Assembly (NCBI GenBank): GCA_000802095.1 | Contig: JUEB01000013.1 | Span: 124,001-188,000, forward strand | Direction of reading: 5' to 3' | Length of the DNA: 64,000 bases | From: Peptococcaceae bacterium BICA1-7 | GTDB taxonomy: Bacteria; Bacillota; Desulfotomaculia; Desulfotomaculales; Desulfocucumaceae | In this document: positions 1 to 64,000 of the stretch, in pieces | How positions within the stretch are numbered: position 1 is the first letter of the stretch | Layout: every line of letters starts with the position of its first letter | Program-made: the position numbers and the translations under genes | The notes under the pieces: model-generated | The model's database searches: none | What the model was told of the DNA's origin: nothing | Seen by the model: only the letters and a program-made list of their open reading frames with translations

Positions 1-1069
1 CCATGGGCAGCTTTCTGTTTATGGCAAACTTGTCATTGTTCTCACATAATGATCCGGTTACATCGTAAATATAACCCAGGGGCCAGTCCTCCTTGCCCAT
101 CACGGTGATATGGTGGTAGGCGCCGTATACTCCCGGCCGCATGAGGTTGGCCATGCAGGCATCCAGGCCCACGTAATTCTTGTAGATCTCTTTCTTATGA
201 ATAACGGTGGCCACCATGTACCCGTAAGGCCCGGTAATAATCCTGCCGCTTTCCATGGCAATCTTTAAGGGGTGCAGTCCATTGGCCACTATTTTCCTGT
301 CGTAGGCCTTTTTTATTCCCCGGCTGAGAAATTCAAGGTCCACCGGCTCCTCCTCGGGCCTGTAGGGAATGCCAATGCCTCCTCCAAAGTTGACGAACTC
401 CACCTTTATATCAAGGGTCCTGTAAATCTCGATGCAAAGCTCAAAAATCATATTGGCGGTCTCAATAAAATAATTGGGGTCAAGCTCGTTGGATATAACC
501 ATGGTATGCAGCCCAAAGCGCTTTACACCCCTTGCCTGCGCGATTCTGTACGCATCCAGCAGCTGCTTCCTGGTAAGACCGTACTTGGACTCCTCGGGCT
601 TGCCTATGATAGCGTTGCCCCCTTCCCGCAGGGGACCCGGGTTATAGCGGAAGGAAAGCAGCTCGGGTATGCCGGCGTGCTTTTCCAGAAAATCTATGTG
701 GGTGATATCGTCCAGATTGATAATGGCCCCCAATTCCCTGGCCTTGACAAATTCCCCCGCCGGGGTGTCATTGGACGAAAATATTATTTCCTCGCCGGCT
801 ATGCCGGCTTTTTCAGCCAGCAGCAGTTCAGGCAGTGAGCTGCAGTCGGCGCCGAACCCCTCTTCTCCTAGAATTTTCAATATATGAGGATTGGGTGTGG
901 CCTTAACCGCAAAAAATTCCTTGAATTCAGGGGCCCATGAAAAGGCCTCTACCAACCTGCGGGCGTTTGCCCTGATCGCTGCCTCATCATAAATATGAAA
1001 GGGCGTGGGATGTTTTTCAATTATCTCAATAATCTTTTCCTTGTTGAAGGGTAAATACTTTTCCGCCAT
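1..1069 (-). CDS. lysA: Diaminopimelate decarboxylase (3' end outside the window)
   Basis: Converts meso-diaminopimelate to L-lysine, the last step of lysine synthesis, using pyridoxal phosphate. The frame is open from ATG at 1069 to the window edge (about 356 codons), so the C-terminus is missing. Seen: the FFAVKA segment that carries the PLP lysine near residue 52, a glycine-rich VNFGGGIG phosphate loop, an ESGRII segment, and SLCENNDKFA, which corresponds to the conserved C-E-S-x-D substrate motif of the family with Asn in place of Ser. Start is supported by GGGAGG about 6 bases upstream. A lysine riboswitch and its terminator lie directly upstream, which supports the lysine rather than the carboxynorspermidine branch of this fold. 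An ornithine- or carboxynorspermidine-type decarboxylase is the alternative but is much less likely. Confidence 0.9.
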   Translation of the reverse strand, partial: MAEKYLPFNKEKIIEIIEKHPTPFHIYDEAAIRANARRLVEAFSWAPEFKEFFAVKATPNPHILKILGEEGFGADCSSLPELLLAEKAGIAGEEIIFSSNDTPAGEFVKARELGAIINLDDITHIDFLEKHAGIPELLSFRYNPGPLREGGNAIIGKPEESKYGLTRKQLLDAYRIAQARGVKRFGLHTMVISNELDPNYFIETANMIFELCIEIYRTLDIKVEFVNFGGGIGIPYRPEEEPVDLEFLSRGIKKAYDRKIVANGLHPLKIAMESGRIITGPYGYMVATVIHKKEIYKNYVGLDACMANLMRPGVYGAYHHITVMGKEDWPLGYIYDVTGSLCENNDKFAINRKLPM

Positions 1070-1149
1070 GGTACAACCTCCCTACAATATATTAAGCAGG
1101 GGCCGGAAATCAGCAGGCACTGGCAAACACAGGAGCCGCTCCTGGCATC

Positions 1150-1184
1150 AAAAAAGCGGTCGTGAGCACATCTCGCAAACCGCT
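1150..1184 (-). terminator. Riboswitch-linked intrinsic terminator before lysA
   Basis: On the minus strand AGCGGT and ACCGCT form the base of a hairpin followed by a run of six T. It lies between the lysine aptamer and lysA, where a ligand-dependent attenuator is expected. Confidence 0.75.
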
Positions 1185-1217
1185 AAAAGAATACAAAAGT
1201 ATTTTCGCTAAGCTTCC

Positions 1218-1381
1218 GATAGCGCTCCATCCAAATGCGGATGACAGTCCTGTATTTATTAAATACAAGCCCAGCAAAGATTCCCGGCCCGAAATCAATG
1301 CTTCGGCGGCTATTCCTTTCCACGCCCCTAAAACGCCGGCCAGGCTCGGGACATGTACTGATAATAGGCCGCACCTCTATC
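1218..1381 (-). promoter_or_regulatory. Lysine riboswitch (L-box)
   Basis: Read on the minus strand this 164-base stretch begins GATAGAGGTGCG and ends GGAGCGCTATC, which pair as the P1 stem. In between are the other L-box hallmarks in the right order: AGTA shortly after P1, GGAAAGG, CGCCGAAGC, GCTGGGC and ACTGTC. It precedes a terminator hairpin and lysA. Known for the family: lysine binding favours the terminator and shuts off expression. The match was made by eye, without a covariance model, but the conserved blocks are unmistakable. Confidence 0.92.
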
Positions 1382-1413
1382 TAATTTCATATTAGATTGT
1401 ATATGGTATTCAA

Positions 1414-1441
1414 TATATAATAAACCGGCAGAAGGTGTCAA
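1414..1441 (-). promoter_or_regulatory. Probable promoter of the lysine riboswitch-lysA transcript
   Basis: On the minus strand TTGACA (1436-1441) and TATATA (1414-1419) are separated by 16 bases and sit about 30 bases upstream of the riboswitch, as expected for a housekeeping sigma factor. Confidence 0.6.
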
Positions 1442-1587
1442 TGCATTTTTACCCCTTAATAAGCCTTTCCCATATATTTGGAGCCCCAGTCCGCCAGGAG
1501 GATCCATATCCAGGGAGACTTTACCGTCAGTTTATGATGTGGTAAACTATTTTCCGGCAAGGCGGCATAAATCAAGGGGGAATTATT

Positions 1588-2385
1588 GTGCGCAGGGAAC
1601 ATCTCACTGCATTCCAGCAGTGGTTTAGCCATTACGTAGAGATATCTCACAGTGAAAGCCCACAGTTTCACAGCTGGATCAAGCTAAAAGACAGCCATAC
1701 CCGGAGGGTTTTTGAAAAGATAACCCGTATAGGCAGCTCACTTAAATTGAGTGAAGAGGAACTTCTCACAGCAGGAGCCATCGGACTTTTTCACGATGTG
1801 GGCCGCTTCAGGCAGATAAAGTTATACGGCACCTTCAACGATGGCAGGTCAGAAAACCACGCCACCCTTGGCGCCAGGGTACTAAAAGAATATGGAGTGC
1901 TGGCGGAACTTCCGGAAGAAGAAAGCTCTGTAATTATAAAGGCCATTGAGCTGCACAACCTCCGTGACCTTCCCGAAGGCCTTCCGGACCGCCTGCTTTT
2001 ATTTGCCCACCTCATCCGGGACGCCGACAAGCTTGATATACTGGAAGTTTTCTCACGCTACTACACCAGGAGAGATGATGAATTCGCCACCGCCCTGGAC
2101 TCCTACCTGCCGGACACACCGGGATACTCCCGGGCCCTGGTGGAAGATCTGCTTAAAAATAAAAGGTGCAATTACAGCGACATAAAAAACCGCAATGACA
2201 GAAAGATCTTAAACCTGTCATGGGTCTTCGATATAAATTTCCCCTACACCCTTTCCGAAATTTTTAAGAACGGGTTTATCGACATAATGATCGGCTCACT
2301 TCCCCAAAGCAGCGAAATCGAGGCTATTCACCGCCTGATAGACGACTATGCCGCCCAGCGCCTCGGAGTGCTTCCCAGGTCATAG
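1588..2385 (+). CDS. HD-domain phosphohydrolase
   Basis: A 265-residue cytosolic protein of the metal-dependent HD phosphohydrolase superfamily. Seen: His37 in DSHTRR, the HD pair in LFHDVGRF at residues 69-70, further His residues in ENHATLG and IELHN, and Asp in IRDADKLD, together the usual metal-binding set H...HD...H...H...D. Start is GTG at 1588, behind AAGGGGG at about 1574; no ATG in frame is better placed. The gene stands alone, pointing away from lysA. Members of this family cleave phosphate esters of nucleotides or second messengers; no substrate can be assigned from the sequence. Confidence 0.8.
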   Translation: MRREHLTAFQQWFSHYVEISHSESPQFHSWIKLKDSHTRRVFEKITRIGSSLKLSEEELLTAGAIGLFHDVGRFRQIKLYGTFNDGRSENHATLGARVLKEYGVLAELPEEESSVIIKAIELHNLRDLPEGLPDRLLLFAHLIRDADKLDILEVFSRYYTRRDDEFATALDSYLPDTPGYSRALVEDLLKNKRCNYSDIKNRNDRKILNLSWVFDINFPYTLSEIFKNGFIDIMIGSLPQSSEIEAIHRLIDDYAAQRLGVLPRS

Positions 2386-2466
2386 CCATCAGAAGCTATG
2401 CCATTAGATCTTCTTTAGTTGGGGCGGTATTGATATATTTCTACAGCAGCCGGTTATATTTTTTAG

Positions 2467-2501
2467 GGCATAAATAAGAGAGAAGGCTTACGCCTTCTCT
2501 C
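2467..2501 (-). terminator. Intrinsic terminator of the small RNA
   Basis: GAGAGAAGGC and GCCTTCTCTC form a perfect 10-bp hairpin (2478-2501) with a 4-base loop. On the minus strand it is followed by TTATTTAT, and it closes the RNA that begins near 2744. Confidence 0.7.
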
Positions 2502-2744
2502 AAAAGCAACCATCCTTACAGTTTACTTACGGAAAGAACTCTACCGTTGGAACCACTGAGTAAGGTTACGTTATTACCCTCCTTGGAACCCTTTTTCTGG
2601 TAACCGGGTGAATAGACTTGAAACCTGGTATTCTGGAAACTTAAAAAACACTACCCCTCGAACTGGTCTCAACAACTTGCAACAAACTAAACCGACGTTC
2701 CTTGCAATACCTTGAACCTGAGCTCTGTAAGGATGGTGCTTACT
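2478..2744 (-). ncRNA. Structured non-coding RNA with own promoter and terminator (6S-like architecture, unassigned)
   Basis: A transcript of about 267 bases is predicted on the minus strand between the promoter at 2751-2779 and the terminator at 2478-2501. Its two ends pair: GCACCATCCTTACAG (2725-2739) with CTGTAAGGATGGTTGC (2506-2521), a closing stem of roughly 14-15 bp. The inside is unlike the neighbouring genes in composition and contains repeated GGTTCCAA segments. A long closing stem around a large internal domain recalls 6S RNA, but length is on the high side and no 6S consensus was recognised; SRP RNA, tmRNA and RNase P hallmarks are absent. One minus-strand frame is open for about 65 codons, but it lacks an ATG or GTG start, has atypical codons and its stop codon lies inside the closing stem, so an RNA product is favoured. 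Confidence 0.55.
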
Positions 2745-2750
2745 ATCTAT

Positions 2751-2779
2751 ATAATAGCATGAACACTCCATTATTTCAA
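2751..2779 (-). promoter_or_regulatory. Promoter of the small RNA
   Basis: Minus-strand TTGAAA (2774-2779) and TATTAT (2751-2756) with an exact 17-base spacer. Transcription would start near 2744, just before the 5' arm of the RNA closing stem. Confidence 0.7.
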
Positions 2780-2814
2780 GCAGCCTCAAAAGAAAAAACA
2801 CAAAAATCATCAGC

Positions 2815-3462
2815 CTATTTTTGGCGGAAAAACCAGGGCCGGGCCAACTCAGAAACACTGACCTGATAAAGGCGGCCGTCTTCATAGAGAGGAACATTTG
2901 CCCCGTCCTCCAGCAGGCTTAAATGACGGGCAGGGTTGGGCCTCTCCCCCATAATATCCAGGAAGCCAATGGTATAACCCCGTACAGCGGGCTGGGGGTC
3001 ATCCAGGTATTCGGCCAGCCCCTTAACCTCTTCCCTTAAAAGGCCCGGCTCGGCCTGGGAAATTCTCCACGCTGCCCACAACACCCCCCGCCTTAGCATC
3101 TCCTCTTCAGCATGGGCTATAATAATGGAAGCAAATTCTCCAAACAGCCGGGACCTCCGATAGATTATCTCTCCTATACACTCCGGGGCACTCCAGCCTA
3201 TCCCCCCGGACTCGTCGTTTATGGACCAGAGCAGGCTGCGCAAAATAACCCTCACTGCCTCCGGGTTTTCCCCGGCAAGCCTGTGGGCAACCTCTCCCAT
3301 AGCCTCAATAGCCCTCCAGCGCAGCAGACTTTCTCTCTCAGAAAGGAGCCTGTTCAAATACCTTAGCACGCTCTTTTTTTGGGCCACCAATTGGGCCAGC
3401 TCCTCCAGCCTTCTCTCTTCCAGAAGGGCAATTACTCCCTCTTTGGTTATAGCCATAGACAT
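2815..3462 (-). CDS. HEAT-repeat protein, DVU0298-like
   Basis: A 215-residue, mainly helical cytosolic protein. Repeated helical pairs with the pattern LLRWRAIEAMGEVA, LFGEFASIII and RRGVLWAAWRIS mark HEAT/armadillo-like repeats, a protein-interaction scaffold without enzymatic motifs. The frame continues upstream into the next gene, but the ATG at 3462 is preceded by AAAGGAACGGGG at the right distance, and the longer form would overlap the DsbA-family gene, so the short start is used. It sits 40 bases downstream of that gene on the same strand, which suggests co-transcription. Similar HEAT proteins occur in sulfate reducers and other anaerobes, but their role is not known. Confidence 0.7.
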   Translation of the reverse strand: MSMAITKEGVIALLEERRLEELAQLVAQKKSVLRYLNRLLSERESLLRWRAIEAMGEVAHRLAGENPEAVRVILRSLLWSINDESGGIGWSAPECIGEIIYRRSRLFGEFASIIIAHAEEEMLRRGVLWAAWRISQAEPGLLREEVKGLAEYLDDPQPAVRGYTIGFLDIMGERPNPARHLSLLEDGANVPLYEDGRLYQVSVSELARPWFFRQK

Positions 3463-3502
3463 ACCCCGTTCCTTTGCTGCCCGGATGTTAGCTGTTGATG
3501 TA

Positions 3503-4102
3503 TTACAGATAATTGCTGACAGCCCTGGCAAAGGTCTCATACTCCCGGGCCCCCACAATTTTATCTTCTCCATTGATGATAAAGGTAGGCAGCCCCGCCA
3601 CCGTATATCTCAGTCCCAGTTCCCGGTGCTCCTGCAGGCGATCCCTGTATATACCTTTATGCAGTGCCTCTTTAAGTTCCACTTTGTCCAGTCCGGCCTC
3701 GTCAGCTATTTCCAGTACAGTTTCCAGGCTGCCTATATCCCTGCCCTCCAGGAAATAAGCCTCAAAAAAGCGGCTGTGCAGCTTTTCATAACTGCCCCTG
3801 TCCCTGGCAAATTCAGACGCCTCCAGTGACAGCCTGGAGTTGGACAGCCTCTCTATTTTATTGAAACTTATCCCGTAAGGAGTTCCTGCCCTTCTAAGCC
3901 TCTCCACCATGCTCTCCGGATTAAAGCCGGGAAAGAGGATGCTTAATTTTACTCCCTGCGGCGGGGTCTCCGGGTGAAGCTCGTAACCTTTCCACTCCAC
4001 CTCAATGGGAAATTCCCTGCCAAGTTTTTCGGCAATGCCCTTGCCGATATAGCAAAAAGGTCACACGTAATCAGAAAAGACCACCAGCTTAACCCTGCCC
4101 AT
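3503..4102 (-). CDS. DsbA/FrnE-family thiol oxidoreductase, probable selenoprotein (UGA at 4061-4063)
   Basis: A 199-residue thioredoxin-fold protein of the FrnE branch of the DsbA family, without signal peptide, so cytosolic. An ATG at 4102 behind AAAGGGGGG opens a frame MGRVKLVVFSDYV-TGA-PFCYIGKGIAEKLG that continues into the obvious DsbA-like body. In relatives the motif is S-D-x-x-C-P-F-C-Y-I-G; here the first active-site Cys is replaced by an in-frame TGA (codon 14), giving a U-P-F-C motif if read as selenocysteine. A hairpin that fits a bacterial SECIS lies 13 bases after the TGA. The C-terminal part has the cis-Pro loop GLPTFIINGE. A gene finder that treats TGA as stop would begin at 4000 and lose the active site. 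A nonsense mutation is possible but unlikely because the codon falls exactly on the redox residue and the rest of the gene is intact. Confidence 0.82.
4029..4047 (-). other. Candidate bacterial SECIS hairpin
   Basis: Minus-strand TCGGCAA and TTGCCGA pair perfectly (7 bp) around the loop GGGCA, beginning 13 bases downstream of the UGA codon and lying inside the reading frame. Bacterial SECIS elements are known to sit about 11-16 bases after UGA with G near the start of the apical loop; both hold here. Confidence 0.65.
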
Positions 4103-4254
4103 ATTAATGCCCCCCTTTATTATGGAATCAAAATAACACTTTTCAAAGACTTATACAAGCAGCCCGCCCGGTTGAACGGCACATTTTTTACGCATATACA
4201 GCACCGGATTAAGAGAGAATAATTATGGTATTAAAAATTTTAGGTGGTGGATTA

Positions 4255-4935
4255 ATGTTTAAACATGACAAAAATCTTCTGGAAATGGTCCGGGTGGAAA
4301 GGCCCAATCCCGCCTACGCTGCTATGCTTAGCGAACAATTAGGGGGCCCACAGGGCGAGCTCAAGGCCGCTATGCAATATATTTCCCAGAGTTTTAGAAT
4401 TAAAGATCCGGAGATAAAAGACCTTTTCCTGGACATTGCCTCTGAGGAGCTGAGCCACATGGAAATGGTGGCGACAGCAGTAAATCTATTAAACGGGCAT
4501 GACCTGGATGCCCAGGCGGTACCGTCCGGCCATATCGAAAGCCAGGTATTGACAGGCCTCAGCCCTTATCTGGCCAATGCCTCGGGTTTCCCCTGGACGG
4601 CCGCCTATGTAAACGTAACCGGAGACCTGCCGGCCGACCTGCTCTCCAACATTGCTGCCGAGCAAAGGGCAAAGGTAGTCTACGAGTACCTGCACAGGCA
4701 GATAAATGACAGGCACGTCAGGGAGATGATCGACTTCCTGCTCAACCGGGAGGAGGCACATAACACCCTGTTCAGGGAGGCCTTTACCAAGATACAGGAC
4801 AGCGGGTCAAACAGGGACTGGGGAGTTGATAAAGACTCCCGGCTTTACTTCAACCTTTCCACTCCCGGTAAATATTTTGACATTAACCAGCCTCAGGCCC
4901 CCTCCTTCCAGAGTCCCGACCAGGGGCAGCATTAA
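4255..4935 (+). CDS. Manganese catalase family protein (CotJC-like)
   Basis: A 226-residue ferritin-like four-helix protein of the dimanganese catalase family, which breaks down hydrogen peroxide. Metal-ligand candidates are seen in order: Glu in GPQGELKAAM, Glu and His in SEELSHMEM, Glu in AAEQRAKVVYEYL and Glu/His in NREEAHN. Length and the segments SEQLGGPQGELKAA and ASEELSHMEMVAT match the spore-coat CotJC type more than the longer classical catalases. Start at 4255 is chosen because TAGGTGGTGG precedes it; the frame is open back to 4225. The gene is alone on its strand. In an anaerobe a peroxide-defence or spore role is the likely function. Confidence 0.85.
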   Translation: MFKHDKNLLEMVRVERPNPAYAAMLSEQLGGPQGELKAAMQYISQSFRIKDPEIKDLFLDIASEELSHMEMVATAVNLLNGHDLDAQAVPSGHIESQVLTGLSPYLANASGFPWTAAYVNVTGDLPADLLSNIAAEQRAKVVYEYLHRQINDRHVREMIDFLLNREEAHNTLFREAFTKIQDSGSNRDWGVDKDSRLYFNLSTPGKYFDINQPQAPSFQSPDQGQH

Positions 4936-5018
4936 AGAATCGCCTTGCGTGGGCGATCAGCTGTCAGCATTCAGAAAACTGGACCAAAAGCAGTAACTTT
5001 AGAAATAATTTTACCGTT

Positions 5019-5052
5019 AAAAAAACAGGCCGGTGAATTAATCCGGCCTGTT
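5019..5052 (-). terminator. Terminator of the cheW-MCP operon
   Basis: Minus-strand AACAGGCCGG and CCGGCCTGTT form a hairpin followed by seven T, 15 bases after the chemoreceptor stop codon. Confidence 0.85.
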
Positions 5053-5066
5053 AAAGCTTTAGAGTA

Positions 5067-6656
5067 TTATACTTTGAACTTGTCCACTGATACCTGAAGC
5101 CTGCCGGCAATATCGGAAAGCTCCTGGGTAGCGCTGGCCACCTGCTGAATAGTGGAGGTAACCTGCTCATTACTGGCGGACAGCTGCTGTACCCCCTCAC
5201 TGGTTTGTTTGGCCCCCAGGGCAATTTCTTCAATAAATTTTATATTGGTATTGATGGCCTGTATAATTCTTTCAAGGGCCTTCTCGGCTTCTGAGGCGAG
5301 ACTTACCCCGTCTCTTACATCGTCAGCACCCTGCTCCATTGATTTTATGGCTGTTTCTACCCCCGACCTGATCTGGTTAATCAGCTGACCTATTTCCCCC
5401 GCCGCGCTGCCGGACTGCTCAGCCAGCTTGCGGACCTCCTCGGCCACCACCGCAAAGCCGCGGCCCTGCTCCCCGGCCCGGGCGGCCTCAATGGCGGCGT
5501 TTAAGGCCAGCAGGTTGGTTTGTTCTGCTATACCGGTGATTACGTCGGTAATGTTGCCTATTTTGGCGGATAGGCTCCCCAGTCCCTGAACTGATTCATT
5601 AGCCTTGTTGGCTGACTCAGCAATGGCAGATATTTTTTCTATGGTCTGCCTGACCACTTTTCCACCTGTCTCGGCCACCTCGACAACCTTTTGGGACTCC
5701 TCGGTGGTCTTAACGGCATTATCCATGCTTTTTTCGGCCATTGCCGCCACCTCATTGGTGGTGCTGGCCACTTCCTCAGCAGTGGCATTGACTTCCTGGG
5801 CCGAGGCTGCCAGCTCCTCACTATGGGCGGCCAGGGTCTGGGAACTGGTGACCACCTCTAAGATAACGCCTCTCAGCTGACCGGCCATGGCATTTAGAGA
5901 ATGAGCCAGATCACCCACCTCGTCAGAAGACCGGACAGTTATTTCATTAGTAAAGTCGCCACCGGCAAACCTGTTGGCCCCGCTCACCATTTCAGCCACA
6001 GGATTTCTGATGGACCTTGATAAAACTATACTTATTATAATTCCTACTACCACAGCCACTACGCTGACTATAATAGCAAGACCTGTATCCTTTTGCACAG
6101 TGCCCTGGGTCAACAATATTTTTCCTGTAAAGCTGGCGCTGCTTTCAGTATTCAGCTTCTGCACTATTTCAGTAAGCTGGCCGGTAACGGGAACCAGTGT
6201 GCCGGCGATTCTCTGCACCTCTTTTTGCTCGGCCTGCATTGTTGTAATATCTGTGGCCTGGTACTGCCTTTTAATGGCGGGTATCAGCTCACTGGTAATG
6301 CCGTTGTGATAGGTGGTGCTTACCTGCAGGAGTTTCTCCACATCGGCCGCCTTATCCTTGGATATAACATCCAGGAGCTTCCTCTCGGCTTCCAGAACCA
6401 GATTCATCTCCTTGACGTAGTCTTGAGCAAAATTGTCCTTACCGTAAGCAATGTAACCTCTAATCCCGGATACAGCCTTGTAAAAGTGCGTTTCTATAGT
6501 GTTTTGAAGCACTATGGTCTCGTTTAAATTATTAATGGCACTAACTTCCTGACCTATTGACCGTGAAGAGACAACCGAATTCAATCCCAAAAGCGCCACC
6601 AACAGCAGCACCAGTGACACACCCAGAATTATTTTTGCCCCGACTCTTAGTTTCAT
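5067..6656 (-). CDS. Methyl-accepting chemotaxis protein
   Basis: A 529-residue transmembrane chemoreceptor. Order seen: short cytoplasmic tail, first membrane segment near residues 8-29, a helical extracytoplasmic domain of the four-helix-bundle type (about 30-185), second membrane segment near 200-220, a HAMP domain ([19 protein letters not shown]), and a long signalling coiled coil with the conserved hairpin tip around [20 protein letters not shown]. No CheR-binding pentapeptide is seen at the C-terminus. Start at 6656 is used because AAGGGGG lies 11 bases upstream; the frame is open to 6695 without a better site. It follows cheW by 75 bases and should couple to it. Ligand unknown. Confidence 0.9.
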
Positions 6657-6731
6657 ACCTCTGTAATCCCCCTTATATCCGTCTATACAATGCATAACAA
6701 AAGGATTTAATGCTATTTCTCCATATTATAA

Positions 6732-7142
6732 CTAGGCTACCTCGGATAGGTTTAATAAGAGCCACATATGATCTTTCTTTTTTATAATTCCACTCAGGAA
6801 ATTTATCTGCCCGCCAACACCTGACGGGTCCTCTACTTCCTCCAGCGAATAAGTTCCAACCTCAAACACCCTGTCCACTATATAACCAATCTTTTTATCT
6901 CCGGATTCCACCACAATGATCCTGCTTTCCCGGTCCCACTCCTTTTCCGTAAGCCCCAGACGTCTGGACAGGTTAATAACCGGCAAGACCTGCCCACGCA
7001 AGTTTATTATCCCTTCCACATTGGCATCGGCCTCAGAAACAGGAGTAATATCCACCATGCGAATAATCTCCTGCACCCTGATAACATCAATCCCGTAGCG
7101 CACTCCGCTCAGCTCAAAAACAACCGCCTGATTTACCGACAT
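6732..7142 (-). CDS. cheW: Chemotaxis coupling protein CheW
   Basis: A 136-residue CheW-domain protein that bridges chemoreceptors and the CheA kinase. Seen: the beta-barrel start VFELSGVRYGIDVIRVQEIIR, the conserved NLRGQVLPVINLSRRLG segment and RIIVVESGDKKIGYIVDRV. Length is that of a stand-alone CheW. RBS AAAGGAGGG precedes the ATG. It is the first gene of a two-gene unit with the receptor downstream, a dedicated receptor-coupler pair. CheA and other chemotaxis genes are not in the window. Confidence 0.92.
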   Translation of the reverse strand: MSVNQAVVFELSGVRYGIDVIRVQEIIRMVDITPVSEADANVEGIINLRGQVLPVINLSRRLGLTEKEWDRESRIIVVESGDKKIGYIVDRVFEVGTYSLEEVEDPSGVGGQINFLSGIIKKKDHMWLLLNLSEVA

Positions 7143-7549
7143 CCCTCAACCCTCCTTTCCTTTATATTAACCCAAAGCTTATAGACTTTTTATTAAATAC
7201 CTACTTGTGAGCGCTAGGGCTGTTTTTACCATTAGCCCTTATTTACACGCGATGAAGCAACAAGCCCATTATAACTGAGCATTTTCATTAATAATACTTT
7301 ACATATAGACTAATTACAATGAATTTTTGTATTTTTTTGAACTTTTTGATTATTTTCCTGGGTATCCGACATTTTTTATTTTTTAGAGAACTGCCCGTAA
7401 ATCTGCCAGGCCGGATAAAATCAACCACTATTGGACGTAGCTAACCAGTATTGACTAAAAAAGGATCCTAACATTATAATAAATTACAAAATAGTGTCAC
7501 AATTTGTTGTACCTTATATTTCACCTGATTGGCCGGTGAGGAGAAAAAG
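7143..7549. other. Divergent intergenic region between cheW and the second chemoreceptor
   Basis: An AT-rich 407-base gap. Apart from the plus-strand promoter at 7451-7480, no open frame, hairpin or repeat that can be supported was seen; it must also hold the promoter of cheW. Confidence 0.5.
7451..7480 (+). promoter_or_regulatory. Promoter of the second chemoreceptor
   Basis: TTGACT (7451-7456) and TATAAT (7475-7480) with an 18-base spacer, about 70 bases upstream of the start codon. Confidence 0.7.
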
Positions 7550-9556
7550 ATGAATAATTCAGGTAGTGGGCACATCTCCATTAAACACAAAATCGGTTTG
7601 ATTTTTTTACTAATACTACTGGCTTTTTCCGTGGTTATTATTTTTCAGGTAACCAGAATAATTAACAGCGGGGTCGAAAAGGCCGTGCTGGAAAAGGTGC
7701 GGGGAGACCTGGCCCTTGGCAATGAAATTCTTGATTTGAGGCATCCCGGCAGCTGGGAGGAAAAAGACGGCAAGCTATACAAGGGCGGCACACTTATGAG
7801 CGGGAATTTCGAGGTGGTAGACCATATAGGCAGCATGACCGGTGGTACAGTGACCATATTCCACGGGGACACAAGGGTGGCCACCAATGTTAAAAACAAG
7901 GATGGCACCCGGGCGGTAAACACAAAGGTCAGTGACATAGTGGCCAATGCCGTGCTGGCAAAGGGTGAGCGGTATTATGGAGAGGCAGTTGTAGTTGACC
8001 AAAAATGTCAGACTGCGTACCAGCCCATTAGAAACGCCCAAGGAAAAATTATAGGCATCTGGTATGTTGGAATATCAAAGGAAATTGTGGGCCAGATGGT
8101 TAAAAACGCCGGCATAAGTGTTATGGGAGTGACGGTGACGCTTCTGGCGCTGTCTTTCCTGACCGGAAATATTCTATTCAGACGTATTATAATAAAGCCA
8201 CTGGAGACCATCAAAACAATGATGGCCCATGCCGAAAAAGGTGACCTCACAGTCCGGGGAGAGATAGTGTCCAGGGATGAAATGGGCCAGCTTATTTCAT
8301 CCTTTAACCAATTTATTGAAAGAATAAAGAATATGCTTACTGATATACGCAGCAGCGCGGTAACTATAAGAGGGTCACTGGATGATATGTTTAATATGGC
8401 CAGCCGGATGGCCTCCAACAATACCAAGATGAAGGACAAAATAGTTGAGGCTGATGAGGCTGTGGGACAGATAACCGAAAGCATTAAAGGCACTGCCGCC
8501 ATTTCTGCTGAAACCAGCAGCTATATAAACAATAATGCCAATGCACTGGACGGCATTTTCAACAACATACAGGAACTGGCCTCAGCATCCGAGCAGATAG
8601 CTGCCAGCGTGGAGCAGATCAGCGCTGGAGCAGAGCTGAATTCCGAATCCATAAACAGTATAGCCCAGTCATCCCGGGACATGTCTGCCTCAGTGGGCAG
8701 TGTGGCCGCAGCCGTCAAGGAAATAAATATTTCCCTCAACGAGGTCAGCAGCAACTGTGAGCGGTCCATTGTCATTACAGATAATGCCGGGCTAATGGCT
8801 TCAGAGACCAGCGATATAATAGAAAGGCTAAGCAACTCCTCAAAGCAGATAGGGAATATTGTAAATGTTATCAACGATATAGCCGAGCAGACCAAAATGC
8901 TGGCGCTAAACGCAGCCATTGAGGCTGCCGGGGCCGGTGAGGCAGGCCGGGGATTCGCCGTGGTGGCCAATGAGGTCAAGGAGCTGGCCAGGCAGACGGC
9001 CGAGGCCACCGATGAGATAGGCCTGCGGATAGAAGACATGCAGGTAAACATGGCGGCGGCCGTCAAGGCTGTGGGAACCATAACCGGGGTAATCGGGGAA
9101 ATAACCGATATAACCAGCACCATAGCCTCGGCTGTAACAGAGCAGTCATCCTCCACAGGGGAAATATCCAGATCTGTGGTGCTTTCGGCCGAAAAGGTCA
9201 ATGCCATCACCCAGGGAATAACCGAGGTGGCCGAGAATGCCGCCCAGTCAGCACGTATTATAGATGAGACCTCCAGGGGACTTCAGGATATAGCCAAATC
9301 AGTCAACGAGCTGTCCTTCTCAGCCAGCAACGCCTCGGACAGCACAGTCAGCGCATCGGAAAAGGTTGCCCTGGTGGCCGGGGACGCTGCCAAGGTATCC
9401 GGGGGAGCGGAGACCCTCGCCAAAAAAATGGAGGAAATAAGCCTTCACTCAAAGGAAAATGCAGCCGGGGCGGATGAAACAAGAAAAACCGCCAGCGAAC
9501 TGGCCGACATGGCAGAAAATATGGAAAAGAAGGTTGGCCGGTTTAAGCTGAATTGA
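7550..9556 (+). CDS. Methyl-accepting chemotaxis protein with Cache sensor
   Basis: A 668-residue transmembrane chemoreceptor. Seen: first membrane segment near residues 12-34, an extracytoplasmic single-Cache (Cache_3-Cache_2-like) domain ending in [20 protein letters not shown], second membrane segment near 190-212, HAMP, then the signalling domain with the tip [23 protein letters not shown]. The usual AARAGE at the tip is AAGAGE here, a small departure from consensus. Start at ATG 7550 is chosen for GAGGAG 8 bases upstream; a TTG at 7529 has no RBS. Single gene with its own promoter and terminator. Cache domains of this type usually sense small organic acids, and the next locus handles lactate, but a lactate ligand is only a guess. 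Confidence 0.9.
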
Positions 9557-9600
9557 CAAACCTCTTAAGAGCGTCCCGGCACTAAGACGGCAAGAAGTCT

Positions 9601-9646
9601 GAAGATGAAGAAAGCCCGGCATTGTGCCGGGCTTTCTTTCATCTTC
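9601..9646. terminator. Bidirectional terminator
   Basis: A long inverted repeat (GAAGATGAAGAAAGCCCGGCA and its complement) with T-rich 3' flanks in both directions lies between the convergent chemoreceptor and 2-hydroxyacid oxidase genes and can serve both. Confidence 0.85.
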
Positions 9647-9652
9647 AGAGTA

Positions 9653-10666
9653 TTATGCCAATATGTCCCCGCCTATATCCTGCAGAGACCCACAGCCTGT
9701 CAAAATCATGGCCTGCTTCAGCTCGGAGGTCATTTTGTCAATAAAGAACTTTACCCCTTCGGCAGCCCCGCCAAAGGCTCCCACAGCCAGGGGACGTCCC
9801 ACCAGCACCGCATCGGCGCCCATGGCCAACAGTTTGATAACATCCGCCCCGCTGCGGACACCTCCATCGGCCAGTATTTTTACCCTTTGACGAACCGCCC
9901 CCGCTATGGCGGGCAAAACTTCCGCCGCTCCAGGTGTATGGTCCAGTATACGGCCCCCATGATTGGAAACCACTATGGCGGCTGCCCCCGCATCAGCAGC
10001 GGCACTGGCCTCATCCACCGTCATGATGCCCTTTATTATAAAGGGCAATTCTGTGGAGCCAATTAATTGCTTTAATTCAGAAATTGTCTTTGGCCCTACC
10101 GGCTGTCCTTTAAGCGCCATGGTGATCAGCCCGGCCCCGTCAACATCAACCCCCACGGCACAGGCCCCGGCGGCCTCTGCCCGGCGTATAAGATCAATAA
10201 CGGCCTCCTGGGCCCTGGGCTTGATAACAGCCACCCCATGCCCCCCCTCGTGGGCTATGGCCTCAAGACCGTAGTCATACATGGAGGGATCGGCCCCATC
10301 TCCTGAAAAGCCCAGGGACCCTGCCCGGCGGCTGCCCGAGATAATCATTCCTATAAAATCCCTCTCGGTGACCGCCCCTCCCATGTTGTAAGGGGTGCCG
10401 GTCATTGGCGCGGCAAGCACGGGGGTAGCAAGCTTTTTACCGAATAATTCAATACCTGTTTGGGGGTCTCCAGCCCCGTGTATAGTACGCATATTAAGTC
10501 GAACCGAGGCCAGGGCCTCCAGATTGGCCCTGAATGAGGAACCAGTCCCGGTGCCGCCCATACCGGGAACCTCCCCGGCACAGGCCCTCCCGTCGCAAAC
10601 AGGGCAAACCCGGCAGTAACCTTTCATTTTCTCCCTGGCAGACCCTTTTATGTCGGCTAAATTCAC
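9653..10666 (-). CDS. FMN-dependent alpha-hydroxy-acid oxidizing protein
   Basis: A 337-residue TIM-barrel flavoprotein of the lactate dehydrogenase/glycolate oxidase family, which oxidises 2-hydroxy acids such as lactate. Seen: KLATPVLAAPMTG near the FMN site, IIKGIMTVDEA, the catalytic His/Arg block VSNHGGRILDHTP, and ILADGGVRSGADVIKLLAMGADAVLVGRP that holds the FMN phosphate. The N-terminus has an added cysteine cluster C-R-V-C-P-V-C-D-G-R-A-C, unlike the canonical oxidases, which hints at a metal or Fe-S site. Start GTG at 10666 follows GGAG by 9 bases. It is transcribed downstream of the FadR-type regulator (28-base gap), next to other lactate genes, which supports a lactate-related role. 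Substrate not proven. Confidence 0.8.
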   Translation of the reverse strand: MNLADIKGSAREKMKGYCRVCPVCDGRACAGEVPGMGGTGTGSSFRANLEALASVRLNMRTIHGAGDPQTGIELFGKKLATPVLAAPMTGTPYNMGGAVTERDFIGMIISGSRRAGSLGFSGDGADPSMYDYGLEAIAHEGGHGVAVIKPRAQEAVIDLIRRAEAAGACAVGVDVDGAGLITMALKGQPVGPKTISELKQLIGSTELPFIIKGIMTVDEASAAADAGAAAIVVSNHGGRILDHTPGAAEVLPAIAGAVRQRVKILADGGVRSGADVIKLLAMGADAVLVGRPLAVGAFGGAAEGVKFFIDKMTSELKQAMILTGCGSLQDIGGDILA

Positions 10667-10694
10667 CCTTCACATCTCCTTTTATAGGCTTTGG

Positions 10695-11393
10695 TCACTT
10701 AAGAATGGCCTTCTCAACCCGGTCCAGGTGTTCAAACATGGCCCTGCGGGCCTTCTGGTCCTGTCCGCCTTTTACAGCCTCAAACACAGTATAGTGCTCC
10801 CTGAGCAGGCGCTGGGGGGTGCCCGGAGTACGGTATAATTCAAGTCTGGCTGTTTTTAGAACCCTCTGCATGGTATCAGCAATAGAGTCCATTAGCCTTA
10901 CCAGCAAGGAGTTATGAGATGCCTCTGCCAGTGCGTAATGAAAGTTATAGTCAGCCTGCTGCCCCAGATCACCTGAAGCAAAATCTTCTTCCATTTGCTT
11001 CAGCGCCTCTTCCATTTTATCAAGCTCTTCGGGGCTGTGTCTCAGCGCGGCCAGCCCGGCAGCCTCAACCTCCAGTATTTTCCTGAGCTCCAGCAGCTCA
11101 CGGGTGGTGTCCCTCTCAGTCATCAGGAAAAGCGCCAGAGCCTCGGCCAGAGAGTCGGTGCTGACTTCTTTAATAAAGGTGCCCCCGCCCTGCCTGATCT
11201 CTATTATTCCCATGGCCTCCAGCGCCCTGAAGGCCTCCCGCACAGCAGACCGGCCAACCTTCAGCCTGTCGGCCATATCTCTCTCTGAAATCAGCTTATC
11301 TCCCGGGCTCAAATGCCCCCCGGCAATTAATTCCTTTACCTGGTCAATTATTTCCTCGTAAATCTTCTTTGTTCTGATTGGCTTGAAGTCCAA
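10695..11393 (-). CDS. FadR/GntR-family regulator of the lactate locus
   Basis: A 232-residue repressor-type protein: winged-helix domain (about residues 10-75, SPGDKLISERDMADRLKVGRSAVREAFRAL and the wing GGGTFIKE) followed by an all-helical FCD ligand-binding domain with the His residues expected for metal-assisted carboxylate binding (EADFASGD...NFHYALAEASHN). Family relatives LldR and LutR sense lactate. Start is TTG at 11393 behind GAGGTGGGG. Three copies of the palindrome TGGTATGACCA lie at 11526, 11681 and 18199, upstream of this gene, glcD and the lactate permease; they fit the TGGTNNNACCA operator type of the family. Autoregulation and lactate induction are inferred. Confidence 0.85.
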   Translation of the reverse strand: MDFKPIRTKKIYEEIIDQVKELIAGGHLSPGDKLISERDMADRLKVGRSAVREAFRALEAMGIIEIRQGGGTFIKEVSTDSLAEALALFLMTERDTTRELLELRKILEVEAAGLAALRHSPEELDKMEEALKQMEEDFASGDLGQQADYNFHYALAEASHNSLLVRLMDSIADTMQRVLKTARLELYRTPGTPQRLLREHYTVFEAVKGGQDQKARRAMFEHLDRVEKAILK

Positions 11394-11525
11394 GGATCCC
11401 CACCTCTGTAATTATTAATAAAACACACCTATGCATTCTATCTGGCTGGTGAAAATCCCTTTTATAGTCTCTGGTTTTATAATACTCAACCAGCGGACTT
11501 TCTCTCTCATTTCCCTGATATCCTG

Positions 11526-11538
11526 ATGGTATGACCAT
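11526..11538. promoter_or_regulatory. Putative operator 1 of the FadR-type regulator
   Basis: ATGGT-ATG-ACCAT, a perfect palindrome with a 3-base spacer, upstream of the regulator gene itself. The same sequence recurs at 11681 and 18199. Confidence 0.7.
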
Positions 11539-11680
11539 TATATATTCTCCCCTTTTTACAATGTTTCCTCCAGTTATTGATGCAAATTTTTTTATTTAAC
11601 AGGCTAAAAAAATTTTGTAAAAATTATAGGTGGCTCCCTTGCAGGAATATATAACATATAATAGAATCATAATTAGATAA

Positions 11681-11693
11681 GTGGTATGACCAT
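11681..11693. promoter_or_regulatory. Putative operator 2, upstream of glcD
   Basis: GTGGTATGACCAT, identical to operator 1 over 12 of 13 bases, located about 20 bases after a TATAAT at 11657-11662, where a bound repressor would block transcription of glcD. The stretch 11721-11774 downstream can fold (GACAG/CTGTC around CCTCC/GGAGG) and may be a structured leader; its meaning is unclear. Confidence 0.7.
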
Positions 11694-11828
11694 CTGAACA
11701 CTTTGTCATTTGACCTTTAGTAGACAGGACCCTCCCTTGGAGGGAATAATCTCCGGGCTGTCAGGTGAAAATCAATTACTTACCGGAAGCAAAAGGGCTA
11801 TAAAGGAAATGCCTTGGGAGGAATGAAA

Positions 11829-13250
11829 GTGAAGTATAACACGGTAAACGAAAGTGTCGTCAACAGGCTGAAAAAAATTGCCGGGCCTGGCAACGTACTG
11901 ACTGACCAGGAAAAAATGGAGGCCTATACCCACGATGAGGTACCCGAAACCCAGTGGAGGAGTATGCCGGAAGTAGTGGTAAAGCCGGAGACCGCCCATC
12001 AAATCTCTGAGATACTGAAGCTGGCCAACCTGGAAATGATCCCGGTTACCCCCCGGGGAGCAGGAACAGGGCTGGCTGCCGGAGCAGTGCCGGTATATGG
12101 AGGAATTGTTCTTTCCACTGAAAAGATGAATAAAATAATCGAGCTGGACAGAGAAAATCTTTTTATGGTAGTAGAGCCCGGCGTTACCACCGGCGAAGTC
12201 CAGAAGCTTGCCGCCGAAGAAGGCTACCTGTACGCCGGTGACCCCTGCAGCGCCGACAGCTCCTTTATCGGGGGCAATGTGGCCACCAATGCGGGCGGCA
12301 ACAAGGCCGTGAAGTACGGCTGCACCTCACGCCACATATACGGAATAGATATTGTCCTCCCCAGCGGTGAGATCACCACCCTGGGGGGAAAGTGCGTAAA
12401 GGACGTCACCGGATATAACCTGGTAAGCCTTATGGTGGGCTCTGAAGGCACCTTGGGGATAGTCACCAAAATTTATCTAAAGCTGCTTCCCAAACCAAGG
12501 CACAATGCCGTTTTGCTGGTGCCCTTTGCCGATATGCAGACAGCCATCAATATTGTCCCCGCTGTTATGACCCAGGCAGGCATCATTCCCACCTCAATAG
12601 AATTTATGGACAGTCTTTGCATAAAGTCCGCCGGCTCCTTTCTGGACCGCCAGCTTCCTCACGGAGATGCCGGGGCTTATATAATAATAGAGGTTGACTC
12701 CAACACAGAGTCCCAGTTGGAGGAGGAATTCGAGGCCATTGGCAATATATGCATGGACAATGGCGGACTGGATGTTCTGGTGGGTAACAATGCCGCTACC
12801 CAGGAAAAGATTTGGAAGCCCAGGAGATGCCTGGCCGAAGCCTTAAGGGTGACCAGCCCTATTTACTGCATGGAAGATATAGTGGTTCCCGTAAGTCAAA
12901 TTCCCGCCATGGTGGGCGAGATAGAAAAAATAGCGGAAAGGCACAGTATAAAGATACCCTGCTTCGGCCATGCCGGTGACGGGAATATTCACGCCACCCT
13001 CTTAAAAGAAGACATGGATGACCAAACCTGGCAAAGTGTGAAGGAAACCGTGCTGGAGGAAATATACCAGGCCACCTACTCATTCGGCGGCAAGCTTTCC
13101 GGGGAACACGGAATAGGCGCCAAGAGAAGGGCTGCCATGATAAAATTTATGGACCCGGTGCAAATCAATATTATAAAGTCCATAAAAAAGGCGCTGGATC
13201 CCAATCTTATACTAAACCCCGGAAAGATTGTGGACACTTCTGATTTATAG
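11829..13250 (+). CDS. glcD: FAD-binding oxidase, GlcD/D-lactate dehydrogenase type
   Basis: A flavoprotein of about 473 residues of the GlcD/DLD family that oxidises D-2-hydroxy acids (D-lactate or glycolate) and passes electrons to an Fe-S partner. Seen: PCMH FAD domain with TPRGAGTGLAAGAVP and DPCSADSSFIGGNVATNAGGNKAVKYG, GSEGTLGIVT, and the C-terminal FAD-oxidase domain with CFGHAGDGNIHATLL and LSGEHGIGAKRR, then NPGKIVD. Start is uncertain: ATG at 11823 touches the GGGAGG, whereas GTG at 11829 is 7 bases from it and is preferred. It converges on the lutC-lldEF-type genes and shares the operator type with the permease. The LUD/CCG fusion protein is its likely electron acceptor. Confidence 0.88.
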   Translation: MKYNTVNESVVNRLKKIAGPGNVLTDQEKMEAYTHDEVPETQWRSMPEVVVKPETAHQISEILKLANLEMIPVTPRGAGTGLAAGAVPVYGGIVLSTEKMNKIIELDRENLFMVVEPGVTTGEVQKLAAEEGYLYAGDPCSADSSFIGGNVATNAGGNKAVKYGCTSRHIYGIDIVLPSGEITTLGGKCVKDVTGYNLVSLMVGSEGTLGIVTKIYLKLLPKPRHNAVLLVPFADMQTAINIVPAVMTQAGIIPTSIEFMDSLCIKSAGSFLDRQLPHGDAGAYIIIEVDSNTESQLEEEFEAIGNICMDNGGLDVLVGNNAATQEKIWKPRRCLAEALRVTSPIYCMEDIVVPVSQIPAMVGEIEKIAERHSIKIPCFGHAGDGNIHATLLKEDMDDQTWQSVKETVLEEIYQATYSFGGKLSGEHGIGAKRRAAMIKFMDPVQINIIKSIKKALDPNLILNPGKIVDTSDL

Positions 13251-13252
13251 AT

Positions 13253-13293
13253 AAAAAAGCCTTCCCGGATGTTTCGCGCCGGGAAGGCTTTTT
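13253..13293. terminator. Bidirectional terminator after glcD
   Basis: AAAAAAGCCTTCCCGG pairs with CCGGGAAGGCTTTTT; T-runs occur on both strands, suiting the convergent genes on either side. Confidence 0.85.
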
Positions 13294-13299
13294 CATTTT

Positions 13300-13438
13300 C
13301 CAGCTGTGTCCCCATACTCCCAGTCGGGGACATTCCTCCGACCTTCAGGGTGTCTCCAAAGAGTGGTGTGTCCTTACCGATCGGGGACATTCCTCCGACT
13401 TCAAAGCATGTCTCACAAGGGAGGTGTGTCCCCATACA
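13300..13438. repeat. GGGGACA-type dispersed repeat, copy 1
   Basis: Two imperfect units of ATCGGGGACATTCCTCCGAC and outward-facing GGTGTGTCCCCAT ends fill the gap between glcD and the LUD fusion gene. Related copies lie at 37290-37346 and inside a gene at 47201-47322. The termini GGGGACA/TGTCCCC are inverted. Confidence 0.75.
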
Positions 13439-15592
13439 TTATTCGACCTGTCCGGCCAATATCTCGGCCAGATGCTTTACTCCCGGCTTATTCCCGGTAA
13501 AGGACAGCCCCCTCCTGATCTGTAAAAGGCAGCCCGGGCACTCCACCGCCACGGTCCCGGCCCCGGAAGCAATAATATTCTCCAGCTTCCGCCCCAGTAT
13601 CTGGTCCGAGAGCTCCGGGTGCTTCATAAAATAAGATCCCCCAAAACCGCAGCACAGGTCGGAGTCCTTCATTTCTACCAGTTCGGCGCCGGCCATCTTA
13701 ATCAGCTCTCTGGGCTCAGCGTCAATGCCCAGGCTGCGCTTTAGATGGCAGGAATCGTGATAGGTTATTTTCTGCTTCAGGGGCTTTAGCAAAAGCCCGC
13801 TCTCTTTCGCCTCGCGGCATACAAATTCCGCGAAATCATGGACCCGGGCAGACATCGCCTCTGCTTGGGGCCCATAATTTTTATCCTGGCGCAGCATTTC
13901 CGGGTAAATATTTTTCAGGGCATGAGTGCAGGTTGGACAGGGGGTGATGATATAATCAACAGGTTTCTCCCCCATTGCCTTCAGGTTTTGCCGGGCAATA
14001 AACCCCATCACCTCAGGGGCTCCCATCTGCCTGGCAGGATAGCCGCAGCAGGTCTGACCCTGGGGGAATATTACCCGGTAGCCCATTTTCTCCAGCACCT
14101 TGACCATGGACAGGCCGATGCCCGGATAGACAAAGTCCACCATACAGCCGGCAAAAATTCCTACCAACCCTTTGATTCCGGATGATTCATCCCTGCCGGG
14201 GCGGCCATCCCTGAACAGGTCCCTCAGCGGCGTTGGAGCAATGGGGGGCAACTTCAAATCCCCTCCATCACCTGAAAGTATAAAGGGAAGGTGGCGTATG
14301 GCGCCTTCACCGGACAGCAGAGGCTTTTGAACCCTGGAAGCGGCCCGCAGCAGGCCGTGAAACATCTTCCGGCTGGGCAGCACTGTTTTTAAAAGCACCC
14401 TCTGGGAAAGGGGCAGCCCCTTCTCCCTGGCCTGCCTGACTCTTAATTCACTGATCAGCCGGGGTATGTCTATCTTTCCGGGGCAGAACTCTTTACAGCG
14501 CTCACAGCCTATACAAAGGGACTGTATAGCGGCTGATTTTTCCAGCCCCTCAAAAAAGGCGGTCAGAATAGTGCCAATGCCCCCGGTATAGGTATGTCCG
14601 AAGACATGCCCCCCCACCAGTTGGAAAACAGGGCACACATTCAGGCATGAGGCGCAGCGCACGCACTGCAGGGCCTCTTTAAATACCGGGTCGTCCCGCA
14701 TATTAGTGCGCCCATTATCTAATATGACAATGTGCATTTCCTTTTTAACCCTATTTCCTTCAGCATCCACGGCTTCGGCCGGGCCGGTCAGCATGGTTAC
14801 ATAGCTGGTGATTTTCTGGCCGGTGGCGCTTCTGGGCAGGGCCTCCAGGATGGGAACGGTGTCAAGTAATCCAGCCACCAGCTTTTCCAGCCCCACCAGA
14901 ACCACGTGCAGGGGCGGCAGAGTGGTGGTAAGCCGGCCATTGCCCTCATTGGTCACCATCACCACCGTTCCTGTTTCGGCAACGGCAATATTGGCCCCGG
15001 AGATGCCCATTTCGGCAGACAGGAACTTTCTGCGCAGCCTTTCACGGGCCAGTTTCACCATGTACGGAATATCTGAGGGAACATCTTCCCTTGTCTCTTT
15101 CGAAAAAACACCGGCCACTTCCCCCCTGGTCATGTGAATGGCAGGCATGACCATGTGGGAGGGGCGCTGGCCCGATAGCTGGATAATCCACTCTCCCAGA
15201 TCTGTTTCGGCCACATCCAGTCCTGCTGCAGCCAGGGCGCTGTTGAGGTGGATTTCCTCACTGGCCATGGACTTGGACTTAACAACCGTTTTTACTCCCC
15301 GCTCCAGTGCCAGGCTGACAATGTATTCCCTGGCCTGGGCCGCTGTTTCAGCACGGTAGACAATGGCGCCCCGCCGGGCAGCCTTCTCGGAGAAAGACCT
15401 GGCCAGATCCTCCATGTTGTCGGCAGCGTACTTTTTAATACTGCGGATCTTCTCCCTGAGGGCACTAAAATCCTTATTGGCATAGGCCGCTTCCCTTGAC
15501 GCCGGATACGCGTCCCCAAACCGCCCCAGGGCTCCCCGCAGGTTCTCATTGGAAAGGGCCTCTTTTATGTCATGCTTTATTTCTCTACTCAC
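13439..15592 (-). CDS. Lactate-oxidation Fe-S protein: LUD, 4Fe-4S and CCG domains fused
   Basis: A 717-residue cytosolic protein that combines what are LutB (LldF) and LutA/GlcF (LldE) in other bacteria. Order seen: LUD domain (about 1-290) with AETGTVVMVTNEGNGR; two 4Fe-4S clusters around C-V-R-C-A-S-C-L-N-V-C-P and C-I-G-C-E-R-C-K-E-F-C-P (about 310-375); then two CCG cysteine-rich domains with GCMVDFVYPG...QTCCGYPARQMG and HDSCHLKR...SDLCCGFGGSYFMKHP (about 480-690). This architecture oxidises lactate or relays electrons from a partner flavoprotein such as GlcD. The start overlaps the end of the upstream lutC-like gene by 4 bases, so the two are translationally coupled. Confidence 0.88.
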   Translation of the reverse strand: MSREIKHDIKEALSNENLRGALGRFGDAYPASREAAYANKDFSALREKIRSIKKYAADNMEDLARSFSEKAARRGAIVYRAETAAQAREYIVSLALERGVKTVVKSKSMASEEIHLNSALAAAGLDVAETDLGEWIIQLSGQRPSHMVMPAIHMTRGEVAGVFSKETREDVPSDIPYMVKLARERLRRKFLSAEMGISGANIAVAETGTVVMVTNEGNGRLTTTLPPLHVVLVGLEKLVAGLLDTVPILEALPRSATGQKITSYVTMLTGPAEAVDAEGNRVKKEMHIVILDNGRTNMRDDPVFKEALQCVRCASCLNVCPVFQLVGGHVFGHTYTGGIGTILTAFFEGLEKSAAIQSLCIGCERCKEFCPGKIDIPRLISELRVRQAREKGLPLSQRVLLKTVLPSRKMFHGLLRAASRVQKPLLSGEGAIRHLPFILSGDGGDLKLPPIAPTPLRDLFRDGRPGRDESSGIKGLVGIFAGCMVDFVYPGIGLSMVKVLEKMGYRVIFPQGQTCCGYPARQMGAPEVMGFIARQNLKAMGEKPVDYIITPCPTCTHALKNIYPEMLRQDKNYGPQAEAMSARVHDFAEFVCREAKESGLLLKPLKQKITYHDSCHLKRSLGIDAEPRELIKMAGAELVEMKDSDLCCGFGGSYFMKHPELSDQILGRKLENIIASGAGTVAVECPGCLLQIRRGLSFTGNKPGVKHLAEILAGQVE

Positions 15593-16185
15593 CGGTCTCC
15601 ACCTCCCGGCTTTCCGACGAAGATGATATGCAGCTCGGACGGGCCGTGTACACCTATGGTCAGTATTCTTTCAATATCAGCCGTTCTGCTTGGCCCCGAT
15701 ATAAAGGACAGGTAGCCCGGCAAGTGTCCCCGGTCTCCGCCTGCGTACAGGCCGATGGCCTCCTCCAGGCTGGCCACCAGCCTGTCCTCATATACAAGCG
15801 CCACATGAACAGGGGGCAGCGTGGAGACCAGCCTGGCATTAATATCGGTGGCCTCACAAACCAGTGTCCCGGTCTCAGCAATGGCAAAGTCAGCCTCAGA
15901 CACCCCTATATCAGCCCCGGCGGCGTGCAGACGCAAATTATCCCGGCAAACCGGCGCCTCCCTGGTAATATCATCCAAATAGAGGCTCTCCACAAGGGGA
16001 GTGGAGGTGGCCACAACTTTTTTGGCACTGTGCTCCCTGATCAGGCCCACTATTATACCAGCGGCCTCTGAGTAATTACCGGCCCGGTAAACCCGGGCCG
16101 ATATGGCCTCAGCGCTTCGCCTGAACTCCTCAAACAGATCTCCGGCCTTTTTTTCTTTTGCTGCTTCTACAGGATCAACTGCCAC
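15589..16185 (-). CDS. lutC: LUD-domain lactate utilization protein LutC
   Basis: A 198-residue protein consisting of one LUD domain, as in LutC/YkgG. Seen: KKVVATSTPLVESL, the AIAETGTLVCEATDINARLVSTLPPVHVALV core and SFISGPSRTADIERILTIGVHGPSELHI, all conserved in the family. Start is GTG at 16185 behind GGAG; its end overlaps the LUD/CCG fusion gene by 4 bases. LutC acts with LutA and LutB in lactate oxidation to pyruvate; here LutA and LutB functions lie in the fused protein. It follows the lactate permease by 77 bases and should belong to that operon. Confidence 0.9.
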   Translation of the reverse strand: MAVDPVEAAKEKKAGDLFEEFRRSAEAISARVYRAGNYSEAAGIIVGLIREHSAKKVVATSTPLVESLYLDDITREAPVCRDNLRLHAAGADIGVSEADFAIAETGTLVCEATDINARLVSTLPPVHVALVYEDRLVASLEEAIGLYAGGDRGHLPGYLSFISGPSRTADIERILTIGVHGPSELHIIFVGKPGGGDR

Positions 16186-16262
16186 AGCAACTCACTCCGC
16201 TCTCCTAAAGGACTTTTTACTCATTAACTAGCGGGTTCCCCTTTTTAGCATAGCATACTCTA

Positions 16263-18002
16263 TTACTTTACGCCTGAGACCCCGCTTTTTTGTCTGTAAG
16301 AAAATACTCCAAGTATCAAAACAGCCACCGCGGTACCTATCAGTATGGCGCCGCCCCCGCTGGTTGAAGCCTTGGCAGCGGCGGCTGCCTTTATGGCCTC
16401 GGGAATCATCCCGGGGAAAACATACGCCTGGAGCATTGCTATCGCGCCAATCATCACGGTAAAGAAAATACTGTGGGGTACGGTAAACCGGAACAGGTCA
16501 CCTTCACGGCCCACCAGACCCGTTGAGGCGCAGCCCACCGCGATGCTCTGGGGAGAAATCATTTTAGCGGCCACACCACCGGATGAGTTGGTGGCCACTG
16601 TTAGCACGGGATTGATGCCCATGGACTCTGCGGTAACCTTCTGCATGTTGGCGAATAAAGCGTTGGCCGAGGTGTCGCTGCCGGTAATAAACACTCCCAG
16701 CCAGCCCAGAAATGCTGATACGAACGGGAAGGCGAAACCGGTAACGGTAAAGGCCTTGCCCAGGGTGGGAGTCATGCCCGACCAGTTGGCCACGTAGGCG
16801 AAGCCCAGCACACAGGCCACGGTAAGAAGGGCAAATTTAAGGTTTTTAAGGGTATCAACAAATATCTTGATAAACTGACCCGGCCCCACCCGGAGGATGG
16901 CTGCCGATATGACAGCAGCTATTATAATTGAGGTGCCGGTGGCCGAAAGCCAGTTGAAGTTAAAGACAACAGCCATTGGTTTGCCTCCGGCAATGATCAT
17001 CTTGTCCAGGCCGGCCATGGCAAATTTAAAGTCCATTTTTCCTATAATTGCTTTGACGGGATTAAGCCCCCAGTCGGCAATCAGAATGGTCAGGACGATA
17101 AAGGGAGACCAGGCCTTTAATATGGCGCCGGGGCTGTGATGTCTGACCTCAAGGGTGGCCGCCGGCTCTTCGGCAAAGCGCCATATTTTTTTGGGCTTCC
17201 AGACCCGCAGGAAAAGCACCAGGCATATGATAGAGGCCAGGGATGACATTATATCCGGCAGCATGGGGCTTAAATAGTTTGATGAAAACCACTGCATGGC
17301 GGCGAATGACCCGCCGCTGACCAGTATGGCGGGCATTACCTCCCTGGCGCCCTTCCAGCCGGACATAATTACTACCAGCCAGAACGGAACAAAGAGAGAG
17401 AGCAGGGGAAGCTGGCGGCCCACCATCTGGCTGATGGACATGGCGTCTATGCCGGTCACCGCCCCGGCTGTAATGATCGGTATCCCAATGGCCCCAAAGG
17501 CCACCGGAGCAGTGTTGGCAATCAGGCAGAGGCCCGCCGCGTAGAGGGGGTTAAAGCCAAGTCCCACCAGCATGGCGGCGGTGATGGCCACCGGGGTGCC
17601 GAATCCGGCCGCGCCCTCCAGGAAAGCGCCGAAGGAAAAGGCAATCAGCAGGGCCTGCAGCCTGCGGTCATCTGTTATGGAAGCGATGGAGTCTTTTATT
17701 ATTTCAAACTGACCGGTCTTAACCGTCATATTATATAAAAATACCGCCGTTACAATAATCCAGCCGATGGGCCAAAGTCCGAACATAGCACCGGTCAGGG
17801 TGGATAAGAGGGCATATTTGACCGGCATGCCGTAGGCCGCCACAGCCACCAGTATAGCCAGCAGCACAGTGATTAGCCCGGCAATGTGCCCTTTCATGCG
17901 CAGGCCGGCCAGGGCAATAAACAGGAAGAATATGGGAATGGCGGCAACCAGCGCCGAAAGGCCAATGTTACCCAGAGGATTAATAGCTTGTGTCCAGGTC
18001 AT
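16263..18002 (-). CDS. lctP: L-lactate permease
   Basis: A 579-residue inner-membrane transporter of the LctP/LldP family that imports lactate with protons. About 13-14 hydrophobic segments are visible. Conserved parts seen: FGAFLEGAAGFGTPVAITAAMLVGLGF in the first half and ITGSDTSANALFANMQ and ATNSSGGVAAKMISPQSIAVGCAS in the second, both diagnostic of the family. RBS AAGGAGGAAGA precedes the ATG. First gene of the unit lctP-lutC-fusion. A FadR-type operator lies about 200 bases upstream at 18199, which puts uptake and oxidation under one control. Confidence 0.95.
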   Translation of the reverse strand: MTWTQAINPLGNIGLSALVAAIPIFFLFIALAGLRMKGHIAGLITVLLAILVAVAAYGMPVKYALLSTLTGAMFGLWPIGWIIVTAVFLYNMTVKTGQFEIIKDSIASITDDRRLQALLIAFSFGAFLEGAAGFGTPVAITAAMLVGLGFNPLYAAGLCLIANTAPVAFGAIGIPIITAGAVTGIDAMSISQMVGRQLPLLSLFVPFWLVVIMSGWKGAREVMPAILVSGGSFAAMQWFSSNYLSPMLPDIMSSLASIICLVLFLRVWKPKKIWRFAEEPAATLEVRHHSPGAILKAWSPFIVLTILIADWGLNPVKAIIGKMDFKFAMAGLDKMIIAGGKPMAVVFNFNWLSATGTSIIIAAVISAAILRVGPGQFIKIFVDTLKNLKFALLTVACVLGFAYVANWSGMTPTLGKAFTVTGFAFPFVSAFLGWLGVFITGSDTSANALFANMQKVTAESMGINPVLTVATNSSGGVAAKMISPQSIAVGCASTGLVGREGDLFRFTVPHSIFFTVMIGAIAMLQAYVFPGMIPEAIKAAAAAKASTSGGGAILIGTAVAVLILGVFSYRQKSGVSGVK

Positions 18003-18198
18003 TTGTTCTTCCTCCTTTTCTTATTTAAAGGGATAAGTCTTTTTGATAAAAATAATTATAATGCCCGGAATAATACTGTTTTGACTTATACCATCAAGCA
18101 CCTCCCCGAAAACCTATTTGGTTCTATCGCAAACGCCACAGCTATTTCGTCCAAATGCATGACGATACCATCTACTGATAATGTCATTTACATAATTG

Positions 18199-18211
18199 AT
18201 GGTATGACCAT
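18199..18211. promoter_or_regulatory. Putative operator 3, upstream of lctP
   Basis: ATGGTATGACCAT, identical to operator 1, in the 408-base gap upstream of the permease. The rest of the gap (18003-18336) is AT-rich with no gene seen. Confidence 0.72.
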
Positions 18212-18336
18212 TTTACCAATTAAATATTCTCTAATTTTTCCGCTACTCCTTCCGACATTTTTGATTTTATAAATTTTTTTGAAAATAGCGGAAATAGTTT
18301 CTCTGTGGTAAATTGGGCTCACCGTGTATTTTTAAA

Positions 18337-18374
18337 TAAAAAAAGAGGTGTTTGACTAAACAACCCCTTTTAAA
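18337..18374 (-). terminator. Terminator after hydG
   Basis: Minus-strand AGGGGTTGTTT and AAACACCTCT form an imperfect hairpin followed by a T-run, about 40 bases after the hydG stop. Confidence 0.7.
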
Positions 18375-18410
18375 ATGGCAGACTTATAAATTTGCTGTAA
18401 TTCCCTTATT

Positions 18411-19829
18411 CTAAAAATATAAATCCCTCTCACCGGCGGAGATGCGCTCCAGCCTGGCCATGGTTTCGGACCGGACGGCGGGGTTGGTTATCTCCCCCAG
18501 GTGCTCCCTGATGGTTTTTTCACCTATTTCCCTGGTGGGCTCCGAGGCGTAGTCCTCCAGGTACTCCTTGAAGGTGAGAATGGCGTTGGGCTGGCAGACG
18601 TTGCCTATCTCCCCGCTCTTGGCCAGGGGCATAAACCTGTCCCCTGTCCTTCCCTTACGGTAGCAGGCGGTGCAGAAACTGGGGATATAACCGGAAAGGC
18701 AGACATTTTGGATAACCTCGTCGGGGCTCCGGCGGTCCTCAACATTAAACTGGGCAGTGCTCTCACCCTGCTTCATGAATCCCTGGCTATATTCCTCCCG
18801 GTAGCCGCCCACCCCGGTGCAGGACCCGGCGCTTACCTGGGACACCCCAATGGAAAGGATCTCATCCCTGAACTCAGGGCTCTCCCTGGTGGAAAGTATC
18901 ATTCCGGTGTAGGGTACGGCCAGCCTCAGCACGGCCACCAGCTTTTTAAAGTCCGCGTCGGACACCAGGTGCGGGAACTCCCTCACCGAGACCCCTGAGG
19001 CCGGGCGCAGGCGGGGTACTGAAATGGTGTGGGGGCCCACCCCGAATTTTTCCTCCAGGTGCAGTGCGTGCAGCAAGGTGGCGATCACCTCGTACCTGTA
19101 GTCATAAAGGCCGTAAAGCGCCCCAATGCCCACATCGTCTATGCCTCCCTCCATGGCCCGGTCCATGGCGGTAAGGTGGTAATCGTAGTCGGACTTGGGC
19201 CCCGCCGGGTGCATGGTCCGGTAGGTATCCCGGTGGTAGGTCTCCTGGAACAATATGTAAGTTCCTATGCCGGCCTCCTTAAGCCTGTGGTACTCCTCCA
19301 CACTGGTGGCGGCTATATTGACATTGACCCTCCTGATGCTGCCGTTTTCCTTCTTTACCGAGTATATTGTTTTGATAGCCTCCAGCACATATTCTATAGG
19401 GCTTTCCGACGGGTGCTCCCCGCACTCCACCGCCAGGCGCTTGTGGCCCAGTGTTTCCAGAATCTTAACCTCTTCCTCTATCTCGGGCATGGTCAGCTTC
19501 CTGCGGGCCATTTTCCCGTTGGCGCAGCGGTAGCCGCAGTAATAACAGCTATTTATACAGTGATTGCTTATATAAAGGGGTGCGAAAAAAACCAGCCTGC
19601 GCCCGTATATTCTCATTTTTATCATGCTGGCGGTCTCATACATCTGCTGCAGCACCCCGGGGTCCTCCACGCTTAACAGCACCGCCGCCTCCTCCGGGGT
19701 CAGCCCTTCGGCCTTACCGGCCCTGGCTATTATATCCCCGGCGGCCCCCGGCGGCGCCTTCCGCCCCCTGTCCAGCAGGTCAAATATCTGACTGTCCTTA
19801 ATAAAGGCGGTTGAATACTTTTGGTCCAT
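18411..19829 (-). CDS. hydG: [FeFe]-hydrogenase maturase HydG (radical SAM tyrosine lyase)
   Basis: A 472-residue radical SAM enzyme that cleaves tyrosine to make the CO and CN ligands of the H-cluster. Seen: the radical SAM motif C-I-N-S-C-Y-Y-C near residues 90-97 in a ThiH-like barrel, and the C-terminal motif C-T-A-C-Y-R-K-G-R-T-G-D-R-F-M with a third Cys in GNVCQPNAILTF, which binds the auxiliary cluster specific to HydG and is absent from ThiH. Start at 19829 is used because GGGGAGG lies 9 bases upstream; an earlier ATG at 19847 has no RBS. Last gene of hydE-aspA-hydF-hydG on the minus strand. It serves the two hydrogenases in this window. Confidence 0.95.
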   Translation of the reverse strand: MDQKYSTAFIKDSQIFDLLDRGRKAPPGAAGDIIARAGKAEGLTPEEAAVLLSVEDPGVLQQMYETASMIKMRIYGRRLVFFAPLYISNHCINSCYYCGYRCANGKMARRKLTMPEIEEEVKILETLGHKRLAVECGEHPSESPIEYVLEAIKTIYSVKKENGSIRRVNVNIAATSVEEYHRLKEAGIGTYILFQETYHRDTYRTMHPAGPKSDYDYHLTAMDRAMEGGIDDVGIGALYGLYDYRYEVIATLLHALHLEEKFGVGPHTISVPRLRPASGVSVREFPHLVSDADFKKLVAVLRLAVPYTGMILSTRESPEFRDEILSIGVSQVSAGSCTGVGGYREEYSQGFMKQGESTAQFNVEDRRSPDEVIQNVCLSGYIPSFCTACYRKGRTGDRFMPLAKSGEIGNVCQPNAILTFKEYLEDYASEPTREIGEKTIREHLGEITNPAVRSETMARLERISAGERDLYF

Positions 19830-19873
19830 TTTTCCCGGCCTCCCCATTCTTTTTACTAATTCTGCAAGGAAAT

Positions 19874-20077
19874 GCGGTCGGAATCCAGAATTCAGGAGTC
19901 AGCATACAGAATTGTCTATGCATTCCTTATACTTGGTTGATTAACCGGACGGGGTCCTGTACTTAAAAAAGAACTAGTTCTAAATCCTCTGCTTTTTTAT
20001 ACCGACCTCGAAGCCGGTCATCCAAATCTCCTGTCTCCTGAATTCTGTCTTCTGACTCCCGACCGGAGGTATTACCC
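19874..20077. repeat. Heptamer-repeat element A (between hydF and hydG)
   Basis: Begins GGTCGGAATCCAGAATTCAGG with degenerate 7-base units (TCAGGAG/CCAGAAT type) and ends with the inverted form CTCCTGTCTCCTGAATTCTG and GACTCCCGACCGGAGG. The left part is clearly homologous to element D at 51968 (shared GAATNCAGAATTCAG and ATGCATT blocks). Together these look like mobile, inverted-end elements without a gene. Confidence 0.75.
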
Positions 20078-20087
20078 TCAAGCATTC

Positions 20088-21329
20088 TCAGTTCCCCTCC
20101 AGCTGCCTCAGGGCCGAGGGAAAAGGCAACAGCGCCCTTTTCAGTATGCCTTGCACATAGGCAATGAGAACTCCGTAGTTGACCATGGGCACCCCTGCAC
20201 CGGAGGCCTGCATCATCCTGTGCAGCATTTCCCTGCGGTTGATCATGCAGGCCCCGCAGTGCACCACCAGGCTGTATTGTTCCAGATCTTTGGGCAAATC
20301 AATGCCGCTGGACCAGTCAAAGTGGATTTCCCCTCCCACCTTCTGGCGCAGCCAGCGGGGAATTTTCACCGTGCCTATGTCATCGGCCACCCGGTGGTGG
20401 GTACAGGCCTCGGCAATAAGCACCCTGTCCCCGGGCTTTAATCCCTCCACCGCTCTGGCCCCAGCCGCCAGAGCCTCCAGATTCCCCTTGTAGCGGGCGA
20501 AGAGAATGGAAAAGGAGGTCAGCATTATATCCGCCGGGGTATCCGCATCCACTTTTAAGAAGGCCTGGGAGTCGGTAACCACCATCCTGGGCCGATCCTT
20601 TAGGTTTGCCAGCGCTCTTTTAAGCTCCCTCTCCTTGACCACCAGGGCGCAGGCGTCATTGTCCAGTATGTCCCTTATGGTCTGCACCTGGGGCAGTATC
20701 AGCCTGCCCTTGGGGGCGGCCAGGTCGATGGGAGTCACCAGCACCACAGTATCCCCGGGGCTGATCAGGTCCCCCATAATGGTGGGAGCGGTCCAGTCAC
20801 CGGGGGCACACCTGATGATCTCTTTTTTTAGCTCCTCCAGCCCCTGACCTGTAAGAGCGCTTACCGGCGCCACCCGGATGCCCAGCCGGTCTGACACAGC
20901 CTCAGGGCCCTGCCAGCAGTCGAGGTCCATCTTGTTCAGTACTCCCACCACCGGCACTTTCTGTTCACCGGCCCTCTTTACCAGGTCGGCCTCATATTCC
21001 CCCACCTCCTGGGCGGGGTCCACCACCAGCACCATCAGGTCGGCTTTATGTAAAACCTCCATGGTTCTGTTAACCCTCAGTTCTCCAAGCAGGCCGGTAT
21101 CGTCTATCCCGGCTGTGTCTATAATCACCACCGGCCCTATGGGCAGTATCTCCATGGACTTGTATACCGGATCGGTAGTGGTGCCCGGCACCTCGGAAAC
21201 AATGGCTATCTCCTGCCTGGTCAGTGAGTTGATCAGGCTTGACTTACCGGCGTTTCTCCGGCCAAATATAGCTATGTGGAGCCTGCTGCCCCTTGGAGTT
21301 TCATTAAGTCCCCCCGTACTCACCTGCAA
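20088..21329 (-). CDS. hydF: [FeFe]-hydrogenase maturation GTPase HydF
   Basis: A 413-residue scaffold protein that assembles the 2Fe subcluster and delivers it to HydA. Seen: N-terminal GTPase with the P-loop GRRNAGKSSLIN (about residues 24-35), DTAGIDDTG, NKMDLD, then the dimerisation domain and the C-terminal Fe-S domain with C-T-H-H and H-C-G-A-C ligands. All key motifs are intact. The start is uncertain: TTG at 21329 (overlapping aspA by 10 bases) or GTG at 21323. The overlap with aspA implies coupled translation. Element A separates it from hydG. Confidence 0.95.
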   Translation of the reverse strand: MQVSTGGLNETPRGSRLHIAIFGRRNAGKSSLINSLTRQEIAIVSEVPGTTTDPVYKSMEILPIGPVVIIDTAGIDDTGLLGELRVNRTMEVLHKADLMVLVVDPAQEVGEYEADLVKRAGEQKVPVVGVLNKMDLDCWQGPEAVSDRLGIRVAPVSALTGQGLEELKKEIIRCAPGDWTAPTIMGDLISPGDTVVLVTPIDLAAPKGRLILPQVQTIRDILDNDACALVVKERELKRALANLKDRPRMVVTDSQAFLKVDADTPADIMLTSFSILFARYKGNLEALAAGARAVEGLKPGDRVLIAEACTHHRVADDIGTVKIPRWLRQKVGGEIHFDWSSGIDLPKDLEQYSLVVHCGACMINRREMLHRMMQASGAGVPMVNYGVLIAYVQGILKRALLPFPSALRQLEGN

Positions 21330-22747
21330 TCACCTGCCTTCTTTGCTATAGCGGCCCCGGCCACCCCGGGGCTGGTCAGCTGGCCGGGGGCAAATACCGC
21401 CTCCAGGTCCTCTTCCGACATAAAGCCCGCTTCCACCACCAGCCTCCTCAGTGGGATCTCTTCCCGGGAGGCCCTGGACACCAGTTCAGCAGCCCTGTCG
21501 TAGCCCAGATGGGGGGTAAGGGCTGTTATAAAGCTGTGGCTTTCCTCCAGCCAGCGGCTGCACCTGGCCCTGTCCGCCCTTATTCCCCTCACGCACTTCT
21601 CCTCAAACAGCCGGGCAGCCTTTGTCAGAATATCCAGGGACTGCAGAAGGTTATGGGCGATCAGCGGCAAAAAGGCATTGAGTTCAAGCTGCCCGGACGC
21701 CGCCGCCAGGGCAATCACCTGGTCGTTGCCCATTACCTGAAAGGCTGCCTGGGTAACCATTTCCGGGATTACCGGGTTGACCTTGCCCGGCATGATGGAG
21801 GACCCCGGCTGAAGCCGGGGCAGTTTTATTTCCCCCAGCCCCCCCAGGGGGCCTGAGGAGAGCAGCCTTAAGTCACCGGATATTTTGGCCAGATTGACGG
21901 CAGCCGCCTTTAAAAGCCCGGACACCTCCACAAACACATCGGCATTCTGGGTCAGGTCCACCGTATTTTCTGCCCTGGCCAGTCCATAGCCGGTCAGAGT
22001 CCTCAATTCTTCTATAACCATGAAAATATAGCGGGGTTCCGCATTCAGCCCGGTCCCCACCGCAGTGCCCCCCAGATTGACCTGCCTGAGCCTCTCCTCC
22101 ACCTTGTACAGACGCCAGCGATCTCTGGCCACAGCCTCGGCGTAGGCGCTGAATTCCTGACCCAGGGTAATGGGGACGGCATCCTGCATTTCAGTGCGGC
22201 CCAGCTTTAAAACACCGGCAAAATCGGCCTCCCGGTCCTGCAGCGCAGACTGGAGGCCCGCCAAGGCCTGGCTTAAATCCAGCACCATCCCTATGGCGGC
22301 CACCCTAAGGGCCGTGGGATAGACATCATTGGTAGACTGGGAAAGGTTTACGTGCTTTAAGGGGTGCACCCTATGGTAGCTCCCCCTTTCCCCCCCCAGT
22401 ATTTCTATAGCGCGGTTGGCCAGCACCTCGTTCATGTTCATATTGGCCGAAGTCCCGGCGCCGCCCTGCAAGGCATCCACAATAAACTGGCCGGCCAGGC
22501 CCCCTTCGGCCACCTCGGCGGCCGCCCGGGCGATAGCCTCCCCGGTGCTGCGTTCTAAAAGCCCGGCCCCGGTGTTGGCCAGAGCGGCAGCCTGCTTTAC
22601 CCGGGCCAGCGCCCTAATCAGGGCCGGGTGCATACCTATTCCGGAGACCGGGAAATTAACGGCCGCCCTCATGGTATGGATGCCGTAATAGGCCTCCCCG
22701 GGAACCTTCATTTCCCCCAAAAAGTCTTCTTCCACACGGTGGCCCAA
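21320..22747 (-). CDS. aspA: Aspartate ammonia-lyase
   Basis: A 475-residue enzyme of the fumarase/aspartase superfamily that splits aspartate into fumarate and ammonia. Seen: GTSANMNMNEVLANRAIE, LSQSTNDVYPTALRVA and the signature GSSIMPGKVNPVIPEM. Start is TTG at 22747, 7 bases after AGGAGG. The gene is embedded between hydE and hydF. Ammonia-lyase genes often travel with hydE/F/G; the link is thought to concern nitrogen supply for the dithiomethylamine bridge of the H-cluster, but that is an inference. A plain catabolic aspartase is the alternative. Confidence 0.88.
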   Translation of the reverse strand: MGHRVEEDFLGEMKVPGEAYYGIHTMRAAVNFPVSGIGMHPALIRALARVKQAAALANTGAGLLERSTGEAIARAAAEVAEGGLAGQFIVDALQGGAGTSANMNMNEVLANRAIEILGGERGSYHRVHPLKHVNLSQSTNDVYPTALRVAAIGMVLDLSQALAGLQSALQDREADFAGVLKLGRTEMQDAVPITLGQEFSAYAEAVARDRWRLYKVEERLRQVNLGGTAVGTGLNAEPRYIFMVIEELRTLTGYGLARAENTVDLTQNADVFVEVSGLLKAAAVNLAKISGDLRLLSSGPLGGLGEIKLPRLQPGSSIMPGKVNPVIPEMVTQAAFQVMGNDQVIALAAASGQLELNAFLPLIAHNLLQSLDILTKAARLFEEKCVRGIRADRARCSRWLEESHSFITALTPHLGYDRAAELVSRASREEIPLRRLVVEAGFMSEEDLEAVFAPGQLTSPGVAGAAIAKKAGDCR

Positions 22748-22786
22748 TGGAACACCTCCTCAAATGGCTTATACTGTAATCCTATT

Positions 22787-22955
22787 CGGTCAGGAGTCAG
22801 AAGCCAGAAGCCAGAAGCCAGGAACCAGAATGATTGGGGCATTCTTTTTTGCACTCCTTGGTGGCCCGGATGTTTTGGATTCTGAATTTGGACCGGCAAG
22901 AATTTCAGCATTATTCTGGCTTCTGACTCCTGACTCCTGACTCCCGACCGGAATG
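22787..22955. repeat. Heptamer-repeat element B (end of hydE to aspA)
   Basis: Left arm GGTCAGGAGTCAGAAGCCAG followed by further CCAGAAG units; right arm is the inverted series CTGGCTTCTGACTCC and TGACTCCTGACTCCCGACCG. The arms enclose about 90 bases. The right arm runs into the end of hydE and encodes its last residues. Confidence 0.78.
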
Positions 22956-24008
22956 CAACTCAGTATAAGCATATTTGGGGCTGTGCCCGTACCCCGTCCC
23001 CTCGCTGCGCCCCAGGCTTTCAATAAGAAGGCGCATCTCCCGTACAGATGTGAATGGATCACGGTCAATCCCGGTCTTGCCCGGATAAATGCTGTAGTGG
23101 GAGCGGTACCGCTGCGGCGTGACATTGGGCATAATTACATTGGCCCCGCACCTCAGCGCCAGCCCCCGCCCCCGGGGGTTTATGGTGCCCAGGGCGGTGG
23201 TGGCAGGCAGGTGTGCATCGGGCAATACCAGCCGGGCCACCGCCAGGATAGTCAGGGTCATTTCCAGTGACCCCGCCGGGCTCCCTCCCAAAGGAGTTCC
23301 GGGATGGGGTATGAAAGGCCCCAGACCGGCCATTTCCACATCCAGGTCCCGCATCAGCAGCAAGTCCCGGGCCACAGCCGGGACAGTCTGGCCGGGAAGC
23401 CCCACCATCCCGCCGGAGCCCACCTGGTAACCCAGCCTCTTCAGCAGGCGTAAGCTGCCCACCCGGTCCTCCAGGGTGGTGCCCGGGCGAAGGCGGGCAA
23501 ATAGATCGGCATCTGCTGTTTCATGCTTTAGAAGATACCTGTCGGCGCCGGCCTCTTTAAAGGCCCTCAAATCCTCCGGGGAACGCAGGCCTAATGAAAG
23601 AGTGACGGCCACATCCAGCTTCTTTATTTCCCAAATCACCCCGGTTAATATCTCCACAGTATAAAAGGGGTCTTCTCCGCTCTGCAACACAATAGTTTTA
23701 AGCCCCATTCCGGCCGCCTCCCCGGCGGCCTCCAGTATCTCCGACGGCTCCATGCGGTACCTGCGCACCCCTTTGTTGCCCGACCTCAGGCCGCAGTAAA
23801 AGCAGGCGCCGGAGCAGTAATTGGAAAACTCTATGATTCCTCTTAAATAAACCTCTTCCCCCAGCAGCCGGGACCTTACCCGGTCCGCCAGCGCGTAGAG
23901 CCGGGGCCTCTCACTTTCCCCCGCGCCCAGAAGGGCTTTGATATCCTCAAAACTCAGCTCCCGGCAGTTTTCCCCGGCCTTTGCCAGCGCTTCTTCAAAA
24001 AGATCCAT
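22911..24008 (-). CDS. hydE: [FeFe]-hydrogenase maturase HydE (radical SAM)
   Basis: A 365-residue radical SAM enzyme of the BioB-like fold that acts in building the azadithiolate-bridged 2Fe unit. Seen: C-S-G-A-C-F-Y-C near residues 68-75, LQSGEDPFY, LKHETADADLFARLRPG, GGMVGLPGQT and GPFIPHPGTPLGG, all typical of HydE. RBS GGGGGAGG precedes the ATG. First gene of the minus-strand maturation unit, diverging from the hydrogenase operon. The last dozen residues (HSGRESGVRSQKPE) are encoded by heptamer repeat element B and are not part of the family, so the original stop has been replaced by repeat-derived sequence. Confidence 0.95.
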   Translation of the reverse strand: MDLFEEALAKAGENCRELSFEDIKALLGAGESERPRLYALADRVRSRLLGEEVYLRGIIEFSNYCSGACFYCGLRSGNKGVRRYRMEPSEILEAAGEAAGMGLKTIVLQSGEDPFYTVEILTGVIWEIKKLDVAVTLSLGLRSPEDLRAFKEAGADRYLLKHETADADLFARLRPGTTLEDRVGSLRLLKRLGYQVGSGGMVGLPGQTVPAVARDLLLMRDLDVEMAGLGPFIPHPGTPLGGSPAGSLEMTLTILAVARLVLPDAHLPATTALGTINPRGRGLALRCGANVIMPNVTPQRYRSHYSIYPGKTGIDRDPFTSVREMRLLIESLGRSEGTGYGHSPKYAYTELHSGRESGVRSQKPE

Positions 24009-24249
24009 GCTGCCTCCCCCACCGGTCCGGAATTAACCGGGCCGCATATTACAAGGCCTATTATATCTCTTTTATAACACCCACATTAAAAAATAACTGT
24101 GCGGTAAAATAAAAAATAATTGATTTTTTCAAACAAATTAATTATTATTGAACATAGCACAATTTAGTTTTTTTATCAATAATTATTTACTATATTTATC
24201 ATTAAAACATTAATATGATAAATTATTTTTATGGGTGGGGTGAGTTACT

Positions 24250-24591
24250 ATTAAACTGCATGATGTAATTACTATTCTTGACGCAGAGGTCATAGCCGGG
24301 GAAAGTCTATTGGATACTGAGGTAAATGCTGGCTTCGGCTGCGACCTGATCAGCGATTCACTCTGCTTCTCCAGGCCGGACTGCCTTTTGCTCACAGGGC
24401 TCACCAACATACAAATTATACGGGTGGCCGATATGATCGAGGCCCGGGCCATTGTATTTGTAAGGGGCAAAAAGCCCGGCCAGGACATTATCACGCTGGC
24501 CAGGGAAAAAAACCTCCCCCTGCTGGTTACAAGGCGCTTCCTGTTTGAAAGCTGCGGCCTTTTATACCAGCACGGACTGCGCAGCTCATGA
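24250..24591 (+). CDS. DRTGG-domain protein, first of two (non-canonical start)
   Basis: A small protein of about 113 residues with the DRTGG fold, ending LLYQHGLRSS. Recognisable parts: VITILDAEVIAGESLLDTEV, CDLISDSL, LTGLTNIQIIRVADM and IEARAIVFVRGKKPGQDIITLA, matching the second DRTGG protein at 26380 segment by segment. The match to the family begins before any ATG, GTG or TTG: the frame is open only from 24244, and the best RBS (GGGGTGA at 24237) points to ATT at 24250. A TTG at 24310 would delete the first conserved strand. First gene of the plus-strand hydrogenase operon. DRTGG domains occur in regulators and kinases; no activity is known for this stand-alone form. Confidence 0.7.
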   Translation: MKLHDVITILDAEVIAGESLLDTEVNAGFGCDLISDSLCFSRPDCLLLTGLTNIQIIRVADMIEARAIVFVRGKKPGQDIITLAREKNLPLLVTRRFLFESCGLLYQHGLRSS

Positions 24592-24616
24592 AATGTCAGT
24601 GGGGAGTTGATCAGGC

Positions 24617-25042
24617 TTGAATATGGAGTTTAATGTCAGGGGAATGGACTTTACCCGGGCCGGGGAGGCCTCCGCTAAAATAAAAAAAGCCCTTCAGCTG
24701 GTGGGCATGGAGGTTTCTACCATCAGAAAGGCCGTCATAGTTGCCTATGAGGCCGAGCTTAATATAGTCATTCATGCCCGCCAGGGGATCCTGACACTAT
24801 TTGTGCACCCTGACAGGGTGGAAATAATCGCTGAAGATGAGGGGCCTGGAATACCGGATATAGCCCTGGCCATGCAGGAGGGATACTCCACGGCCCCCCC
24901 CCACGTCAGGGAAATGGGCTTTGGGGCCGGCATGGGCCTCCCCAATATAAAGCGCTGCTCAGACCACCTGGATATAGATTCCCGGGTAAACAGCGGCACC
25001 AGGCTAAAGGCGACAATATTCAATAATATAAATGGTGAGTGA
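24617..25042 (+). CDS. Anti-sigma-factor-like ATP-binding protein (HATPase_c)
   Basis: A 141-residue GHKL ATPase domain of the SpoIIAB/RsbW type. Seen: N-box region AYEAELNIVIHA, G1 box EDEGPGIPDIALAM, and G2 box GFGAGMGLPNIKRCSD. There is no HisKA or sensor domain, so it resembles a serine kinase/anti-sigma switch rather than a sensor kinase. Start may be TTG at 24617 or ATG at 24623; GGGGAG lies upstream. It is 3 bases from the sensory-type hydrogenase homologue, suggesting the two act together, for example passing a redox or H2 signal to a partner protein. Confidence 0.82.
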   Translation: MNMEFNVRGMDFTRAGEASAKIKKALQLVGMEVSTIRKAVIVAYEAELNIVIHARQGILTLFVHPDRVEIIAEDEGPGIPDIALAMQEGYSTAPPHVREMGFGAGMGLPNIKRCSDHLDIDSRVNSGTRLKATIFNNINGE

Positions 25043-25045
25043 AAA

Positions 25046-26383
25046 ATGCAAAAATATTTCCATTCCGTGAAGCTTGACAAAGAAAACTGCAAAGGCTGCA
25101 CAAACTGCATCAAGCGCTGCCCCACAGAGGCCATCCGGGTGAGGGAGGGGCAAGCCCAGATTATAGAAGAGCGCTGCATTGACTGTGGTGAGTGCATACG
25201 GATCTGCCCCAACCGGGCCAAGCTGGCCATCACCGACAGCATGGACCGCCTGGCGGATTATAAATATACCGTTGTTCTGCCGGCCCCTTCACTTTATGCC
25301 CAGTTTGGCCCCAGGGTAATGCCCGGACAGATACTTGGGGCGCTACTGGAAACTGGCTTTGATGACTATTTTGAGGTGGCCGTGGGGGCTGAAGCCGTTT
25401 CCCAGTCACTGCGCCAGTTCCTTCGGGGCAGCTATCCGAGGCCGCTTATTTCTTCGGCCTGCCCGGCGGTGGTGCGGCTTATGCAGGTGCGCTTTCCGGG
25501 GCTTCTGGAGCATATAGTGCCCATTGATACACCAATGGAGATATCCGCCCGTATGGCCAGGGAAAGTGTAATGAGGCAGCACGGCATAAAAGATGAAGAA
25601 ATAGGGGTATTCTTTATTACTCCCTGCCCGGCCAAGGTTACCGCTGTTAAACAGCCCTACGGGGACCGCTCCCATGTGGATGGGGTTATTTCCATGACGG
25701 CCATTTACGGAGAGCTGCTGGGCCGTCTGGACTCCCAGCCGGCAGGAGAAAGGGCTGTTCTCTCACCACCCAGGGGTGTGGGCTGGGGCAAGGCCGGAGG
25801 AGAAAACCACTCTATAAAGGGCCGCTCTCTTTTGGCAGTGGATGGTATCCACAATGTCATCAACGTGCTGGAGGAAATTGAGCGGGGCGGCCTCCGGGAT
25901 ATAGACTACGTGGAGGCGCAGTCCTGCACCGGCGGCTGTATAGGAGGACCCCTGGCGCCACAGAATCCTTTTGTGTCCCGGGTACGCATGGAAAACCTGG
26001 TAAAAAGGCTGAAAGCAGCCAGACCTCCTCTTCCGGACTTCCCCACCGACCCGGAGTACTACCGGCTGAAAAAACCTATACTCCCTCTTCAGGGATTAAA
26101 GCTTAGCAGCGATCTGGATCAGGCCATCTCCATGCTTGGCAAGGTGGAGAAAATCAGCGCCGACCTGCCCGGACTGGACTGCGGCTCCTGCGGGTCGCCC
26201 AACTGCCGGGCACTGGCCGAGGATATCGTCCGTGGCTATGCCGAGACCTCCTACTGCGTTTTTAAGCTGAGGGAAAAGCTGCAGGTACTGGCCAGAGAAA
26301 TAGTTGACCTGTCACACCTGCAGCCCCCGGCCATGAGGCGGGACTCTTCAAATGGAGGAGGCGGGGAGGACGGTCAAAAATGA
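25046..26383 (+). CDS. Sensory-type [FeFe]-hydrogenase homologue
   Basis: A 445-residue Fe-S protein. Order seen: two 4Fe-4S ferredoxin motifs (CKGCTNCIKRCP and CIDCGECIRICP, residues 14-55), an [FeFe]-hydrogenase H-cluster domain with L1 SACPAVVRLM, L2 TPCPAKVTAV and L3 QSCTGGCIGGPLAP, and a C-terminal Fe-S domain CGSCGSPNCRALAEDI...YC. The four H-cluster Cys are kept, but the surrounding motifs differ from catalytic HydA (TSC.PGW, MPC.AKK, CPGGCIGGGGQ). That pattern is known from group C/D putative sensors (HydS type). No PAS domain is seen, which leans to group D. It lies between an HATPase and a DRTGG gene, overlapping the latter by 4 bases. A role in sensing H2 or redox state for control of the operon is inferred. 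Confidence 0.85.
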   Translation: MQKYFHSVKLDKENCKGCTNCIKRCPTEAIRVREGQAQIIEERCIDCGECIRICPNRAKLAITDSMDRLADYKYTVVLPAPSLYAQFGPRVMPGQILGALLETGFDDYFEVAVGAEAVSQSLRQFLRGSYPRPLISSACPAVVRLMQVRFPGLLEHIVPIDTPMEISARMARESVMRQHGIKDEEIGVFFITPCPAKVTAVKQPYGDRSHVDGVISMTAIYGELLGRLDSQPAGERAVLSPPRGVGWGKAGGENHSIKGRSLLAVDGIHNVINVLEEIERGGLRDIDYVEAQSCTGGCIGGPLAPQNPFVSRVRMENLVKRLKAARPPLPDFPTDPEYYRLKKPILPLQGLKLSSDLDQAISMLGKVEKISADLPGLDCGSCGSPNCRALAEDIVRGYAETSYCVFKLREKLQVLAREIVDLSHLQPPAMRRDSSNGGGGEDGQK

Positions 26384-26724
26384 ACCACTGGGAAAAAATT
26401 ATCAGCTCTCTGGACTTAACACTGCTGACCAGCCTTAAAACACTGAACAACAATGCCCGGGGAGCCTACTGCGGCGATTTGCTGAGCGACGTTCTGGCCA
26501 ATGCCTCCGGCGGCGACCTGTGGATAACCATACACCGCCACCGCAGTGTAATCGCCGTGGCCTCCCTTTTAAATATAGGCGGAGTAATCATAACCGGAGG
26601 CCGCCAGCCGAACCAGGACGCCCTTATTGATGCGGAAAAAGAAGGCATACCGCTTTTCTCCACGCCGCTGAACAATTTCCAGGCCTCGGGCAGGCTTTAC
26701 AAAATCTTTTCCAAACAAGGTTGA
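26380..26724 (+). CDS. DRTGG-domain protein, second of two
   Basis: A 114-residue protein with the DRTGG pattern: YCGDLLSDVLANASGGDLWITIHRH, VIAVASLLNIGGVIITGGRQPNQDALIDAEKEGIPLFSTP. It overlaps the end of the hydrogenase homologue by 4 bases (ATGA), so translation is coupled. Similar stand-alone DRTGG proteins occur in hyd operons of other clostridia, but their role is unknown. It is more regular than the one at 24250, which has diverged at DRTGG core positions. Confidence 0.8.
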   Translation: MNHWEKIISSLDLTLLTSLKTLNNNARGAYCGDLLSDVLANASGGDLWITIHRHRSVIAVASLLNIGGVIITGGRQPNQDALIDAEKEGIPLFSTPLNNFQASGRLYKIFSKQG

Positions 26725-26790
26725 ATACGCTTAAATAATTGGGAAAATTCAATATGCATAATGATTATCAACACAAAGGAGGTTTAACAC

Positions 26791-27288
26791 ATGTCAAACG
26801 GGTGTGCCTGCCAAAGCCAAGTAACCCGGGAGCATATGGACGAGGTGGACCGGCTGATAGCCCCCTGCCGCGGCCAGTCAGGCAATTTAATCCAGGTACT
26901 GCACAAGGCTCAGAACATTGTGGGCTATCTGCCCCGGGAGGTGCAGCTAAAGGTGGCCGAGGGCCTTGATGTGCCTCTGGCCAGGGTTTACGGGGTGGTA
27001 TCCTTTTACTCTCTTTTTACCACCGTGCCCCGGGGCAGGCATAAAATAAGCGTATGTGCCGGAACAGCCTGTTATGTGCGCGGGTCCAGCCAACTGCTTG
27101 ACAGGTTGAGTGAGGACCTGCAGGTAAGACCTGGCGGGACAAGCCAGGACGGAGAGTTCTCCCTGGACGTGGTCCGCTGTGTGGGCGCCTGCGGCCTCGG
27201 TCCGGTGGTTACAGTGGATGATGATGTATATGCCCGGGTACATACTGAAAAGCTTTCCGATATTCTAGCCCTGTACACTAAGGAGTGA
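26791..27288 (+). CDS. hydC: Hydrogenase subunit HydC / NuoE-like [2Fe-2S] protein
   Basis: A 165-residue thioredoxin-fold protein of the 24-kDa NuoE family. Ligands of one [2Fe-2S] cluster are seen in CAGTACYVRGS and CVGACGLGP, near residues 90-140. RBS AAAGGAGG precedes the ATG. In trimeric NAD-linked hydrogenases HydC sits beside HydB and relays electrons. It starts the structural part of the operon, followed by an HATPase, a second 2Fe-2S protein, hydB and hydA. Confidence 0.92.
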   Translation: MSNGCACQSQVTREHMDEVDRLIAPCRGQSGNLIQVLHKAQNIVGYLPREVQLKVAEGLDVPLARVYGVVSFYSLFTTVPRGRHKISVCAGTACYVRGSSQLLDRLSEDLQVRPGGTSQDGEFSLDVVRCVGACGLGPVVTVDDDVYARVHTEKLSDILALYTKE

Positions 27289-27294
27289 GACCGG

Positions 27295-27873
27295 TTGGAA
27301 GAGCTGTCCCAGCACATTCTGGACGTTGCCTTCAATTCACTGGAGGCCGGCGCCGACAGGCTGGAAATAACCGTTTCAGAAAACATTTTGATCAACCTGC
27401 TGCAGATTGAGGTGCGGGACAACGGGAGGGGCATTTCTCCGGCTGACATCCCCAGGGTGATGGACCCCTTTTATACCACAAAAAAAGAAAAGAGGGTGGG
27501 ACTGGGCATACCCTTATTCCGGGAGGCCGTGGAAAGGTGCGGGGGAATTTTTGAAATAAAGCCTGCCCCCCAGGCCGGGACAGTGGTTACGGCGACCTTT
27601 CCCCATGATCACCTGGACCGGGCCCCCCTGGGGGACATCGCCGGCACCATTACTGTCCTTATGGCGGGAAATACTCCTTTACGTCTTATATACCGGCACA
27701 GGTATAACGAAAAGATCTTTTCCTTCGACACAAAGGACTTTCAGTCACTGCTGGGAGAGGACATTCCCCTGCGGTCCCCGGAGGTGCTTGTCTGGATGGG
27801 AAAGCACCTGGTAGAAAACATTGCCAACTTGAAGGAGGCCGATACACTTGAAAAGTTTGGAAGAACTGGCTAG
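27295..27873 (+). CDS. HATPase-domain protein within the hydrogenase operon
   Basis: A 192-residue protein: a GHKL ATPase domain (about residues 1-105; VAFNSLEAGADRLEI N-box, RDNGRGISPADIPRVMDPFYTTK G1 box, VGLGIPLFREAVERCGG G2 box) with an added C-terminal region of about 85 residues that matches nothing recognised. The phospho-acceptor domain of a sensor kinase is absent. Start is TTG at 27295 behind AAGGAG. It overlaps the next gene by 26 bases. Such HATPase genes are known neighbours of hydABC-type operons in syntrophs and clostridia; the target is unknown. Confidence 0.8.
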   Translation: MEELSQHILDVAFNSLEAGADRLEITVSENILINLLQIEVRDNGRGISPADIPRVMDPFYTTKKEKRVGLGIPLFREAVERCGGIFEIKPAPQAGTVVTATFPHDHLDRAPLGDIAGTITVLMAGNTPLRLIYRHRYNEKIFSFDTKDFQSLLGEDIPLRSPEVLVWMGKHLVENIANLKEADTLEKFGRTG

Positions 27874-28201
27874 CCTCAGAGAAAAATTAAAAAAAGATAT
27901 GAGCATAAGAGAGCAGGGTCATGAAATAAAAGTCACCGTCAGCATGGGCACCTGCGGCATCGCGGCCGGGGCCAGGGAAATAGTCAAGGCCCTGCTGGAA
28001 GAGCTGAAGGAACAGGGCCTTAATGGAATATCCCTGACCCAGACCAGCTGCGCGGGCCTGTGCCACTACGAGCCTATGCTGGAAATCAGTCAGGGGAGCG
28101 AGAAGACTACATATGTGAAAATTGACGGGAATAAGGCCAGGGAGATTGTCAAAAAGCACCTGGTGGGAGGAAAGGTCGTAGAGGAGTGGACAGCCCGGTA
28201 G
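27848..28201 (+). CDS. [2Fe-2S] thioredoxin-like ferredoxin of the hydrogenase operon
   Basis: A 117-residue protein with the thioredoxin-like [2Fe-2S] fold: MGTCGIAAGAREIVKALLEEL and QTSCAGLCHYEPMLEI supply Cys-x9-13-type and Cys-x3-Cys ligands, followed by a strand-helix end typical of the N-terminal part of HydB. Start is TTG at 27848 with AAGGAGG 9 bases upstream, inside the end of the HATPase gene. Small proteins of this type are common in NAD-linked hydrogenase and formate dehydrogenase operons and act as electron carriers. Confidence 0.82.
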   Translation: MKSLEELASLREKLKKDMSIREQGHEIKVTVSMGTCGIAAGAREIVKALLEELKEQGLNGISLTQTSCAGLCHYEPMLEISQGSEKTTYVKIDGNKAREIVKKHLVGGKVVEEWTAR

Positions 28202-28243
28202 GAGGCTCCTTCTCAGCTGGAGACATCACAAGGAGGATTAACA

Positions 28244-30037
28244 ATGGAAATGTACAGGTCACACGTGCTGGTTTGCGCCGGAGCGGGTTGCATATCCTCA
28301 TCCTGTAAAGCAGTGCAGAGCGCCCTTCAGGATAATATAGATAAATTGGGTCTGGGCGGCGAGATAAAGGTTGTAGAGACCGGGTGCATGGGGCCCTGCG
28401 ACCTGGGGCCGGTGATCATGGTTTTTCCGGATGGAGTTTTATACCGCCGGCTTAAGCCTGAGGACGCCGCTGAAATAGTAAGCCAGCACCTTCTCAAGGG
28501 CAAGGTGGTCACCAGGCTTATGCACCAGACCGAGGGGGCCGGGGGTCAGCCCGGCGGCCATGAAAAAATGGACTTTTTCAGCCGTCAGACCCGGATAGCC
28601 CTGAGAAACACCGGGGTGATCAACCCTGAGTCGGTGGAGGAATACATAGCCCGGGACGGCTACCGGGCCCTGGGCAGGGTGCTGTCGAAAATGACCCCTG
28701 AGCAGGTGGTGGACACCATCAAGGAATCGGGACTCAGGGGTCGCGGCGGGGCTGGTTTTCCCACCGGCCTGAAGTGGGAGTTCACCGCCCGCTCGGCCGG
28801 TTATCCCAAATATGTGGTCTGCAACGCCGACGAGGGAGACCCCGGGGCCTTTATGGACCGGAGCATACTGGAGGGGGATCCGCACTCGGTGCTGGAGGCC
28901 ATGGCCATCTGCGGCTACGCCATCGGTTCCCCCATGGGCTACATATACGTGCGGGCCGAATACCCCCTGGCGGTGGAAAGACTGTCAAAGGCCATCGACA
29001 AGGCCAGGGAATATGGGCTTTTAGGTGAGAACATCTTCGGCACTGCCTTTAACTTTGACATAGAAATACGAGTGGGGGCCGGGGCCTTTGTATGCGGTGA
29101 GGAGACCGCACTGCTGGCCTCCATCGAGGGACGCCGCGGGGAGCCGCGCCCCAAACCCCCCTTTCCGGCCCAGGAGGGGCTGTGGGGAAAGCCCACCGTG
29201 ATCAACAATGTGGAAACACTGGCCAGCATAGCCCCCATCATTATTAACGGGGCCCAGTGGTTTGCCGCCATCGGCACCGAAAAAAGCAAGGGCACCAAGG
29301 TATTTGCCCTGGCCGGTAAAATAAATAACACCGGACTGGTGGAGGTCCCCATGGGCACCCCGCTGAGAGAGATTATATTTGATATAGGCGGAGGCATCCC
29401 CGGCGGCAAAAAGTTTAAGGCGGTGCAGACCGGGGGGCCCTCGGGCGGGTGCATCCCCGCCAAGCACCTGGACACCCCGGTGGATTACGAGTCCCTGACC
29501 AGCCTGGGCACCATTATGGGGTCCGGCGGAATGATTATAGTTGACGAGGATACCTGCATGGTAGACCTGGCCAAGTTCTTTCTTGAATTCGTTCAGGAGG
29601 AATCCTGCGGCAAGTGCGCCCCCTGCCGCATAGGCACCAAGAGGATGCTGGAAATACTGCAGCGCATTACCTCCGGCAAGGGCCGTGAGGGGGATATAGA
29701 GCTGCTGGAAGAGCTGAGCGGCGGCATTAAAAACTCGGCCCTCTGCGGTCTGGGGCAGACTGCCCCCAACCCGGTCATCAGCACCCTCCGGTACTTCAGG
29801 GATGAATACGAGGCCCACATAAGTGAAAGAAGGTGCCCCGCCGGGGCCTGCCAGGCGCTCCTTACTTTTTATATTGACGCCAAACAGTGCCAGGGCTGCG
29901 GAGTATGCGCCAGGGCCTGTCCCGCCCAGGCCATTTCAGGAGAAAAGAAAAAGCCCCATATAATTGACACCGGAAAATGTGTCAAGTGCGGCGCCTGCAA
30001 AACAAAGTGTAAATTTAACGCAGTCAGCACCCTATAA
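28244..30037 (+). CDS. hydB: Hydrogenase subunit HydB / NuoF-like (NADH- and FMN-binding)
   Basis: A 597-residue iron-sulfur flavoprotein. Domains seen in order: N-terminal [2Fe-2S] thioredoxin-like domain (CAGAGCISSSC ... ETGCMGPC), FMN/NADH-binding Nqo1 core (GLRGRGGAGFPTGLKW, CNADEGDPGAFMDR, GAGAFVCGEETALL), SLBB region, the 4Fe-4S motif ESCGKCAPCRIG, and a C-terminal pair of 4Fe-4S clusters (CQGCGVCARACP, CVKCGACKTKCK). This is the HydB subunit of the trimeric, often electron-bifurcating hydrogenases that couple NADH and ferredoxin oxidation to H2. RBS AAGGAGG precedes the ATG; hydA follows after 20 bases. Confidence 0.95.
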   Translation: MEMYRSHVLVCAGAGCISSSCKAVQSALQDNIDKLGLGGEIKVVETGCMGPCDLGPVIMVFPDGVLYRRLKPEDAAEIVSQHLLKGKVVTRLMHQTEGAGGQPGGHEKMDFFSRQTRIALRNTGVINPESVEEYIARDGYRALGRVLSKMTPEQVVDTIKESGLRGRGGAGFPTGLKWEFTARSAGYPKYVVCNADEGDPGAFMDRSILEGDPHSVLEAMAICGYAIGSPMGYIYVRAEYPLAVERLSKAIDKAREYGLLGENIFGTAFNFDIEIRVGAGAFVCGEETALLASIEGRRGEPRPKPPFPAQEGLWGKPTVINNVETLASIAPIIINGAQWFAAIGTEKSKGTKVFALAGKINNTGLVEVPMGTPLREIIFDIGGGIPGGKKFKAVQTGGPSGGCIPAKHLDTPVDYESLTSLGTIMGSGGMIIVDEDTCMVDLAKFFLEFVQEESCGKCAPCRIGTKRMLEILQRITSGKGREGDIELLEELSGGIKNSALCGLGQTAPNPVISTLRYFRDEYEAHISERRCPAGACQALLTFYIDAKQCQGCGVCARACPAQAISGEKKKPHIIDTGKCVKCGACKTKCKFNAVSTL

Positions 30038-30057
30038 TCAAAATGGAGGAATATGAC

Positions 30058-31779
30058 ATGAAGCCGGTAATGATAACCATAGACGGACTTCGGGTCGAAG
30101 CCGAGGCAGGCGCCCCGGTGCTGGAGGCCGCAAAAAAAGCGGGCATAAAAATACCGACCCTTTGCTATCTGAAAGAAATTAATGAAATAGGGGCCTGCCG
30201 TGTTTGCCTGGTGGAGGTCCAGGGCGCCAGGGCCCTTCAGGCCTCCTGCGTAACCCCTGTATCCGAGGGCATGGTGGTGCGCACCAACACCCCGGCCATA
30301 AGACAGGCCAGAAAGCTAAACCTGGAGCTGATTATGTCCAACCACCTTAGGGAGTGCCTTACCTGCCACCGCAGCACCAACTGCGAGCTCCAGCAGCTGG
30401 CCTCGGACCTGGGCATAGTAGAGCTCCGCTTTGCAGGGGAAATGCCCCCCTACGACCCTGACCTCTCCAGCCCTTCCCTGGTGCGGGACCCGCGCAAGTG
30501 CATACTCTGCAGGCGCTGCGTCAGCGTCTGTGAAAAGGTGCAGCAGGTGGGCGCCATAGCGCCCCAGGAGAGGGGCTTTAACACCGTCATCGCTCCAGCC
30601 TTCCTGGACCCGCTGGGATCTGTGGCCTGTGTAAACTGCGGCCAGTGCGCCCTGGTCTGCCCCACAGCGGCAATTCACGAAAAAGACCAGGTGGCCGAAG
30701 TATGGGCTGCCCTGGCGGACCCCCGAAAGCACGTGGTAGTGCAGACAGCACCGGCCACCAGGGTAAGCATAGGGGAAATGTTCGGCCTGGAGCCGGGCAG
30801 CGTGGCCACCGGGAAAATGGTGGCGGCGCTTAGAAGATTGGGCTTTGACAAGGTTTTTGACACCGATTTTACCGCCGACCTGACCATCATGGAAGAGGGC
30901 AGCGAGCTGCTCCGGCGCCTTGAGGAGGGAGGCCAGCTGCCCCTGATCACCTCCTGCAGCCCCGGCTGGATTAAATTTATAGAGCACTTCTACCCGGACA
31001 TGCTGGGTCACCTGTCCTCCTGCAAGTCGCCCCAGCAGATGTTCGGAGCCCTGGCCAAAACCTATTACGCCCAAAAGGCCGGCCTGGACCCGGAGGATAT
31101 ATTTGTGGTATCCATAATGCCCTGCACCGCCAAAAAATTTGAGGCCGGCAGGGAAGAAATGAATGGCAGCGGCCATACCGATGTGGACGTGGTGCTGACC
31201 ACCCGGGAGCTGGGCAGGATGCTCAAAGAGGCCGGTGTGGATTTCAATGCCCTGGCTGAAGAGGAATATGACGCCCCCTTTGGCATAACCACCGGGGCCG
31301 GGGTAATCTTCGGCGCCACCGGAGGAGTAATGGAGGCGGCCCTGCGCACCGCTTACGAGCTGGTCACCGGCAACAGCCTGGTCTCCCTGGACTTCCAGGA
31401 AGTGCGGGGGCTTGACGGGGTCAAGGAGGCCTCGGTGAACTTAAACGGCACCACCCTTAATGTGGCGGTGGCCCACGGGCTGGGCAATGCCCGGGAGCTG
31501 CTGGAAAGGGTGAAAAGCGGCCGCCAGTACCATTTCATCGAGATCATGTGCTGCCCCGGAGGCTGCATAGGAGGAGGGGGCCAGCCCATACCCACCAACA
31601 GAGAAATAAGGGAGAAGAGGTCCGCCGGCATTTACAGGGCCGACGCCTCCATGCCCCTGCGCAAATCCCACGAAAACCCCGCCGTACAGGCGCTTTATAA
31701 AGAATTCCTGGGTGAGCCCCTGGGACATAAATCCCACCAACTGCTGCACACCGGCTACACTCCCCGGGACAGGCATTAG
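30058..31779 (+). CDS. hydA: [FeFe]-hydrogenase catalytic subunit HydA (NAD-linked, multimeric)
   Basis: A 573-residue cytosolic hydrogenase. Domains: NuoG-like [2Fe-2S] (CRVCLVEVQG), His/Cys 4Fe-4S (HLRECLTCHRSTNC), two 4Fe-4S clusters (CILCRRCVSVC, CVNCGQCALVCP), then the H-cluster domain with L1 TSCSPGWIKF, L2 MPCTAKKFEA and L3 CCPGGCIGGGGQ. The second Cys of the usual TSCCP is Ser here, at the position of the proton-relay Cys of Clostridium CpI. Start at 30058 is chosen because GGAGGA lies 8 bases upstream; the ATG at 30043 overlaps that RBS. With HydB and HydC it forms a complex that makes or uses H2 in the cytoplasm. Confidence 0.95.
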   Translation: MKPVMITIDGLRVEAEAGAPVLEAAKKAGIKIPTLCYLKEINEIGACRVCLVEVQGARALQASCVTPVSEGMVVRTNTPAIRQARKLNLELIMSNHLRECLTCHRSTNCELQQLASDLGIVELRFAGEMPPYDPDLSSPSLVRDPRKCILCRRCVSVCEKVQQVGAIAPQERGFNTVIAPAFLDPLGSVACVNCGQCALVCPTAAIHEKDQVAEVWAALADPRKHVVVQTAPATRVSIGEMFGLEPGSVATGKMVAALRRLGFDKVFDTDFTADLTIMEEGSELLRRLEEGGQLPLITSCSPGWIKFIEHFYPDMLGHLSSCKSPQQMFGALAKTYYAQKAGLDPEDIFVVSIMPCTAKKFEAGREEMNGSGHTDVDVVLTTRELGRMLKEAGVDFNALAEEEYDAPFGITTGAGVIFGATGGVMEAALRTAYELVTGNSLVSLDFQEVRGLDGVKEASVNLNGTTLNVAVAHGLGNARELLERVKSGRQYHFIEIMCCPGGCIGGGGQPIPTNREIREKRSAGIYRADASMPLRKSHENPAVQALYKEFLGEPLGHKSHQLLHTGYTPRDRH

Positions 31780-31823
31780 CCCTTAAAACAGCCCAAACCC
31801 ACACCTCTCAATTCTCAATACAC

Positions 31824-31856
31824 AAATACCCCCACCCACAAAGGGCGGGGGTATTT
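31824..31856. terminator. Terminator after hydA
   Basis: AAATACCCCC pairs with GGGGGTATTT. It follows the hydrogenase operon and faces the small minus-strand gene at 31890, so it may serve both. Confidence 0.7.
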
Positions 31857-31889
31857 GCATAATTAATCTTTACAGGAAGTATTGATAGT

Positions 31890-32072
31890 TTAAAGCTTTT
31901 GCAAAGTCTCTCTTTTGTCAGGACCCAGCTGCCAGAATTGCAGGCTTTTCAGCTCTCTTATTCTTCTGAACAACCTGCGGGCGTCGTTGGAATCGGTTAC
32001 CTTTTCAATTTTTTTTCGTATCTCACAGATCTCATCTGCAAAGGCATCATATATCCTGTCCTCCGATTGCAT
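31890..32072 (-). CDS. Small hypothetical protein (60 aa)
   Basis: Not recognised. A 60-residue, highly charged, probably helical protein (DEICEIRKKIEKV, RRLFRRIRELKSLQF). GGGAGG lies 10 bases before the ATG and no better frame occupies the gap. Isolated between the hydA terminator and a LysR gene on the same strand. Confidence 0.55.
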   Translation of the reverse strand: MQSEDRIYDAFADEICEIRKKIEKVTDSNDARRLFRRIRELKSLQFWQLGPDKRETLQKL

Positions 32073-32228
32073 ATAAAACCTGCCTCCCAGTACTATTAAT
32101 CTTTTGTTTTGACTATATCATGCCTGTGTTAAAAAAGTTGTGGACGTATATTAAGAATATGTTAACGCTTTATTCAGGGACAGCTTGATATGCCATTGTC
32201 CGGGCAGGTTCCGGGTCAGGGCAGATAG

Positions 32229-32251
32229 AAAAAAATCGCCCCACGGCGATT
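32229..32251 (-). terminator. Terminator of the LysR-family gene
   Basis: Minus-strand AATCGCC-GTGG-GGCGATT hairpin followed by TTTTT. Confidence 0.82.
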
Positions 32252-32252
32252 A

Positions 32253-32313
32253 ATTAGCTAATAGCTATTAGCTATTAGCAATGGACCTATATTTTGATGG
32301 CTGATAGCTAATC
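32253..32313. repeat. AGCTATT heptamer repeats
   Basis: Degenerate 7-base units (AGCTAAT, AGCTATT, AGCTATT, AGCAATG) and, after about 20 bases, GATGGCTGATAGCTAAT. The same unit type recurs at 42417-42508. Confidence 0.7.
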
Positions 32314-32318
32314 TTTCA

Positions 32319-33248
32319 TTACAGACTAAAAATATTAGACCCTCCTTTAAATCTCCCGGTAATTTCCTCGCCGGTTATAAATGACCGGAAAGCTCTGGAG
32401 GCAAGGCTCTCGTGATCCGGGTGCTTCCAGGCCAGGCACAGGTCATAGCTCAAGTCCACCCCCGGCACAAACAGCTCGCCCAAAACACCCTTCTCAATAA
32501 GCTCCCCGGCGGCCCAGCGGGAGACCACCCCTATCCCCAGCCCCAGTCGCACCGCGTTTATCACTGACTGGGCGCTGCCCAGGTCATAGACATTGGCAAA
32601 CTGGTCCAATGATATATTAAAATTGGAAAGCTGCTGCTCCAGCGCCTGCCTGCTGCCGGAACCGGCCTCCCGCACTACAATGGACTCGCTGGTCAGATCG
32701 GGGATAGACACTTCCCTGCCCTTCAGCGGGTGCCAGGACGGTGTTACCACCGCCACAGGGTCCCTTACCCAGGGACGGCACTCCAGGTCGTCCGACTTGA
32801 CGGGCACGCCCAGTATCCCCATGTCCACTTCCCTGTTTTTGAGCCACTGGGAAATCTGGGGACTGCCCCCTATCTGCAGGCTTACGGTAACCGCCGGGTA
32901 CTGCTCCCTAAAGCCTCCTATGACCAGAGGCAAGAGCCACTCCCCGGCCACCGGGCTGGCGCCCAGTAAAAGGTGTCCTGCCTTGACCTCTCTTAAGTCG
33001 TCTATGCCGGCCCTTATCTTGTTGTACTGGCGCACCATCTGGGTGGCAATAGGGTAAAGCAGCCTCCCGGCCTCGGTAAGCAGCACCTTTTTGTCATTGC
33101 GCTCAAAAAGGGTTATCTTTAAGTCTTCCTCCAGTGCCTTAATCTGAAAACTTATGGCCGGCTGACTCATATCCAGCTGGGCCGCCGCCCTGGTGAAATT
33201 TTTAAGCTGGGCGATCAGGAGAAAGGCCTCCAACTGCTTTATATTCAC
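32319..33248 (-). CDS. LysR-family transcriptional regulator
   Basis: A 309-residue LysR-type regulator. Seen: N-terminal winged helix (MNIKQLEAFLLIAQLKNFTRAAAQLDMSQPAIS within residues 1-33, followed by the helix to about 60) and a periplasmic-binding-like effector domain (about 90-295) of the CysB/CysL kind, with VREAGSGSRQALEQQL near the effector pocket. Single gene with its own terminator. It lies next to the exported hydrogenase operon, but that runs in the same direction upstream of it, so the target cannot be told from position. Effector unknown. Confidence 0.88.
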   Translation of the reverse strand: MNIKQLEAFLLIAQLKNFTRAAAQLDMSQPAISFQIKALEEDLKITLFERNDKKVLLTEAGRLLYPIATQMVRQYNKIRAGIDDLREVKAGHLLLGASPVAGEWLLPLVIGGFREQYPAVTVSLQIGGSPQISQWLKNREVDMGILGVPVKSDDLECRPWVRDPVAVVTPSWHPLKGREVSIPDLTSESIVVREAGSGSRQALEQQLSNFNISLDQFANVYDLGSAQSVINAVRLGLGIGVVSRWAAGELIEKGVLGELFVPGVDLSYDLCLAWKHPDHESLASRAFRSFITGEEITGRFKGGSNIFSL

Positions 33249-33405
33249 TATATCACCATCACCACTATAATATATGTTTATCAGTATACTTCTATTTTTC
33301 TTATCAGACTCCTTCTTTGCTCAAGGGCATTCCCGATTGGTAGGAGATGCCAATAGGCAATAAATGCATCCCTGGCCCCTCCGGCCGACAAGCGGCGCCT
33401 GCAAG

Positions 33406-34593
33406 CTAGTACGCCTTCCCGGAAGGGCTAAGCCTGTATCCCCTTTCACCGGACGGCGCGTTTATAGACTCCTCCGCCTTATTTCCATGGGGAAGAATAT
33501 TAAAATTCTCCACTACAAACAGATAGCCCAGAACGCCTATGGCCAGAAGACCCAGGCTGACTCCCCACTCTATCCATGAGGGGAAGTAGGAGCCTCCCAT
33601 ATACCCGGACATTCCGGTGAACACTACATTCATCCTGTTGATAATGACCCCGGCCACCACCAGCACACTGAAGGAAAGAACTCCTGCCCTGGTGGACCGC
33701 CAGCCGGGGGTAAAGCAGATGATCAGCGGGATGATCACACCGGCGGCCATTTCCAGAAGGAACATGTTGCCCTCCAGGTTGCCCCTGAAGACAAGGTCCA
33801 TTACCCCCCGGCTATACAGATCATAAATCTTCAGCCCGAGGTAGACCAGCATAAGGTAGCCGGACACTTTAATCAGTGACTGCAAAACACTGTAATCCGG
33901 TCTGTGCCCATGGGCCCTTCCGGCCAGCGCCGACTCCACGGTAACCATGGCCGGCCCCACAAAAAAGGACGACATAAGAAAGAATACCGGCAGCAGCATG
34001 GACCACCAGAGGGGGTAAAGCTTCCCCACCTCAATAACATATAGTGATCCCAGGGATGACTGGTGCAGTGTTGGCAGCACTATACCTATTATAAAAAGCA
34101 CCGGGAGCACCTTTTTGACCAGTCCGTGCCAGGGCTTCATTACTTTTTCAGTGGCTATCTCCCCGAATTCCAGAAGCTGTATGGTGGTGTAAAGGGAAAC
34201 GCACCAGAAGACTTCAAACAGCACGCTGTGGTAGCCCCAGGAAACAAATGGCCTCCAGAAGTTAAACCAGCGGCCGATATCCATGAACAGGCCGCCCATA
34301 ACCAGCAGGTAGCCAATCAGCGAGGTAAGCATGGCGCTCCTGGCAATGGGGGTGAATTTTTTTATCCCCAGCACCTGCACCAGAAGGCATGTGCTGTAGC
34401 CTCCGCCGGCCAGGGCCACCCCGGTCAGCACGTCAAAGCCAATCCACATCCCCCAGGGCCACTGGTCGCTGAGGTTGGTGGAACTGCCCAGGCCGAAGGC
34501 CAGCCTGTAGGCCATCAGCGCCAGGCCCAGAGCACCCAGCCCCATTAAGACCACCCTGACGGGGGTAATTTTAAAGCTCCATCTATTCTTCAT
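33406..34593 (-). CDS. NrfD/HybB-type membrane subunit of the exported hydrogenase
   Basis: A 395-residue integral membrane protein with about 10 hydrophobic segments, of the NrfD/PsrC/HybB family that passes electrons between an extracytoplasmic Fe-S subunit and the quinone pool. Seen: DQWPWGMWIGFDVLTGVALAGGGY, the typical first quinone-side loop, and MDIGRWFNFWRPFVSWGYHS. RBS GGGGAGG precedes the ATG. Third gene after the exported [FeFe]-hydrogenase and the HybA-like ferredoxin, which together make a membrane-bound hydrogenase module. Confidence 0.9.
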   Translation of the reverse strand: MKNRWSFKITPVRVVLMGLGALGLALMAYRLAFGLGSSTNLSDQWPWGMWIGFDVLTGVALAGGGYSTCLLVQVLGIKKFTPIARSAMLTSLIGYLLVMGGLFMDIGRWFNFWRPFVSWGYHSVLFEVFWCVSLYTTIQLLEFGEIATEKVMKPWHGLVKKVLPVLFIIGIVLPTLHQSSLGSLYVIEVGKLYPLWWSMLLPVFFLMSSFFVGPAMVTVESALAGRAHGHRPDYSVLQSLIKVSGYLMLVYLGLKIYDLYSRGVMDLVFRGNLEGNMFLLEMAAGVIIPLIICFTPGWRSTRAGVLSFSVLVVAGVIINRMNVVFTGMSGYMGGSYFPSWIEWGVSLGLLAIGVLGYLFVVENFNILPHGNKAEESINAPSGERGYRLSPSGKAY

Positions 34594-34654
34594 ATATTAA
34601 ACCTCCCCAAAATGAACCTGAAAAATCTATATCTGAAAACATCTCGGGTCTCTA

Positions 34655-34832
34655 TTAGCCACAGAGAACACAGAGGACACAGAGCTTTTTTAGCATTTCT
34701 GAATGTTTTTATATATTTATTAAACTTAATTAAAAGTAATTTCCATAATTTCAAGTGTTAATATTTACTCAAGACCTAAAAGTAGTGCTTTAGAGTAGAT
34801 TCTCTGTGATCTCTGTGTCCTCTGTGGCTAAA
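34655..34832. repeat. CACAGAG inverted-repeat element
   Basis: Left arm TTAGCCACAGAGAACACAGA with further CACAGAGGA units; right arm is its inverse, ending CTGTGTCCTCTGTGGCTAA. The arms enclose about 110 AT-rich bases. It fills the gap between two co-directional subunit genes. A short piece (CTCTGTGGCTAAAAAA) also occurs near 52067. Confidence 0.78.
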
Positions 34833-34867
34833 AAAAGGACCCTCAAATATTACCCCATAACTGAACC

Positions 34868-35647
34868 TTATTTTTTATTCTTTTCGCCTTCCTCCCGGGC
34901 TATCTCGTTTCTACGCCTGTTGTAGACGTAAATACCGGTGAGTACCGCTCCCCAGCCAAGTCCCACGGCGGGGGTAAGCTTTAATATGCTTTCCGAGTAC
35001 TCCGGCAATGGCCTGGTGGTTACATCGGTGCGGAAGCCCAGATCCTTGAAGGGAACATCCGAGATATACAGCCAGGAGGCGCCCCCGGCCTCTTTTTCAC
35101 CGTAAATGTGGTTTATGTAGCCGCCCTTTTGAATTCTCTCAGCGGCCAGCCCGGCCAGCTCATTATACTCACCGAAGGTTAGCGCCCCCGCCGGGCAGAC
35201 TCCCACACAGGCCGGAGTTTCACCCTTGGCAATACGGCCGGCGCACATCTGGCACTTCCTGACCCTGGGGAAGGACTTATCCCACTCATACTTGGGAATA
35301 TTGAAGGGGCAGGCCAGCATACAGTAACGGCAGCCCACGCACAACTTTTCATCATACACTACCGGGCCGTCAGCGGTTTTTTTGATAGCCTTGGAAAAAC
35401 AGGCCGAGGCGCAGGCCGGCTGGTGACAGTGAAGACACTGGTTTTTTACAAACCTCCAGACGGTTTCTCCATCCTTGGGGGCTTCCACCCACTTTACCGC
35501 TGTCCAGCTCTCAGCCCCCAGAGCGGCGTCTTTACCATCTGCAGGAGTTCCATCATATTTAAGATTGTTCCACAGCTTGCAGGCCACCGTACAGCTGCCG
35601 CAGCCCACGCATTTTGTAATGTCCACCAGAACACCCTTTGGCACCAT
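34868..35647 (-). CDS. HybA-like 4Fe-4S ferredoxin subunit of the exported hydrogenase
   Basis: A 259-residue Fe-S protein with four 4Fe-4S motifs: CVGCGSCTVACK, CLHCHQPACASAC, CVGCRYCMLACP and CQMC...CVGVCP, the arrangement of HybA/NrfC/DmsB-type electron-transfer subunits. A hydrophobic segment near the C-terminus (LTPAVGLGWGAVLTGIYVY) may anchor it in the membrane. No signal peptide is seen, so export would be by hitch-hiking with the Tat substrate. Start at 35647 follows GGGGGAGG; the longer frame overlaps the hydrogenase gene. It links the hydrogenase to the NrfD-type subunit. Confidence 0.88.
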   Translation of the reverse strand: MVPKGVLVDITKCVGCGSCTVACKLWNNLKYDGTPADGKDAALGAESWTAVKWVEAPKDGETVWRFVKNQCLHCHQPACASACFSKAIKKTADGPVVYDEKLCVGCRYCMLACPFNIPKYEWDKSFPRVRKCQMCAGRIAKGETPACVGVCPAGALTFGEYNELAGLAAERIQKGGYINHIYGEKEAGGASWLYISDVPFKDLGFRTDVTTRPLPEYSESILKLTPAVGLGWGAVLTGIYVYNRRRNEIAREEGEKNKK

Positions 35648-35661
35648 CTTTTCCTCCCCCG

Positions 35662-37236
35662 TCAAACCTTATCTGGTAATTCTTCTGAAGCAAGCTGCTT
35701 AAAGCTCTTACCCCTGTCCACATAATCGGTGTGCAGCAGCTCCTCGGCCAGCTCACTCATGGGGTGGCCCAGGAAATTCTGGTAGAGGGCGAGCACCTCG
35801 GAGTTCTCGTGGCTCTCCCGCCACTCCATCCTTACATCAGCGCTGTACAGGCTGGCCATCCTCTTCTGGCGAACCTCGTCAGAGGGAGGCACCGAAGTCC
35901 TGGGCTGCCCTCCCCCACTCTGGCACCCTCCGGGGCAGGACATAAACTCCACAAAGTGCCAGGGAGCCTCGCCCCTGCGCACGGCCTCCAGCACCTGGCG
36001 GCCGTTGCCCATACCGTGGCAAATGGCCACCCGCACTGTTCCCACCCCGGGGATGTCAACCGCGGCCTCCTTGACCCCACTAAGGCCCCGCACAGGTGTC
36101 AGGGACAGCAGCTGGGCCGGGGGCTCCTGCTGGGTAATAAAGAAGTAGGCCGTTCTGACGGCGGCTTCCATAACCCCCCCGGTGGCGCCGAAAATTATGG
36201 CCCCGCCGGTGCTCTTGCCCAGCAGGGGGTCGTAGCTTTCCTCGGGAAGACTGTTCAGGTCGATGCCCTTTCTCTTTAATAGACGGGCCAGCTCCCTGGT
36301 GGTCAGTACTGCGTCCACATCCTGAAGGCTCTGCTTTTTCCAGTAATGGCCGCTGTCGTTCATTTCCGGCCGCTGGGCCTCGAACTTTTTAGCGGTGCAG
36401 GGCATTATGGCCACTGAATATATTTTCTCCGGGTCTATGTTCTTTGTTTTGGCAAAATAAGTTTTTACCAGAGCCCCCATCATCTGCTGGGGTGACTTGC
36501 AGCTGGACATGTTGGGAAACAGGTCGGGGTAAAAATACTCGCAAAACTTTACCCAGCCCGGGCTGCAGGAGGTAAACTGGGGCAGAGGTTTTTTCAGCTC
36601 TCCCTTGACCCTCTTGATTAGCTCGGTGGCCTCCTCCATTATAGTGAGGTCGGCGGTAAAGTTGGTGTCGAACACCTGCTTAAACCCCAGCCTCCTCAGG
36701 GCGGCCACCTGCTGACCCATCACCCAACTGCCCGGGGGAAGGCCAAACTCCTCACCCAGAGCCACCCTGGTGGCCGGGGCTGTTTGCACCACCACGTACT
36801 TGTCGGGGTCCTGCAGGGCCTGCAGCACCTTTTCAGTGTCATCCCTCTCGGCAATAGCCCCGGTGGGGCACCACAGCGAGCACTGGCCGCAGTTTATACA
36901 CACTATGTCATTTATCAGGGGAAAGCCGTAATGGCCATATACCGTCTGGGTATTCCTGCATATCTCCAGGCACTGGCCGCACAGCACACACTTCTGGTCA
37001 TCCCTGACTATTGACGGGTTGGACGCCTCAATGGGCACCCGGCCCCGCACCTGGGCCGGCCATGTGCCCGCTATCTGGTACTGCTGGGGAAGCCAGCCGT
37101 CCCCCCCGGCATTTACCGCCGTATTGTTTTCACAGCCGGCAAGGGTCAGGGCAAGGCCGCTTAAGCCCAGCCCCCCCATCATTTTCAGAAAAGACCGTCT
37201 GGTGACTTCCTTTTCCAGTTTCAGATGGTCTTCCAT
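35662..37236 (-). CDS. Tat-exported membrane-bound [FeFe]-hydrogenase, catalytic subunit
   Basis: A 524-residue [FeFe]-hydrogenase with a Tat signal (RRSFLKMMGG, residues 13-22) and a possible lipobox LAGC, so it should sit outside the membrane, perhaps as a lipoprotein. Then two 4Fe-4S motifs (CVLCGQCLEICRN, CINCGQCSLWCP) and the H-cluster domain: L1 TSCSPGWVKF, L2 MPCTAKKFEA, L3 SCPGGCQSGGGQ. It lacks the NuoG-like [2Fe-2S] region of HydA. As in HydA the relay Cys of L1 is Ser. Followed by HybA- and NrfD-like genes; tatC and tatA lie just upstream. It would link extracytoplasmic H2 to the quinone pool. Maturation must precede Tat export. Confidence 0.93.
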   Translation of the reverse strand: MEDHLKLEKEVTRRSFLKMMGGLGLSGLALTLAGCENNTAVNAGGDGWLPQQYQIAGTWPAQVRGRVPIEASNPSIVRDDQKCVLCGQCLEICRNTQTVYGHYGFPLINDIVCINCGQCSLWCPTGAIAERDDTEKVLQALQDPDKYVVVQTAPATRVALGEEFGLPPGSWVMGQQVAALRRLGFKQVFDTNFTADLTIMEEATELIKRVKGELKKPLPQFTSCSPGWVKFCEYFYPDLFPNMSSCKSPQQMMGALVKTYFAKTKNIDPEKIYSVAIMPCTAKKFEAQRPEMNDSGHYWKKQSLQDVDAVLTTRELARLLKRKGIDLNSLPEESYDPLLGKSTGGAIIFGATGGVMEAAVRTAYFFITQQEPPAQLLSLTPVRGLSGVKEAAVDIPGVGTVRVAICHGMGNGRQVLEAVRRGEAPWHFVEFMSCPGGCQSGGGQPRTSVPPSDEVRQKRMASLYSADVRMEWRESHENSEVLALYQNFLGHPMSELAEELLHTDYVDRGKSFKQLASEELPDKV

Positions 37237-37289
37237 TACTGATCCTCCTTTTATACAATCTTACAGGTACTGCTTTGCGGTCGGAACAC

Positions 37290-37346
37290 CAAGGAAAGGG
37301 GACACACCTGCTGAAGTATGGGTATTCCTTTGTAGACAGGAATTTC
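37290..37346. repeat. GGGGACA-type dispersed repeat, copy 2
   Basis: GGGGACACACCTGCTGAAG followed by GGGTATTCCTTT, AGACAGGAAT and TCCCCGAT. The reverse complement of 47222-47290 is nearly identical over about 57 bases. Confidence 0.75.
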
Positions 37347-37352
37347 CCCGAT

Positions 37353-37423
37353 TGGGAGTCAGGAGTCAGAATACAGAATGGAATGCCTGTCCCTTCTGTA
37401 TTCTGTCTCCTGTCTCCTGACCC
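37353..37423. repeat. Heptamer-repeat element C (hairpin form)
   Basis: GGGAGTCAGGAGTCAGAATAC and the inverse GTATTCTGTCTCCTGTCTCC flank a short centre, giving a compact hairpin between the exported hydrogenase gene and tatC. Confidence 0.72.
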
Positions 37424-37451
37424 GCAAGCTATTCAGTATTAGCTATTTGCT

Positions 37452-38258
37452 CTACCTGGGGACGAACCTGAGTTTAATTCTTTGGGCCAGTCTTTTTATT
37501 CCGGCCAGAGATGTTCTTAATGTTTTACCCTCTTTCCTTCTCCGGATGGACCACTCCACCACCTTGACGATGGTGGCGCTTAGCTCATACAGCAGATAGA
37601 TGGGGGCGGCCAGGAGAAGGACTGAGAATATATCCGGAGAGGACACCAGGGCCGAGGAGAAAACCACCACTGACACTATGGCGATTTTACGTCCCCCGAC
37701 CATGGTCCGGTAGGTGATTACCTCAAGCCTGGCCAGGAAAAAGGCAGCCAGGGGCATTTCAAAAACAAGTCCGAAGGGCAGCAGAAAACTTAGCGTGAAG
37801 GATATGTATTTGCCTATGCTGAGCATGGGCACAATCTCGCTCCCCCCGTATTTTAAAAGCATCATCACACACAGGCGGAACACGGCAAAAAAACCGAAGG
37901 CCACCCCTCCCACAAAAAGCAAAAAAGACAATAAAACAAAAGCAGTGAAATATATTCTTTCTACTTTGCGCAGCGCCGGTAATATAAAGCCCCAGAACTG
38001 CCAGAGGATGACGGGCAGGGCGGCTAAAAACCCCAGAAAGAAGGCCAGCTTAAGCCTGGTCATGATAGCCTCGGTAACACCTATATAAACAATCTGGTTG
38101 CCGGTTGCAGTAACTGGCTGGAGAAGCACTTCCAGAACTCTGTCATTAAGAGCCCAGCCCGCTGCAGACATAACAAAGGTAGCTATCACCGAAACTATTA
38201 CCGCCCTGCGCAGTTCCTCCATATGCTGAAGAACCGTCATTTCCTCATTTTTAGACAC
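37452..38258 (-). CDS. tatC: Twin-arginine translocase subunit TatC
   Basis: A 268-residue membrane protein with six hydrophobic segments, the receptor of the Tat pathway. Seen: MTVLQHMEELRRAVIVS at the N-terminus, LPVILWQFWGFILPALRKVER in the first periplasmic/cytoplasmic loop region and FGLVFEMPLAAFFL, all conserved in TatC. Start is taken as GTG at 38258, 7 bases after GGGAGGCGGCGGG; the ATG at 38276 lacks an RBS. Overlap of position with the Tat-dependent hydrogenase suggests a dedicated or co-regulated exporter. Confidence 0.92.
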   Translation of the reverse strand: MSKNEEMTVLQHMEELRRAVIVSVIATFVMSAAGWALNDRVLEVLLQPVTATGNQIVYIGVTEAIMTRLKLAFFLGFLAALPVILWQFWGFILPALRKVERIYFTAFVLLSFLLFVGGVAFGFFAVFRLCVMMLLKYGGSEIVPMLSIGKYISFTLSFLLPFGLVFEMPLAAFFLARLEVITYRTMVGGRKIAIVSVVVFSSALVSSPDIFSVLLLAAPIYLLYELSATIVKVVEWSIRRRKEGKTLRTSLAGIKRLAQRIKLRFVPR

Positions 38259-38292
38259 CCCGCCGCCTCCCTTCATAGTTTTTTTTACCTAA

Positions 38293-38541
38293 TCAGTTGA
38301 CTGCACTGCCCGGAGCCGCGCCGGGAGCAGTAGGATTGGCAGCAGTATTGGCGGCAGCGCTGACCGCTTCACTTTTGTCTTTCTTCTCATCATCATCGGT
38401 GCTGGTAAAGGCGTTTCTCATATCTTTCAGCGATTTTCCAAGAGCTTTGCCGGCCTCGGGTAGCTTACCGGGGCCGAAGACAATAAGAACCACCACCAAA
38501 ATAAGTATCAGGTGTGTAGGCTGCAAAAGACCGTTAAACAT
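38293..38541 (-). CDS. tatA: Twin-arginine translocase subunit TatA/E
   Basis: An 82-residue protein: one N-terminal membrane helix, the hinge [21 protein letters not shown] and a charged, then Ala/Pro-rich tail. Start at 38541 is supported by GGAGAGGGGGG; the ATG at 38574 is less well placed. With tatC 34 bases downstream it forms a minimal TatA-TatC system; no TatB is needed in Firmicutes. Confidence 0.92.
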
Positions 38542-38722
38542 TTTATCCCCCCTCTCCTTAAACTTTTTGAACATTTGCTAATAACAAAAAACTCTATTGC
38601 TTTTCATAAAAATAATAAATTAATCATAGCTAATTATAATAATTATATCTTATTGATTATTATAAATATATTTTATCATGATATTAATACTTTTCTTGAT
38701 AAAATGCAATGCTCATTTTAGT

Positions 38723-38769
38723 AAAAGGGGACAGGCTACTTTTTAAAAAAGTAGCCTGTCCCCTTTTTT
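38723..38769. repeat. GGGGACAGGCT palindrome, copy 1
   Basis: AAAAGGGGACAGGCTACTTTT and its inverse form a near-perfect hairpin with T-run. A sibling lies at 63583-63639. Such palindromes resemble REP sequences and can also stop transcription. The surrounding gap 38542-38906 is AT-rich; a second small hairpin (AAGCACCA/TGGTGCTT plus T6 on the plus strand, about 38859-38882) lies in it with no plus-strand gene before it. Confidence 0.8.
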
Positions 38770-38906
38770 ATAACGCTTAGGAAAGTATAGTTCTCCTTAA
38801 TCTCCCACTTTCCGTTAAAAGCGTTTCAAAAAAGTTTCCTCTGACTGCATTCGAGAAGGGCAAGCACCATTGGTGCTTTTTTATAACATTTATCGCGGTT
38901 ATCGGT

Positions 38907-39740
38907 TTAGAGCCCCGCTAACTCCTCAAAAGCCCTTTGCAGCTTACGGGTTACCGGACCGGGGGCGCCGCTGCCGATAGACCTCCCGTCAATGCTTATG
39001 ATGGGCAGCACCTCGCTGATGGTTGAGGTGATAAAGGCCTCATCGGCCCCATAGGCCTGATCGACGGTAAAGGCCTGCTGGATCAGGTTAAGCTTCAAGT
39101 CTTCAGCCAGCTTCACCACTATCTCCCTGGTTATGCCTCCTAAAATAAGGTTACTCAGCGGGTGAGTGTAAACAGAACCCTCTTTAACTATAAAAAAGTT
39201 GGAGGAACTGCCCTCTGTTACGGTGTCGCCACGGTGCAATATGGCCTCTATGGCCCTTTTTTCCACGGCTGCCTGCTTGGCCAGCACATTGCCCAGCAGA
39301 TTAAGGCTCTTTATATCGCACCTCAGCCAGCGTATATCTTCAGCGGTAATCACACTTCCACCGTTTTCCATGGCCTGTAGCGGCCGCTGAACCTCCCTGG
39401 TATAAGCCACCAAAAGCGGTCTGGTCTCCTCCGGAAACTGGTGCACCCGGGGGGCAACACCGCGGGAAATCTGCAGGTAAATAATGCCATCCCCGGACAG
39501 CTGGTTGGCTTTCATTAGCTCCCCAAACCTGGCGGCCAGTTCATCTTTCCCAAAGGGCAGCGGCATTCTAAGCTCCGCGCAGCTTCTCCACAACCGGTCA
39601 AGGTGCTGGCCCATGGCAAACACTTTACCGCCGTATACCCTTATAACCTCGTAAACCCCATCGCCAAACTGGTAGGCCCTGTCTTCAATATCAACCCCAA
39701 AGTCCTTTCTTTCCACCAAACTGCTGTCAACCAGAATCAT
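38907..39740 (-). CDS. dat: D-amino-acid transaminase (class IV aminotransferase)
   Basis: A PLP enzyme of 277 residues that interconverts D-amino acids and 2-oxo acids, supplying D-Ala/D-Glu for peptidoglycan. Seen: DRAYQFGDGVYEVIRVY, GVAPRVHQFP, EDIRWLRCDIKSLNLLGNVLAKQ with the catalytic Lys, and GDTVTEGSSSNFFIV; the RWLRCDIKSLNLL block matches the Bacillus D-transaminase more than branched-chain aminotransferases. Start is taken at 39740 because GGAG lies about 9 bases upstream; an ATG at 39749 abuts it. Single gene. Confidence 0.88.
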   Translation of the reverse strand: MILVDSSLVERKDFGVDIEDRAYQFGDGVYEVIRVYGGKVFAMGQHLDRLWRSCAELRMPLPFGKDELAARFGELMKANQLSGDGIIYLQISRGVAPRVHQFPEETRPLLVAYTREVQRPLQAMENGGSVITAEDIRWLRCDIKSLNLLGNVLAKQAAVEKRAIEAILHRGDTVTEGSSSNFFIVKEGSVYTHPLSNLILGGITREIVVKLAEDLKLNLIQQAFTVDQAYGADEAFITSTISEVLPIISIDGRSIGSGAPGPVTRKLQRAFEELAGL

Positions 39741-39882
39741 TTTACTCATCTCCAGCTTTAAATTTAAATTATTCTTTAATCAGCTAATGATTAATTATAA
39801 ATAAACTTGATTGTCTAAACAAGACTGACCTACTCAATACTATGTAAAATTTTTACTGAAACTTTTTATTACTGTCAAGCTT

Positions 39883-42240
39883 TTAATTGTAGGCGCCGCT
39901 GATCCATCTGTAAAGGTCATCATATATTGCCCGGGTCTGAGGAACATTGCTGCGGGCGGACTTCACCAGCGTTTTTTTAACCACCCCCATATAATAGGCA
40001 TTGGTCACCGGGCCGTCAAAGCCCAGCTGATGTCCCTTTTGCAGCTGCCTGTAGAACAAATCATAATATTTCTGGTCGTACAGCACATTCTCCTCGCATT
40101 CTATTTCAATGCCCATGCCGTATCGCCTGGCCAGCTCCGCCGCCCGGTCCATGCGGTCCTCCGGGGGGCTGTCCTGGGCAAAATAGTTTGGCTGCAGGAA
40201 AACATGGCTGAAGCCATAGGATCTCCAGTTCTCATACCCCTTGGTGCCAAAATAGGGAATCCAGAAAAATTTCTGGCTGTTGTTCCTCACCAGCCTGGCA
40301 GTGTTGATAACCAGATCCTTTTCCCCGGCATTGGTATTCTCTATTGACTCCCCGTACCAGTATATTCCTGCCAGGTCAAGGTTTTTAAAGCCGGCGTCGC
40401 TCCATCTGCCCATTAATTCACCATAATACCACTGCACGGCGGCAAATCTTTCTCCGCCGTCAGCCGGGGCAAAGCCTTCCGGCCTGGCGCCGGGGTAGGG
40501 AATGGACAGTATCACCTTTTCCCTCACCTGCATCCCCGACAGGCTGTTCATCCTGGACACGGCCTCATCCAGGGCAGCAAGCTGCTTTCCGGTGGCGAAC
40601 AGATCCTCCAGGTAGGCGGCCCAGCTGTCTCTGGTAGCGGGTATTCCGTAGTAGGGGAGGAAAAGCATGGTATCGAACATTCTTCCGGAAATTTTACCTG
40701 TGCTGTCCTGGTAGCCTACCAGAGGCAAAAAGTCGGCCGGGGCCAGGGTCTGACTGTCGCTTTTATCCCCGGTGTACACAAGCAAAATATCGTTCATATT
40801 GGGGACCTGCATATAATTGCCCGCCATACTGCTGTCGCCCCCGGCGCAGGCCAGCACCGCAGGACTGGCGGCCGCTGCTCCCCCCCTTACCGAAAGATGC
40901 CTGGCAAAAACCCATATGTCCACGGGGAAAGTTAACCTGACATAGCGGGCGTTTACCGGGGTAAAGGACAGAGTGAGGCTGACCTTACTCTCACCAGGCT
41001 CCGCAGGGCTCACCCCGTGGTAGGCATAGCCCAGGTGATACCAGGAGAGGCCGTCCGCCGACACCTCACCCTTTATATAGCCGGGCAGGAAAACCCCCCA
41101 CTCAGGATTCTGCATGAATTCCAGTGATATTTCAGACACTGGCCGGGCAGTTTTCAAGTCCACTGTAATGTCCCTTCCCTGCTGGCGTAAAAAGCCTGTC
41201 CAGGTATCACTTTTAGAGATCAGCCCCTCCGGCGGTCCGGGATTGTTTTTACTCTCTGTCTGCCGGAAGGCGGTGTCCGGGGAATGTTGCTTTACCGTGT
41301 AGACAAGATTATATTCAGTGGGCGGGGCTTGGTAAACCGCCCCGCTTACACTGGCGGAAGCGCTTTTCCTGGATTTGGGAGAAGTTACTTCTGCTTTAAC
41401 CATATAAGAGCTATACCCCGCATTTACCGTAACCGTCCCTCTCCCTGCCAGTTTTCCCTCTACCGTGCCCTCCGGAGAAACAGGGCACACCTTTGGGCTG
41501 TCGGTGCCGAAGACCGGTGTAAAAACTGGGAAATTTCCGGCGATCACAGGCTTCAGCTCCAGTGTTTCACCTTCCCTCACCTGGGCCTGCCGGGCTGAAA
41601 CCACCGGTAATGCGGTAAGTGCCTGACCCTTTCTTATTTCCAGCAATTTGGCGGCCAGTACCGCAGCCTCGGCCCGGGTCATTTCCCTCTGGGGATAAAA
41701 ATAGCCCTCACTTCCCCCCATCCAGCCCCTTCCGGTCATAAAGGCGGCGCTGGCCTCTGCATAGTTGGAAATACTTTCTTTATCAATATATCTTTCAGTT
41801 AGGGAAAGCCTTTCATAGCCGCTCCCCAGGGCATGGTGCCAGAGCACAGCCGCATCCTGCCGCAAAATAGGGCTTTCGGCCCCAAAGGACTCCCCGGTGC
41901 CCTTAATTATACCCATACCGGCCAGTGCCTCCAGGTAGCCGGCCTCAGGTGTGCCAGGGAAAACATCGGCAAAAGACGGCTTGGCCGGATAAACCGGCTG
42001 TATCCCCAGTGTCCTGGCTACCAGCACAGCAACCTCCAGGCGGGTAATGCTGCCCCCGGGCCTGAATTCCCCTCCCTCCCCGCTGATCATCCCCTGCTCC
42101 ACAAGGCGGATGACCGACTCTTCTGCATAAGAGCCCTTTATATCGCTATAGGCCTGAGGCGCGGGTGATCCGTAGGCAATGGAACAGTTAACCAGTAGAA
42201 AAAGTACCGTCAGGTATAAAGTTATCCTTTTGATGTTCAT
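39883..42240 (-). CDS. S-layer homology protein with DUF4855 domain
   Basis: A 785-residue secreted, cell-wall-bound protein. Signal peptide (residues 1-25, cut near SIAYG), three SLH repeats (about 30-205: YSDIKGSYAEESVIRL, FADVFPGTPEAGYLEAL, and the REMTRAEAAVLAAKLL end), a linker with Ig-like strands (about 215-320), a domain with a discoidin-like beta pattern (about 325-460), and a C-terminal DUF4855 domain (about 480-770) with YYGELMGRWSDAGFKNLDLAGIYWYGE. SLH repeats bind secondary cell-wall polymer. DUF4855 resembles a glycoside-hydrolase barrel; activity is not shown. RBS AAAGGAGC precedes the ATG. Single gene. Confidence 0.85.
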   Translation of the reverse strand: MNIKRITLYLTVLFLLVNCSIAYGSPAPQAYSDIKGSYAEESVIRLVEQGMISGEGGEFRPGGSITRLEVAVLVARTLGIQPVYPAKPSFADVFPGTPEAGYLEALAGMGIIKGTGESFGAESPILRQDAAVLWHHALGSGYERLSLTERYIDKESISNYAEASAAFMTGRGWMGGSEGYFYPQREMTRAEAAVLAAKLLEIRKGQALTALPVVSARQAQVREGETLELKPVIAGNFPVFTPVFGTDSPKVCPVSPEGTVEGKLAGRGTVTVNAGYSSYMVKAEVTSPKSRKSASASVSGAVYQAPPTEYNLVYTVKQHSPDTAFRQTESKNNPGPPEGLISKSDTWTGFLRQQGRDITVDLKTARPVSEISLEFMQNPEWGVFLPGYIKGEVSADGLSWYHLGYAYHGVSPAEPGESKVSLTLSFTPVNARYVRLTFPVDIWVFARHLSVRGGAAAASPAVLACAGGDSSMAGNYMQVPNMNDILLVYTGDKSDSQTLAPADFLPLVGYQDSTGKISGRMFDTMLFLPYYGIPATRDSWAAYLEDLFATGKQLAALDEAVSRMNSLSGMQVREKVILSIPYPGARPEGFAPADGGERFAAVQWYYGELMGRWSDAGFKNLDLAGIYWYGESIENTNAGEKDLVINTARLVRNNSQKFFWIPYFGTKGYENWRSYGFSHVFLQPNYFAQDSPPEDRMDRAAELARRYGMGIEIECEENVLYDQKYYDLFYRQLQKGHQLGFDGPVTNAYYMGVVKKTLVKSARSNVPQTRAIYDDLYRWISGAYN

Positions 42241-42416
42241 TGTTTTGCTCCTTTAATAATATTGTAAAGTGCTGTGGTGGCCTTCTATAAAAAATGAAAA
42301 CTCCCCCGGGTTGTTCCAGCCCTGGCATATATTCTGTTTTTAGACACAGGCTTCCAATATCCCTCTTGTATCAACATTCTTTTCCGTTGTAATTTTTGCC
42401 AAACACGCCCTTCGGG

Positions 42417-42508
42417 CGGCTAGCTGTCAGCAGTCAGTAATCAGCCTGGTCCTCTAATAACCCGCTGCCAGGAAAAAATGGCTGATAGCTGATGGCTGAT
42501 AGCTAACA
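42417..42508. repeat. AGCTGTCAG / GCTGATAGCTGATGG repeats
   Basis: Degenerate 7-base units (AGCTGTC, AGCAGTC, AGTAATC, then GCTGATA, GCTGATG, GCTGATA) in the 319-base gap before the DEAD-box gene; same unit family as 32253-32313. Confidence 0.65.
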
Positions 42509-42543
42509 AAAAAAAGCTGCTGGCTATAAGCCAACAGCCTTTT
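42508..42543 (-). terminator. Terminator of the DEAD-box helicase gene
   Basis: Minus-strand AGGCTGTTGGCT and AGCCAGCAGCT form a hairpin followed by eight T, 17 bases after the helicase stop. Confidence 0.88.
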
Positions 42544-42559
42544 CAATAATATGGCCAGG

Positions 42560-44005
42560 TTAAAAGGTCCGGCCGGCATTTCGGCTTTTCCCCTTAAAGC
42601 CCCCGCCCTGGCCAAAGCCTTTCCTTCCTCCTCCGCCCCTGTGGTATTCCTTGCGGGGGGGTCCTGCATTCCTGAGATTTTTTATTCTGAGGGGCCTCTC
42701 CTCGGTAAGTGTCACGGGGGTCCGGTCGGTTTCCCTGGTAAGAATCTTTAAGGCCGCCGAAAGAAGGGTTACAGAGTCTGTCTCATCCAACAGGCCCTCG
42801 GCCAGAGCCCTGTAATTATCTATTCCCCCTTTTTCCACAACGGTCAGCAGTCTGCCCACGGCCAGGCGCTGCTGCCCCTCAAAGGCCTCTTTATAAGTTG
42901 GAACGGGCCTGCGCTCAATATTGCTCCTGGTTGTTCTCTCAATATTTTTTAAATGGCCAATCTCCCTGGGGGTAACCAGGGTTACGGCCACCCCTTCTTT
43001 TCCGGCCCGTCCGGTGCGGCCCACCCTGTGGACATAGCCCTCGGAATCCTGGGGAATGTCAAAGTTATATATATGGGTAACATCGCTTATGTCCAGGCCC
43101 CTGGCGGCAACGTCGGTGGCTATAAGCATTTCCACCGTACCTTCCTTAAACCTTCTCATGACGCGGTCCCGCTGGGACTGGGCCATATCACCGTGGATAC
43201 CCGCGGCTGAATAACCGCGCTTGCTCAGTCCCTCAGAAAGCTCGTCCACCCGGCGCTTGGTTCGTCCAAAAATAATGGTGCGCTCCGGTGACTGGGAATC
43301 CAGAAGACTGCAGAGGGCATCAAATTTTTGCCTTTCCCCCACCTCAATGTAGCTCTGATTGAGGCTGGAGACGGTAACCTGCCTGGACTCAACCCTGATT
43401 ACCTCAGGATTTTTCATGAACCTCTGGGCCAGGGTCCGTATTGGTCCCGGCATGGTGGCCGAAAAGAGTAAAGTCTGGCGTCCCTCCGGCACTTCCTTGA
43501 GGATGGTCTCTATATCCTCTATGAAGCCCATATTGAGCATCTCGTCAGCCTCATCCAAAACCACCAGGCTGACCTGGCCCAATCGGATAGTCTTGCGCCT
43601 CATGTGGTCCATAAAACGCCCGGGCGTACCAACGATGATGTGGGGCCTGTTCTTCAGGGCCCTTATCTGGCGGCTTATTTCCTGGCCCCCGTAAATGGGA
43701 AGTGTACGGATGCCCTTAAAGTGACCGATCCTGTTTAATTCCTCGGCCACCTGCACGGCCAGCTCCCGGGTGGGCGCCAGCACAACCCCCTGCACCTGAT
43801 CCCTGTCAGCATGTAAAAGCTCCACCAGGGGGATGCCAAAAGCTGCTGTTTTACCGGTCCCGGTCTGGGCCTGCCCGATCAGGTCCCGTCCCTCCAGGCC
43901 CGGCGGAACAGCCTTTTTCTGTATTGGCGTGGGCTCTTCAAAGCCCATATTATTTAGAGCCCTGACAACCGGCTCTGACAGTCCAATTTCATTAAATGCC
44001 GCCAC
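42560..44005 (-). CDS. DEAD-box RNA helicase (CshA/DeaD type)
   Basis: A 481-residue ATP-dependent RNA helicase. Seen in order: Q motif region, [15 protein letters not shown] (Walker A), [23 protein letters not shown] (DEAD box), FSATMP, and in the second RecA domain [23 protein letters not shown] and [13 protein letters not shown]. The tail is rich in Gly, Arg and Lys ([14 protein letters not shown]), as in helicases that bind structured RNA. Start is GTG at 44005 behind AGGAGG. Acts in RNA unwinding during ribosome assembly, decay or cold stress. Confidence 0.93.
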
Positions 44006-44052
44006 ATAGTTACCTCCTTAAATTATCTTTCAATATATAGCATGCCTAAAAG

Positions 44053-44928
44053 TTAGCCATTTTTTTCATGTTTAACCCACAGATTCATATTCTCAAACCT
44101 CCCGCCGATATGACAGTTGTTGATAAACTTGCCCTTAAAGGCGTATCCCATTTTATGCAGGGCAGCATTCATACCAAAGGAACCTGCCCGGCTGAGGCTG
44201 TATACCACACCCATATTCAGTTTCCACATTTCTTTTTCAATAAGGTCCAACAGCACTGTAAGTAGACCTCTCCCGCGATGCCCGTCTAGAGTGGCACAGT
44301 CAGTCATCTCTGCGTTAAAGTTATTGTGGTCTATTTCCGCCGAGGCGGCGCTTACCGGCCTTTCTTCATAAAAAACCGCCAGAAAATAAACATGTGACTC
44401 CATCACCCTTTTTACATAGGCCGGGTCGAAAAGAGGGCTGGGATAAGATGAAAAAACTGTCCTGTAGAGATGCACCAGCGCCTCCACATCACCGGCCATC
44501 ACCGGTCTGACCGAGTATCCCTCCGGGAGCGGGGGCAAAACTTTTTTTTTATTCTGCCCTAACTGATCTAATATTTGTTCCTCCTGCTCCAGATAGGGGC
44601 TTTGGCCCCTGCCGGGATCAACGAAATAGGAGTGGCAAAAGGCCTCACGGCCCCTAAAAAACCCTGGTATGCGGCCTTCTAAAATGTAGCCCGCAGCATC
44701 CAGGTAAGGCGCCGCATTATCCAGGCAATAAAATATCACCTTACTTAGCTGGTGACTTTTAGCTATGTCAATCAGCTCCCTGGCCAATCCCTGCAGATCA
44801 GGCCCCTGGCAGCCCTTCACACTGATCCGGCGATTGACAGGGTCTATAAATACCCGGGCCATGTAGCTGTCGCCGGAAATAACCTTCATAAAACCAATCT
44901 GATCACCAGTACAGCTTTGTGTCCTCAA
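44053..44928 (-). CDS. ablB: Beta-lysine N6-acetyltransferase
   Basis: A 291-residue acetyltransferase: an N-terminal half with no known activity and a C-terminal GNAT fold with YSVRPVMAGDVEALVHLYRTVF and DGHRGRGLLTVLLDLIEKEM (acetyl-CoA loop). It directly follows lysine 2,3-aminomutase, which identifies it as AblB; the pair makes the osmolyte N6-acetyl-beta-lysine. Start TTG at 44928 lies rather far (14 bases) from AAGGAGG, so an internal ATG at 44889 is possible. Confidence 0.85.
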   Translation of the reverse strand: MRTQSCTGDQIGFMKVISGDSYMARVFIDPVNRRISVKGCQGPDLQGLARELIDIAKSHQLSKVIFYCLDNAAPYLDAAGYILEGRIPGFFRGREAFCHSYFVDPGRGQSPYLEQEEQILDQLGQNKKKVLPPLPEGYSVRPVMAGDVEALVHLYRTVFSSYPSPLFDPAYVKRVMESHVYFLAVFYEERPVSAASAEIDHNNFNAEMTDCATLDGHRGRGLLTVLLDLIEKEMWKLNMGVVYSLSRAGSFGMNAALHKMGYAFKGKFINNCHIGGRFENMNLWVKHEKNG

Positions 44929-44970
44929 CTTAAAAAACTTGCCCTCCTTAAGCCTGCGAACACTTTAAAT

Positions 44971-46245
44971 TCAACAGCAGGTGCCCCGGAACGTCTGTCT
45001 TCGCCTTTCACGCAAATTTCCTTTTGGCACCAGGCTTAGCTGATGGCCTGCCAGCAGCTTTTCCAGCCCCACAGGGTCCTTGTCCTTTAAGCGGGGGCAG
45101 GCGCGGCAGTTATCACACGGGTCGTCAATATCCCGGGGCTCAGAGTATGTGGCCACCACACCCTCATAATTGCGAAGTATCATCTTATGCTGAGACTGGG
45201 ATATAAGATATTGGGGGCCAACAGGTATTTTCCCGCCGCCCCCCGGCGCGTCAATCACGTAGGTGGGTACGGCCAGGCCTGATGTATGTCCCCGCAGAAG
45301 CTCCATTATTTCAATTCCCCTGGCTACCGATGTCCGGAAATGCTCTATGCCCGGGGAAAGGTCGCACTGGTAGAGGTAATAGGGGCGCACCCTTATTTCC
45401 AGCAAACGGTGCATGAGATCCTTGATCACATAGGGACAGTCGTTGACACCTCTCAAAAGCACAGTCTGGTTTCCCAGGGGCACTCCGGCGTCGGAAAGCA
45501 TGGCGCAGGCCTCTTTAGCCCGGCCGGTAACCTCCTTGGGATGATTGAAATGAGTGTTTAGCCATACAGGATGATGCTTTTTTATAATAGAACACAAATC
45601 AGCGGTAATCCGCTGCGGCATAACTACCGGTGTCCTGGTTCCGATGCGGACAATTTCCACATGTGGTATGGCTCTCAGGCTACCCAGAAGGTATTCCAGG
45701 TGATCATCAGAAATACAAAGGCTGTCGCCCCCGGACAGTATTACATCTCTGACCACAGGTGTCCTCCGGATATAGTCAAGTGCCCTCTCCAGTTGCTCCC
45801 TGGGTCTCTCCCTGTCGCTGACACCGGCGAAACGCCTTCTGGTGCAGTGCCTGCAATACATGGAGCACTGATCGGTAACCAGTAAAAGCACCCTGTCCGG
45901 ATAGCGGTGGGTCAGTCCCGGCACCGGCGAATCCACGTCCTCATGGAGAGGGTCTTCCAGATCGTAATCACCATCCTGTAATTCCATGGAGATCGGCACT
46001 GCCTGGCGTCTCACGGGATCGTCCCCGTCAATTGGGTCCATCAGCGTGGCATAATACGGTGTGATGGCCATGCGCATTGTCTGCAGTGAATTAGCAATCC
46101 CCTGTTTCTCTTCCTGGGACATGCTAATAACCTCACCCAGATCTTCCACCGTGACCAGCCGGTTTGCCAGCTGCCAGCGCCAGTCGTTCCACTGGCCGCC
46201 GGTTACATCCTTCCAGCGGGGGATTTCATGATAATCCCGGACCAT
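44971..46245 (-). CDS. ablA: L-lysine 2,3-aminomutase
   Basis: A 424-residue radical SAM, PLP-dependent enzyme that turns L-lysine into L-beta-lysine. Seen: C-S-M-Y-C-R-H-C near residues 130-137, DVILSGGDSLCISDD, GTRTPVVMPQRI, HFNHPKEVT and the PLP/zinc region PYYLYQCDLSPGIEHFRT, with a cysteine-rich C-terminal end CDNCRACPRL. Start at 46245 is set by GGAGGCGG 7 bases upstream, removing 11 residues of the longer frame. Together with ablB it forms the beta-lysine osmolyte unit, known from methanogens and some clostridia. Confidence 0.92.
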   Translation of the reverse strand: MVRDYHEIPRWKDVTGGQWNDWRWQLANRLVTVEDLGEVISMSQEEKQGIANSLQTMRMAITPYYATLMDPIDGDDPVRRQAVPISMELQDGDYDLEDPLHEDVDSPVPGLTHRYPDRVLLLVTDQCSMYCRHCTRRRFAGVSDRERPREQLERALDYIRRTPVVRDVILSGGDSLCISDDHLEYLLGSLRAIPHVEIVRIGTRTPVVMPQRITADLCSIIKKHHPVWLNTHFNHPKEVTGRAKEACAMLSDAGVPLGNQTVLLRGVNDCPYVIKDLMHRLLEIRVRPYYLYQCDLSPGIEHFRTSVARGIEIMELLRGHTSGLAVPTYVIDAPGGGGKIPVGPQYLISQSQHKMILRNYEGVVATYSEPRDIDDPCDNCRACPRLKDKDPVGLEKLLAGHQLSLVPKGNLRERRRQTFRGTCC

Positions 46246-46339
46246 GTCACCGCCTCCACACCTTGCAGCTTCTCCCATGTAGTATAAAAAAATGAGGCAG
46301 CTTTTATTCTGAGTTGCTGCACGCCTAATTTTTATTGTG

Positions 46340-47953
46340 TTAATCTGTGCCTGAAAAATTATTTTCTATCTCCTGTTTAGCTTTACAAACCAGAGCCTCT
46401 ATTTCTTCCGGGGCCAATTGTTTTCCGGACTCCAGCCTGGCCAGAGTATCCTCGAAATAGCTCAGCAGCGAGCGGTTCAGATGGTCATAAATAAGCTGCG
46501 CGCCTTTGGGCTCTTTGGCCTTCCCGCTCCAGACACCGTCCATCCTCACAAAAAGATAATTGGTAATCCCGCTCATAATACTCGCCAGCGCCGCCACCTG
46601 CCGGTCGGCAAAGCCCGCCGTCCCCTCGTAGGTGGTGGAAAGGAGCTTCAGCCGCCCTTCCTCCTGCAGCTTATGATAGGCCCGGGTGCCCTGCAGTATG
46701 ATCATCGGGTGGTAAAGCACATTGGCGGTAATGGCCAGGTCCCCGGTCAAAGCATTCCTTTGCAAAAATTCATAGTTTGCCCGGATATCCTGCAGGGAGG
46801 AGTCCGGCTCAAACATGATAAAGCCCACATTGGGCTCTATCCCGTACTGTCGTAGAATTTTCAGCGCCTTTTCATTCTGGGCCACGGTGGTCATTTTATT
46901 TAGCCGTTTGAGGGATTCATCCCGGCCGCTCTCCAGGCCTACCAACATATGGCGCAACCCCGCCTCGGCCAGGGAGCTGACTGTTCTTTCATGGATATCG
47001 TTCACCCGGGCCTCTATGCCAAAGTGAATATGGCGTTCCTTTAGCAGTGAGGCCAGCCGGAGCGCCCGGTCCTGGCCGTATTGTCCGGGACCGAAAAAAT
47101 TGGGGTCCACAAAATAGAAGTCCCTCTTCCCATATTCGGCCAGCAGCCGGTCAATCTCGGCTATTATGTTCTCCGGGCTGCGGCCCCGCCACCGAGAAAA
47201 ATCGGGGACATTCCTCCGACCTCCAAAGCCAGTACCTGATCGGGGACATTCCTGTCTCAAAAGGAGTACCCGAGCTTCAGCAGGTGTGTCCCCATTCCTT
47301 GTTTGGTGTGTCCCCATTCCATAGTAGGCATTGATATAACAAAAGGTGCAGCCCCCATAGCAGCCCCGGCTGCCCTCTATATTGATTTCCGGCAGGCGCA
47401 GCATGGCCTCGGTGCGGACAGGGAAAGGCAGTTTGTCCAGGTTGGGCTCCGGCTCCCGGGGCTGTATGCAGATGCCGGACCGGTTCCTCCAGGCCAGCCC
47501 GGGTATTTCCTGCAGCCCGGCCCCGGCATGCCTCTCCGCCAGCCGGGCCAGAGTCAGTTCCGGCTCCCCCATAATGACCGCCTCGATGGCCTGGCTGTGC
47601 CGTAATATTTCCTCATAGGCAAAGGTGGGATAAAAGCCGTAGGCGGCTATAAAGGGGGTTTTTCCTGCGCCCTTTAGCTCTCCCAGAAAAGCAAAAAGGT
47701 CTTCCTCCCTCTCCCACTGATAGACCATGTGCACCCCCAGCAGATCCGGACCGAAGTTACTTACCGCCCGGTGGATTTCCCCATAGGAAAGGCCCTCCAA
47801 ATACCCCTCAATTATTTTAACCTCGTGTCCCCGGCCGGACAGCAGGCCGGCGGCATAACCGCTGATGAGGCAGGAGGAAAGCGGTGTATTGGCAATATCA
47901 TTGCACCTCACCCGGGCAATTTTGCGGGGGTGCTCCAGTAAAAGTACTTTCAT
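46340..47953 (-). CDS. bzaE: Cobalamin-binding radical SAM protein, BzaE-like, with in-frame repeat insertion
   Basis: A 537-residue protein with an N-terminal B12-binding domain (LISGYAAGLLSGRGHEVKIIEG, about residues 1-135), the radical SAM motif C198-Y-G-G-C202-T-F-C205, and a barrel with PNFFGPGQYGQDRAL and LVGLESGRDESLKRLNK. By position in a cobT-bzaC-bzaD-bzaE order it is probably BzaE, a methylase of the anaerobic benzimidazole pathway. Residues about 213-251 (from MGTHQTRNGDTP to GGRRNVPD) are encoded by a GGGGACA repeat and interrupt the usual short link between the Cys motif and RGRSPENII. The frame is kept, so the protein may still fold, but the loop follows the cluster and activity is in doubt. 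Its start lies 1 base after the upstream stop. Confidence 0.78.
   Translation of the reverse strand: MKVLLLEHPRKIARVRCNDIANTPLSSCLISGYAAGLLSGRGHEVKIIEGYLEGLSYGEIHRAVSNFGPDLLGVHMVYQWEREEDLFAFLGELKGAGKTPFIAAYGFYPTFAYEEILRHSQAIEAVIMGEPELTLARLAERHAGAGLQEIPGLAWRNRSGICIQPREPEPNLDKLPFPVRTEAMLRLPEINIEGSRGCYGGCTFCYINAYYGMGTHQTRNGDTPAEARVLLLRQECPRSGTGFGGRRNVPDFSRWRGRSPENIIAEIDRLLAEYGKRDFYFVDPNFFGPGQYGQDRALRLASLLKERHIHFGIEARVNDIHERTVSSLAEAGLRHMLVGLESGRDESLKRLNKMTTVAQNEKALKILRQYGIEPNVGFIMFEPDSSLQDIRANYEFLQRNALTGDLAITANVLYHPMIILQGTRAYHKLQEEGRLKLLSTTYEGTAGFADRQVAALASIMSGITNYLFVRMDGVWSGKAKEPKGAQLIYDHLNRSLLSYFEDTLARLESGKQLAPEEIEALVCKAKQEIENNFSGTD
47201..47322. repeat. GGGGACA-type repeat, copy 3, inside the bzaE-like gene
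   Basis: Two ATCGGGGACATTCC units at one end and two GGTGTGTCCCCATTCC units at the other. It shares about 57 bases with copy 2 (inverted) and has the same termini as copy 1. The length is a multiple of three, so the host reading frame is kept. Confidence 0.8.
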
Positions 47954-47954
47954 T

Positions 47955-49289
47955 TCACTGCCTCACTTCCTGCCACATAAATACATTCTTCTGCAGATGA
48001 TAGGCTTCCAGCCGGTAGCGCAGGGCTTCATACGGGGGCGGGTTATAGTACACCGGGTAAAGCAGGTCGGTATCGGGCCGTATGACCCCTTCTTTTATGG
48101 CTGTTTCCGCCAGGGGAGTGCCGGGCATCAGGCGGATATTGTTCAATACCACCGTGCCCAGGTTTCTTTTCAGGCTGTGCAGCTCATAGAGGCGGTCCAG
48201 CAGGCGCAGCCCGCTGTCGATGGTGCGCGTGTTTTCCCCGGGCACGTTGACCATAAAGTGATACATGGTAACCACATCGGTGCCGGCAGCCAGGCCTGCC
48301 GCCTTTAATATATCGTCCTGGCTGAGATTTTTGCCAAGTGCCTGCAGCGACTGGTCGCAAAGGCCGTCCGGGGAAAAGGAAAAACAATTGCACCCGGCCT
48401 CCTCAAAAAGGCGGATATTGCGCTCATCCAGGTGGTCTTCCCGGAAAAAGCCGCTCCAGGCAATGCTTATTTTCCGGCGCAGCAGCTCCCGGCAAATTTC
48501 CTCCAGGTGGCCGGAGGGAAGGTTCACCACCGGGTCATTGAAGTGAAAATCTTTAACACCGTATTCCTTATGTAACAATTCTATTTCATCCACCACCCCG
48601 TCAGGCTGGCGGCAGCGTAATTTTTTCCCCTGCAGCCGGGGGTATACGCAATAGGAGCATTTTAAGGGGCAGCCCCGCTTGGTTTCAATCCCCATCACCG
48701 GCACATAGTTGTTGATGCCCTGGTAAAGCCTTGGCAAAAGAACCTCTCTTGAGGGAACCACGTACCGGGTCAGGTCATAGTCCACCGAGGGCCGGTTGAC
48801 CAGCACCTTTTCACCCTTCCGGTAACACAGGCCCTTAATACCGGAAGGATTATCCAGTGAGGCCAGCAGGGCCGGAAGGGAGGTTTCAGCCTCACCGGCG
48901 ATGCCATAGTGTATTTGTTTCAGCTCTCCCATAATACGCCTGGGGAAAAGTGAAAATCCCGTTCCCCCGGCCACTATCCAGGCCCGGGGCAGAAGCGCCG
49001 CCACCAGCCTCACCGCAGTGGCAAAGGGAGGAATAAGGGAGCTGGTCCTGTTGGCCAGGGGGTCTATATTGCGCAGGGACAGGCCCACCACCTCCGGCCT
49101 GCAGCCTAAGAGCCTTTCCTTTAGCGCGCTGAAGGGGTCGGCCTCAATATTCATGTCCAACAGCTCTACCTCATGGCCGGCCCTTTTCAGGTGGGTGGCC
49201 AGGGTGACTATTCCAATGGGATATACTCTTTCCGGGGACAGCCCCTCCACCGAGGGGGTCTGAACCATTAACACCCGCACAGCCATCAC
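47955..49289 (-). CDS. bzaD: Cobalamin-binding radical SAM protein, BzaD-like
   Basis: A 444-residue protein: B12-binding domain (about residues 1-140; GIVTLATHLKRAGHEVELLDMNIE, AGGTGFSLFPRRIM) and a radical SAM barrel with RGCPLKCSYCVYPRLQGKKLR near 205-225 (Cys-x3-Cys-x2-Cys), then NDPVVNLP and HFMVNVPGENTRT. Class B radical SAM methylases use methylcobalamin as methyl source. Placed between bzaC and bzaE in a cobalamin operon, it fits BzaD, which methylates 5-methoxybenzimidazole in the anaerobic pathway described in Eubacterium limosum. It overlaps bzaC by 4 bases and is 1 base from bzaE. Confidence 0.8.
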   Translation of the reverse strand: MMAVRVLMVQTPSVEGLSPERVYPIGIVTLATHLKRAGHEVELLDMNIEADPFSALKERLLGCRPEVVGLSLRNIDPLANRTSSLIPPFATAVRLVAALLPRAWIVAGGTGFSLFPRRIMGELKQIHYGIAGEAETSLPALLASLDNPSGIKGLCYRKGEKVLVNRPSVDYDLTRYVVPSREVLLPRLYQGINNYVPVMGIETKRGCPLKCSYCVYPRLQGKKLRCRQPDGVVDEIELLHKEYGVKDFHFNDPVVNLPSGHLEEICRELLRRKISIAWSGFFREDHLDERNIRLFEEAGCNCFSFSPDGLCDQSLQALGKNLSQDDILKAAGLAAGTDVVTMYHFMVNVPGENTRTIDSGLRLLDRLYELHSLKRNLGTVVLNNIRLMPGTPLAETAIKEGVIRPDTDLLYPVYYNPPPYEALRYRLEAYHLQKNVFMWQEVRQ

Positions 49290-50845
49290 TCCAACAATAA
49301 AATACCAAAGTATTTGATAAAATCTCCCCGTTCCGCCAGTGTCCGCAGGGAAAACCCCGCCCGTTTAACCGTTTCAAACACATCAATCCCCGATCCCTCC
49401 ATGGAGGGCCTGGAATCCCTGGTGTTGCGGCAGCTGCCCTCCGGGGAGCAGATGTCACAAATGGCGCACGGCCCCGCCCAAAAGGCCAGAGCTTTATAAA
49501 AGCCGGCTTTAAAGGCCTCCTTCTCCGCCCTCAGCACCAGTCGCTGAAAATCCCCGGTGGGAGGAGAGCCTTCCAGGAGCAGACAGTGGGTATAGTCCCG
49601 GAATATTTCCCTTGTTTTTTCAGGCGTGGGGCTGTTGGGCGGACAGTGCGGCTTCCCGAAGTTATCGCAGCCGAACCGGCACCGCAAATCGGCCCATTCC
49701 GGAATGTGCACGGCCTCCGCCGGAAGGGGGCAAACACTCTGAAAGCCCAGGTCCTTTATTCTGGCAATAAGCCGTATTTTGCTGTCCAGGCAGAGGCCCG
49801 ACAGCCTTTCCGGGCTTTTCCCGGCAATAATCAGGGCTGTGTCCGAGGTCAGAGGCAGCAGCTCCGTGGGGTAAAGTTTTTGCCTGGTTAGCCGGTCTTT
49901 TAGCCACCCGGCCGGATAAACCCGGCCGTTATATGTATTGACAAACATGTTTAAATCAAATAAAGCGGCTTTCCCCGGGCAATGATCGAAAAAAAAGTCA
50001 TGGATCAGCAAAAAGCCGTCTTTTTTAAGGCAGGCAGCCGCCTTTTCCAGAAGTTCTGTAATCTCCACTTCTGAATAGGCATGCACTATATTGGAAAGTA
50101 TGATCAGGTCAAAGCCCTTCTCCTGCACGGGCCAGGGCTCCAGTATATTGGCGGGACAATAGTCTATCCGGTGATGACAGCCCCTTTCTCCAAGCAGCTC
50201 CCCGGCACAGTCCAGCACTTCCTGAAGGTCCATTAAAATAGCCCGCAGCCCCGGATAATTCTCCAGAAATCCGGCTGATACCGCGCCGGACCCCGACCCA
50301 ACATCAAGTATCTCTCCCGACAGTAGAATATGCTTAAAAAAAGGCAGTATTTCTTCAACCTTGGCTCTGGCCACGCAGTCCATGGCCCGGCTGTATTGGC
50401 GTATGCGCCCGGCCAACTGCTCCGGATTTTCGTCCGGTGCGGCAAAATCTACCCTGCCGCCTTTCCTGAGGCAGCCCTCTAAACTCCTCCAGCCGGGAAA
50501 AAGCTTTTTTCTCCACAGTATGGAATCTCCCTGGTAATCCTCCTCACCCTTTACCAGAAAACGGCGGGATATATTGGTATTAAAATAGACCCCGCCCTGC
50601 CGGCCGATCAGCCCCAGGGCACAGAGGGCCTGCAGGAACCGCTCCAGCCCGGCCCGGTTTAAATCCAGGCCGGCGGCTATTTCCTCCGCTGTTTTCCCAC
50701 CTTCCAGCAGGGTGAATATATCCAGCTCAACGGCGGTGAAGAGGGCTTCCGAGTACCAGTAGCCCGTAGCTATATCCTCCAGATACTGGGGGCCTTTTTC
50801 CTGGGGATCGCAGTTTAAATACGGCAGAATCAAATCCACACACAT
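49286..50845 (-). CDS. bzaC: Methyltransferase fused to DUF2284, BzaC-like
   Basis: A 519-residue protein. The first 340 residues are a SAM-dependent O-methyltransferase of the plant/bacterial small-molecule class: dimerisation winged helix (ATGYWYSEALFTAVELDIFTLL), SAM loop DVGSGSGAVSAGFLENYPG, then ILSNIVHAYSEVE. The last 160 residues form a separate cysteine-rich DUF2284 domain (CRFGCDNFGKPHCPP, GPCAICDICSPEGSCRN), a predicted metal-binding domain. In the anaerobic pathway BzaC methylates 5-hydroxybenzimidazole; the order cobT-bzaC-bzaD-bzaE matches. The fusion is unusual to this reader and may add an Fe-S or corrinoid-related function. Confidence 0.78.
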   Translation of the reverse strand: MCVDLILPYLNCDPQEKGPQYLEDIATGYWYSEALFTAVELDIFTLLEGGKTAEEIAAGLDLNRAGLERFLQALCALGLIGRQGGVYFNTNISRRFLVKGEEDYQGDSILWRKKLFPGWRSLEGCLRKGGRVDFAAPDENPEQLAGRIRQYSRAMDCVARAKVEEILPFFKHILLSGEILDVGSGSGAVSAGFLENYPGLRAILMDLQEVLDCAGELLGERGCHHRIDYCPANILEPWPVQEKGFDLIILSNIVHAYSEVEITELLEKAAACLKKDGFLLIHDFFFDHCPGKAALFDLNMFVNTYNGRVYPAGWLKDRLTRQKLYPTELLPLTSDTALIIAGKSPERLSGLCLDSKIRLIARIKDLGFQSVCPLPAEAVHIPEWADLRCRFGCDNFGKPHCPPNSPTPEKTREIFRDYTHCLLLEGSPPTGDFQRLVLRAEKEAFKAGFYKALAFWAGPCAICDICSPEGSCRNTRDSRPSMEGSGIDVFETVKRAGFSLRTLAERGDFIKYFGILLLE

Positions 50846-50848
50846 CCT

Positions 50849-51919
50849 TTATATTCCCGGGCCATCTACCCCGGCATCCTGGAAAGTAAGCATTTTGCAA
50901 ATAACCTGGGCAGCCGATTCCACAATATTCATGGCCAGCGCCGCCCCGGTGCCCTCTCCCAGACGAAGATTCAGATTCAGTAAAGGTTTGAGCCCCAGTT
51001 CCTCCAGCATGAACTGGTGCCCGTATTCCAGGGAGCGGTGCGCCGCAATCATGTACTGGACGGAATCAGGCGCCAAAGCCCTGGCCAAAAGCGCCCCGGC
51101 GGTGGAAATAAACCCGTCCACCACCACCGGCACCCTGTAATAAGCCGCCCCCAGTATTACTCCCGCAATTCCGCCGATCTCAAAGCCCCCCACCCTGGCC
51201 AGCACATCCACCGGATCTTTGGGGTCCGGTAGGTTAATGTCAATGGCTTTTTCAATGGCCCGTATTTTATTCTCAAGGGCCTGGTCGCTGATGCCGGTGC
51301 CCCTGCCGGTAACCTGTCCCACCGGGCGGCCCGACAGCACGGCCAGAATGGCGCTGCTGGGAGTGGTGTTGCCTATCCCCATATCTCCTGTGGCCAGTAG
51401 GTCAACACCTTCACGCACCAGGCCGCCCACTATTTCAATGCCGCTCTCCAGGGCCCTCTCGGCCTGCTCCCGGGTCATGGCCGGCCCCATGGCCATATTG
51501 CGTGTGCCCTGGTCAATTTTATAAGAGAGTATCTTTCCTTCCCTCGCCAGTGCGCTCAGATCTGCGGCCACCCCCATATCCACCACTACCACCCTGGCCC
51601 CGGCCACTTCCGCCAGCACGTTGATGGCGGCCCCGCCACGCACAAAGTTGCTTACCATCTGGGGGGTGACCTCCTGGGGAAAGGCGCTTACTCCCTCGCT
51701 GACAATACCATGATCCCCCGCCATGGTCACCACCACTTTCCTCTTTACCGAGGGCTTCAGGGTTTCCTGCACACCCGACAGCTGCTCCGCAATAGCCAGC
51801 AGATCGCCCAGGCTGCCCCGGGGAATGGCCAGCTGGTCCAGATAATCTTTGGCCTTCCGGCGCCATTCCACGCTTACCGGCTTAATACCGGCTATCACCC
51901 TGTAAAGATCAGAACTCAT
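50849..51919 (-). CDS. cobT: Nicotinate-nucleotide:dimethylbenzimidazole phosphoribosyltransferase
   Basis: A 356-residue enzyme that turns the lower-ligand base into alpha-ribazole phosphate for cobalamin. Seen: MAGDHGIVSEGVSAFPQEVT, GDMGIGNTTPSSAI, GTGISDQALENK, GGFEIGGIAG and LRLGEGTGAALAM with the catalytic Glu. All intact and of normal length. It is followed after 3 bases by the bzaC-like gene, tying base activation to base synthesis. Element D separates it from cobS. Confidence 0.95.
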   Translation of the reverse strand: MSSDLYRVIAGIKPVSVEWRRKAKDYLDQLAIPRGSLGDLLAIAEQLSGVQETLKPSVKRKVVVTMAGDHGIVSEGVSAFPQEVTPQMVSNFVRGGAAINVLAEVAGARVVVVDMGVAADLSALAREGKILSYKIDQGTRNMAMGPAMTREQAERALESGIEIVGGLVREGVDLLATGDMGIGNTTPSSAILAVLSGRPVGQVTGRGTGISDQALENKIRAIEKAIDINLPDPKDPVDVLARVGGFEIGGIAGVILGAAYYRVPVVVDGFISTAGALLARALAPDSVQYMIAAHRSLEYGHQFMLEELGLKPLLNLNLRLGEGTGAALAMNIVESAAQVICKMLTFQDAGVDGPGI

Positions 51920-51967
51920 GTTAAAGACCTCCTAACTTAAAAATGGCTAATACTGAGGATTTCTTCT

Positions 51968-52172
51968 GTCGGAATACAGAATTCAGAAGTCAGAATTCAG
52001 AATGACAATGCATTTCTTACTTGTATTTTGTGGCCGATTAATTCGGCATACAAAATATTAATAAACTCTCTGTGGCTAAAAAAGACAATTAATCTACCCT
52101 AAAGCCGGGCATATACAACTCCTGTCTCCCGACCGGAGGTATTACCCGGAAGCAGTCTCCTGTCTCCCGACA
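51968..52172. repeat. Heptamer-repeat element D (between cobS and cobT)
   Basis: Left part GTCGGAATACAGAATTCAGA with further 7-base units is homologous to element A; right part CTCCTGTCTCCCGACCGGAGG recurs twice. It fills most of the 270-base gap within the cobalamin operon. Confidence 0.75.
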
Positions 52173-52189
52173 GAATAAGGATTTCAGTA

Positions 52190-52933
52190 TTAGCACGTCT
52201 TAGTGAAGATGGCCAGCAGTGTCACCAGGGTCAGCACCTCAATACATTCGCTGGTAGCCCCCAGGGTATCTCCGGTTATGCCGCCTATTTTTTTGGCGAT
52301 ATACCACTCCAGCAGAGCGGTTCCGGACAGAACCGCAGCCAGAAGTATCAACCCATAAAGCTTCAGCAAAAATAAAGTCAGAATAATAGCGGTTAACGAG
52401 TTATAAATAATCTCACGATAGCCCACCCGGGCTGTAAAGCTCCCGGTTCCCCCGGCGGGGCGGGCATAATCATAAAAAGCGGCCCCGTAGACCTGGGACC
52501 AGCGGCCCAGGGCAGCTGCCAGCGCTAACGCCATCCCCTGGCCGGCCACTGGCATTTGACCCAGCAGCACAAACTTTGTCAGCAATACCAGAGCGCCTGC
52601 CATGACCCCGTGGGACCCTGTCCGGCTGTCCTTCATTATTTCCAGCATGCCCTCCCGGGGTTTCCCGCTGAAAAGCCCGTCCGCGGTATCCATCAGGCCG
52701 TCCCCATGCAGATTCCCGGTGATCATAATCATAAAGGCCAGGGCGGCCAGTATGCTTACCGGAGGCGCAAAAACCAGGGACAATAACGCATGCAGGCCGG
52801 CGGCGCAGGACCCCAGCAGCAGTCCCACCAGAGAAAAATACGCCATGGAGCGGGCCAGCTTTTTTTCATCCACCGGGCCCCGGACGGTAACCGGTATTTT
52901 GGTCAGAAACTGCACTGCCAGTAAGAATTCCAA
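52190..52933 (-). CDS. cobS: Adenosylcobinamide-GDP ribazoletransferase
   Basis: A 247-residue membrane enzyme (about 6-7 hydrophobic segments) that joins alpha-ribazole to adenosylcobinamide-GDP, the last step of nucleotide loop assembly. Seen: QFLTKIPVTVRG, the signature GNLHGDGLMDTADGLFSG, EIMKDSRTGSHGVMAG and ALGRWSQV. Start is TTG at 52933 behind AGGTGGG. CobU-type kinase is not in the window. Confidence 0.93.
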   Translation of the reverse strand: MEFLLAVQFLTKIPVTVRGPVDEKKLARSMAYFSLVGLLLGSCAAGLHALLSLVFAPPVSILAALAFMIMITGNLHGDGLMDTADGLFSGKPREGMLEIMKDSRTGSHGVMAGALVLLTKFVLLGQMPVAGQGMALALAAALGRWSQVYGAAFYDYARPAGGTGSFTARVGYREIIYNSLTAIILTLFLLKLYGLILLAAVLSGTALLEWYIAKKIGGITGDTLGATSECIEVLTLVTLLAIFTKTC

Positions 52934-52973
52934 GGTAAACCCACCTGTCTTTTGCTTATACTGTAATTCTTAC

Positions 52974-53172
52974 GCGGTCGGGAGACGGGAGACTGCCAAG
53001 GAGTAATACCTTGGGTCGGGAGACGGGAGATTCAGGCATTACTGATATGTCAATTAATACTGCATGATAAAGTGTTCAGGCATTCCTCTGCCAGGTTTTT
53101 TATTAACCAAAGAGTAGAGCAAAAACTCCTGTCTACCGTCTACTGTCTACCGTCTCCTGACCGGAGGGAATG
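52974..53172. repeat. Heptamer-repeat element E (permease end to cobS)
   Basis: GGTCGGGAGACGGGAGACTG occurs twice near one end; the other is the inverse CTCCTGTCTACCGTCTAC followed by CTGTCTACCGTCTCCTGACC. The latter runs through the stop codon of the permease gene. Confidence 0.75.
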
Positions 53173-54488
53173 CCCTTAAGCCTTACCGCCCCGTGGTAAA
53201 TCAGCACACTGACCAAAAAGCTGAGGAAGTAGCTGATGTCCGCTCCCCCCAGGTAGTTTTTGGCCACCTGGCCGACGTAGAGCACCGAATTCATAAAGGG
53301 TATGGAGATCAGCACACCGCAAAGGAAGGACAGTATGCCAATCCACCCTTTGGGCTCGTCTTTCCTCTGAGGATTTGCCTTGTGAAAATAAAAGTCACTG
53401 AGCACCACCCCCAGCCAGGGAGCTATCCAGTAAGAAAGCAGGAGCAGGAAATTGGTATAGGTATGGGACAATTCTCCATTCCCGAAGGATATTATCAGCG
53501 CTCCCAGGCCGGCGGTAACCAAAGCCGAGGTCCACCTCTTCATAGGCAGGCCCATGGCCAGGGCCGCCAGACCCCCGCTGTACATGGCCATGGCATTAAC
53601 CGGAAGAATACTGAGAATTACAGTGATCAGGGCCGGAATGGTGAAAATCCCCATCAGCCCGGCAAAAAAGTCCATCGGCCCCGCGTGCATGCCCAGTGTT
53701 GCCGTAAGCGCCCCTAAAATTTCCAGCCAGATGCAAACTGAAACAGCTCCTAAAAAAGAAAACCTCCACAGTTTTGGCCTCGGTGTGTTTTCCGGAAGAT
53801 ACCTGGCGTAGTCGGTGCTGATGGGGCAATAACTGATCTGGTAAGAAAATGCCACGGCAATGGCCAGAATAAACATCCCCGGATCAAAGCCCCCCGCTGC
53901 GGGAGCCGCATGGCCCACTATTTCCGGCAGGTTTCTCACGGTTATCACAGTCATGGCCAGAAAAAGCACGCCCATAACCACGGACATCCAGTGGGCAAAG
54001 GCATGAATGAAATTATAGCCGTACACGGCAACCAGTAAAGTAACGGCAACAAGCAGCAATAAAGAAGAATGGTAGCCCAAAGGCAAAATCTTTTGCAGCG
54101 CCATAACGGCCAGCACCAGGTTTACCCCCAGCCAGCCGATGTTATTGACCAGGTTTAGAAAGGACAGCCCGATAACTCCGGTCTTCCCAAAGGCTCTTTT
54201 GCTGGCGGGAATAAGCGGCTGTCCCAACTCCGCGCCGATGGAGGAACTGAGGGCAAGGAAGGCCGCCCCGGCAATATTGCCTATAATAATGGCCAGTATG
54301 GCATACTTTAAAGACAGCCCGAACTCAACCCCCAAAAAACCGGTAAACCAGGTAACCACATTCAGGTTGATGGCAAACCAGATGGTAAACATCTGCCCCG
54401 GCCCGCCGTGCCGCTCCTCTTTGGGAATGGGCTCAATGCCGTAAGGCTCCACCTCCAAAACTTTTTCCTGGTACGCCGCTTCTTTCAT
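53133..54488 (-). CDS. NCS1-family (purine-cytosine type) permease under a cobalamin riboswitch
   Basis: A 451-residue integral membrane protein with about 12 hydrophobic segments, of the nucleobase:cation symporter 1 family (CodB/PucI-like). Seen: NLNVVTWFTGFLGVEFGLSLKYAILAIIIGNIAGA, GQPLIPASKRAFGKTGVIG, and SYQISYCPISTDYARYLPENT. It is the first gene after a cobalamin riboswitch and precedes cobS, cobT and bzaC-D-E. Because benzimidazoles are purine-like bicyclic bases, import of a lower-ligand base or precursor is a reasonable inference; a nucleobase transporter unrelated to B12 is the alternative. The last residues (SGQETVDSRR) come from heptamer element E. Confidence 0.85.
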   Translation of the reverse strand: MKEAAYQEKVLEVEPYGIEPIPKEERHGGPGQMFTIWFAINLNVVTWFTGFLGVEFGLSLKYAILAIIIGNIAGAAFLALSSSIGAELGQPLIPASKRAFGKTGVIGLSFLNLVNNIGWLGVNLVLAVMALQKILPLGYHSSLLLLVAVTLLVAVYGYNFIHAFAHWMSVVMGVLFLAMTVITVRNLPEIVGHAAPAAGGFDPGMFILAIAVAFSYQISYCPISTDYARYLPENTPRPKLWRFSFLGAVSVCIWLEILGALTATLGMHAGPMDFFAGLMGIFTIPALITVILSILPVNAMAMYSGGLAALAMGLPMKRWTSALVTAGLGALIISFGNGELSHTYTNFLLLLSYWIAPWLGVVLSDFYFHKANPQRKDEPKGWIGILSFLCGVLISIPFMNSVLYVGQVAKNYLGGADISYFLSFLVSVLIYHGAVRLKGIPSGQETVDSRR

Positions 54489-54520
54489 AAACTCTCCCTC
54501 CTAAAAAACCAGTTCAAATA

Positions 54521-54552
54521 AAAAGAAAAACCCACAACCCCATGGGGTGTGG
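54521..54552 (-). terminator. Attenuator terminator of the cobalamin riboswitch
   Basis: Minus-strand CCACACCCCATGGGGTTGTGG hairpin with a T-rich tail, between the aptamer and the permease start, as in attenuating riboswitches. Confidence 0.78.
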
Positions 54553-54604
54553 ATTTTGCCTTCATCCTCACCTGAGCTGCCTATACTCGAGGCAGCCAGT
54601 ACTC

Positions 54605-54749
54605 TACAGGCAGGTCTCCTGACTCGGGTTCATCGCTTCATTGCCCCTTCCCCCTCATGGAGTGGCGCTGGCAACAGCTTCCCCTTACAGTGGCGGGTCC
54701 GCCCAGGAATCTCACCTGGTTCCCTATTCTCCCTTTTCGGGCACCTGTA
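54605..54749 (-). promoter_or_regulatory. Cobalamin riboswitch
   Basis: Read on the minus strand: TACAGGTGCCC at the 5' end and CCTGCCTGTA at the 3' end pair as P1. Between them GGGAATAGGGAA-like, GGTGAGATTCCTGGGCGGACC, CGCCACTGTAA, GCCAGCGCCACT and the B12 box GAGTCAGGAGACCTGCC occur in the canonical order. It should switch off the downstream operon when cobalamin is abundant. Confidence 0.93.
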
Positions 54750-54862
54750 AAAACATATAAAATTTTACCTGAAATGCATATTAAAGCAATTGCCTTAAGC
54801 TGTCAACCCCAAATTAAGGGGCCCCTTTTCCTGAGTCAAGGAAACGTCCCCCTGACTCTTCC

Positions 54863-55165
54863 TTACAGCCCCGGGGGTTTTACTCTCCAGAAAAGGCTGG
54901 GATTGTCCGGATTCCAGTAGGCATCGCATTCCAGGCAGCAGTATCTGCCCAGCGGAGGTATGATACAAATAACCATGCCGCTTATAAAGGTAAATGGGAT
55001 TACAATACGTCCCAACGGGTAGAGATAACCAACCAGGTATAGAATCAAGGAGACTCCGATGCCCAGGGAAAGTCCTGCGGCCAGCCTGATAGAGCGGCCC
55101 GTGGTTGTATCTTTTGAACCGCAAGACGGACAGACAGGTGTTTTTATCCTGAACGGCCATCCCAT
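54863..55165 (-). CDS. Zinc-ribbon membrane protein, hypothetical
   Basis: A 100-residue protein. Two Cys pairs (CPSCGS near residue 12 and CCLECDAYW near 76) flank two hydrophobic segments (about 28-46 and 52-70), which suggests a zinc-ribbon domain tied to a membrane hairpin. AGGAGG lies 7 bases before the ATG. It stands alone upstream of the cobalamin riboswitch. Function unknown. Confidence 0.65.
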   Translation of the reverse strand: MGWPFRIKTPVCPSCGSKDTTTGRSIRLAAGLSLGIGVSLILYLVGYLYPLGRIVIPFTFISGMVICIIPPLGRYCCLECDAYWNPDNPSLFWRVKPPGL

Positions 55166-55312
55166 GAAAACACCTCCTAATCAACATTGATAATAATTGG
55201 TGTAATTTAAATTAAAAATTTTAATAAATTATATAATTGCTGTACACATTTTTTAATGATGCCTTAGCCGGTTATATATAATTAATTCTTTTCATACTTA
55301 CGGAAATTTGAG

Positions 55313-55351
55313 GGGGGGAAGCCCCGAACCTTCGGGACTTCCCCTTTCTTA
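55313..55351. terminator. Hairpin between the TSUP gene and the zinc-ribbon gene
   Basis: GGGGAAGCCCCGAA pairs with TTCGGGACTTCCCC just after the TSUP stop codon. The T-run is on the plus-strand side only, so termination of the minus-strand gene is possible but not certain. Confidence 0.5.
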
Positions 55352-55362
55352 CCTGTTAACAT

Positions 55363-56562
55363 TTATGCTCCGCTTTTGGCAGCCTGATCCATTTGGCGCT
55401 TTTCTCGCTTCTCCTTCATAATACCCACAACCAGCAGGTAAATTATGAACGAACATACTCCGCAGGCCGCCGTCAGGATTACTGCGCAGCCGATCATATT
55501 GATTGTGTAACCTGTCTGGAATGCCTGCCACCAGTCCGGCCGGTGGGCAACGTTGAGCATATAGTTCTGCATTTGTTCCGGGTACTGTATCATTATCTTG
55601 GCCTTTGTATTGCTAATCCCCTGGGCCTGAAGCACCTGCAGGATACCCTTTTCATATACCTTGACATACCCTGAGGCCACCTGCTTCAGCACCACCGAGG
55701 TGAATGCGAAGAAACAGCATATGGCATAGACCAGGCGGATGGTGATGCCATAAACGTACTTGGTGCAGATAGTGCCGAACTGTGCGCCCACAGCCGCTCC
55801 GCACAGCATGATGCTGGCTGCCAGCAGTTCCACCATCCCCTTGGCTCCGTATGTGAAACCACCGTAAGCCCCTGAGAACATAACCTCGAACAGGTCTGTG
55901 CCCACGGCTATCTTGGTAGGCACGCCAACCAGGTATATCAGGGCGGGAACCCTCAGCAGGCCGCCGCCGATGCCCAGGATACCGGCCACAAAACCCGTGA
56001 ATATACCAAGGAATATAAGTGCCCATACCGAGATTCTCATGCGGGCGGTCTTGCAATAAATAACCGGCCACACGTCAAGATTTTTCTGAATCCACCTGGA
56101 CACCTTGTTGCCGACCAGGTCTTTGACCTCTTTACCTGTAATTTTCTCAACCTTTTTGGCTTGCAGATATTCTTTCAGCATAAAGAAGAACATGCTAAAC
56201 AGCAGTACCATGTAGATGTAGCGCACCACCGGCCCGGCCAGCCCCTTCTTGTTCAGGAACATTAGAGACTGGGCGCCCACCTCGACACCGGCCATAGTAC
56301 CTATAAGCATGGTTAAGGCTATAATCACGCTTACGTGCCCGAATTTCCAGTGCCTGAAGGTGGACACCACGGATTTGCCAGCCACGTGCGCCATATCGGT
56401 GCCGACTGCGTACACCATCGGGAACCCGAAGAGGTTCAGCGCAGGCGTTACCAGCCAGGCCCCCCCCAGACCGAAGTAACCTCCCACTACGCCTACAGTA
56501 AATCCTATCAAAAGCAGCGGCCACCAGGCCATTTCAACGCCACTCATGGGCATGTGCATCAT
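55363..56562 (-). CDS. TSUP-family membrane exporter (TauE/SafE)
   Basis: A 399-residue integral membrane protein with about 9-10 hydrophobic segments. The two halves each carry the family motif: GFTVGVVGGYFGLGGAWLVTPALNLFG and GIFTGFVAGILGIGGGLLRVPALIYLVGVPTKIAVGTDLF. TSUP proteins move sulfur-containing organic or inorganic anions such as sulfite or sulfoacetate. A 55-residue loop (about 115-175) and a long segment near 300-350 are larger than in typical members. It is the last gene of a minus-strand unit with two tiny membrane proteins upstream and a candidate riboregulator before them. Start follows GGAGGTG. Confidence 0.88.
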   Translation of the reverse strand: MMHMPMSGVEMAWWPLLLIGFTVGVVGGYFGLGGAWLVTPALNLFGFPMVYAVGTDMAHVAGKSVVSTFRHWKFGHVSVIIALTMLIGTMAGVEVGAQSLMFLNKKGLAGPVVRYIYMVLLFSMFFFMLKEYLQAKKVEKITGKEVKDLVGNKVSRWIQKNLDVWPVIYCKTARMRISVWALIFLGIFTGFVAGILGIGGGLLRVPALIYLVGVPTKIAVGTDLFEVMFSGAYGGFTYGAKGMVELLAASIMLCGAAVGAQFGTICTKYVYGITIRLVYAICCFFAFTSVVLKQVASGYVKVYEKGILQVLQAQGISNTKAKIMIQYPEQMQNYMLNVAHRPDWWQAFQTGYTINMIGCAVILTAACGVCSFIIYLLVVGIMKEKREKRQMDQAAKSGA

Positions 56563-56723
56563 AGCTTTTTACACCTCCACTTAAGAAATATTTCACTAAT
56601 CTTAGAAATAGTCCAGGCCATTATTATGCTATTTAGTAACATACATTAAAAATTCAATGGCTCTCAAACAGTTTTACTCCATTAATCTGGGTTATTCAGT
56701 TGTAGCACATATAAATTGCCATA

Positions 56724-56933
56724 CTATACTGTTTTGTTTTCCTGGGCCGGCTCATCCAGCAAATCATCATATTCCTTTTTGTAATCGCCGAGATGAACGC
56801 CCATAAGCCTTACAACAATGTCTGCCACCAGGGCAAATGCCATGCCCACTGCGGCCATGTATAAAGGGACAAAGGCACCGGCAAGTATAGGATTGCTCTT
56901 ATGTAAATCTAAGAACCATTCGAAGAAACTCAC
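56724..56933 (-). CDS. Small membrane protein upstream of the TSUP exporter (69 aa)
   Basis: A 69-residue protein with one or two hydrophobic segments (GAFVPLYMAAVGMAFALVADIVVRLM) and an acidic tail. AGGGAGG lies 5 bases before the ATG. Family not recognised. Its place just before the TSUP gene suggests a partner or accessory subunit. Confidence 0.7.
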   Translation of the reverse strand: MSFFEWFLDLHKSNPILAGAFVPLYMAAVGMAFALVADIVVRLMGVHLGDYKKEYDDLLDEPAQENKTV

Positions 56934-56979
56934 ATAGATTCCTCCCTTCCATTTATTAGACTATACTGTGAAAATAGCT

Positions 56980-57081
56980 TTATTTGGCCAGGAACTTCAA
57001 GGTGGCCAAGGTGTAAAACCAGTAACCGCAGGATCCGATGCAGGTTACTACCATGAATACTTGTGCCAGGAATTTAAACAT
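56980..57081 (-). CDS. Tiny membrane protein (33 aa) leading the TSUP unit
   Basis: A 33-codon frame starting MFKFLAQVFMVVTCIGSCGY with a single membrane helix and a Lys at the end (LKFLAK). AAAGGGGGTG lies 6 bases before the ATG, a strong RBS, and the next gene begins 46 bases later. It is too short for usual gene calling. The Cys-x4-Cys pair inside the helix is notable. It lies just downstream of the riboregulator copy on this strand. Confidence 0.65.
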   Translation of the reverse strand: MFKFLAQVFMVVTCIGSCGYWFYTLATLKFLAK

Positions 57082-57181
57082 GAAGTACACCCCCTTTAAT
57101 GAACTTAGGATTGTTTTCACATTCACATATCAGTATTTGATCTACCTCCTTTCTTATCCTCCGGGGTTGTTTGCTTATCCC

Positions 57182-57253
57182 AAAAAAACAAGGCCGGAGT
57201 TCCGAGATAAAGTCTTATCCCGGACACCCGGCCTATCGTTGTTCGATTTAGCC
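57182..57253 (-). promoter_or_regulatory. Candidate riboregulator, copy C (upstream of the TSUP unit)
   Basis: Minus-strand GGCTAAATCGAACAACGATA followed by GGCC folds as a hairpin (GGCT/GGCC outer pairs, ATCG/CGAT inner stem, loop AACAA). Its 3' arm AGGCCGG also pairs with CCGGCCT further on to form a terminator followed by TTGTTTTTTT. The two folds exclude each other. Two further copies lie on the plus strand at 57442 and 57514. Confidence 0.6.
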
Positions 57254-57441
57254 TATCCAAATGGATTATTTAATTAACCATATTATACTCTCGGCATATG
57301 GGCGAGTCAATTAAAAACCAAAAACTTGTAATATATATCACATTATATTATTTAAAATTTTTATATTTTCTGTATATTATTTTGCCTATTGACATCAAAG
57401 CAGAGCTGCTATTATATTTAAATCAAAGATAATAATGATTG

Positions 57442-57493
57442 AGCCAAATCGAACAACGATAGGCTGGCAGCATTTAGCGTCGGCCTATTTTTT
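57442..57493 (+). promoter_or_regulatory. Candidate riboregulator, copy A (tandem, first)
   Basis: AGCCAAATCGAACAACGATA followed by GGCT gives the same AACAA-loop hairpin; ATAGGCTGGC then pairs with GTCGGCCTAT to form a terminator followed by TTTTTT. Confidence 0.6.
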
Positions 57494-57513
57494 ATCAGTT
57501 AAAGAGTTTAATT

Positions 57514-57575
57514 CCCGGCTGAATCGAACAACGATAGGCCGGCATGTTGTAATAACACGCCGGCCTATTTGTTTT
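57514..57575 (+). promoter_or_regulatory. Candidate riboregulator, copy B (tandem, second)
   Basis: CCGGCT, then GAATCGAACAACGATA, then GGCCGG: outer pairs differ from copies A and C but still match, while the AATCGAACAACGATA core is identical. ATAGGCCGGC pairs perfectly with GCCGGCCTAT to make a terminator ending TTTGTTTT, 25 bases before the RBS of the crystallin-like gene. Confidence 0.65.
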
Positions 57576-57596
57576 ACCAAGAAAGGAGGAATTATC

Positions 57597-58037
57597 ATGT
57601 CAAGCATCTCTCAAACCGGGGATAACTGCCAGGGTATTGTATTTGAAAACGCTGCCGCAAATTTTTTCAAATCGCTGGTGACTTTTTTCAGGCGCAAACA
57701 CACAGCCAGGTCGCCCAGGATCTATCACGGAGACCACTCCTATAACTCAATGCCCGACACGGCCTTTTATAACTTTGTGCACATGAAACATGTAACCTTT
57801 GTGGAAACGGGGGGCTGCTATGTATATATATTTGAGAAGCCTCACTATCAGGGCAACTATATGATAGCCGGCCCCAAAGAAGTTATGCCCATTGGCCAGT
57901 GCGGATCCATGATTATAAGTCTGAAAAGACTCCCGATCAGCTCCATTCAAAAGCACTGCAAGCCGCCCAAAGGATTTTGGGAAGTATCAGGCGCCACTTA
58001 CCAGTACCATTGCTCAATGGGTTACAAATATGTTTAA
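57597..58037 (+). CDS. Beta/gamma-crystallin-like protein, hypothetical
   Basis: A 146-residue protein. The middle part CYVYIFEKPHYQGNYMIAGPKEVMPIG...SMIISLK has the Greek-key pattern (Y-x-F-E-x-x-x-Y-x-G, with later Ser) of beta/gamma-crystallin domains, which often bind calcium. The N-terminus is not a clear signal peptide, and the rest is not recognised. Start at 57597 is chosen for AAAGGAGGA 6 bases upstream; the frame reaches back to 57435 through the regulatory region. It is preceded by two tandem riboregulator copies. Role unknown. Confidence 0.68.
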   Translation: MSSISQTGDNCQGIVFENAAANFFKSLVTFFRRKHTARSPRIYHGDHSYNSMPDTAFYNFVHMKHVTFVETGGCYVYIFEKPHYQGNYMIAGPKEVMPIGQCGSMIISLKRLPISSIQKHCKPPKGFWEVSGATYQYHCSMGYKYV

Positions 58038-58045
58038 CAAAAGCA

Positions 58046-58429
58046 TTAGGCCAGTACTTCCCCTTCTTGCTGGCGCACCAGTTCCTGGTATTCATTAACA
58101 CTGTAGCCATTGTTGATAAAGTAGTCAAACAAAAAGTCCAGCTGTTTTTTGCTCATGGGTTTTGTGCTTGCGTAATGCACTTTACCATTACTGATTTTAG
58201 CCCACCCCTTCTGCTCAAGGGTATACTCACTGTTCATTTGATAGGGGAAGCGGTTAAGCAGTTGATAACCAAACTTTTTACAAAGCCTTTCGGCATAAAT
58301 CAAGTGATCCACATAATTACATTGATATAGGGTCCCATCTCTGGACAGCCATCCGTCGATACCCTTCAAATCACCGACATATGGCTCCAGATTGACAGGC
58401 TCGGTGTTCCTTAACCAAGCCTTGAACAT
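58046..58429 (-). CDS. Hypothetical protein (127 aa)
   Basis: Not recognised. A 127-residue, mixed-charge soluble protein without signal peptide or membrane segment (DGWLSRDGTLYQCNYVDHLIYAERLCKKFGY; MSKKQLDFLFDYFINNGYS). GGGAGGGGCC precedes the ATG. It converges with the crystallin-like gene, with 8 bases between the stops. Confidence 0.68.
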   Translation of the reverse strand: MFKAWLRNTEPVNLEPYVGDLKGIDGWLSRDGTLYQCNYVDHLIYAERLCKKFGYQLLNRFPYQMNSEYTLEQKGWAKISNGKVHYASTKPMSKKQLDFLFDYFINNGYSVNEYQELVRQQEGEVLA

Positions 58430-58515
58430 TGTTGGCCCCTCCCTTCACCCCTTTGAACAATATAATACTATACATTAACCAAAAATTCAAACAATTTAGC
58501 GTATTATTTTTCCTT

Positions 58516-58660
58516 CCATCAGGCGGGGATAAGTCCCCGCTGATTACTGTGCAGGACCATTAGGTCTGAAGCTGTTTTTAGAATTCTGGCCCCATGCAGC
58601 ACAAAATTTGCCGGCCTGCAAACGCTACGGCAAAGAAAGTATTGCTCCTTATGGCTGTGC
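58516..58660 (-). other. Possible short ORF or structured RNA in the 58430-58696 gap
   Basis: A minus-strand frame starting GTG at about 58660 is open for 47 codons (HKEQYFLCRSVCRPANF...) but lacks a clear RBS. The same stretch contains two hairpins, TCAGGCGGGG/CCCCGCTGA at 58517-58542 and TTTGCCG/CGGCAAA near 58608-58637. Nothing firm can be said. Confidence 0.2.
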
Positions 58661-58696
58661 ACATGATCACATCAATACTTACAATTTATCCCCCGG

Positions 58697-58888
58697 CTAG
58701 GGCCTTTTGGAACAGTTCTTCTTAAAGTTCTTTTGTTCATCCTCCAGCTTGATGGTCTTTATTGCCTCGTATATTAAAACAGGCTGGCCGCTTTCAACCC
58801 TTATCTTCATTTCCCCCCAGGCCAGTTCGCGCATAAATTTTATTAGAAGTTTTTCTTTGTTGGTCAAAACGATTAATTCATCTATCAT
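58697..58888 (-). CDS. YezD-family (DUF2292) small protein
   Basis: A 63-residue protein. The core LLIKFMRELAWGEMKIRVESGQPVLIYEAIKTIKL has the pattern of DUF2292/YezD proteins, which are short and often lie beside sulfur-assimilation genes. AGAGAGG lies upstream of the ATG at 58888. Function unknown; the nearby TSUP gene makes a sulfur link plausible. Confidence 0.7.
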   Translation of the reverse strand: MIDELIVLTNKEKLLIKFMRELAWGEMKIRVESGQPVLIYEAIKTIKLEDEQKNFKKNCSKRP

Positions 58889-59073
58889 GATGCACCTCTC
58901 TCAGCATTAATGTGATATAATTCACATTAATATTATATTTTTTAATTCCTGGCCTGGCAATATAAAACTGATAATAATTATAGATGGAATTTTTTAAAAG
59001 CTTGATGCGCTAATTATAAAGAGGTTAACTGTCAGTTTTTTTTGCGCTGTATGGGGTATGATCATGCCGTGCT

Positions 59074-59433
59074 TTATTCCAGGGCTTTTTTAATCATAAC
59101 TTTAAGCTCATTTAGGTGAAAGGGTTTCGTTACATAGGCCTTGGCACCTTTTTTGAGTGCTTCCAGAGCCACTGGCATGCTGCTGTGGCCGGTCATAAAA
59201 ATAACTGCCAGCTCCGGGCGCTTTGCCATAATCTGGTCCAGAGTTTCCAGTCCGCTTATACCGGGCATCTTATAATCCAGCAAAACCATACAAATGTCTG
59301 AGGTCAGCTGATTGATGCCCTCGGCGCCATTTGAGGCCTTTACTACTGAGTAGCCCTCTTCCTTCAGGGTCTTTTCAAGTACCCAGCACATGCCCGGCTC
59401 ATCGTCAATTATAAGTACTTTTAACTGTTTCAT
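59074..59433 (-). CDS. Stand-alone response regulator receiver protein
   Basis: A 119-residue CheY-like receiver domain with no output domain. Seen: acidic pair IIDDEPGM, the phospho-Asp in VLLDYKMPGISG (about residue 53), Thr in FMTGHSS and Lys in YVTKPFHLNEL. RBS GGGAG precedes the ATG. It lies 26 bases after the histidine kinase gene and should be its partner; output must occur through protein contact, perhaps with the nearby sigma-54 activator. Confidence 0.9.
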   Translation of the reverse strand: MKQLKVLIIDDEPGMCWVLEKTLKEEGYSVVKASNGAEGINQLTSDICMVLLDYKMPGISGLETLDQIMAKRPELAVIFMTGHSSMPVALEALKKGAKAYVTKPFHLNELKVMIKKALE

Positions 59434-59459
59434 TTATTTATTCTCCCTTTTCATATTTT

Positions 59460-60956
59460 TTAACTAATCGGGAAAAAGACAGTAAAAGTTGTCCCGTGTC
59501 CTGGCTTGCTTTCAACTTTTACAAACCCTTTGTGAATTTCAATTATTTTTTTACTGATGGCCAGCCCCAGCCCGCTACCCCCCGCTTTCACGGAATAATA
59601 GGGCTCAAATATTTGATCCAGCTGTTCCTCGGGTATTCCTATTCCGGTGTCTTTAAAGGCGAGGCCAATCATATCTTCCTTGGGGAGAATATCGACACTT
59701 AGCCGGCCCCCTCCCGGCATTGCCTGCACTGCGTTAATAATTATATTTATAAAGACCTGAGTAAGTTTGTCCCTGTCACCAATTATAGTGAACACCTTTT
59801 CTGGATAATTAACCAATAAATCTACATTGTTCTTTATTAGAACCGGTAGTATGCTGTCAGTTACTGATTGTAAAAAACCATTTACAGCGATGGGCTCCAG
59901 CGACACCCGGTTGGTACTGCTAAAGCTCAACAGGTCCGTAATAAGGGTTTTTTGGCGGCACATCTGAACTTTAATCATATCCAGGCAGTCAGTGAGCTCC
60001 TGGTTTTGGTTAACCCTGGATTCCATCAGTTCGACTGTGGCCTGGACTATGGATACCGGATTGCGTAGTTCGTGAGCTATGTCAGCCACTATCCTGCCCA
60101 GAGAGGCCAGTCTTTCAGAACTTCTCAGCTGCTCAGTGAGCTTTTCCTTTTCCAGTAAGCCTGCAGCCATATTATTGACTGCCTTGCTTATTTGCCCAAG
60201 CTCACCGGGCAAATAAGGAATTCTGTGGTTTAAATTTTTTTCCAGTAAAAAAAGTCCCTCTTTTATTATGTTGACTCTGGAAGCCATTTGGTTTGTGGCT
60301 AAAATGGTGATAATCACCCCAAACAAGAATATCAACTGGGTCACAGCCAGAATTGTTTGCCTGGCGCTGGCCTCTCTTGCAAAAACCGGGTGCATTCTTT
60401 TTTCCGCCCAGATAATAGCCCTCAGCTCATTATCCACATATAGCGGCTCCAGATATTCAAGGAATTGATCGTCCCATGTCTTTCCCAGAGTGGTAATGGC
60501 CTTGCCGCTTGAAGCAACTGCGTTGATTCCTTCCCTGGTTTCCTCTAAAATACGATCCTTCCTGAGTATCTGACCTTCTCCGCCGGGTGGGCGGTAATCG
60601 TGAAGATAGCCCTCAATAAAAATGCTGCTGGATTTTATATTATAAATACAAAGCCTGATTTGATCGTTTCTACCGGCCAGCAGAGGGCCGGCGGCAGTTC
60701 TGAAGGAGTCCTCCAACAGTATTTCAAAATTATTTTGTGGTTCCCTGGATTGTTTTAGTGCTATCTGTTCCTGTATTTTTGAGTTCATTTCCTTCACCAC
60801 TCCCATCAGTTCTTTTTCCATATCTCCTATTAGGAAGTCATCGGTTCTGGAAACAAAGAAAAAATTGTAAACCAGCATCATTATTGGTGCTATCAGGACA
60901 ATACATACTGCTGTCAGCATCTGGGTTTTATAGCTCCGCTGGAAAAAGTTGAACAT
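59460..60956 (-). CDS. Membrane sensor histidine kinase
   Basis: A 498-residue sensor kinase: membrane segment near residues 14-33, an extracytoplasmic domain (about 34-205; seems to be a degenerate Cache/PAS-like fold), second membrane segment near 207-228, HAMP (about 229-280), HisKA with IAHELRNPVSIV (phospho-His near 300) and HATPase with FKDTGIGIPEEQLDQIF and GSGLGLAISKKII. RBS GGAGAGGGA precedes the ATG. It pairs with the receiver protein downstream. Signal unknown. Confidence 0.92.
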   Translation of the reverse strand: MFNFFQRSYKTQMLTAVCIVLIAPIMMLVYNFFFVSRTDDFLIGDMEKELMGVVKEMNSKIQEQIALKQSREPQNNFEILLEDSFRTAAGPLLAGRNDQIRLCIYNIKSSSIFIEGYLHDYRPPGGEGQILRKDRILEETREGINAVASSGKAITTLGKTWDDQFLEYLEPLYVDNELRAIIWAEKRMHPVFAREASARQTILAVTQLIFLFGVIITILATNQMASRVNIIKEGLFLLEKNLNHRIPYLPGELGQISKAVNNMAAGLLEKEKLTEQLRSSERLASLGRIVADIAHELRNPVSIVQATVELMESRVNQNQELTDCLDMIKVQMCRQKTLITDLLSFSSTNRVSLEPIAVNGFLQSVTDSILPVLIKNNVDLLVNYPEKVFTIIGDRDKLTQVFINIIINAVQAMPGGGRLSVDILPKEDMIGLAFKDTGIGIPEEQLDQIFEPYYSVKAGGSGLGLAISKKIIEIHKGFVKVESKPGHGTTFTVFFPIS

Positions 60957-61385
60957 TAAATCCCTCTCCGTATGCCCGGCACTCTGCTTATGAATGCCTA
61001 TCCATAGGCCGGGTTATCTATTTATTTTTTAAAAATAGTTGATTATAGTAATAAACACTTTTTATCATTGTGAAATTTATTACAACCATGGGTGTAATAA
61101 CCCACGGCTTTTAATTTAGGGACATTGTACTATAATTCCATCAAGAAGTCAGCAGCTAATTTGGAATTGTGAAATAAAGAATATGTTCCTTTGCGAGAAT
61201 GGCAGGAAAACTGCTGCAGCGTTAACCACGGATGGTGGGGATATTCCGTCTAACCAAAAAGAAGCTATTCCTCTGGAAGCGCATCTATCCACCTGACCAC
61301 GGACAGCAACCGGCAATTGTATTTTGCTGTAACCCCAAATTAAAGGGTCATTTATCCAGTTCTTCCTGACTACAGCGCTTTTCCA
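60957..61385. other. Long intergenic region with a possible small ORF
   Basis: A 429-base gap between the sigma-54 activator and the kinase gene. The kinase promoter should lie here. On the plus strand TATAAT at 61131-61136 precedes a 37-codon frame (61183-61296, MFLCENGRKTAAALTTDGGD...), but the RBS is weak. The segment CTGTAACCCCAAATTAAAGG near 61328 resembles CTGTCAACCCCAAATTAAGG near 54803, a short repeat of unknown nature. Confidence 0.3.
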
Positions 61386-63488
61386 TTATTGATGATCAGC
61401 GCCAAAAATATTGTACCGCCTCATTTTTTCATACAGCCAGGACCTGCTTATACCCAGCACCTTGGCTGCTTCCGACTTATTTCCCTGAACCCTTTGCAAA
61501 ACCTGCAGCAATGTCTCCCGGTCAATATTGTCCACCCTGTGCCCCACCGGGTAGCTTCTCTCAGGTGCAGGCCGTATATAACTCTCCCTTTGCTCCCGCA
61601 AATAAAAAGGGAGGCTTTCCACCTCCAGGGTGGGCCCGGTGGAAAAGTTTACCGCCCTTTCAATTACATTTTTCAGCTCCCGCACATTTCCCGGCCAGTG
61701 GTGGGAGAGCAATATTTTACGGGCTTTTAGCGAGATATCGTCAATCTGTATGCCGAAGGTTTTGCTAAACTCCTCCAAAAATACATGCACCAGGGGGATG
61801 ATGTCCTCGGGCCGGTGCCGCAGAGGCACTATTTTTAAATTTATCACATTCAGCCTGTAAAACAGGTCCTGGCGAAACTCCCCCAGTTGGACCTTTTGCA
61901 GTAGATCCTGGTTGGTGGCCGCAATTATTCTCAAATCTACTTTAATGGTCACATTGCTGCCCACCGGCTCAAAACATTTATCCTGCAAAACCCGCAGCAG
62001 CTTGCTTTGCAGGTTGCGGGACATATCACCTATTTCATCCAGGAACAGGGTGCCTCCGTCCGCTATGGCAAATTTCCCCTGCTTGCCCCCCTTTTGGGCG
62101 CCTGTGAAGGCGCCTGAGGCATAGCCGAAAAATTCGGACTCCAGCAGGTTTTCAGGCACAGCCGCACAGTTTATTTTGACATAAGGCCCCTTTCTCCGGG
62201 GGCTGGCGTTGTGAACGGCCTCGGCAAACAGCTCCTTGCCGGTGCCGCTCTCCCCGGTAAGCAAAATGGTGGAACCGCCCCTGGCGGCCACCTCGGCCTC
62301 CTGCTTTAACCTGCGCATTTCCCTGTTCACCGACACTATCCAGTCAAAAGTAACGGTAGTGGGGGTCTTTTTGGATTTCTCCTTGTAGTAGCTTAATTCA
62401 TGATCCATTTGGGCCAGCCTTTCGGCCAGTTCTTTCACTTCTTCCAGCCGCTGAAAAACTATTCTGCCCACCGCACCAATTACCTTACCGGCCCTGATAA
62501 TGGGTATGCAGGAAACTATATAGGGACGCCCGCCGATAACCTGGATTTGGTTGGTTTCCGCCATGCCTGTTTTAAGGGTCCTGGATAATTTTATATTCTC
62601 AATGATCCGGTTTACCGGCTTATTCAGCAGATCGGACTCCTTTTTACCCAAAAACCGGCAGGCCGCCTCGTTGACCAGAAATATTTTCTCCTGCTCATCC
62701 ACCACAATGATTGCCTCGTAGGCAATATTCAGCACGGTCAGCAGAGTTTCGTACAAACGCTTGGTGGCCTCCAACTCTGAGGCCACCTGGTCAAGATCTG
62801 TCAGCGCCTGGAAGATGATTACCGCCCCGGTGACTCCATTTTCATTCACAATAGGGCTTATATTGCACAGTGTGTTGATCCCGTTTAATTTTTGTTTTAC
62901 CCCGATAATAATCTGTGCGTCCTTATAAACAGAGGTCATATCCATGCCCGGAAGAATATCGCCGAAGAGACAGCCCTTTATCCTTTCCTGGCTAAGCCCC
63001 AGCATCTTTTCACCTGATCGGTTAATCAGCCTTATTTTGCTTTTTTTATCTATTACGATTACTCCATTGTGCATTTCATTGTAGACAGTATTAAGCTGTG
63101 CCGCCAATTTTTCGGATTCCTTAAACAGGGCCATGATCATATCAACCTTGGTAAAAATACCCAAAACCTTTCCCTGATCGTCTACAACAACACCTGTCCC
63201 CACAGGGCTGCTCTTTACAACCTTCTCAATTTCCGGATAGGGAGTGTCTACATGTATGGTCCCTACCTGGTGGTTGTAATGTCTTTCCAGGGACTCGGAT
63301 CTTTTGGCCCCGGACAGGAAGGCATCCATCAGATTAGCCTTGGTGAAAATACCCACCAGATTGCCCTGGGCATCCACCACAGGCAGCCCATCCAGCTTGC
63401 TTTGCCTCAGTATCCGGACACCCTGCTTTAAGGTGCTGTTTGAATGTAAGAGGGGCACATCCTTTGTCATAATCTCTCCCATACGCAT
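61386..63488 (-). CDS. Sigma-54-dependent activator with CBS and PAS domains
   Basis: A 700-residue enhancer-binding protein. Order seen: two CBS domains (residues 1-120), two PAS-type domains (about 130-250 and 255-360), a coiled stretch, the AAA+ sigma-54 interaction domain with LTGESGTGKELFAEAVHNAS (Walker A), the loop ESEFFGYASGAFTGAQKGGKQG (GAFTGA, contacts sigma-54), TLFLDEIGDM (Walker B) and HHWPGNVRELKN, then a Fis-type HTH (NKSEAAKVLGISRSWLYEKMRR). CBS domains bind adenine nucleotides, so it may read energy state. The target is probably the SDR gene or beyond; unknown. Confidence 0.93.
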   Translation of the reverse strand: MRMGEIMTKDVPLLHSNSTLKQGVRILRQSKLDGLPVVDAQGNLVGIFTKANLMDAFLSGAKRSESLERHYNHQVGTIHVDTPYPEIEKVVKSSPVGTGVVVDDQGKVLGIFTKVDMIMALFKESEKLAAQLNTVYNEMHNGVIVIDKKSKIRLINRSGEKMLGLSQERIKGCLFGDILPGMDMTSVYKDAQIIIGVKQKLNGINTLCNISPIVNENGVTGAVIIFQALTDLDQVASELEATKRLYETLLTVLNIAYEAIIVVDEQEKIFLVNEAACRFLGKKESDLLNKPVNRIIENIKLSRTLKTGMAETNQIQVIGGRPYIVSCIPIIRAGKVIGAVGRIVFQRLEEVKELAERLAQMDHELSYYKEKSKKTPTTVTFDWIVSVNREMRRLKQEAEVAARGGSTILLTGESGTGKELFAEAVHNASPRRKGPYVKINCAAVPENLLESEFFGYASGAFTGAQKGGKQGKFAIADGGTLFLDEIGDMSRNLQSKLLRVLQDKCFEPVGSNVTIKVDLRIIAATNQDLLQKVQLGEFRQDLFYRLNVINLKIVPLRHRPEDIIPLVHVFLEEFSKTFGIQIDDISLKARKILLSHHWPGNVRELKNVIERAVNFSTGPTLEVESLPFYLREQRESYIRPAPERSYPVGHRVDNIDRETLLQVLQRVQGNKSEAAKVLGISRSWLYEKMRRYNIFGADHQ

Positions 63489-63582
63489 GGATAGCTCCCC
63501 CTCCTCTTATTATAGAATGATTTTTGTTCAGATATTTCTCCTTTTGCTGCTGCATTCCTTCAATATTCTGCAAGAAAGAAGC

Positions 63583-63639
63583 AAAAAAGGGGACAGGCTG
63601 CTTTTTCATTCAAATGAAAAAGCAGCCTGTCCCCTTTTT
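63583..63639. repeat. GGGGACAGGCT palindrome, copy 2
   Basis: AAAAAGGGGACAGGCTGCTT and its inverse around TTTTCATT-CA-AATGAAAA give a perfect 27-bp hairpin, related to the palindrome at 38723. It follows the SDR stop codon, so it may also end that transcript. Confidence 0.82.
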
Positions 63640-63646
63640 ATAATTT

Positions 63647-64000
63647 TTACCTGGGCTGCATTCTGATAGCCCCGTCCAGGCGGATGGTGGTTCCATTGAG
63701 CATGGGGTTTTCAATAATGCTCCGGGCCAGTAGGGCATACTCCTCCGGGTACCCCAGGCGGGACGGGAAGGGGGTCATTTCTCCCAGGGCCTTCTTAACA
63801 CTATCGGGAAGGCTGTCAAACATGGGCGTCTCAAAAAGTCCCGGGGCAATAGTGATCACCCGGATGCCATATGACGCCAGCTCTCTGGCAATGGGCAGAG
63901 TCATTCCAACCACACCGCCCTTGGAGGCGCTGTAGGCCACCTGGCCGATCTGTCCCTCAAAGGCAGCCACCGAGGCAGTACTGATAATTACTCCCCGTTC
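63647..64000 (-). CDS. SDR-family dehydrogenase, C-terminal part (5' end outside the window)
   Basis: The last 117 residues of a short-chain dehydrogenase/reductase. Seen: catalytic Ser in [12 protein letters not shown], Tyr-x3-Lys in [22 protein letters not shown], then the [15 protein letters not shown] region and the [14 protein letters not shown] end. The end pattern is like 3-hydroxyacyl-CoA dehydrogenase type 2 / 3-hydroxy-2-methylbutyryl-CoA dehydrogenase, so fatty or branched acyl-CoA metabolism is likely. The frame runs to the window edge. Confidence 0.9.

Follow-up and report, generated by a model that had tools for sequence, protein, structure and literature searches.

An AACAA-loop leader hairpin that shares an arm with intrinsic terminators in sulfate-reducing Clostridia and relatives: a candidate protein-dependent antiterminator co-inherited with a small DUF2292-like protein

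The window analysed here is a 64,000 nt stretch of the genome of Peptococcaceae bacterium BICA1-7 (contig JUEB01000013.1, positions 124,001 to 188,000), in which two divergently oriented transcription units are separated by a region containing three copies of a small hairpin (Table 1). On the minus strand, genes for a tiny membrane protein and a TSUP permease are preceded by a 33 aa membrane-peptide frame (MFKFLAQVFMVVTCIGSCGYWFYTLATLKFLAK, 56983-57081, minus strand), located between the minus-strand element and the gene for the tiny membrane protein; this frame probably opens the unit. On the plus strand lies a gene for a crystallin-like protein, for which no Pfam or NCBIfam match was found. 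The open reading frame of this gene can be extended to an upstream ATG (57435-58037, plus strand) and then crosses both tandem hairpins uninterrupted, and the true start is likely to be at 57597, behind a ribosome-binding site. Beside both targets, a row of minus-strand genes encodes a sensor histidine kinase, a receiver-only response regulator and, downstream of these, a small DUF2292-like protein of the family referred to here as F4, which has no element of its own in the window.

Table 1. Features of the hairpin region and neighbouring genes in the window
Feature	Position	Strand	Remarks
TSUP (TauE/SafE) permease, target	55363..56562	-	PF01925, E 3.7e-42
Tiny membrane protein, 69 aa, target	56724..56933	-	Sub-threshold similarity to NCBIfam DVU0150 family (19.9 bits, cut-off 70)
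Intrinsic terminator, minus copy	57182..57233	-	Fold -28.0 kcal/mol; stem-loop 57233-57191, T-run 57190-57182; 5′ arm is the hairpin 3′ arm
Hairpin element, minus copy (26 nt model span)	57228..57253	-	Leader of 33 aa peptide/tiny membrane protein/TSUP unit
Sigma-70-like promoter TTGACT-17-TATAAT	57282..57310	-	11/12 matches; 28 nt upstream of minus copy
Sigma-70-like promoter TTGACA-18-TATATT	57389..57418	+	11/12 matches; 23 nt upstream of first tandem copy
Hairpin element, first tandem copy	57442..57467	+	Core match, model match, folding
Intrinsic terminator, first tandem copy	57462..57493	+	Fold -13.2 kcal/mol; stem-loop 57462-57489, then T-run
Hairpin element, second tandem copy	57517..57542	+	Core match, model match, folding
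Intrinsic terminator, second tandem copy	57537..57575	+	Fold -19.4 kcal/mol; stem-loop 57537-57566, then T-run
Target gene, 146 aa, "crystallin-like" in the initial annotation	57597..58037	+	Behind tandem copies; in other genomes, homologues also follow the element
F4, 63 aa DUF2292-like protein, candidate RNA-binding antiterminator	58697..58888	-	Profile, co-occurrence, partial DUF2292 likeness of family
Receiver-only response regulator, 119 aa, proposed input to F4	59074..59433	-	PF00072, E 3.5e-28
Sensor histidine kinase, 498 aa, proposed signal input	59460..60956	-	Profile match

The 15-base core AATCGAACAACGATA was found at the three places reported in the initial annotation (57234-57248 on the minus strand, 57447-57461 and 57522-57536 on the plus strand), with the copies distributed over two divergent leaders as a single copy on the minus side versus a tandem pair on the plus side. 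Allowing 2 mismatches gave no extra matches in the window, and 100 shuffled sequences had a mean of 0.05 matches, with none reaching three. A search of the whole 4.75 Mb genome with the 13-mer ATCGAACAACGAT and at most 1 mismatch returned the three window copies and, on a different contig, one further site with 1 mismatch, compared with two matches for the reversed control pattern; no GGCC arm was present on the downstream side of the additional site in the part examined. In this genome, the 26 nt covariance model described below had no matches other than the three window copies, all within a stretch of ~315 bases. The outer pairs said to differ between the copies (GGCT/GGCC, AGCC/GGCT and CCGGCT/GGCCGG) are present in the sequence, and at all three copies folding placed the 3′ arm of the hairpin in the stem of an intrinsic terminator followed by a T-run, as had been proposed. 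The terminator of the first tandem copy falls short of the -15 kcal/mol threshold of the strict test used below, and a simple terminator scan, which considered loops of 3-8 nt only, found none in this region. Six promoter-like sites were detected in the region, versus 2.2 in shuffled sequences.

The element is found well beyond the host genome. A 17-base pattern with 1 mismatch allowed was detected in 33 of 200 genomes, including that of the host, at 1-6 copies each and often within ~10 kb, and the reversed control pattern gave no matches throughout. The covariance model, which spans 26 nt and was built from 49 distinct cores, matched 34 of the 113 genomes of the host's order at E ≤0.01; these carriers are sulfate reducers of the Clostridia together with some relatives. 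Of 398 genomes sampled across the phylum, six had model matches, four from the host's order (host included) and two from outside it, with a clear element at the edge of a contig in G186 and a weak one in G277. The family is thus largely restricted to one order and not spread over Firmicutes at large, where a search had been suggested initially. Named carriers include Desulfofundulus australicus, Desulfovirgula thermocuniculi, Desulfoscipio geothermicus, Desulfotruncus arcticus and Desulforamulus aquiferis, with further carriers among metagenome-assembled genomes (MAGs) labelled Desulforudis, Ammonifex and Pelotomaculum. The dsrA gene was detected in 27/34 carriers and in none of the six Pelotomaculum-like genomes nor in G007, and it is also present in 49 genomes that lack the element. 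The element was also seen in loci L128 and L130 (JAIMBK010000019.1) of a MAG titled Armatimonadetes, a title that may be wrong.

The hairpin has the consensus GGCYGA-AUCG-AACAA-CGAU-A-GGCC, in which a GA/A internal loop separates an outer from an inner stem, each of four pairs, and the inner stem is capped by a loop of five bases. Information content was 1.57 bits per position within the 26 nt, versus 0.15 and 0.12 in the two flanks (97 copies); the loop and the internal bulge are strictly conserved, and the flanks are unrelated between copies. In the alignment of the 49 cores 94.4% of the cells pair and 6/8 pairs changed on both sides, with none of 500 shuffles reaching any of five measures, and an alignment of all copies, which itself leans to structure, had double changes in 7/8 pairs; both counts overstate the covariation of the inner stem, since the core-picking filter retained two-mismatch copies only when this stem was paired. 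Sliding the partners by +1 on the fitted all-copy alignment also gave 6 pairs with double changes, yet with only 30.1% of cells paired. As the filter had selected for inner-stem pairing, a recount was made in which the inner three pairs were left free. With only the bases outside these pairs fixed, 88 matches were obtained in the collected loci, of which 86 had a perfectly complementary inner stem and 2 an unpaired one, and 12 of the 86 stems were changed (TGG/CCA in nine, TTG/CAA in two and TCA/TGA in one). The stems thus covary across the family, the inner one also when its pairing is not selected for. Eight two-mismatch 13-mers had been dropped by the core filter, with the outer context present in four of these, and the outermost pair is weak, being non-standard in 19/49 cores. 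In loci L055, L056, L057 and L059, from genomes with one F4 gene each, two copies per locus have the TGG/CCA inner stem and the rest TCG/CGA; wherever a gene could be assigned to the TGG/CCA copies, it was a kinase or TSUP-side gene.

Overlap with a terminator was assessed in a set of 103 copies (100 of the 102 model matches and the three from the window), 102 of which had enough sequence for the test. A strict test was used, requiring a folding energy of -15 or lower, pairing of five of the first six arm bases and a T-run, and a terminator starting with the 3′ arm of the hairpin was thus found in 90/102 copies, versus 50/510 controls in which the sequence behind the arm had been shuffled; the other 12/102 copies failed. 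A loose test was passed by 97/103 copies and also by 177/510 shuffles, and was dropped as too permissive. Median folding energies were -7.5 kcal/mol for the hairpin and -23.9 kcal/mol for the terminator, and since the latter is far more stable, the hairpin is likely to need help to win, with OFF as the predicted default state. Promoter-like sequences with at least 10/12 matches were present upstream of 47/102 copies (shuffled mean 3.2, maximum 7), always 12-58 nt before the hairpin, which places the hairpin close to the 5′ end of the transcript in these copies. The stem-loop seen in most copies would also fit a plain terminator with a conserved stem start and no switch, be it a repeat (mobile or palindromic) or a signal at the ends of operons, as would the recurrence of several copies within one neighbourhood and the same-strand ORF located upstream of 75/103 copies according to a simple ORF caller. 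Such a terminator would not need compensatory changes in the hairpin, however, and the promoters just upstream of many copies, the unrelated flanks, the position of the window copies between divergent genes and the confinement of all copies of the host to one ~315-base stretch make this explanation scarcely credible. A mobile repeat in particular was rejected, given the differing flanks and the promoters upstream of many copies.

No known RNA family accounts for the element. In the window, Rfam reported a lysine riboswitch (1212-1387, minus strand) and a cobalamin riboswitch (54592-54763, minus strand) elsewhere and none at the hairpin; a local Rfam search to E 10 gave four weak matches, each far under its gathering score, and a search of 20 homologous loci returned a single tRNA. 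The initial annotation had named two outcomes that would speak against a new riboregulator, a match to a known family or a mobile repeat scattered without link to gene starts or terminators, and neither was encountered, with the copies lying behind promoters, with terminators and in unrelated flanks. The mutually exclusive antiterminator/terminator arrangement proposed there gained support from the compensatory changes, the shared arm, the promoters just upstream and the lack of an Rfam match, and it is well supported that the element acts as a promoter-proximal leader antiterminator competing with a terminator, as judged from sequence and predicted folding.

The first same-strand genes behind the 103 copies, named from profile matches and reading by eye, encode F4 (20 copies), TSUP permeases (11), crystallin-like proteins (8), tiny membrane proteins (7) and histidine kinases (6), followed by universal stress proteins, cluster C2 (mixed, with CBS-domain proteins) and cluster C5 (with DASS-type transporters) with four each, and others; the simple ORF caller found no same-strand gene within 500 nt for 21/103 copies, which were kept in the denominators. 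The link to TSUP and crystallin-like genes suggested by the window was thus recovered, within a wider range of targets. In the Pelotomaculum-like family, a single element precedes a formate/nitrite transporter operon. The TSUP and DASS families were treated as candidate sulfate transporters of sulfate reducers in a comparative study (PMC5840216), and transport of sulfate or sulfite may be a common theme of the targets. The location in leaders of transporter genes, together with the strictly conserved loop and bulge and the tandem copies, which also occur with some riboswitches, would allow for a very small riboswitch-like switch, in which a metabolite or ion (e.g. sulfite or formate) is the direct ligand of the hairpin and F4 just happens to belong to the same physiology. 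At 24 nt and with a loop of five bases, however, the hairpin would make a small aptamer, there was no good Rfam match even at E 10, the targets are diverse (TSUP, DASS, formate/nitrite channel, universal stress and kinase genes), and the co-inheritance with F4 described below is not expected of a riboswitch, which together make direct metabolite binding highly improbable.

F4 forms the largest gene cluster in the element neighbourhoods (52 members from 36 loci, ~65 aa), and its profile, which was built from element-adjacent genes and so favours the recovery of such genes, matched 35 of the 113 genomes of the order. Both F4 and the element were present in 33 genomes, the element only in 1, F4 only in 2 and neither in 77 (Fisher p 5.5e-25), and 0/20,000 label shuffles within families, which partly handle relatedness, reached 33 (mean 16.0, maximum 25). 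F4 tracks the element in each of the split genera (g1, g9, g11, g14, g27, g34, g37 and g51), save for genomes G075 (g9) and G103 (g51). G075, which is 89% complete and in 320 contigs, has three F4 genes and no detected element, and searches near these genes with the model and by eye found no diverged version; G103 has a weak element (E 0.0027, 6 nt loop) and no F4, and G098 has weak DUF2292-type matches only and no element. In the phylum sample of 398 genomes, 17 genomes outside the order had weaker DUF2292-type matches only (best E 2.4e-13), none of which has the element, and G186 and G277 were not among the F4 matches in the phylum draw of the same size. Co-occurrence could also arise were F4 merely a regulated gene, as it is the first gene behind 20/103 copies.

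F4 and the element are located on one contig in 27/33 genomes, and on different contigs in six Pelotomaculum-like genomes (family f7), and the near-perfect co-occurrence thus extends to elements in trans. In these six genomes no kinase, receiver or TSUP gene was present among the five neighbours on each side of F4, the model search found no element in the sequence stretch around F4, and the kinase profile was absent from the whole genome. F4 adjoins a gene read as murI in this family, and an ion-transporter gene of cluster C5, which also holds DASS members, is located ~1 kb from F4 in 3/6 genomes, so that F4 is not wholly free of transporter company there. The formate/nitrite transporter, which provides a natural control, is present in 18 genomes of this family, of which the 6 with F4 are the same 6 that have the element, and the other 12 have neither; in one of these F4-free genomes, G106, the sequence is cut off after 346 upstream bases. 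Binding of F4 to the hairpin RNA would best explain the co-inheritance, and above all these cases in trans. The binder was initially proposed to be a protein or a ligand, and because the F4 family tracks the element across genomes, a protein is likelier than a small ligand.

Other co-inherited partners were considered and rejected. The sensor kinase profile matched 54 genomes, 24 with and 30 without the element, and was absent from 10 carriers; the kinase clade of the regulon (at least 210 bits) was present in 23 carriers, absent from 11, and in 2 genomes without the element. The formate/nitrite transporter showed no association over the order (7/34 carriers) and is a target in one family only. 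ANTAR proteins were found in 99/113 genomes, with or without the element. The hairpin may still be an antiterminator bound by another protein (an ANTAR protein, for instance, or the regulator with only a receiver domain), with F4 co-regulated and serving another task; ANTAR genes are present in 34/34 carriers, the kinase/receiver pair adjoins many elements, and F4 is itself a frequent target. We consider this unlikely, since ANTAR genes are also present in 65/79 element-free genomes and so do not predict the element, the regulon's kinase clade is missing from 11/34 carriers, and F4 is retained in trans in the Pelotomaculum-like genomes, away from any detected element. The ANTAR target as described in PMC3369931 furthermore consists of two hexanucleotide-loop hairpins, and not of one hairpin with a five-base loop.

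The likeness of F4 to DUF2292 is partial. PF10055 (DUF2292) matched 24/46 F4-type members at E ≤0.1 (best 1.1e-4); the window F4 gave no PF10055 match at E 10 and did not reach the curated cut-off of 22 bits, and a homologue at locus L038 scored 14.3 bits, below this cut-off. The structure model of F4, which is of modest confidence (pLDDT 74.6, pTM 0.49), contains one helix and a beta-hairpin. No RNA-binding relative was found when solved structures were searched by fold (best E 5.0, Foldseek) and by sequence (best E 0.063, PDB). The median net charge of the 52 members is +3.5. Classical DUF2292 members in other Clostridia are encoded directly behind cobalamin riboswitches (L185:617-1644, with two in a row, L150:15947-16483 and L152:6645-7237), so that this kind of protein is again found beside a regulatory leader RNA, though one of a different type from the AACAA hairpin of F4. 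We take the small protein OscA to be a member of DUF2292. The function of OscA is given as unknown, and its gene adjoins those of a sulfate ABC transporter (PMC2996968). No description of the element, or of DUF2292 as a regulator, was found in the literature searched, which mostly excluded subscription papers and preprints, and in the parts of that literature covered DUF2292 was hardly named, with one appearance in expression lists.

We propose that the element is a protein-dependent leader antiterminator, with F4 as its most likely factor and the kinase/receiver pair possibly setting F4 activity, a reading to which we assign a probability of roughly 0.66. It builds on the covarying hairpin, the arm shared with the terminator, the promoter-proximal position and the co-occurrence with F4, all of which were demonstrated computationally. 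By default, the stronger downstream stem-loop would form and RNA polymerase would stop. A trans-acting factor, most likely the DUF2292-like F4, would hold the AACAA-loop hairpin, thus occupying the 3′ arm, blocking the terminator and allowing the operon to be read. Binding of the candidate is accordingly predicted to antiterminate rather than to terminate. The activity of F4 may be set by the neighbouring histidine kinase and receiver-only regulator in many genomes, including that of the window, and such control would not be general, with 11/34 element genomes lacking that kinase clade.

The element represents an apparently undescribed class of regulatory RNA, with ~100 copies, in bacteria that drive the sulfur cycle, and the proposed role offers a testable function for a small protein family that is scarcely named in the literature searched. 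If F4 binds the hairpin, a protein of ~65 residues and an RNA of 24 nt would make up a remarkably small antitermination pair, and the arrangement with a bare receiver, if true, would show how a signal can be relayed to RNA through a split regulator. A broader and more speculative possibility, which we hold only tentatively, is that DUF2292-like proteins constitute a novel class of antiterminators, minimal in size and RNA-binding. In these sulfate reducers, a kinase, a bare receiver and a separate ~65 aa RNA-binding protein would then form a two-component system with a split output, addressing RNA and not DNA and switching sulfate/sulfite transport operons at leader terminators, and the wider DUF2292 family would likewise act on leader RNAs.

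Protein-dependent antiterminators are defined by a hairpin and a terminator that exclude each other in a 5′ leader, which is the arrangement found here by sequence and folding. Termination in such systems is stopped when a trans factor binds, a role for which F4 is the candidate by its co-occurrence with the element. In the BglG/SacY/LicT systems, a RAT hairpin of ~30 nt is stabilised by a small RNA-binding domain and prevents formation of an overlapping terminator, much like the switch proposed here; the RAT sequence, its internal loops and the PRD-regulated proteins set these systems apart from the element by description. The NusG paralogue LoaP also uses a leader RNA hairpin, and acts processively on the elongation complex, whereas the hairpin described here would directly exclude the terminator. 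A parallel in layout exists with the ANTAR systems (EutV, NasR and AmiR), where a leader hairpin with conserved loop bases likewise overlaps and competes with an intrinsic terminator (PMC3369931). According to the same source, the ANTAR target RNA has two hairpins with hexanucleotide loops, in which loop positions 1 and 4 are conserved, in contrast to the single AACAA hairpin here, and in the conservation profile of 97 copies the 30 nt preceding the element were not conserved. EutV contains a receiver domain and binds RNA after phosphorylation (PMC3369931), with the RNA-binding domain fused to the receiver in the ANTAR systems described there, whereas the arrangement proposed here consists of a bare receiver and a separate candidate binder of ~65 aa. 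As the RNA falls outside the ANTAR definition while the mechanism resembles those of the ANTAR and RAT systems, we regard the element as a new class of RNA, whose predicted regulator is also new and whose mechanism is of a known kind.
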